DNA from: Deltaproteobacteria bacterium
Lineage (GTDB): Bacteria > Desulfobacterota_B > Binatia > UBA9968
Direction: 5' to 3'
Length of the DNA stretch: 24,683 nucleotides
Assembly (NCBI GenBank): GCA_016193385.1
Contig: JACPSF010000151.1
Span: 1 to 24,683, forward strand
This document shows, piece after piece, positions 1 through 24,683 of the stretch (positions are counted from its first letter, which is position 1; each line of letters opens with the position of its first letter). The notes below the pieces were generated by a model. It was not told the DNA's origin and did no database searches. It saw only the letters and a list, made by a program, of their open reading frames with translations. The translations under genes and the position numbers were made by a program.

Positions 1-1399
1 GTCTCATTAGGGAATCTCGAATGTCTCGCACGTCGACGAATTCATTTCTCAATCTGTCTTCCAAATCTTCTTGCGGCAGATCGTTCCCGGAAATGGAGTT
101 GCGCATTCTATTGAGCCGCTTGCGAAAATCCTCCACATCCAGCCAAAAGTCGTCAATGTCGAGTTCCCGGCGCCATTGCTTCCTGCCGCTCTTTCCTTCC
201 ACCTGAATCGGCGGGTTCAAAATCATCTTTGCCAACAGGCGCCAGTTTCTTCTGGGGATATCGCGGGCCTCGGCGCCAGTAAGGCGAAGCGGTTCGATAT
301 CGTTCCTGCCCTCGCTGCGAAGAGTCAGCCGTCCCGACCTGCGGCCATTCCTATTCTTGATTATGATCCTCAACCGTTCCCGCTGGCCGCGTTCCTCGAA
401 GCTCAACCTCAGCTCCTCGGGAGCGTTAATAGCCAACTCCTTCTGCTTTGCCCAATCGTTATCCTCTCCCTCCTCCGGATCACCAGGAGGATTGGAGTCA
501 TTCACCTTTCCTGTCTCAAGCTGTCTCGGTCGGATTCCGCGGAAATAGGGCTTAAGAAACTGCCCTCGCTTCGGGAGGCAGATGATCGCTTCCGTATTAA
601 GCGGCTCCCGGTCTTTCCCAAGCAACGCCTGCTCGGTCAGATTCGCGGAGCCCAGAATGACGTGCCGGTCGAACTCTAGACACTTCGCATGGAGATCCCA
701 GCCCGCGTGAACCATCCTCGCATCCCAAACTCTAACCTCGGCCTCTTGTTCCGTGCCAGCGATGGATGCGACTGCTCGATCCGAGCAGAAAGGCGCGCAA
801 CCGAATTCCAATCGATCTTCATCCAAACCGAGCCGGTGCTCGAGGACGTACGCGACGGGAGCCCTTTTTACATCAAGATCGGTCGGGCCATTGGCTCCGC
901 ACGTTACGGAAATTGTGACGGGAGCGAGTTTGATTCTCTGGCTTGCCGGCAAGTTACGGCTCCGACATAGATCAAAAAGCGCATATCGCGGCAGCGCCAG
1001 CCGAAGGCGATCCCAGTGGCATATGGACTCCATCGTCTCTTGTTCTTCGTCGAGGTGGTAGCGAGTCAGGTTAAAGGAGCCAATCAACAGCTCACGACAC
1101 TCGCGCCCCTTCGTCTTCATCCATAATTTCGGATGGAACACAGGACACCGCTTCTTCCCAGCATGTACCACGGAGATAACCGTGCTTTTGCGGTAATGCT
1201 TGCCCAGATAGCCCGGAAATCGGTGTCGCATGATCTCATGACAAACCACGATCCTCGTGGTAGAGGGCACTTCATACCGCCGCAGCAGCGCGCACAGTAC
1301 CGTCTCGTCAAGCCCGTAGGTGGAAATGAAGATGCACTCCTCATCTCCCTTCTTTCGAAGGAAGAGTCTTATCGAGTCGTCAAACTTAGAAAACCTCAT
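1..1399 (-). CDS. Phospholipase D-like protein with two HKD-type motifs (C-terminus beyond left edge)
   Basis: This reading frame is open from an ATG at 1399 to the left edge, giving at least 466 codons without a stop. It contains two PLD-type active-site motifs. The first is HPK at residues 89-91 followed by GSFN at 107-110. The second is HAKCLEFD at 237-244 followed by GSAN at 250-253, a complete HxK(x)4D(x)nGSxN signature. The first motif lacks the Asp at the usual spacing. PLD-superfamily enzymes use the paired histidines to cleave phosphodiesters, either of lipids or of nucleic acids. No signal peptide or membrane segment is visible, so a cytoplasmic nuclease-like role is more likely than a lipase, but this is inference. 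After the second motif comes a charged region of about 200 residues that I do not recognise. The ATG overlaps the stop of the upstream 348-aa gene (ATGA), which implies coupled translation. Confidence 0.85.
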   Translation of the reverse strand, partial: MRFSKFDDSIRLFLRKKGDEECIFISTYGLDETVLCALLRRYEVPSTTRIVVCHEIMRHRFPGYLGKHYRKSTVISVVHAGKKRCPVFHPKLWMKTKGRECRELLIGSFNLTRYHLDEEQETMESICHWDRLRLALPRYALFDLCRSRNLPASQRIKLAPVTISVTCGANGPTDLDVKRAPVAYVLEHRLGLDEDRLEFGCAPFCSDRAVASIAGTEQEAEVRVWDARMVHAGWDLHAKCLEFDRHVILGSANLTEQALLGKDREPLNTEAIICLPKRGQFLKPYFRGIRPRQLETGKVNDSNPPGDPEEGEDNDWAKQKELAINAPEELRLSFEERGQRERLRIIIKNRNGRRSGRLTLRSEGRNDIEPLRLTGAEARDIPRRNWRLLAKMILNPPIQVEGKSGRKQWRRELDIDDFWLDVEDFRKRLNRMRNSISGNDLPQEDLEDRLRNEFVDVRDIRDSLMR

Positions 1400-2442
1400 C
1401 GGTACTCGGGTTTGAACGGCGGCACGGACCTGCAATACAGGTAGAAGAAGGTATAGAACCTGAACGTCCTTAGGATTCGTCGTCTCTCGCCCTTTTCATG
1501 AGTCACTTTGAAAGGAGGGCGGTCTGCCCGAAGATGTTCTCTGAAGCGATACCAAGTTACCGGAATCCGCTTGCGCTTCCCCTTGAGGATCGACCTCAAC
1601 AGGCGCACCCACTCGTTATGCCAGTCGTGCTTCGTCGCCTTACGCTTCTCGGCGGCCGGATCGATTATCCCGTACAGGCAGCGGAACAGCGCGTAGCAAA
1701 AGCAGCCCTTCCAGAGCCATTCATCAACCGAGGATTTGTCCCGGAGATAGCTTCGCAAAACCCGCGTGATTGCGGGCTCCGGGCCGTCTAGCTCGCCGTT
1801 CTCCTTCTCAAGCCTGTTGAGGATTGCCGCGAACTGTCTGGCGGGTGCCCCCATGGAGCTGCGCAGAGCCTTTCTCCAACCGTTAGTGTTGCGATGATTG
1901 AAAATGCCGAATTGGTATCCGTTGAACCTGCGGGTCTCTTTGCGAAGAAAACGGTGCAGCGGGCTCCCTTCGGATTCGCCGTCAGATATCTTCTGGTACA
2001 TGGACTCGTACAGCCTGAAAGTGCTGCGGGAGCGCGGCCCTCTATTGCCGAAGGAATAGCGGCTTCCCGTGTACATCCGGCGATGGATTCTCTCCAGGCC
2101 AGCCTCGACTCTGCGTCCTCTTGCCCTATCATCCCACTTCGCTTGAAAGTCGCGTGCGACCAGAAGCCACGGCCAATAGCGGACTCCGATGACGAGTTGC
2201 GGAAACAAATTGCTGGAGATCTCAGAGACTCTGAGGAGTTCAGCGACCCGAATCGGATCGCTGACGTTAATCGGCCTTCTCATCGCCTCGAACTTTACCT
2301 CGCTCATGTCGAGGACGTTTGCTGAGCCGAGTCCAATGTGCTGCTTCATGCGGAAATATGTCGGTTCAGCACTTCTAGTACCCTGACCGCATGGATAGTA
2401 TTCATTTGTATTTCGACCCATCCTACGGTTCGATAAACTCAC
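1396..2442 (-). CDS. Hypothetical protein, partner of the PLD-like gene
   Basis: An open frame of 348 codons from GTG at 2442; ATG codons at 2421, 2349 and 2307 are alternative starts. None has a convincing Shine-Dalgarno sequence, so the N-terminus is uncertain. The protein is basic and rich in Arg, Trp and Tyr. Examples are a hydrophobic patch around RYWPWLLVARDF and a Cys/aromatic-rich stretch WLWKGCFCYALF. It has no signal peptide and no recognisable catalytic motif. I cannot assign a family. The arrangement, an unknown protein immediately before a PLD-like protein, recalls DUF6361/PLD pairs seen in accessory islands, but I cannot demonstrate homology. Its TGA overlaps the ATG of the PLD-like gene by four bases, so the two are almost certainly one operon and may form a complex. 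Confidence 0.75.
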   Translation of the reverse strand: MSLSNRRMGRNTNEYYPCGQGTRSAEPTYFRMKQHIGLGSANVLDMSEVKFEAMRRPINVSDPIRVAELLRVSEISSNLFPQLVIGVRYWPWLLVARDFQAKWDDRARGRRVEAGLERIHRRMYTGSRYSFGNRGPRSRSTFRLYESMYQKISDGESEGSPLHRFLRKETRRFNGYQFGIFNHRNTNGWRKALRSSMGAPARQFAAILNRLEKENGELDGPEPAITRVLRSYLRDKSSVDEWLWKGCFCYALFRCLYGIIDPAAEKRKATKHDWHNEWVRLLRSILKGKRKRIPVTWYRFREHLRADRPPFKVTHEKGERRRILRTFRFYTFFYLYCRSVPPFKPEYR

Positions 2443-2570
2443 CGTCCCGAGGAAGATCGAGGGACAGCCAGGTCATTTAAAAGCGTCCTTACCGCAACCG
2501 CTGGCAAATGTCCATCCCTGCCCTAGAACCGCCCGCTAGTGTAGTGCGTCCAACACTTCTTTACATATTC

Positions 2571-2601
2571 CGTTCATCCTGAGCTCGTCGAAGGATGAAC
2601 G
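2571..2601. repeat. REP-like hairpin A1
   Basis: A perfect 10-bp stem (CGTTCATCCT / AGGATGAACG) closes an 11-nt loop GAGCTCGTCGA. The loop core is shared with the other three REP copies in the window. Confidence 0.75.
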
Positions 2602-2615
2602 ATATCAGTCAGTTC

Positions 2616-2645
2616 GGTTCATGGTTCGACGGGCTCACCACGAAC
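2616..2645. repeat. REP-like hairpin A2
   Basis: The stem GTTCATGGT / ACCACGAAC has one G-T type mismatch and closes the loop TCGACGGGCTC. That loop is the inverted form of GAGCCCGTCGA, so A1 and A2 form a head-to-head pair. Read on the minus strand it encodes the VRGEPVEP-like peptide typical of spurious ORFs over such repeats. Confidence 0.7.
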
Positions 2646-2680
2646 GGGCCTGTCAAGGAATTTATGACGCACTACACTAG

Positions 2681-3007
2681 TTGACATAACACTACCCATC
2701 GAATACTCTCCGCCCCAAAATGGCGATCGGGGACCGTTCTGCTCTCTCAGGCACTTTCCCTTGGCCCCTAAAGGGCGTGGGCACGTGGTCGTCGGGGTGA
2801 TTTGGGCGTTCTCAGTGGCCCCGCCTGAAAAGGAAATTCTTATCACTTGTCTCGGCAAAAAAAATGGGTACGATGTTCGTTAGAAAACAATTGTCGAAGA
2901 GCACTGCCTCGTCGAGGCTGAGGCCTTGAATAAAAGATTTGTCGAAAATGGCGATTGGTCCCATTCCCTAACACCTGTTTGCTACCGCAGCAAAATTGTT
3001 TCTGATG
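2681..3007. other. Intergenic region, no gene seen
   Basis: Between the REP-pair element and the end of the NDT-like gene there are 327 bases with no credible coding frame, RNA gene or strong terminator. The only open frame crossing it on the minus strand runs into the REP element and is judged spurious. The sequence becomes A/T-richer towards 3007. Confidence 0.5.
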
Positions 3008-3925
3008 TTAAACTGCGCCCGGAATAGTCGCTTTGATTCTATCGGCAAGCTGCGTCCTCAAACCGCCAGGTTCTTTCCAAACAATGTGATTATACTGCCG
3101 GGTGTCGAAATGAACGTTGTCCAAATCGTCCTCTCGGCAGGTCCAAATCACGGGACGCCCTAACCCCATAGCGAAGCCCGCCTCGAAATAAACTCCCGCA
3201 CGCTGCAAGGTAACATCAGCCACGATAAACTGGCAGGCGCGAATCTCAGCTACAATCTTGTCACAAATTTTTTCGTTGTGGTGGACGCGGTCGATTCTCA
3301 CCGGTTCCATTTTGCAGTCGTTTTTCAAAGCCAAATACAAGCCTTGGTCGTAAGCTTCATTCAAAGATTCATCAAATGACATAGCAATAAAGCATTTTCC
3401 TGGCGTACCCTGTCCAGTTGCAGCTTCCTCAAATCGTTCCCAAGTCTTCGGAGTAAGTTGGAATAAGGGACGGAATTTCTGGTTTACATAATCTGCTTCT
3501 AAGAGAAAATCCACGAGATATGCAAACTCGACTTCTGAGCCAGCATCAATGAGTGGCCAGTCCAATTTCGAATCCAATTGAATACGGCCCCCCGGCTGAA
3601 AATCAGAGCGGGTGGCAAGCAAATCCAGAAGCCTTGCGGTTTTTTGGGAGAAAGGCGTGTTTTTATGCGACTGCGCGAATTGTCGCCAGGTGTGACTAGC
3701 TACGTTGAACAGTGGGCTCTGCTTCTTCGCTTGACGGATGTGACATATAAGATAGGGAATTAATTCCTTATCGCCAGGTTTGGACCGTAGTCCAGAAAGA
3801 GCGTTTTCCGTAATTTCGAACGTGGTACATAAGACGCACTCGACAGCCTTGCCGTCTATACCCATGGGACGCTCACGAACGGTAGCATCGGAATTACACA
3901 ACGGACACTTTTCTTTATCCGGCAT
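3008..3925 (-). CDS. Zinc-ribbon protein with C-terminal nucleoside 2-deoxyribosyltransferase-like domain
   Basis: A 305-aa protein. The N-terminus has two CxxC knuckles (C7-C10 and C30-C33), consistent with a zinc ribbon. An unassigned middle follows (about 50-175). From about residue 178 there is a Rossmann-like domain of the nucleoside 2-deoxyribosyltransferase/TIR-like group: CFIAMSFDES, then IVADVTLQRAGVYFEAGFAMGLGRPVIW and HFDTRQYNHIVW-type segments (first 20 residues at most quoted per motif: IVADVTLQR, VYFEAGFAMGLGRPV). E248 in YFEAG matches the family's catalytic Glu. Such domains cleave N-glycosidic bonds or bind nucleotides and occur in antiviral proteins; a defence or nucleotide-sensing role here is inference. 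The start has an AAGGAG six to seven bases upstream. Base use is visibly more A/T-rich than the flanking core genes, suggesting acquisition. It stands alone, with no partner in phase. Confidence 0.8.
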   Translation of the reverse strand: MPDKEKCPLCNSDATVRERPMGIDGKAVECVLCTTFEITENALSGLRSKPGDKELIPYLICHIRQAKKQSPLFNVASHTWRQFAQSHKNTPFSQKTARLLDLLATRSDFQPGGRIQLDSKLDWPLIDAGSEVEFAYLVDFLLEADYVNQKFRPLFQLTPKTWERFEEAATGQGTPGKCFIAMSFDESLNEAYDQGLYLALKNDCKMEPVRIDRVHHNEKICDKIVAEIRACQFIVADVTLQRAGVYFEAGFAMGLGRPVIWTCREDDLDNVHFDTRQYNHIVWKEPGGLRTQLADRIKATIPGAV

Positions 3926-4073
3926 ATTCGCTCCTTGATTTCCGCCCGAGTTTTGATAGATTCCCCGTTACACCTGTGTTGCCAATTTACATGCAATTCC
4001 TACAAAAATCTCACGCTCGCTGCAATCGCTGACTTATCACTTATCACTAACAACAGGATCGCGGAAACAAACC

Positions 4074-4334
4074 TCAGCCTCTGCTTGCTACCGCCTCCTT
4101 TCTCAACCTCTTTTTAAGCTCCCCTTCCGTCACCCGGTACTTGAAGGCCTTGCGGCCATCGATGAAGAGAACCGGCACTTCACTGCCGAATTCTTCCTTA
4201 AGCCTCGGCTCCCCGTCCACATCGATCTCTTCCATCTCGAGAGGAAGCTCACCGGCCACCCGCCCGATGACTCCTTTCATCTCCTCGCAGAGGCAGCAGC
4301 CCTGTCTCGTGTAGAGCGTGAGCCGCCGGGTCAC
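4074..4334 (-). CDS. Glutaredoxin-like thiol-disulfide protein
   Basis: An 86-aa protein of the small glutaredoxin-like (DUF836 type) group. It opens with a beta strand LTLYTRQG followed by the redox motif C13-C-L-C16. It then has the EVPVLFIDG segment, whose Pro corresponds to the cis-proline of the thioredoxin fold. It probably reduces a disulfide in the cytoplasm; the partner is unknown. The start is GTG at 4334, and its GTGA overlaps the TGA of the upstream AsmA-like gene, so it is the second gene of that operon and translationally coupled. This coupling hints at a role tied to the envelope protein, although glutaredoxin-like genes are found beside many unrelated genes. Confidence 0.85.
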   Translation of the reverse strand: MTRRLTLYTRQGCCLCEEMKGVIGRVAGELPLEMEEIDVDGEPRLKEEFGSEVPVLFIDGRKAFKYRVTEGELKKRLRKEAVASRG

Positions 4335-7300
4335 TTCTTCTCATCTCCGGAAAGGCCGATGAGGCTCTTGGGGATTTCCAACGCGCCGAAAAAGAATTCC
4401 GATAGGGTGCTCAGCGGCGCCGGGATGACGATGGGATTATCAAGAGAGCCGCTGACACGGAAGCTGGCAACCAGAAAAGAGTCTTTGATGGCCGCCAACC
4501 CCCGCCCGATGAGCGGGATGTAACTCACGGCCGAGCTGATTCTGGGGAACGGGCGCACGGCCACGACGAAATCCACGGACCCTTCAGCCCCATCCACCGT
4601 CCCTGCCCCGGTCAGACGAAGATCGTCGCTGTCGACCAGGAGGTTTGGGGTCGAGTAGACTCCGCGCGACACTTTGAAATCCCCGCTGATGCGCCGAAAG
4701 CGGATCCCTTCCTGGTTGATATCGGGCATCTCCAGGGAAAACCAACGGGAGAGATCGATCAGACTGAGGATGCGGACCAGGACGCGCAGCCGTCGCAGCA
4801 CCCCGTCCTCAATTTCGAGATGGAAGACGCCGTTGAGACTTCTCTTCCTTTCCGCGCCTGTCTTTCCGGCTGCGTCGAGCTGGCCTGAGATCCGGATCTT
4901 TCCGGTGACGTCGTTCGTCGCCATATCGAACCAGCTTAGAAATCCCCTAACCGGAACGCCCTGAACCTTGGACTCGACGGCAAAGCTCAATTTGTCCGGG
5001 CGGTCGGTGAAGGATCCAGAGCCCTGTACGGTCCCTCCCAGGGACCGAGCAGAGAAGCTATTCAGACGCCAGGTCCTTTTGTCTAACGCCAAATCGCTCT
5101 GAAGCTCGGAAAATTCAAAGTGTTCAAATTTGCCCTTTTTGATGCTGACCCGCCCTTTCGCCTGCAATCGGTCGTACCAATCGCTCGAAGACTCGTCGCC
5201 CTGCGGGAAAAGAACGGCCAGGTCCATCTCCGGGGAGTTCAAGGTGAAAACCAACTGAGGTCTCTCTGCGTGCCTCCATTGACCCCGAAACTCGAAAGCC
5301 GATCCCGCCAGTCGTCCCTTGAGACCCTGGAAATCAATATCCGCGCCGTCGAACCTGAGCCGGCCACTAACGTCGCGCGCTCGTTGACTGAGAAAGGGAA
5401 GCTCAACCCCGGCCAGCTCCAAGGTGCCGCTGACCCTTCTGTCCTCAGGGGAATTGAAGGAGCCTTGATAGCGGACCGTCCCGCGAACCGTCCCCGGTTC
5501 CTCGGGTGATCCCGAAGCCAGGAGTATCCGGCTGACTACGCCCGCCTTGATCCCAGAGGATTCGAACACGAGATCGAATGACGGCCTTTCCGTCATGTAA
5601 CGGCTCAAGCTTCCGCTCAACCGCAGTGGCGATCCGGCCAAAAGCCCACTTAGCTTTTCCAGGCGAATTTCTTTGGGGGAAAAGCTGAGGCCTCCCTTGA
5701 TCTGAGCAAGGGAAAGCTCCCCTACCCGAAGGAGAGCATTATCCAGCGCCAGCCGACCCTCGGCATAAGTGGGAGAAGCCGCGCTCTGGCGCAGAAAAAC
5801 CTCGAAAGTTCCCCGGCCGCTCAGCTCTTTAAGCTGCGCACCGATCTGCGCCAGAGGAGGAGGCGTAAGCCTCGACTTTAACAGCGCGCGCAGCTCTCCG
5901 AGGTCAAGCTCTCCGCGCGCGCGAGCCTCCCAGTCGGCTGACCCGGAAGCCAACCCTCGGTAAACCCCATTGACCTCCGTCATCCGGGAATTCCCAAATG
6001 TCCCTCGGAGCCCCTTGTAAGAGATCACTCCCTTTTCGAGGACGACCCTGCCGTTTACTCCCCGCCAGGGAAGCTCGCCTTCACCTGGGAGCTGGCCGCC
6101 GACGTCCTGCAACTCAGCCTCGACCCAAATCAGGCTGGGATCGGAAAACCGCCGGATCTCTGACAGCCGGCCGGCGACTCCAGCCCTCGCCAGACTGATC
6201 TCGCCCCGGCGCACTGCCCCAACCAGCCTATCCAAGGTCGGCGAGTCTAAAACCCGCAAAGGGAAATACCTGCGCGCCTTCACGACGGGCAGGAAAGGAC
6301 TGCTCAGTTGAAGGTTCAGTTCTGGATCATCTTCCTGCAAGCGGCTTACGCTACCTCGCAGTGCCAGGCTGATATCTTCGGAGTGCCAATCCAAGCGCAG
6401 CAGACGAATCTCTTGAGGCGTCCACTCCATCTCCAGCTCTACCCGCACATTCCCTGGCGCCACCTCACCCGGAAAAATTTGCGGCGCATCGAAACCGAGC
6501 TGTCCGAATTCGATGGCCCCTTTCACCTGGACTTGCTGCGCCAAGCTCCCCCGCCAACGCAAGCGTGATCCGACCGTGCCCCGCATGGCGCGGAGCGGAA
6601 GCCGATGACCGTAATAATCCCAAACCAGGCCGGCGGACAGACCTTCAATTTGAATCTCGGCATCCAGCCAGGTCTGTCGGAGCGTCGCCTCTCCTTGCGG
6701 GAGAACCATCTTGCCCTGAGACGCCAGCCGCGCTTGCCGCCCGTCCCTCTCGACAGTCGCCTTGAGTGTAAACTCCAAGGCTGGCCCGAGTCCTGCGGCG
6801 GCCACGCCTCGAACAGCTCTACCGAGGTCGGGTGAGAGCGAATTCTTCGCGGGAGGCGGACGAAGGGTCAAATCGATTTCCCGGAAGTGGGTCGGTATCG
6901 GGGCGCCACCCTCCGACTCCTCGGAAAAGACCAGGTCGCCCTTTTCAATCTTAATTTGGTGTAAATCGAGGGTGAACGGACCTCCCTGCTGTTCTGGGGT
7001 CAGGGGAAGGAGGAGCAAATTGAGCAGGCGAATCTCGCCCTTCCCATCGCGGGTGAGTTTAAACGTCGGCCGTTGAAAGCGGATCTCGTAAAAGTCCAGC
7101 CTCCGCTCGAACAGGGGCATCAGCGCGACTCGGACGAGAACCCGCTCGGAGGTGATGACGGGACGGCCCGTCTCGGGCTCCAGCAGGGCGAAGTCGCGAA
7201 ACGAGATCCCGGTCACTTTTCCCAAGCGGACATCCGCCTGCCCAATGCTTGCCTTCAACCGTGTGCGCTTTTCCAATTCGCTCAGAAGAAAACGGCGAAA

Positions 7301-7420
7301 TTCACCCACCTGGATCAAGTAATAAAAGGCGAGCAGCGCAGTAGCGACCACGAGGATCAGAGCAATCCCGAGAAAGCTGACGAGCTTGAGGACCTTCCTT
7401 ACGGAGCCCATGAGAGACAC
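4331..7420 (-). CDS. AsmA/YhdP-like envelope protein
   Basis: A 1029-aa protein with one N-terminal membrane anchor (about residues 12-36) followed by a very long beta-rich periplasmic region with repeated short LxLxG-type strands. The C-terminal segment (about 860-1020) resembles the AsmA_2/YhdP terminal domain, with alternating GxxxxxxxGxxxSxNLLVDS and IVxxRPFP-like strands. The size and layout fit bridge-like lipid transfer proteins thought to carry phospholipids between inner and outer membranes; that role is known for YhdP/TamB/YdbH and only inferred here. GTG at 7420 gives the longest form, and ATG at 7411 is an alternative; neither has a clear Shine-Dalgarno. It leads a two-gene operon with the glutaredoxin-like gene and is transcribed divergently from the HTH gene. 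Confidence 0.85.
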   Translation of the reverse strand: MSLMGSVRKVLKLVSFLGIALILVVATALLAFYYLIQVGEFRRFLLSELEKRTRLKASIGQADVRLGKVTGISFRDFALLEPETGRPVITSERVLVRVALMPLFERRLDFYEIRFQRPTFKLTRDGKGEIRLLNLLLLPLTPEQQGGPFTLDLHQIKIEKGDLVFSEESEGGAPIPTHFREIDLTLRPPPAKNSLSPDLGRAVRGVAAAGLGPALEFTLKATVERDGRQARLASQGKMVLPQGEATLRQTWLDAEIQIEGLSAGLVWDYYGHRLPLRAMRGTVGSRLRWRGSLAQQVQVKGAIEFGQLGFDAPQIFPGEVAPGNVRVELEMEWTPQEIRLLRLDWHSEDISLALRGSVSRLQEDDPELNLQLSSPFLPVVKARRYFPLRVLDSPTLDRLVGAVRRGEISLARAGVAGRLSEIRRFSDPSLIWVEAELQDVGGQLPGEGELPWRGVNGRVVLEKGVISYKGLRGTFGNSRMTEVNGVYRGLASGSADWEARARGELDLGELRALLKSRLTPPPLAQIGAQLKELSGRGTFEVFLRQSAASPTYAEGRLALDNALLRVGELSLAQIKGGLSFSPKEIRLEKLSGLLAGSPLRLSGSLSRYMTERPSFDLVFESSGIKAGVVSRILLASGSPEEPGTVRGTVRYQGSFNSPEDRRVSGTLELAGVELPFLSQRARDVSGRLRFDGADIDFQGLKGRLAGSAFEFRGQWRHAERPQLVFTLNSPEMDLAVLFPQGDESSSDWYDRLQAKGRVSIKKGKFEHFEFSELQSDLALDKRTWRLNSFSARSLGGTVQGSGSFTDRPDKLSFAVESKVQGVPVRGFLSWFDMATNDVTGKIRISGQLDAAGKTGAERKRSLNGVFHLEIEDGVLRRLRVLVRILSLIDLSRWFSLEMPDINQEGIRFRRISGDFKVSRGVYSTPNLLVDSDDLRLTGAGTVDGAEGSVDFVVAVRPFPRISSAVSYIPLIGRGLAAIKDSFLVASFRVSGSLDNPIVIPAPLSTLSEFFFGALEIPKSLIGLSGDEKK

Positions 7421-7472
7421 GAATGCATGCTAAAGGAACTCCCTCCAGGGCGCAAGACAGGCCGTTTTCGCC

Positions 7473-7501
7473 TTGACAGCCTCCGGTTAACTTGTTACAA
7501 A
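7473..7501 (+). promoter_or_regulatory. Candidate sigma70-type promoter for the HTH/methyltransferase pair
   Basis: TTGACA at 7473-7478 is a perfect -35 hexamer. After a 17-bp spacer comes TACAAA at 7496-7501 (4/6 match to TATAAT). It lies 50 bases before the ATG of the HTH gene, in the divergent intergenic region. Confidence 0.5.
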
Positions 7502-7550
7502 ACAGCCACTCTGCCATTGGGCAAGACCGCATCATTTTGATGGGGGGCCT

Positions 7551-7745
7551 ATGTTGGAACCAGAAGACGATTTGTTAAACAGCCGGGAAGTTGCGAGGAT
7601 CCTGGACTTGAGCCCGGACACAGTCAATGAGTTTGCCCGGAAGAACATCCTGCCCGCCTTTAAAAAGGGGAAACAGTGGCGGTTCCGCAAGCGAGATATC
7701 TCCGCTTTCAGCAAAAAGCAGACCCGGGAGATCCGGGCTGCCTAG
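7551..7745 (+). CDS. Small helix-turn-helix (excisionase/MerR-like) DNA-binding protein
   Basis: A 64-aa protein that is almost entirely one HTH_17/excisionase-type domain: LLNSREVARILDLSPDTV (helix-turn-helix) and, after a turn, FKKGKQWRFRKRDISAF, the wing typical of the family. A GGGGGG run lies six bases before the ATG. The family includes phage excisionases and small transcription factors. Nothing phage-like is nearby, so a local regulator is more likely. It is followed after 39 bases by the methyltransferase gene on the same strand and probably shares its transcript. Confidence 0.85.
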   Translation: MLEPEDDLLNSREVARILDLSPDTVNEFARKNILPAFKKGKQWRFRKRDISAFSKKQTREIRAA

Positions 7746-7784
7746 CTTCCAAGGGGATCACGTTCAAGGCCTAGGTTTGAAATC

Positions 7785-8441
7785 ATGGGTGAAATTGAGG
7801 CGCATGAAAGCAAGCTTTACTCGGATTTTGCACCTTTTTACGACAAAGTATTCGGCAAAATCTTCTATTTCCGCCTAAGACGGGTCATCGACTCCCTTAA
7901 GATCCCACAAGGGGCTAGGGTGTTGGAAGTCGGGGTCGGAACCGGGACCTCCTTCCCGGCCTACCCGCGACACTGCGAGGTGATCGGGATCGATTTAGCA
8001 CCCGACATGCTCGCCCGCGCTCGGCGAAAAATTAGAGAGAACGATTGGAGCCACTTAAAAGTCGTGGAAATGGATGCTCTCCATCTGGAGTTCGCTGACG
8101 ACAGCTTCGATTATGTCATGGCCTTCCATGTCGTCACCGTAGTCCCGGACCCGATCCGCATGGTCGAAGAGGCCAGGCGGGTCTGCCGCCCAGGCGGCCG
8201 CATCGTGATCGTGAACCACTTCACCAGCGAGTCCCCGCTCGTGGGTTTTGTCACCGAGGCTCTGGACCCGGTAACCCGGCACCTGGGTTGGCGCACCAAT
8301 CTTAGGCTCAAACCCTTTATCCACGCTGCGGAACTCAGCGTAGAAACGGTCTATAAGCTCTCCAAGCTCTCTCTCTACACGGTCTTGGTGGGCTCAAACC
8401 AGAAGGATGGTTACGGACCGCGCCCCAGCCCCAGCCGGTGA
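7785..8441 (+). CDS. SAM-dependent methyltransferase, PmtA-like (phosphatidylethanolamine N-methyltransferase type)
   Basis: A 218-aa class I methyltransferase. Motif I is ARVLEVGVGTG (about 44-54); the acidic end of strand 2 is IGIDLAPDML; motif IV is SFDYVMAFHVVTVVPDP; and there is a PGGRIVIVNHF strand. The VVPDP and VNHF segments and the LxPxTRHLGWR stretch are characteristic of Rhodobacter-type PmtA, which methylates phosphatidylethanolamine to phosphatidylcholine at the inner membrane surface. A UbiE-like methyltransferase is the main alternative. Its placement between lipid-transport genes supports a lipid substrate but does not prove it. The Shine-Dalgarno is weak, and the gene is probably co-transcribed with the HTH gene upstream. 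It converges on the DUF47 gene with a 36-bp gap. Confidence 0.75.
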   Translation: MGEIEAHESKLYSDFAPFYDKVFGKIFYFRLRRVIDSLKIPQGARVLEVGVGTGTSFPAYPRHCEVIGIDLAPDMLARARRKIRENDWSHLKVVEMDALHLEFADDSFDYVMAFHVVTVVPDPIRMVEEARRVCRPGGRIVIVNHFTSESPLVGFVTEALDPVTRHLGWRTNLRLKPFIHAAELSVETVYKLSKLSLYTVLVGSNQKDGYGPRPSPSR

Positions 8442-8477
8442 GCGACCCTTCCAAACGCGACGCGAAGCGGGTGAGCC

Positions 8478-9098
8478 TTAAGCGTTCTTCAGGACAATCC
8501 CCTCTAGGACATTGGCGACATCCTCGCACCGATCGATCGCGTTCTCGAGAGTCTCGTAGATCTCCTTCCATTTGATGACCTCGAGGGGATTATTCTCCGG
8601 CTCGAACAGCTTGGCCACCGCCGCCCGGCAAACGTAATCGCCCTCGTTCTCCAGACGGTCAATCTCGAGGCAGTTCTTGATGACCGAATCCGCCCCTTTC
8701 AATCGACGCAGCTTGAAGACCGCCTTTTCCAGCTCCTTGACAGCCCTGACGAGGATGCCGACCAAGAGGCTCGCCTCGTCGGTGGTCTTGTCGATCTTGA
8801 ACAGGCTCAGGCGCTCGGCGCAGGCCTCAAGGTAGTCCAGGACGTCGTCTAGCGAAGTGATGAGGCCGTGGATGTCCTCACGGTCCAGAGGGGTGATAAA
8901 GGTGAGGTTGAGGAGCTCTATCGTGCTGTGGGTGATGACGTCCCCCTCGTGCTCGATGTCCTTGATCTGTTTCGCTTTCAGGGGAACCTCGGTGAAATTT
9001 CGGATCATCTCCTCTAGCTGGACAGCCCCCTCCACGACTTTTTTCACTCCGGCTTCGAAGAGATCATAAAATCTTTCGTCACGCGGCAGAAATCGCAT
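8478..9098 (-). CDS. DUF47/PhoU-like protein (YkaA family)
   Basis: A 206-aa, all-helical protein with the family hallmarks: an N-terminal FYDLFE segment, the IKDIEHEGDVITHSTIELLN metal-binding-type helix, and a second copy, CLEIDRLENEGDYVCRAAV. The tandem E/D-rich helices are those that bind metal clusters in PhoU. DUF47 proteins usually accompany Pit phosphate transporters and are proposed to regulate them. Here there is no pit gene in the window; instead it is the last gene of the Mla-type series, 21 bases after mlaD. AAGGAG lies about nine bases before the ATG. Confidence 0.85.
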   Translation of the reverse strand: MRFLPRDERFYDLFEAGVKKVVEGAVQLEEMIRNFTEVPLKAKQIKDIEHEGDVITHSTIELLNLTFITPLDREDIHGLITSLDDVLDYLEACAERLSLFKIDKTTDEASLLVGILVRAVKELEKAVFKLRRLKGADSVIKNCLEIDRLENEGDYVCRAAVAKLFEPENNPLEVIKWKEIYETLENAIDRCEDVANVLEGIVLKNA

Positions 9099-9119
9099 AC
9101 GGGTGCTCCTTAGAGATCG

Positions 9120-10301
9120 CTACTCTTTTTCTTCCTTCATTGCTCGGGGCGTCTTCTTCTGCGCCGACTCATCCGGGGACGAAAACAGGTTGCGGAAGAA
9201 GCGAGGGATAGAAAACAGCCAACTTCCTTTGGCGTCGGTCAGCACTTGCTTGGCATCTTTGTAGAGTCCCGGATCGTTCACTAAAGCCCCGAGGGTTCCT
9301 TCTCCTCTGTCGATCTTTCCCGCGATCTGGGCCAGATCTTCAGTGGTTCGCTCGAGGTTCGCGAGCACTCTCTCGGCGTAGCGCCGGTCGGTCATGAGCC
9401 GCTGGAGAATTCCCTCGCCCTGACGCAGCTCGCGGGTGATGTTCTCCAGGTTCGCGGCTGACCGGCGCAGGCTGGTGAGGATCTCCTTGCCGGCATGGGG
9501 ATCTTGGATCAGCGTTCCCAGAGTCCCCTCCCCTTTGGCGATCTTCTCTGCGGTCTTCTCAAGCGACTCGGTAGCCCCGCGAAAGTGTTGCAGGCCGACC
9601 CTCAAGTTCTCAAGCATCGCCTGCGAGGTTTCTCCTCCTTGAACGAGCTGCCCCAGCGGCCCCTTGCCTTTTTCGATCGACCCCAGGATGTTTTTTAGCG
9701 ACGCGGAGGCCGCGCGGAGATTGTCGCCGATCTCGGCGGATTTCCCCGCCCCGCCAGTACCCATAAGCTGGCCTAGGAGCCCCTCCCCCTCCTCGATCGA
9801 CTTAAGAATGTTCTTGAACGAATTTGTCGCCTCGGTAAAGTCCTGCACCAGGTCGCTGCTCTCTCCCAAGAGGGCCTCGTAGTCAATGGGATTGACGGAG
9901 GGGATCAGGCCGCCCGGGCGCAACCGCTCGCTCTGGATGCTCCCGCCGGAAAGCTCGATGAATTTATCGCCTAAGAGGCCTTGCGTGCGGACCCTCGCCG
10001 TCATATCCTTGCGGATGCGAGACGCCGCCTCTCCGACCACCCGGATTCGCACCACGACGTAGTTTTTGTGCACGTCCTGCGGAAAACCGATGCTCTCGAC
10101 CGAGCCCACCGTCACGCCGGTAAGGCTGATGGGGGCGCCCACCCGCAGACCGTTCGTGCGGGAAAATTGGATCTCGAACGGGACCTTGTTTTCAAAAAGG
10201 CGCCGCTCCTTGCCCATCAGCAGGATGGCCACGGCGAGGATAACCAGGGCAGTCACGATGAGCATGCCGACCCTGATCTTTGAGGCCGCATCGGTCTTCA
10301 T
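9120..10301 (-). CDS. mlaD: MlaD-like MCE-domain lipid-binding protein with C-terminal repeats
   Basis: A 393-aa protein with one N-terminal membrane helix (about 10-30) and an MCE domain (about 38-118) containing GLRVGAPISLTGVTVGSVES. The rest is a long helical region. MCE proteins form periplasmic hexameric rings that pass phospholipids from an ABC transporter across the periplasm. After the MCE domain are five copies of a short motif G[EK]GxLxxL at residues 172, 212, 257, 295 and 333, about 38-45 residues apart, in amphipathic helices. This is a longer and more repetitive tail than E. coli MlaD (about 183 aa), and resembles MCE proteins whose helices form a central needle. It ends in a charged tail. 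It follows mlaF by 12 bases in the same operon. Confidence 0.9.
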   Translation of the reverse strand: MKTDAASKIRVGMLIVTALVILAVAILLMGKERRLFENKVPFEIQFSRTNGLRVGAPISLTGVTVGSVESIGFPQDVHKNYVVVRIRVVGEAASRIRKDMTARVRTQGLLGDKFIELSGGSIQSERLRPGGLIPSVNPIDYEALLGESSDLVQDFTEATNSFKNILKSIEEGEGLLGQLMGTGGAGKSAEIGDNLRAASASLKNILGSIEKGKGPLGQLVQGGETSQAMLENLRVGLQHFRGATESLEKTAEKIAKGEGTLGTLIQDPHAGKEILTSLRRSAANLENITRELRQGEGILQRLMTDRRYAERVLANLERTTEDLAQIAGKIDRGEGTLGALVNDPGLYKDAKQVLTDAKGSWLFSIPRFFRNLFSSPDESAQKKTPRAMKEEKE

Positions 10302-10313
10302 AGAAAATGGCTT

Positions 10314-11051
10314 TTAGCCGCTAAGAAGGAACTCGTGGAGCGTGAGATCCGAAGTTGCCCGGATCTCGTCCTTGGTCCCGACGAATCGGATCTGGCCTCC
10401 CTGGAGAAAGGCGAGACGGTCCGCCACTTCAAAGGCGCTCTGGATATCATGCGTCACGACCACCGAGGTGACGCCCAGCTTGGCTTGCAGGTCGCAGATC
10501 AGCCGGTTGATCCGCTGGGTCATCACCGGGTCCAGCCCCGTGGTCGGTTCGTCGTAGAGCAACCCCTTGGGCCGCAACGCCAGGGCCCGCGCCAGGGCAG
10601 CCCGCTTTTTCATCCCGCCGCTCATCTCTGCGGGATAAAGCTCTTCGCTTCTCTCCAGGTCGACCAGAGAGAGCACCTCTTCGACTCTCCCTCGAATCGC
10701 CTCGGCGGACAACGCGGTGTGTTCACGCAATGGATAGGCGACATTCTCCGCGACGGTGAGAGAGTCAAAGAGCGCACAGCCCTGAAAAACCATCGCTACC
10801 CTCTTTCTCACTTCCCTGAGATCGTCCTCCTCCAAGCCGGAAATTTCCACGCCGTCCACAAACACCTCTCCGGATTCCGGATTAATCAGCCCGTTCATGT
10901 GCTTGAGTAGAACGGTTTTGCCCGAACCGCTGCCGCCCAAAATCACCATCGTCTCCCCCTGTTCGATCCTCAAGTTCACCCCCTGGAGAACGGGTTTTTC
11001 CCCGAAGGTCTTGAAGAGATCGCGGCACTCGATAAAACCGTTCGGTTCCAT
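10314..11051 (-). CDS. mlaF: MlaF-like ABC transporter ATP-binding protein
   Basis: A 245-aa ABC ATPase with Walker A GGSGSGKT (39-46), a Q-loop at MVFQGCALFDSLT, the signature MSGGMKKR (143-150), Walker B LLYDEPTTGLD (164-174) and the switch His in VVTHD. The GMKKR form of the signature and the QxxALFDSLTV segment are typical of the MlaF/Ttg2A family, which powers phospholipid trafficking between the membranes. It starts two bases after the mlaE stop and is followed by mlaD, the expected order. No MlaB (STAS-domain) gene is in the window. Confidence 0.93.
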   Translation of the reverse strand: MEPNGFIECRDLFKTFGEKPVLQGVNLRIEQGETMVILGGSGSGKTVLLKHMNGLINPESGEVFVDGVEISGLEEDDLREVRKRVAMVFQGCALFDSLTVAENVAYPLREHTALSAEAIRGRVEEVLSLVDLERSEELYPAEMSGGMKKRAALARALALRPKGLLYDEPTTGLDPVMTQRINRLICDLQAKLGVTSVVVTHDIQSAFEVADRLAFLQGGQIRFVGTKDEIRATSDLTLHEFLLSG

Positions 11052-11053
11052 GC

Positions 11054-11839
11054 CTAGAGAGAGAGGAAGAGCTTCGTAAGAAAAAAATCCGAGACGAGAA
11101 TCGTGATGGAAGCCGTGACCACCGTCTTGGTCGTGGCGCGTCCCACGCCATCCGCTCCGCCGCTGGCCTCCAGGCCGTTATAGCAGGCAATGATCGAGAT
11201 AAAGAAGGCAAAAAAGAGCGTCTTTCCCAGACCGCTGAAGAGATCCTGAAATTTTACGAACTGCACGATCGAGTTCAGGTAGTAATCCGCGCTGACGTTG
11301 AGCTCGGTCGCGCTGGTGAAAAGCCCCCCGAGAATGCCGACGAAGTGAGCCAGGATGGTGAGCAAGGGGAGCATCACGATGAGCGCAACGACCCGGGGGA
11401 GGACCAGTTTTTGGATCGGGTTGATGCCCATCGAGCGCATGGCATCGATCTGCTCGGTGACCTTCATGGAGCCAATTTCCGCGGTGATCCCCGCGCCCAC
11501 TCGCCCCCCGATCATGAGCGCCGTGAGCACCGGCCCCATCTCCCGGAGCATGGAAACGGCCAGGATCCTCCCCACATAGGGCTTGGCTCCGAAGCGCGCC
11601 AAGTAGTTCCCCATCTGCAGGGCCAAGACCATGCCGGTAAAAAGGGCCGTCAGAGTCACAATGGAGAGCGAGCGTACGCCGACGTGTTCCATCTGTTCCA
11701 GAATGAGGCCGCCTTCCCATCGCTTGCGCAGGCATCGCGCGGTTTCATAAGAGAGCATCCCCAGTCCTCCCAGGTAATCACTCGCCAGCTCGACGGGGTA
11801 AAGACCCTTGAAGCCCCATTTTTGCGCGATCTCTCTCAT
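11054..11839 (-). CDS. mlaE: MlaE-like ABC transporter permease
   Basis: A 261-aa integral membrane protein of the MlaE/Ttg2B family, about its usual length. Diagnostic stretches are MREMGPVLTALMIGGRVGAG, ITAEIGSMKVTEQIDAMRSM and the hydrophobic VALIVMLPLLTI helix, with further helices to the C-terminus. It forms the inner-membrane channel for the MlaFD lipid transporter. It is preceded by tatA with an 18-base gap and precedes mlaF by two bases, so the three Mla genes are tightly linked. The Shine-Dalgarno is poor, consistent with reading from an operon transcript. Confidence 0.93.
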   Translation of the reverse strand: MREIAQKWGFKGLYPVELASDYLGGLGMLSYETARCLRKRWEGGLILEQMEHVGVRSLSIVTLTALFTGMVLALQMGNYLARFGAKPYVGRILAVSMLREMGPVLTALMIGGRVGAGITAEIGSMKVTEQIDAMRSMGINPIQKLVLPRVVALIVMLPLLTILAHFVGILGGLFTSATELNVSADYYLNSIVQFVKFQDLFSGLGKTLFFAFFISIIACYNGLEASGGADGVGRATTKTVVTASITILVSDFFLTKLFLSL

Positions 11840-11857
11840 GACGGTCTTGGACTCCCC

Positions 11858-12064
11858 TCAACGCGGCAGTTCTTTGGAGTCATCTTTTTTGGAGCCCTTG
11901 TCTCCTTTGGCAGCCTCGTCCGATTCATCGCCGCTGATTCCCTTTTTAAAGTCGCGGATGGCCTTGCCTAACCCGCTGCCAATTTGGGGAAGCTTGCCCG
12001 GGCCGAAGACAATCAAGGCGATAATCAGGATAAACAAGAGTTCGTAGAAACCGATTCCAAACAT
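11858..12064 (-). CDS. tatA: TatA/E twin-arginine translocase subunit
   Basis: A 68-aa protein with a short N-terminal membrane helix (about 4-20), the invariant FGPGKLP hinge, then an amphipathic helix containing IGSGLGKAIRDFKKG and a charged, flexible tail. This is the classic TatA/E plan, the pore-forming subunit that exports folded proteins. A strong GAGGAGG precedes the ATG. It sits between the LPG-TM protein and mlaE on the same strand, and no tatB or tatC is present in the window. It could be tatA or tatE; sequence alone does not decide. Confidence 0.92.
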   Translation of the reverse strand: MFGIGFYELLFILIIALIVFGPGKLPQIGSGLGKAIRDFKKGISGDESDEAAKGDKGSKKDDSKELPR

Positions 12065-12303
12065 ATGACCTCCTCTCGCCGATCGACCGGGACCCCAGGA
12101 TGTTTTCCAACATAGCAGATTTTGTCCCGTCTTTTAAGCGCCGCTCAGATATCGGCAAGTTACATTTGCAAATCCTTCGGGGGCCAGCTAAGAAAGAAAA
12201 ACGCGACGATTTTTTAACCCGCTCTGAAATCCGCTACGCTCGGACCGGGCGCTTATTTATGGGAGGGGAATCCCTTTCCCGGTCTGGCCTCACTCTTTCT
12301 GCA

Positions 12304-13290
12304 TCACCTGAGCTGATTCTCAATCTCGGAAACTGTTGTCGAAGGCCTCGGCGCCCTTCTGAGGACGTATAATACCCCGCCGAACAGGCTGTCGAGCGCG
12401 CAGACCACGAACCACAGCAGGCCGACGGCAATGGCCTTCTCCGAGCTGATGCCGATCAGTTGCAGTAAAAAGAGGTACCCTCCCTCACGTAATCCGAACC
12501 CATTCAGAGTTATGGGCAGCGAGCTGAAAACGCCCACTAACGGGTAGAGAATGAAGCAATAAGAATAAGGAATCTCCAGGGCCAAGGCGCGACCCAAAAA
12601 GAGCTGGATCGTCGCTTGAATGACGTGAACGATCAAAGAAAGCGCGATGGTCTGGGTTAGAACGTTTGGGTTGGTTTGATAGGTCGCAATCGCGAGGCGC
12701 AAATTCCGCCCTATGGGGTTGGCCAGCCGCTCAAACAGCCGCTGTGCAAAGGGAAGCAGGGCCCAGCCCACGATAAGACCCAGAGCAAGCCCGTAGCTTA
12801 TAACTTGGATCACAGGCGGGATGGAATAGCTCGGAAAGAACAGCAGCGCCGCCGCACCCACCCACACAAGCGCGGCCATTCCTACGGCTCGATCCATAAT
12901 GACGGAGATCAAGGCGCCAGCCGTAGGTCCCGCCCCAGAATGCCCCTGTCCTTGGACTCCTTCCCGCGCCAGATAAAAAACACGCCCGAGGTCCCCGCCC
13001 ACCGTGCTGGGGGCAAACAGGTTGAAAAACATGCCGATGAAGTAAAAGGACGCGAAGTCCCAGCCAGGATTCTTAAAACCTAAAGGCCGCGCCAGAAGCG
13101 TCCACCTCACGGAGCTGATGACCTGACCGACAAAATAGCCGAGCACGGCGACACCCACGTAACCGAGGTGGGCCGTGGAGAGGATCCTCAGAAATTGGGC
13201 CACGTCGATCCGGGTCAGGAGAAAAGCGAGAATGCCCAGGCTGACGAGGGATTTGAGGAGCAAAGCGAGCGCGGGGCGAATTCTCTTCAT
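12304..13290 (-). CDS. Lysylphosphatidylglycerol synthase TM-family (UPF0104/flippase-like) protein
   Basis: A 328-aa polytopic membrane protein, about eight helices by eye. It has the family signatures SxRWTLLARPLGF, FFNLFAPSTVGGDLGRV and PITLNGFGLREGGY. The family includes the membrane part of MprF and AglD-like proteins and is linked to lipid flipping or glycolipid assembly. It lacks the cytosolic aminoacyl transferase domain of MprF, so it cannot be a lysylphosphatidylglycerol synthase alone; a flippase-like function is inferred. Its ATG overlaps the purN stop (ATGA), indicating coupled translation with purN. A 240-base gap, with no obvious gene, separates it from tatA. Confidence 0.85.
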   Translation of the reverse strand: MKRIRPALALLLKSLVSLGILAFLLTRIDVAQFLRILSTAHLGYVGVAVLGYFVGQVISSVRWTLLARPLGFKNPGWDFASFYFIGMFFNLFAPSTVGGDLGRVFYLAREGVQGQGHSGAGPTAGALISVIMDRAVGMAALVWVGAAALLFFPSYSIPPVIQVISYGLALGLIVGWALLPFAQRLFERLANPIGRNLRLAIATYQTNPNVLTQTIALSLIVHVIQATIQLFLGRALALEIPYSYCFILYPLVGVFSSLPITLNGFGLREGGYLFLLQLIGISSEKAIAVGLLWFVVCALDSLFGGVLYVLRRAPRPSTTVSEIENQLR

Positions 13291-13949
13291 CCTTTCAGGG
13301 GAGGCAGGACCAGCACCTGCCCTTCCTCTCTGATCAATCCATCGACAAAGACCCTTCGCCCTTCGACGTGAAGCCTCCCTTCGCAGTAAAGCTGGATCGC
13401 CCGGGGATAGACGCGATGCTCCTCTTTGAAGATTCTAGCCGTAAGCGATTCCTCGGTATCGTCGGGATAGACGGGCACAGCTGCCTGGATGATGATCGGA
13501 CCCTGATCGCATTCCTCGTTGACAAAATGAACCGTGCACCCGGAGAAGCGCACGCCGTGCTCGAGCGCCTTTTTCTGCACGTGAAGGCCCGGAAAAGCGG
13601 GAAGCAGAGCCGGGTGAATATTCATGATGCGGTTCGGAAAGGCCCGAACGAAAACGGGAGACAACAAGCGCATGAAACCCGCCAAGATCACCAGTTCCAC
13701 CTGCCGCGCGCGCAGGATTTCCACCAGGACCTGATCGTAGGCCTCGCGGGTAGGAAATTTGCGGTGATCCACCACTTCGGTAGCAACGCCGCGATTCCTG
13801 GCTCGGACCAAGCCATAAGCCTCCTCCCGATTGCTGACGACAACCCGAATCTCGGCATCGAGCCGCTTCTCCTGAACCGCGTCCAAAATCGCTTGAAGGT
13901 TCGTGCCGCTGCCGGATATGAGCACGCTTATCGGAACCTGCCGCGCCAT
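13287..13949 (-). CDS. purN: Phosphoribosylglycinamide formyltransferase (PurN)
   Basis: A 220-aa enzyme that transfers a formyl group from 10-formyl-THF to GAR in purine synthesis. Conserved segments are SGSGTNLQAILDA (phosphate binding), LAGFMRLLSPVFV, MNIHPALLPAFPG with the catalytic Asn/His, and CTVHFVNEECDQGPII with the catalytic Asp. I place the start at ATG 13949 because AGGTGG lies five bases before it; GTG at 13958 would give three more residues but sits inside that ribosome site. It follows purM directly, with the TAG of purM at 13961-13959, and overlaps the next gene by four bases. Confidence 0.95.
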   Translation of the reverse strand: MARQVPISVLISGSGTNLQAILDAVQEKRLDAEIRVVVSNREEAYGLVRARNRGVATEVVDHRKFPTREAYDQVLVEILRARQVELVILAGFMRLLSPVFVRAFPNRIMNIHPALLPAFPGLHVQKKALEHGVRFSGCTVHFVNEECDQGPIIIQAAVPVYPDDTEESLTARIFKEEHRVYPRAIQLYCEGRLHVEGRRVFVDGLIREEGQVLVLPPLKG

Positions 13950-13958
13950 AAAATCCAC

Positions 13959-14984
13959 CTAGGAGACGAACCGGATTCGCCTCTCCCCCCGCCGGACCTC
14001 GCCGATCACGTAATACCTTTCTCGCAGCTTTTTGAGAGAGCGCTCCACCCCGGCAAGCTCCTTTTTCCCGACCACGAAAATCATTCCCAATCCGTTATTG
14101 AACGTGCGGTCCATCTCCGCCTGTGGGATCGCGCCGCTCCTCCGGATCAACCCAAAAATAGGGGGGACGGGCCAGCTCCCGCGCCAGATCCACGCCTCTC
14201 GCCCCGCTGGCAGGACCCGTGGAAGGTTTCCCGGTACTCCTCCTCCCGTAATATGGGCAATCCCCTTAAGGGTATGGTGTTTAACCAGACGCCGGATCAT
14301 CTTGGCATAAATCCGCGTGGGCTCCAATAGCTCCTCTCCCAGAGTCCGCCCGAGCTCCGGGATCCGCTGCCGCAGCCGCAACCGTTGCACATCCAGGAGA
14401 ACCCTGCGCGCGAGAGAATAGCCGTTGCTGTGCAGTCCGCTGGAAGGAAGCCCGATCAAGAAGTCCCCGGGGACAATCGACGTGGACCTCGGAATCTTAT
14501 CCTTCTCGACAATACCCACGGCGAACCCCGCCAGGTCGTATTCTCCATCGCTGTAAAACGACGGCATCTCCGCCGTCTCCCCGCCGATCAACACGCAACC
14601 GGCCAGTCGGCACCCGGCGGCGACGCCGCGGATCACCTGGAGCGCGATTTCCGGCTTCAGCTTGCCGGTGGCAAAATAGTCGAGGAAAAACAGCGGCTCG
14701 GCCCCCTGCGTCAAGACATCATTGACCCCCATGGCCACAAGATCGATGCCAACGGTATCATGAATATCCATCAGGAAGGCGATCTTGAGCTTGGTGCCGA
14801 CCCCATCGGTGGAAGAGACGAGGACCGGATGGCGGTACTCACGGCTTTTGAGCTCGAAAAGGCCGCTGAAGCCGCCGACGCCGGCCAGCAGCCCGGAACG
14901 CGCCGTCTTGCGCGCGAGAGGCTTGATCAGCCGCACCAGGCGATCCGCCGCGGCGATATCTACTCCGGCCTTTTTGTAATTCAT
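13959..14984 (-). CDS. purM: Phosphoribosylformylglycinamidine cyclo-ligase (PurM, AIR synthetase)
   Basis: A 341-aa enzyme that closes the imidazole ring of AIR using ATP. Family motifs are all present: GVGGFSGLF, SSTDGVGTKLKIA, VAMGVNDVLTQGAEPLFFLD, GGETAEMPSFY, GLHSNGYSLAR, ITGGGVPGNLPRVLP and TFNNGLGMIFVV. It opens with MNYKKAGVDI, the usual start. It is the first gene of a purM-purN-LPG-TM group. A REP-pair element is inserted five bases upstream of the ATG, and the resulting leader (TTTTTCAGCAGAATCAAGCG) has no Shine-Dalgarno, so its translation may rely on an unusual leader. Confidence 0.95.
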   Translation of the reverse strand: MNYKKAGVDIAAADRLVRLIKPLARKTARSGLLAGVGGFSGLFELKSREYRHPVLVSSTDGVGTKLKIAFLMDIHDTVGIDLVAMGVNDVLTQGAEPLFFLDYFATGKLKPEIALQVIRGVAAGCRLAGCVLIGGETAEMPSFYSDGEYDLAGFAVGIVEKDKIPRSTSIVPGDFLIGLPSSGLHSNGYSLARRVLLDVQRLRLRQRIPELGRTLGEELLEPTRIYAKMIRRLVKHHTLKGIAHITGGGVPGNLPRVLPAGREAWIWRGSWPVPPIFGLIRRSGAIPQAEMDRTFNNGLGMIFVVGKKELAGVERSLKKLRERYYVIGEVRRGERRIRFVS

Positions 14985-15010
14985 CGCTTGATTCTGCTGA
15001 AAAAGGGCTT

Positions 15011-15037
15011 TTCATGCTTCGACTGGCTCAGCATGAA
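15011..15037. repeat. REP-like hairpin B1
   Basis: A perfect 8-bp stem TTCATGCT / AGCATGAA closes the 11-nt loop TCGACTGGCTC, which is the inverted form of GAGCCAGTCGA. Confidence 0.7.
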
Positions 15038-15066
15038 CGGAAAATCGTTAACGTTATCAACCACCT

Positions 15067-15100
15067 CCGTTCGCCCTGAGCTACGTCGAAGGGTGAACGG
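15067..15100. repeat. REP-like hairpin B2
   Basis: An 11-bp stem CCGTTCGCCCT / AGGGTGAACGG with one G-T type mismatch closes the loop GAGCTACGTCGA. It is head-to-head with B1, as A1 is with A2. Confidence 0.75.
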
Positions 15101-15214
15101 GGGTTTTTCAGCAGAATCATCGCTTCAGGAATGACCCCGCTGAGCAGCTAAGGCGCGGGCCGCGAGAGAGGCCGCGGGAGCCTCGATCCTCCGTCCGCGA
15201 ACCGGCAGAGCCTT

Positions 15215-16021
15215 TCACGTCGTCGACCCTATGGCGGCCGCGGGAGTCCCGCTTGCGGTGGCCAGCATGGCACGAATCTCGAGCGTGTAGGCGCCAAACC
15301 TGCTCGAACTCATCATTTCGACGGTTCGAGGCCGGGCAAGGTCGATTCCCAGCTTCTGAATCACCCTGCCGGGACGGGGTGACATCACGACCACATAATC
15401 TGACAGTAAAACCGCCTCCTGAATATTATGGGTGACAAACAGGACGGTCTTTTTCCTCTCGCCCCAGATCCTCAATAGCTCGAGATCGAGTTCATCGCGG
15501 GTCATGGCGTCGAGGGCACCGAAGGGCTCATCCATGAGGAGAAGCCGCGGATCGGTCACCAGGGCCCGGCAGAGGGAAACCCGTTGCTGCATGCCGCCGG
15601 AAAGCTGGTGGGGATACATCTCCTCGAAGCCTTGCAGCCCGACAAGCCGCACGAGAGAGCCGGCTTTTTCCAGGTAGGGCGCTCGATCCAGCCTGGCAAA
15701 CTCCACGGGCAGCATGATGTTGCCGAGCACGGTCTTCCATTTGAGGAGCACCGGCGCTTGGAAAACCATTCCGACGTTCTCCAGCGGGGCGTCGACGGTT
15801 TTCCTGCTCACCTCGATCCTGCCCGAAGTCATCGGCAGCAACCCGGCGATGATCTTCAGGAGCGTGCTCTTGCCGCACCCGCTGGGACCGACGATGGACA
15901 CGAACTCCCCTTCATCGACCTCGAAAGAGATGTGCTCCAGGGCTTCAACGTCCTTCGCCGCGCTGCGAAAAACTTTGAAAACATCCTCAACCACGATGAG
16001 GGGAGGCACTCCCGGACCCAA
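15215..16021 (-). CDS. NitT/TauT-type ABC transporter ATP-binding protein
   Basis: A 268-aa ABC ATPase with Walker A GPSGCGKST, Q-loop GMVFQAPVLLKW, signature LSGGMQQR, Walker B LLLMDEPFGALD and switch VTHNIQEAV. These forms are typical of the SsuB/TauB/NrtD branch that powers uptake of sulfonates, nitrate, taurine or thiamine precursors. It is the last gene of a three-gene importer operon, after the permease and binding protein. TTG at 16021 gives the listed start, and GTG at 16009 is an alternative; AGAAGG precedes both. The substrate cannot be read from the ATPase. Confidence 0.9.
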   Translation of the reverse strand: MGPGVPPLIVVEDVFKVFRSAAKDVEALEHISFEVDEGEFVSIVGPSGCGKSTLLKIIAGLLPMTSGRIEVSRKTVDAPLENVGMVFQAPVLLKWKTVLGNIMLPVEFARLDRAPYLEKAGSLVRLVGLQGFEEMYPHQLSGGMQQRVSLCRALVTDPRLLLMDEPFGALDAMTRDELDLELLRIWGERKKTVLFVTHNIQEAVLLSDYVVVMSPRPGRVIQKLGIDLARPRTVEMMSSSRFGAYTLEIRAMLATASGTPAAAIGSTT

Positions 16022-16033
16022 GCCTTCTAACCT

Positions 16034-17059
16034 TTACTTCTTGATGAACTGATTGGTGTAGACCTCCTCGAGCGAAACCTTTCTCGCCACATCGAAGAAT
16101 TCGTTGGTGATCTTGACGGTCTTCTCCATGATGTCAGGTTTCATGTAGCCAAACCCCGACGCCAGCGACTCGGGCGGTATGAAGACCTCCTCGACCGCGT
16201 TTTTGAGCTGGGTGCGCGTGAGCTCCTTATCCAGCTCAGGCTTGTGCTTGAGTAGGATACTCAGCGCCTCCTCCTGATGGTCTCGGGCATACTTTAGTCC
16301 TTCCATCGTTCCCTCCACGTAGGCCCGAATCATCTCGGGCCGACGCTTCACGTCCTCTTCCTTGACCACAAGGGAGCCGCTGTAGATATCGAGACCGTTC
16401 TCCCGCATGAACACGCGCTTGAGCTTCATGCCCTGCTTCGTCGCAGCCCGCTCCGCCACCTCGTCGTTCGAGGCACGAAACATAATGATGAAGTCGGCCT
16501 TTTTGGCCACCAGCGCGGCCGGTTGGAGGGCCGGCGCGGTTTCCTGGATCTTGATCGATTTGAAATTGATGTTGTTGACCCGGCAGAAGGCCGGCATCAG
16601 AAACCACTGCGCCTGGCCCGGGCTGATGGCCCACGACTTTCCCTCAAGATCCTTCAGCGTCTTGATGTTCGTGTCTTCTCGCCACATGATCGTGGTCGGA
16701 ACATAACCGAGCTGGGCCACCGATAGAACAGCCGCTCCTCTCGATCGGGCAACGATCGCCGTCGAGAAGTCGGCGAAACCGAGGTCAGCGACGCCGGCGG
16801 CGATGTTGCGCAGCGTGTCCGCCGAGCCCGCGCCCGCTTGAATGGTCACGTTAAGCCCTCGCTTTGCGTAAAAGCCCTTCTCTAAGGCGGCGAACCAAAT
16901 CGCATGCTTCCCGCCGATGATGAAGTCAACACGGATGGTTGCGGCCTGCTTGTCACCGGATGGCTGCGCTGCATGAACGGTCAAGCCACCAGCCACGACC
17001 AGGACCGCAGCCAAAGACAACGCGACCCGAAACAAACGAAAAGTCTTCCTCTTCTCCAT
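16034..17059 (-). CDS. NMT1/THI5-like ABC transporter substrate-binding protein
   Basis: I place the start at ATG 17059, preceded by a strong AGGAGGT, rather than the longer frame from 17122. This gives 341 aa with a clear signal peptide: KRK, a hydrophobic core to about residue 24, and a likely cut after VHA. The mature part follows the SsuA/NMT1 pattern: GGKHAIWFAALEKGFYAKRG, then GSADTLRNIAAGVADLGFAD (ligand contact) and the TLKDLEGKSWAISPG segment. It would bind a small ligand in the periplasm for the adjacent permease. Many such proteins occur in soil bacteria with unknown ligands, and I cannot name this one. It lies between the permease (24 bases before) and the ATPase (12 bases after). 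Confidence 0.9.
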   Translation of the reverse strand: MEKRKTFRLFRVALSLAAVLVVAGGLTVHAAQPSGDKQAATIRVDFIIGGKHAIWFAALEKGFYAKRGLNVTIQAGAGSADTLRNIAAGVADLGFADFSTAIVARSRGAAVLSVAQLGYVPTTIMWREDTNIKTLKDLEGKSWAISPGQAQWFLMPAFCRVNNINFKSIKIQETAPALQPAALVAKKADFIIMFRASNDEVAERAATKQGMKLKRVFMRENGLDIYSGSLVVKEEDVKRRPEMIRAYVEGTMEGLKYARDHQEEALSILLKHKPELDKELTRTQLKNAVEEVFIPPESLASGFGYMKPDIMEKTVKITNEFFDVARKVSLEEVYTNQFIKK

Positions 17060-17082
17060 GACTCTACCTCCTCTTTCCACGA

Positions 17083-17859
17083 TTAAAATGAGCCTTCGAG
17101 CTGGCGCACTTCCGCGCTCCACGGGGCCAGCTTCCTTTGCAGTACGTCCACGGCCAGGAAAAGGCCGAGGGAGAGCAGGGCAAGAATGAGCAGGATGACC
17201 AAGGCAAAGGCCGTATCTAGGCTGTAGTTGGCCTGCAGGATCAGATATCCCAGGCCTTCATTGGCAGCCACAAACTCGGCCACGATCGCTCCGGTGACCG
17301 AAAGAACGATGGCGACCTTAATCCCGGCGAACATGTAAGGCAGGGAATTCGGAAGCCGGATTTTTTTAAAAATATCGAGCTGTGAACCCCGGCTGATGCG
17401 TGCAAGATCGATTAGCTCCGGCTCCACTTCCTTCAGTCCGACGACCGTGTTGACGACAATCGGGAAGAAAGCGACGAGAAATGCTATGGCGATTTTCGAA
17501 AAAAGTCCGTATCCGACCCAGATCACCATCAGCGGCGCAAAGGCGCTCTTGGGCATGGCATAAAGGATCACGATGAGCGGATAAATGGTGTTCTGCAGGT
17601 GGCGCGAATAAACCACGCCAATGGCGAAAAGAACTCCCAAGGTAAAAGAAAGCGCAAATCCTCCTACGGCCTCCAGGAAGGTAATCCAGGCGTGCTTGCC
17701 CATGATGAAAAACTTGGCTGAAAAGGCGGTGTAAAGGGCCCGCGGGGGCGGCAGGATAAAGGCGGGAACTTGGATGATCTCGACCAAAATCTCCCACAGC
17801 ACGATCAGCGCCGCGAAGAAGATCAACGGCTCCGCTATGTTTTTGGCAGAAAACTTCAA
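17083..17859 (-). CDS. NitT/TauT-type ABC transporter permease
   Basis: A 258-aa inner-membrane protein of the binding-protein-dependent transport (SsuC/TauC) family, with about six helices. The ATPase-docking EAA-type loop reads LARISRGSQLDIFKKIRLP, and an IVAEFVAANEGLGYLI segment follows, a hallmark of this branch. The start is TTG at 17859 and no ATG or clear Shine-Dalgarno is nearby. It heads the permease, binding protein, ATPase operon. A sigma70-like promoter lies just upstream. Confidence 0.9.
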   Translation of the reverse strand: MKFSAKNIAEPLIFFAALIVLWEILVEIIQVPAFILPPPRALYTAFSAKFFIMGKHAWITFLEAVGGFALSFTLGVLFAIGVVYSRHLQNTIYPLIVILYAMPKSAFAPLMVIWVGYGLFSKIAIAFLVAFFPIVVNTVVGLKEVEPELIDLARISRGSQLDIFKKIRLPNSLPYMFAGIKVAIVLSVTGAIVAEFVAANEGLGYLILQANYSLDTAFALVILLILALLSLGLFLAVDVLQRKLAPWSAEVRQLEGSF

Positions 17860-17879
17860 GTAAGCAACACTCGGGGCAA

Positions 17880-17908
17880 ACGTTAAAGCAAAGTGTACGT
17901 AGTGTCAA
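17880..17908 (-). promoter_or_regulatory. Candidate promoter of the ABC importer operon
   Basis: On the minus strand, TTGACA (17908-17903) is followed after 17 bp by TAACGT (17885-17880), a 3/6 match to the -10 consensus. It sits 21 bases before the permease start. Confidence 0.4.
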
Positions 17909-17949
17909 GGAATCACGGGCCGCAAGACCGCCCATGAACAGGCTCGCAG

Positions 17950-19104
17950 CTAGGAGTCCTCCTTTTTCAACTGGCTTTTTTCCAACAGCGTCGCGCGCCT
18001 TTCATCCACGGAGCTCGTTTCCTGACGCAGGTACCTCTCGATGATCCGCTTGAGCCTTGGCTCCACGATGTAATGCATGCTGGCGGTCTGTTGGGGGTCA
18101 AGGCCTCGCATCTGCTTGAAGCTCCCCCCGGCGCCGGCCTCAAAGCGCTGCAGTCTTTTGCGGATGCAATGCTCGATGGCGGCGTAATAGCAGACGTTGA
18201 AGTGCAAATAGCGCTGCTCCTCGAAGGCGCCCCAGTAGCGACCGTAGAAGGCCTCATGGTCCTGGACGTTAAAGGTCCCTGCAATGATTCTGGATTCCCT
18301 TTCCGCCAGGATCAAGCAAAGATTGGGTTTGAAGCGCCGCGCCAGTTCGCTAAAAAACTCGCGGGTGAGGTACTGCCGACCGTAGTACAACTTATCGAGG
18401 TGACCTTTATACAGCTGAAACATGGTGGAGAGATGAGCCGGCGTCAGCTCCTCACCTTCAATCGCCCGAATGGATACTCCCTGCTGCAAGAGCTCGCGGC
18501 GTTCCCGCTTGACCTTATTGCGCCGGTCGCTGCGGAATGCGCTGAGATAGTCGTCAAATGTGCCGTAGTCGCGATTCTGCCAGTGAAACTGGAGGCCGGT
18601 TCGGCGAATAAAGCCAAGTTGTTGCAACAGCTCGGCCTCGTCCGCCAGGCAAAAATTGATATGGACCGATGAGATCTTGTTTTCCTCCGCGATGCGCACC
18701 AGAAGCTGTCCCAGCACTCGGACCAGCTCCGGCCTGTGGGCACGGCTACTCGTAAGAAATCGCAGTCCCGTGACCGGGGTGAAGGGAACGCCCACCAGTA
18801 ACTTCGGATAGTAGCTGACGCCGAGCTCACGCGCGAGCTCAGCCCACTCATAATCAAAAACGAATTCCCCCTGGCTGTGAAGCTTCAGGTACATGGGGCA
18901 TGCCCCAAGCAGCTCTCCGGGCTTTTCAATGACGACGTGATGGGGCAACCACCCGGTCCGCTCCTCAACGCAACCGGCCCCTTCGAGGGCATCCAACCAG
19001 TCCCATTTCACGAAGGGAGAACCCCCGCCTACAAGCCGGTCCCAGTCCTCTCGGCGCACTTCGCTGATCTTGCGGATGATCTTGACCGTCGCTGAATGGT
19101 CCAT
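17950..19104 (-). CDS. DUF482 family (FemAB/GNAT-like) protein
   Basis: A 384-aa soluble protein of the DUF482/COG3146 family. Typical stretches are SPFVKWDWLDALEGAGCV near the N-terminus, HVVIEKPGELLGACPMYLK, GVPFTPVTGLRFL, and the C-terminal FYGRYWGAFEEQRYLHFNVC and FEAGAGGSFKQMRGL. The family is annotated as peptidoglycan-related by distant resemblance to FemAB aminoacyltransferases, but the substrate is not established. It is followed, in transcription, by the ABC operon on the same strand after 90 bases; the importer's own promoter suggests separate control. It is divergent from the DUF1178 gene. Confidence 0.88.
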   Translation of the reverse strand: MDHSATVKIIRKISEVRREDWDRLVGGGSPFVKWDWLDALEGAGCVEERTGWLPHHVVIEKPGELLGACPMYLKLHSQGEFVFDYEWAELARELGVSYYPKLLVGVPFTPVTGLRFLTSSRAHRPELVRVLGQLLVRIAEENKISSVHINFCLADEAELLQQLGFIRRTGLQFHWQNRDYGTFDDYLSAFRSDRRNKVKRERRELLQQGVSIRAIEGEELTPAHLSTMFQLYKGHLDKLYYGRQYLTREFFSELARRFKPNLCLILAERESRIIAGTFNVQDHEAFYGRYWGAFEEQRYLHFNVCYYAAIEHCIRKRLQRFEAGAGGSFKQMRGLDPQQTASMHYIVEPRLKRIIERYLRQETSSVDERRATLLEKSQLKKEDS

Positions 19105-19152
19105 TAAGGCGAGATTGTATCATCAACTGGCCCGCCGGGGAACTCGCGGGGG

Positions 19153-19181
19153 TTGACAAATAAACTAAAGGAACTTATTGG
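19153..19181 (+). promoter_or_regulatory. Candidate promoter for the DUF1178 gene
   Basis: TTGACA at 19153-19158, a 17-bp spacer, then TATTGG at 19176-19181 (3/6 match). It lies 22 bases before the ATG in the divergent 100-bp gap. Confidence 0.35.
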
Positions 19182-19203
19182 TTAGGCTGTAATACGAGTC
19201 TTT

Positions 19204-19644
19204 ATGGTCGTCTACGATCTCATCTGCCAAAAGAACCACCGTTTCGAAGGGTGGTTCCCTAACTTTGAGAGCTATCAGGAACAGGTTGCGCAGGGGCAAA
19301 TTACCTGCCCGGCCTGCGGCACCACAGACGTCGAAAAGCTCCCGCACGCCTGCGCCGTGCATGTCAAGCGAGAGGATAATAGACCGCAGCCGGCGACGGA
19401 AAAGCCCCCTTCCGAACCCGTTTCCGAAGCAGACGCGAAAGAGCTTTTGCTGCGGCTCCACCATTACGTGCGGGCAAATTTCGAAGACGTCGGCCCGCGC
19501 TTCGCCGAAGAGGCACGCCGGATTTTCCATGGTCAATCTGAGCAAAGACCCATCCACGGCACCTCAACCTCCGAGGACCGGGAGGAACTCGACGAGGAGG
19601 GGATTCCATACGTTGCCCTTCCCAAACCTGAACTGGACAGCTAA
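19204..19644 (+). CDS. DUF1178 family zinc-ribbon-like protein
   Basis: A 146-aa protein of DUF1178. It opens with MVVYDLICQKNHRFEGWFPN, with C9 and H12 and, further on, CPACG (C37-C40), suggesting a metal site. A variable, Pro/Glu-rich linker follows, then a conserved helix LLRLHHYVRANFEDVGPRFA and the C-terminal GIPYVALPKPELDS. The function is unknown; the family occurs widely in proteobacteria. No Shine-Dalgarno is evident. The gene is monocistronic or leads to the cyclase gene 145 bases on. Confidence 0.88.
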   Translation: MVVYDLICQKNHRFEGWFPNFESYQEQVAQGQITCPACGTTDVEKLPHACAVHVKREDNRPQPATEKPPSEPVSEADAKELLLRLHHYVRANFEDVGPRFAEEARRIFHGQSEQRPIHGTSTSEDREELDEEGIPYVALPKPELDS

Positions 19645-19789
19645 CTCCTCGCCCACCGAAGACATCCCCTCGAGTGTCACTGAAAACCCGATACCGCGCC
19701 AGCGCCATTCGGCCCCAAGATAACCCTTGTCAGGATCCTTTCTCTTACTTACAATCGGCCACTAATCTTAGGAGTGCCAGGAGAACCCG

Positions 19790-20419
19790 ATGAAGTACTA
19801 TGACATATCGCTGAATCTGTCGCCCGAGACCGTTCGCTGGGTCACCTCGCCCCCGTTTGAGCTGATCGGGCGGCGGCGGATGAGCGGAGGAGACCTGAAC
19901 AATTCCTCAGCGGTGAGCATGAGCGTCCATTCCGGCACGCACGTGGATGCGCCGTTCCACTTTGTCCCGGATGGAGCAGCCATCGATGACCTGCCGCTTG
20001 AGCTTTTCATCGGACCGGCTCTCGTGTGCGCGATCGACGGCGGAAAGACGATCACCGCAGAGCACGTCGCGCAACTCCCGCTGGAGGGAGAGACCCGAGT
20101 TCTCTTCAAAACCCGCAACTCCCGCCTGCTGCACCAGCCAAACTATGATCCGGATTTTATGGCATTCTCCGTCGAGGGGGCCCGAGCCCTGGTCGACCGG
20201 GACGTTAAACTGGTCGGTTTGGACTATCTCTCCGTGGCGCACGCCGACGAACAGGTGCCGGTCCATCGGGCCTTCCTGGACCACGGCGTGGCCCTCCTCG
20301 AAGGTGTCGATCTCTCCCAGATTAATCCTGGGCGTTACGAACTCATCTGTTTTCCCATCCGCCTTCGCGGCTCAGACGGCGCCCCTTGTCGTGCCGTCCT
20401 ACGCGATCTCGAAAGCTAG
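19790..20419 (+). CDS. Cyclase/kynurenine-formamidase-like metal-dependent hydrolase
   Basis: A 209-aa protein of the cyclase family (PF04199). The metal-binding motif H47-SGTH51-VD53-APFH57 is intact, matching the HxGTHxDxPxH signature, and the later LVGLDYLSV and HADEQVPVHRAFLDHG segments fit the family. Members include bacterial KynB kynurenine formamidase and other hydrolases, so the substrate is not fixed. No kynurenine genes are adjacent, which argues against a firm KynB call. CAGGAG lies seven bases before the ATG. A 92-aa gene follows after 12 bases. Confidence 0.87.
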   Translation: MKYYDISLNLSPETVRWVTSPPFELIGRRRMSGGDLNNSSAVSMSVHSGTHVDAPFHFVPDGAAIDDLPLELFIGPALVCAIDGGKTITAEHVAQLPLEGETRVLFKTRNSRLLHQPNYDPDFMAFSVEGARALVDRDVKLVGLDYLSVAHADEQVPVHRAFLDHGVALLEGVDLSQINPGRYELICFPIRLRGSDGAPCRAVLRDLES

Positions 20420-20431
20420 GCCGGAGACCCC

Positions 20432-20710
20432 ATGGAAAAGATCGACATCGTTCAAAAGAATGCGGAAACCTTCGCAGTAACCGTGAGCGCGGCAACCACG
20501 ACGACGCACACGGTCAAGCTTAAGCCAGATTATTATCAAAAGCTGACCGGCGGCAGTGTGACGCCGGAAACTCTCATCAAGATATCTTTTGAGTTTTTGC
20601 TGGAGCGAGAATCAAATACGATGATTCTATCCAGCTTCGATCTCCCCCTTATCGGTCGATATTTTCCCGACTATGAAGGAACGCTTCTCCAAAAACTGGG
20701 GGGGAGGTAG
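20432..20710 (+). CDS. Small conserved-looking protein of unknown function
   Basis: A 92-aa acidic-to-neutral soluble protein beginning MEKIDIVQKNAETFAVTV. It has a Thr-rich strand, then PETLIKISFEFLLERESNTMILSSF (quoted in part: ETLIKISFEFLLERES) and FDLPLIGRYFPDYE. The alternation suggests a compact alpha/beta domain. I do not recognise the family with certainty; similar short proteins follow cyclase-like genes in other genomes. CCGGAG lies before the ATG. It is probably co-transcribed with the cyclase gene. Confidence 0.7.
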   Translation: MEKIDIVQKNAETFAVTVSAATTTTHTVKLKPDYYQKLTGGSVTPETLIKISFEFLLERESNTMILSSFDLPLIGRYFPDYEGTLLQKLGGR

Positions 20711-20790
20711 CTGCCATCACACCATCACACAAGGTCAAAAATCGGGGTAAACGATTTTTTTACAAACTTATCGGAAATGAAAGATTTTTC

Positions 20791-20809
20791 TTGCCCACTA
20801 AGTGGGCAA
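20791..20809. promoter_or_regulatory. Perfect 9-bp dyad (operator-like)
   Basis: TTGCCCACT-A-AGTGGGCAA is a perfect inverted repeat with a single central base. It is not followed by a T-run on either strand, so it is not a simple terminator. It fits a dimeric repressor site, although no regulator gene is adjacent. Confidence 0.45.
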
Positions 20810-20823
20810 ACGGCTTAGACCTG

Positions 20824-20892
20824 CTTTCCACAAGGCGTCGGCGTCACGTTACGGCGAGTTATCGACAGGTTATCAACAGCTTCTGTGGAAAT
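20824..20892. promoter_or_regulatory. Cluster of four DnaA-box-like 9-mers
   Basis: Against TTATCCACA: CTTTCCACA (20824, 7/9), TTATCGACA (20859, 8/9), TTATCAACA (20870, 8/9) and, on the minus strand, ATTTCCACA (20892-20884, 7/9). The middle two are 11 bp apart, on the same helix face. The A/T-rich stretch lies to the left. Whether DnaA binds is untested. Confidence 0.35.
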
Positions 20893-21007
20893 TGAACCGG
20901 CTTGATCTCTTTCATCATCTTACGGTGATCTCGCTGTCGATGGCGCTCTCCCAGAACTATACTGATGGAATTAAATAAGTTGACATCAAAACCCCTCTCG
21001 CTCTGCT

Positions 21008-21054
21008 AAATCCCCCTCTATCCCCCTTTACCAAAGGGGGAGAAAGGGGGATTT
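21008..21054. repeat. Long C/G-rich hairpin repeat
   Basis: Arms 21008-21029 and 21033-21054 pair over 22 bp with two mismatches around a 3-nt loop. Similar CCCCCT/AGGGGG palindromes are common intergenic repeats in environmental bacteria. It lies between convergent genes and could act as a two-way transcription barrier. Confidence 0.7.
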
Positions 21055-21131
21055 GAGGGAGGATTGGATGATTATGGTAATTTTCTTCTTTCCTTCGCTA
21101 TAGTTCATGAGGATGACCATTCCCCATCTCC

Positions 21132-21440
21132 TCAGCGGTGGGCGCGCAGTTCAGCCGCCGTGAACGCACCGATGCCCATCACCTGGTGGATCTCCCACTC
21201 AATGAGGTCGAAGCTGCACAATCCCGCTTCGGTGTAAGGGTCGCCAGCAGCAATGCGCTCGGCCTCTTGCCGCGATCCCGCCCGGATCACATAGATGCCC
21301 AGTTTGCGGTCCGGCGTCGGTCCAGAGAAAAGAATTTTCCCCGCTTCGTGCTGCTGTTTCATCCAGACCAGGTGTTGATCTAAGCTGACGGTCCATTCCT
21401 CGCGCGGCTTGACGCTTCTTCGAAGGACTAGATACCACAT
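21132..21440 (-). CDS. YciI family protein
   Basis: A 102-aa protein of the YCII-related family, a ferredoxin-like fold. It reads MWYLVLRRSV, then a conserved HLVWMKQQHEAGKILFSGP, the family's GxPxxA-type turn, and IAAGDPYTEAGLCSFDLIEW with the invariant GDPY Asp. The function is not settled; members are often proposed as small enzymes or binding proteins. GGAGGAGG lies before the ATG. It is divergent from the cupin gene. Confidence 0.88.
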   Translation of the reverse strand: MWYLVLRRSVKPREEWTVSLDQHLVWMKQQHEAGKILFSGPTPDRKLGIYVIRAGSRQEAERIAAGDPYTEAGLCSFDLIEWEIHQVMGIGAFTAAELRAHR

Positions 21441-21597
21441 CGATAACCTCCTCCGTCTAGTTATTTCATACTAACGCCGGTCGATCTCGACTTCCTCCTC
21501 ATCGATAGGCTCCGCGTGCCCTTGGTGTCAAGAGAAAAAACCAGCTTGCAGACCCGGACCAGCGATGTTAGAGGGCTGGTAGAAAGGGAGGAACGCT

Positions 21598-21948
21598 ATG
21601 CAAGTCGTCAGGATCTTTACGGGAAGCGATCAACGGTCTCACTTCGAGGACATAGAACTTAAATTCGGCGGCGAGCCCACTATGCTCGCGACCGAAACCC
21701 AACCCGCCAAGACGATCGCTTTCCGCTCCTCTGCCCGAGGTACCGTCCTCGATTGGCACCCTGCCCCGCGTCGCCAGTACGTAATCACCATCTCCGGCCA
21801 ATGGGATATCGTGTGCGGCGACGGAACGACGCGCCGGTTTAAGCCCGGAGACGTCATGCTGGCAGACGACCTGACGGGTCAGGGCCACATCGCCCGGGTG
21901 GAAGGAAACGAACCCCACATTTTCATCACCGTCCCGCTGGCAGATTAA
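21598..21948 (+). CDS. Small cupin-like protein
   Basis: A 116-aa protein with a predicted beta barrel: VLDWHPAPRRQYVITISG then GDGTTRRFKPGDVMLADDLTGQGH, typical of a cupin core with PGD and a following His. The usual first-motif histidines are mostly absent, so metal binding is uncertain. GGGAGGA precedes the ATG. The PQQ-dehydrogenase-like gene begins five bases after its stop, so the two are one operon. Confidence 0.78.
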   Translation: MQVVRIFTGSDQRSHFEDIELKFGGEPTMLATETQPAKTIAFRSSARGTVLDWHPAPRRQYVITISGQWDIVCGDGTTRRFKPGDVMLADDLTGQGHIARVEGNEPHIFITVPLAD

Positions 21949-21953
21949 AAGCC

Positions 21954-23090
21954 TTGGGACGAAACAGCGTGGCGCAATCGTTTCGAAGGGTCCTCTTTGT
22001 TCTCTTGATCGGCGCAAGCCTGGCTTGCCTGCCGCCGCCGGCGATGCTGTCCGAATCCATGGCGGCATCGGAGGTCGGAGTTGTAGCCGGAGGGCTGGAA
22101 ACACCTTGGGCCATTACCTTTGCTCCCGACGGCCGCATCTTCCTTACCGAAAGGCCCGGCCGCATCCGGATCATCAAGGACGGAAAACTACAAAAAGAAC
22201 CATGGATGATCCTGGATGCCTACGAAGTGGGAGAAGCGGGGCTCTTGGGGTTGGCCTTGGATCCGGAGTTCTCGCGCAACCGTTTTGTCTACGTCGCTTA
22301 TACTTACCGCGATAGCTCCGGCCGGCTAAAGAACCGCTTGGCGCGGCTACGCGACGATCCGGCTACAGGCAAAGGTATAATGGATAAGATCCTGGTAGAC
22401 GGCGTTGCCGGAAGTAACAACCACAACGGCGGGCGGGTGAAGTTCGGACCCGATGGAAAGCTCTACTGGACCACAGGTGACGCACAGAACGCGCGCCTTT
22501 CCCAGGATATCTCCGCACTGAACGGAAAGATCTTGCGCCTCAATCCGGACGGGACGATTCCATCAGACAATCCCTTGGGCAAATCACCGGTCTATTCCTA
22601 CGGCCACCGAAACCCGCAGGGATTGGCTTGGCAACCTGGCACAGGGCGTCTCTACGCCACCGAGCATGGGCCAAGCGGCTTTCAAGGCTGCTGCATGGAT
22701 GAGGTGAATCTAATCGAACCGGGGAAAAACTACGGCTGGCCGGTGATCCGGGGCGACCAGACTCAGGAGGGGATGGTCGCGCCTGTTCTTCACAGCGGAG
22801 AGAGCGAAACCTGGGCTCCCGGCGGCGCGACCTTCGTGAGGCACGGCCCCTGGGCAGGGTCGCTCCTTTTCACCGGCCTGCGCGGTCAGTCTCTTTACCG
22901 GTTAGTACTCGACCCCAAGGAGCCGCGCAAGGTGGTTTCATTTGAGCGCCTCTTCGTGCGCCAGTTCGGCCGGCTGCGAGATGTGGCCGAGGGACCAGAT
23001 GGCGCAATCTATCTTCTCACCAGCAACCGAGACGGCCGCGGCAGACCCGCGCCCGATGACGATCGAGTGCTGAGGCTTACGTTCAAATAG
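21954..23090 (+). CDS. PQQ-dependent sugar dehydrogenase-like protein (exported)
   Basis: A 378-aa protein of the soluble glucose dehydrogenase/Asd-like family (six-bladed propeller). After an N-terminal signal region (hydrophobic about 12-25, with a possible lipobox-like C near SLAC) come LETPWAITFAPDGRIFLTER, GEAGLLGLALDPEF, NNHNGGRVKFGPDGKLYWTT (with the catalytic-type His), GHRNPQGLAW (Arg) and DEVNLIEPGKNYGWP. It would oxidise a sugar in the periplasm using PQQ; some family members do not bind PQQ. Start is TTG at 21954, with GTG at 21969 as an alternative. It follows the cupin gene by five bases. Confidence 0.85.
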   Translation: MGRNSVAQSFRRVLFVLLIGASLACLPPPAMLSESMAASEVGVVAGGLETPWAITFAPDGRIFLTERPGRIRIIKDGKLQKEPWMILDAYEVGEAGLLGLALDPEFSRNRFVYVAYTYRDSSGRLKNRLARLRDDPATGKGIMDKILVDGVAGSNNHNGGRVKFGPDGKLYWTTGDAQNARLSQDISALNGKILRLNPDGTIPSDNPLGKSPVYSYGHRNPQGLAWQPGTGRLYATEHGPSGFQGCCMDEVNLIEPGKNYGWPVIRGDQTQEGMVAPVLHSGESETWAPGGATFVRHGPWAGSLLFTGLRGQSLYRLVLDPKEPRKVVSFERLFVRQFGRLRDVAEGPDGAIYLLTSNRDGRGRPAPDDDRVLRLTFK

Positions 23091-23210
23091 ATGACACCGG
23101 ACGGCTTGACCAATAACTTGACTTATACCCGACTGATCTGTAACCACCGGCTCATACCCTTTCGGCTCGGTTTCATGATTACGCCGTAGCTATTGCCCGA
23201 TGACGTCAAA

Positions 23211-23792
23211 TCACTGCACCTTCTCTCCGTAAATGCCGGCGCGGTAGGCATCTTTGCCGGCTTCTGTGAATTTTCCCTCACGATAATAGAAGACGCGGAA
23301 GTCGGAGAAGATCTCAAGGAGCTCGCGGTGGCGCAGGAGATAGGCGGGGTTTTTCGGGTGGCCGATGGTTTGCTGCTCGATCAGATACGTCTCAAAAATG
23401 ACCCGCCCCCCGACCTTGAGCGCCATTTTGATCTGGGGAACGAGCGATCTCAGAAGAAAATTAATATTCACGATCAAGTCGTATTGAGCCTCGGGAAGCT
23501 CGACGTGATCGAGGTCTGCCTGCCTGAAGGTTACAGGCAAACGTTTTTCTGCCGCCCGCCTCTGCGCCTCTTGCAAAGCAACCTCGGAGATATCGATCGC
23601 CTCCACGGCAAATCCTTTTCCGGCCAAAAAGATAGCGTTTCTTCCTCTGCCCGTCGCAATGTCAAGGGCCCTGCCCGGGGCCATCCGCCAAGATCCGAGA
23701 TGAAACACCTGGCGCAAGAAGCTTGCCGGCGCTCCTTCGCCCTGCTTGATTGCGTGCTCCCGGTCCCATTTCGCTTGATCAGATGTCGCCAA
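23211..23792 (-). CDS. TehB-like class I SAM-dependent methyltransferase
   Basis: A 193-aa methyltransferase: WDREHAI at the N-terminus, motif I ALDIATGRGRNAIFLA, acidic strand-2 end EAIDIS, motif IV YDLIVNINFLLRSLVPQI and the KVGGRVIFET strand. This matches the TehB/tellurite-resistance group, whose natural substrates are often unknown. The start is TTG at 23792, with GAGGGG five bases before it. It lies nine bases after the comF stop, so it is in the comF operon. Confidence 0.85.
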   Translation of the reverse strand: MATSDQAKWDREHAIKQGEGAPASFLRQVFHLGSWRMAPGRALDIATGRGRNAIFLAGKGFAVEAIDISEVALQEAQRRAAEKRLPVTFRQADLDHVELPEAQYDLIVNINFLLRSLVPQIKMALKVGGRVIFETYLIEQQTIGHPKNPAYLLRHRELLEIFSDFRVFYYREGKFTEAGKDAYRAGIYGEKVQ

Positions 23793-23801
23793 GCTAACCC
23801 C

Positions 23802-24539
23802 TCACGACACGGCCCTAGCTAGCGTGAGCACATAGACCCCTTTGGCGCCGCCGCGACAGAGCGTGCGGCTGCACTCGTTGACCGTCGCGCCGGAGGTGTA
23901 CACATCGTCCACTAGCAAGACAAATCTTTCTTGCACCGTTTTTCCCCGACCCAGAGCGAAAGCCCCGCGCACGTTCTTTCTTCTCTCTTCCTCGGCGAGC
24001 TGGGTCTGGGGCGGGGTTTCTCTGGAGCGCACCAGGATGAACGGGTCCACCGGAACTCCCCAACCACGGCCGACTTCTCGGGCCAAAACGAGCGCCTGGT
24101 TAAAACCCCTCCAGCGCAGCCGCTTGGGATGGAGAGGAACAGGGACGATGACGTCGAAAGTACATCCGTGGAAAAACGATGCGCAGTCGCGTGACATGAG
24201 ACGTCCCAGAGGCTTTCCCAGGGAGAGCTTGCGCCCGTACTTGAATCTCTGCAGGACGTCGCGCAACGGATGACCCTCAATCGCTTCGGTGGGATAGCAG
24301 GCCCACGCGCGCGCCCGCTCAAAATACGGCGATCGCATGAGACAGAAGCCGCAGAGGTGATCTTCCCCGCCCGTGTCCAAAAAGGGCCGACCGCATGTGG
24401 GGCATAGGGGATGGGAAACTATTCGAATCCTTTCTCGGCAGGCGCTGCAGAAGTACTCCTCCGCGTGGCTAGGCAGGGGCTCGCCGCAGAAGCGGCAACG
24501 CGGTGGGTAAATCCAATCTAAAAGCCACCCCAAACGCAT
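23802..24539 (-). CDS. comF: ComF family phosphoribosyltransferase-like protein
   Basis: A 245-aa protein with two zinc-finger-like Cys clusters (C15-C18, C31-C34, then CPTC and CGFC) and the PRPP-binding motif VLLVDDVYTSGATVNEC. It also contains the VPVPLHPKRLRWRGFNQA segment typical of ComF. ComF acts in the cytoplasm during DNA uptake in competent bacteria, but many non-competent species keep it, so competence is not implied. The ATG at 24539 has no clear Shine-Dalgarno, and an insertion-sequence end lies just upstream. The methyltransferase follows. Confidence 0.92.
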   Translation of the reverse strand: MRLGWLLDWIYPPRCRFCGEPLPSHAEEYFCSACRERIRIVSHPLCPTCGRPFLDTGGEDHLCGFCLMRSPYFERARAWACYPTEAIEGHPLRDVLQRFKYGRKLSLGKPLGRLMSRDCASFFHGCTFDVIVPVPLHPKRLRWRGFNQALVLAREVGRGWGVPVDPFILVRSRETPPQTQLAEEERRKNVRGAFALGRGKTVQERFVLLVDDVYTSGATVNECSRTLCRGGAKGVYVLTLARAVS

Positions 24540-24598
24540 AGCTATTAATCAGTTCATAATGTACTATACATATTCTTTGGATTCTGGTATGGAATGGC

Positions 24599-24683
24599 AT
24601 GAACGCCGCACAATCCATCCTCAAGAGCCGCGATGGTCGTAGCATCGACCACAAAACCCGTGAGACCATCCGAATCCGCGCCA
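24599..24683 (+). CDS. N-terminus of probable IS630-family transposase (cut by right edge)
   Basis: From ATG at 24599 the frame reads 28 residues to the window edge. The stretch DGRSIDHKTRETIRIRA matches the start of IS630-family transposases, a helix-turn-helix that begins D(A/G)R.LDHKTLEE.RIRA. Only this short part is visible, so the family call rests on recollection of that motif. The 59 bases between it and the comF start are A/T-rich and would include the insertion sequence's left end. Confidence 0.55.
   Translation, partial: MNAAQSILKSRDGRSIDHKTRETIRIRA

Follow-up and report, generated by a model that had tools for sequence, protein, structure and literature searches.

Among described defence systems, the closest to the locus reported here is Azaca, whose components we take to be the proteins represented in PADLOC by the models ZacA, ZacB and ZacC, and which, together with its protection against phage, is said to have been reported by Millman in 2022. 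In the available portion of one article ZacC is named as the helicase of Azaca and placed in SF2_SNF2 (PMC10925250), and the corresponding portion of its journal version lists ZacC only (PMC12278908). A PLD-like domain is entered for Azaca in the accessible part of another source (PMC10952713), and the mechanism is entered as unknown in that of a further one (PMC12926258); no account of how Azaca works was found in the literature searched.

Reference loci were collected with a DUF6361 consensus as the probe, which gave 45 plasmid records and one record from a phage collection, and eight of the 45 plasmid records were examined as Azaca references. All eight have first a DUF6361 gene, then a PLD-type gene and then a helicase gene, with all three on the same strand; seven carry a PLD annotation for the second gene, and in the eighth (L026) the product of that gene aligns as ZacB and has the HPK motif. 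PADLOC was run on eight reference proteins: those of L023 and L028, six in number, reach 282-1122 bits with ZacA, ZacB and ZacC, the DUF6361 proteins of L025 and L029 are likewise identified as ZacA, and the full-length matches of the reference ZacB proteins amount to 401-594 bits. Individual references have irregularities: the DUF6361 gene of L030 is split and was excluded from the ZacA alignment, that of L029 is short, and the annotated PLD gene of L025 lacks the first PLD motif.

The window analysed here is the whole of a contig of 24,683 bases, and this assembly contains nothing to the left of base 1. Two genes, which we call A and B, occupy its first 2.4 kb on the minus strand, with A upstream of B. 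As the first-pass annotation had observed, the two reading frames overlap, the ATGA at 1399-1396 being common to the stop of A and the ATG of B. Gene A, the first gene of the operon, was initially read as a protein of 348 aa, and its reading frame is indeed open upstream to a GTG at 2442. The relatives P0003, P0004, P0008 and P0009 measure 317, 316, 308 and 314 aa, and their N-termini fall close to residue 32 of that longer reading; for this reason the start is placed at 2349, so that A probably spans 1396..2349 and encodes 317 aa. Gene B (2..1399) runs off the end of the contig; 466 aa are readable, and with relatives of 512-513 residues about 47 residues would lie beyond the contig end. Relatives of A and of B cover 87-100% of each query.

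B belongs to the PLD family and is ZacB-like. PLDc_2 (Pfam) is found in B above the cut-off (31.4 vs 27 bits) and just under it in the relatives P0006 (25.5) and the B of locus L001 described below (25.6). Both active-site motifs noted at first reading are present: 1) HPK at 1127..1135 (minus strand, residues 89-91, in HPKLWMKT), which lacks the usual Asp and is accompanied by SFNLT at 1064-1078 (minus strand, residues 108-112), and 2) HAK at 683..691 (minus strand, residues 237-239, in HAKCLEFD), where Asp244 is present and SANLT follows at 635-649 (minus strand, residues 251-255). The first motif is without Asp in all three B-family sequences, and the Asp of the second is kept in two of the three, with Gln in the B of L001. 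B is predicted to be a single-chain, two-motif nuclease of PLD fold. A search of B against PDB sequences gave nothing useful, and its AlphaFold model (mean pLDDT 33.3) is too poor for a fold search, as is that of A (51.6).

The suggestion that the PLD protein is of a type found in defence systems was borne out by PADLOC, in which ZacB is the best match of B (9.1e-9, the best stretch covering residues 233-393 only). Compared as profiles, the N-terminal half of B matches ZacB at 1.3e-6 over 41 columns and the C-terminal half at 4.6e-6 over 44 columns, and none of 150 column shuffles reaches either score. These alignments sit around the PLD motifs, which points to a shared PLD core rather than to ZacB identity. 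The absence of Asp from HPK is found as well in all seven ZacB proteins that have the first motif. Rankings were made in a test set of 207 proteins, from which duplicates (L002, L003, L011, L012) and any ORF that was shorter than 150 aa or overlapped a longer one had been omitted. With a model of B, the first proteins after B itself and the B of L001 are ZacB-like proteins from plasmids (L015 at 3e-6, L016 and L020). A model of ZacB matches PLD proteins broadly, and the PLD proteins of L010, L004 and L005 outrank B, with the B of L001 lower still. NgoFVII-type restriction endonucleases share the PLD fold, and B has a weak match to PF09565 (E 0.16), but its 11.7 bits lie below the cut-off of 23.8.

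The neighbourhood survey that had been proposed as a check on whether the pair is conserved as a unit found the same two genes, with the same 4-base overlap, in the only other locus visible, where the pair lies inside a longer operon. This locus, L001, is a contig of 4,690 bases from an Elusimicrobia MAG, and everything said here of genes beyond B comes from this one contig, which is possibly mis-binned. Its four genes lie on the same strand: A (2-949, truncated by the start of the contig), B (946-2484, overlapping A by ATGA at 946-949), a compact SF2 helicase (2481-4133, overlapping B by GTGA, with a start chosen by us) and, 3 bases further on, a nuclease-like gene (4137-4688, cut by the contig end). 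The product of the last matches PADLOC mREase_II at 6.7e-34 and, weakly, a zinc ribbon (DZR_2, 0.0037, under the cut-off) and DUF6998; it is a candidate PD-(D/E)XK nuclease.

Because a helicase and a nuclease-like gene come after B in L001, the pair of the window probably makes up the left portion of an operon of three or four genes rather than a two-gene system. The first-pass annotation had suggested a compact two-gene system; the window ends before the point at which the further genes would appear, and its own operon would continue to a helicase. A self-sufficient PLD module of two genes, with the helicase of L001 as a separate neighbour, would be in keeping with plasmid pairs of ZacA-like and ZacB-like genes that have no annotated helicase adjoining them (L013, L014 and L021; PLSDB annotation is incomplete). 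We nevertheless consider it quite improbable: the helicase of L001 overlaps B by GTGA and has ZacC as its best match, and the plasmid pairs consist of larger proteins, the first of which has no significant match to A.

The helicase of L001 and B are similar to ZacC and ZacB, respectively. In PADLOC the best match of the helicase is ZacC (4e-16, 56.8 bits), with DrmD (1.4e-14, 51.3 bits) and BrxHII (7.3e-14, 48.7 bits) nearly equal to it and DrmA (4e-10) behind ZacC and DrmD; the ZacC, DrmD and BrxHII matches involve mainly about 66-70 C-terminal residues. With a model of ZacC, the helicase is the first match in the 207 proteins that is not itself a ZacC (9.3e-15). Its N-terminus is also similar: the protein starts TRRFMVMLPVGMGKT, and five ZacC proteins have (T/R/A)R(R/Q)FLVADEVGLGKT, with TRRF in two of them; the start of the L001 protein aligns with the Walker A region of ZacC. 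The combination of a PLD protein with a SNF2-type helicase is likewise found in DISARM (DrmC and DrmD), and DrmD comes second in PADLOC for the helicase of L001. DISARM differs in that B reaches 24.8 bits against the NCBIfam DrmC cut-off of 133, and in that the four visible genes of L001 include no match to DrmB or a methyltransferase, both contigs ending close by.

The family of A is rare. A direct search of 5.8 billion proteins gave two relatives, and a profile search, which scored the 7,997 candidates with the most words in common, gave five at E ≤ 10 (P0003, P0004, P0008, P0009 and P0010). When 84,980 genomes were scanned with a single peptide pattern, ten stretches matched, of which one, L001, encodes a relative of A, and among 198 genomes drawn from the phylum Elusimicrobiota A is present in the genome of L001 only. 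At the limits of the searches made, no relatives of A were found in viral contigs, plasmids or phages and none of B in viral contigs or plasmids. In the same 198 genomes DUF6361 was found in none, a result that is uninformative, as control genomes were equally silent; a search for the ZacB family had matches in 28, which are not counted in favour of Azaca because they cover mostly the region of the second motif and many lie in frames of more than 1,000 aa.

The first protein had been described as having no recognisable domain and as not being a housekeeping protein, and both statements agree with the searches: A has no match at E ≤ 1 in Pfam, PADLOC or NCBIfam. A housekeeping identity is rejected, as no match was found in Pfam, NCBIfam, PADLOC or PDB sequences (best E in the PDB 0.42, to squalene synthase). 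Weak matches of single family members to DUF334 (0.0084), MiaE_2 (0.22), HamB (0.018) and ZorA (0.037) are regarded as chance hits. One of the six A-family members matches PADLOC CARF_HEPN_mCpol at 0.0062. The motif of HEPN proteins is R-x4-H, which occurs in three members; the HEPN reading was dropped because the motif is missing in P0008 and P0009. Conservation in the family extends to the C-terminus, and an N-terminal pattern, GSAN...DP...F...GVRYWP.LLVARD, is kept in all six sequences.

It is this N-terminal part that suggests a likely though unproven kinship of A with ZacA (DUF6361). The conserved stretch of A at 2146..2259 (minus strand, residues 31-68, DPIRV...LFP...GVRYWPWLLVARDF) aligns to the N-terminus of ZacA. 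A comparison of the two profiles gives a score of 24.5 over 58 columns near both N-termini, which none of 250 column shuffles reaches (maximum 21.5), and with the N-termini alone E is 0.0018, again with none of 250 shuffles as high; as a positive control, ZacA-like proteins from plasmids score 55.0 against ZacA (0 of 60 shuffles). The kinship falls short of proof in view of further results: 1) of seven controls run with A (four real alignments and three reversed), one, the alignment of B, exceeds the ZacA score (26.2, via a 13-column LGSAN match); 2) only P0008 stands out with a ZacA model, where it outranks all proteins other than ZacA and the ZacA-like ones and is equalled by 1 of 1,200 residue shuffles, while the other five members, the A of the window included, have at most 0.5 bits or are not listed, and the A of the window is equalled or exceeded by 251 of 1,200 shuffles; and 3) a broader ZacA model weakens even P0008 (4 of 1,200 shuffles). 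None of the six members matches PADLOC ZacA at E ≤ 10, in a search where weak matches can be filtered out, and none matches Pfam DUF6361. A has no significant match to the plasmid ZacA-like proteins, the score being reached in 57 of 200 shuffles; with the N-termini alone the count is 7 of 200, and a different region is paired.

We hold it moderately probable that an Azaca-like defence operon of the ZacA-ZacB-ZacC type begins with A and B and is truncated within B by the end of the contig. What agrees with Azaca is the gene order, the overlapping of the genes, an SF2 helicase in third place (seen in L001) and a PLD protein with HPK followed by HxK, the first motif lacking Asp. What differs is that A is not recognised as ZacA and that the proteins are shorter (A about 317 vs about 350-420 aa, B about 513 vs about 590-620 aa, the helicase of L001 550 vs about 1,000 or more aa), that L001 adds a nuclease-like gene, and that the window shows A and B only. 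A new system had been proposed for the pair; its kind looks known instead, because the layout matches that of ZacA-ZacB-ZacC, with strongly diverged proteins, and the locus is probably a diverged, compact operon of Azaca type with a role in defence. We would entertain only tentatively the idea that the pair, together with the compact helicase and the nuclease-like gene in fourth place, makes up a distinct DNA-restriction system of four genes and two nucleases, a sister of Azaca from which it would differ in a helicase of about half the length and in the added second nuclease. Another reading is a distinct helicase-PLD-nuclease defence system of Azaca-like layout, for which the PLD nuclease and the SNF2-type helicase, the latter possibly closer to DrmD of DISARM, would have been recruited separately, with A unrelated to ZacA. 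Such an origin would fit the position of A outside the ZacA models, in which one of six family members scores well, the DrmD score of the L001 helicase, almost as good as that of ZacC, the extra nuclease-like gene of L001 and genes shorter than those of Azaca; we regard it as unlikely in view of the gene order and coupled overlaps, which are those of Azaca, the shared HPK/HAK signature, the ZacC-like N-terminus of the helicase and the match between the N-terminal profiles of A and ZacA.

In an Azaca-like operon, the missing third gene of the window would encode a SNF2-type SF2 helicase or translocase, and, on the model of the Elusimicrobia locus, a fourth might encode a nuclease of restriction type. 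The gene overlap and the co-occurrence of A and B suggest that the two proteins form a complex, which the helicase might load onto invading DNA or drive along it, and recognition of foreign or replicating DNA would then license B to cut. PLD enzymes act by a two-His mechanism with a covalent phosphohistidine intermediate, and cleavage by B may proceed in this way. A would likely serve as a scaffold or gate, with B inactive until DNA is recognised; the complex, its DNA target and the gating by A are all conditional on this model. The first-pass annotation was right about the nuclease and defence flavour of the pair; an anti-phage function of the operon is inferred. A naturally occurring version whose A, B and C proteins are shorter could reveal which parts of Azaca are needed.

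Pairs of similar plan occur on plasmids. Ten records were taken from those with ZacA-like or ZacB-like matches (16 in one search and 18 in another); they come from varied bacteria and have a protein of 485-585 aa whose gene overlaps or abuts that of a PLD-type protein of 708-883 aa (L013 7992-11872, L014 7962-12147, L015 7974-12037, L016 7989-12106, L017 4436-8574, L018 4465-8556, L019 4415-8673, L020 4389-8436, L021 4310-8502 and L022 4199-8079). In the four scanned with PADLOC (L013-L016) the first protein has a weak match to the ZacA N-terminus and the second matches ZacB. They resemble the A-B pair in joining an uncharacterised first protein to an overlapping or abutting PLD protein, with HPK and HAK in the four aligned, and differ from it in the size of both proteins, in a first protein not significantly related to A and, in some, in having no annotated helicase adjoining. 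Those with no annotated helicase directly adjoining (L013, L014 and L021) may represent a helicase-free branch. Azaca, the plasmid pairs and the A-B family may share a plan in which an uncharacterised first protein is combined with a two-motif PLD protein, which is directly testable. A further ZacA-like/PLD pair (L031, 2626-5969, in the Elusimicrobiota genome G010) is preceded by an mREase_II-like gene. Its product resembles that of the gene after the helicase in L001 (30% over 100 residues, 2e-6), and for this reason mREase_II-like nucleases may be associated with such loci (two cases).

Beyond 4 kb the window contains mostly ordinary core genes, as far as can be judged by reading the ORFs alone, which would suit a pair engaged in DNA repair, lipid metabolism or another metabolic task, its PLD fold being incidental. 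A role outside defence is very improbable, given the rarity of the family, the helicase and restriction-like nuclease adjoining the pair in L001 and ZacB as the best PADLOC match of B. The gene beside the pair (3008-3925, minus strand) encodes a protein of 305 aa in which a Cys-rich N-terminal stretch is combined with an NDT/TIR-like domain at the C-terminus. It had been called NDT-like, and the match to PF05014 is of that kind, though at 27.7 bits it stays just under the Pfam cut-off of 28.8; with a match to the PADLOC TIR effector model at 1.8e-7, the gene is a candidate defence gene. Between it and the pair, where a mobile element had been noted, lies a MITE-like imperfect palindrome of 145 bases (2536-2680) with 30-base inverted ends (2536-2565 and 2651-2680); it contains no ORF of at least 80 aa. 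A second palindrome, with 35-base arms, is found in the window at 14989-15119.
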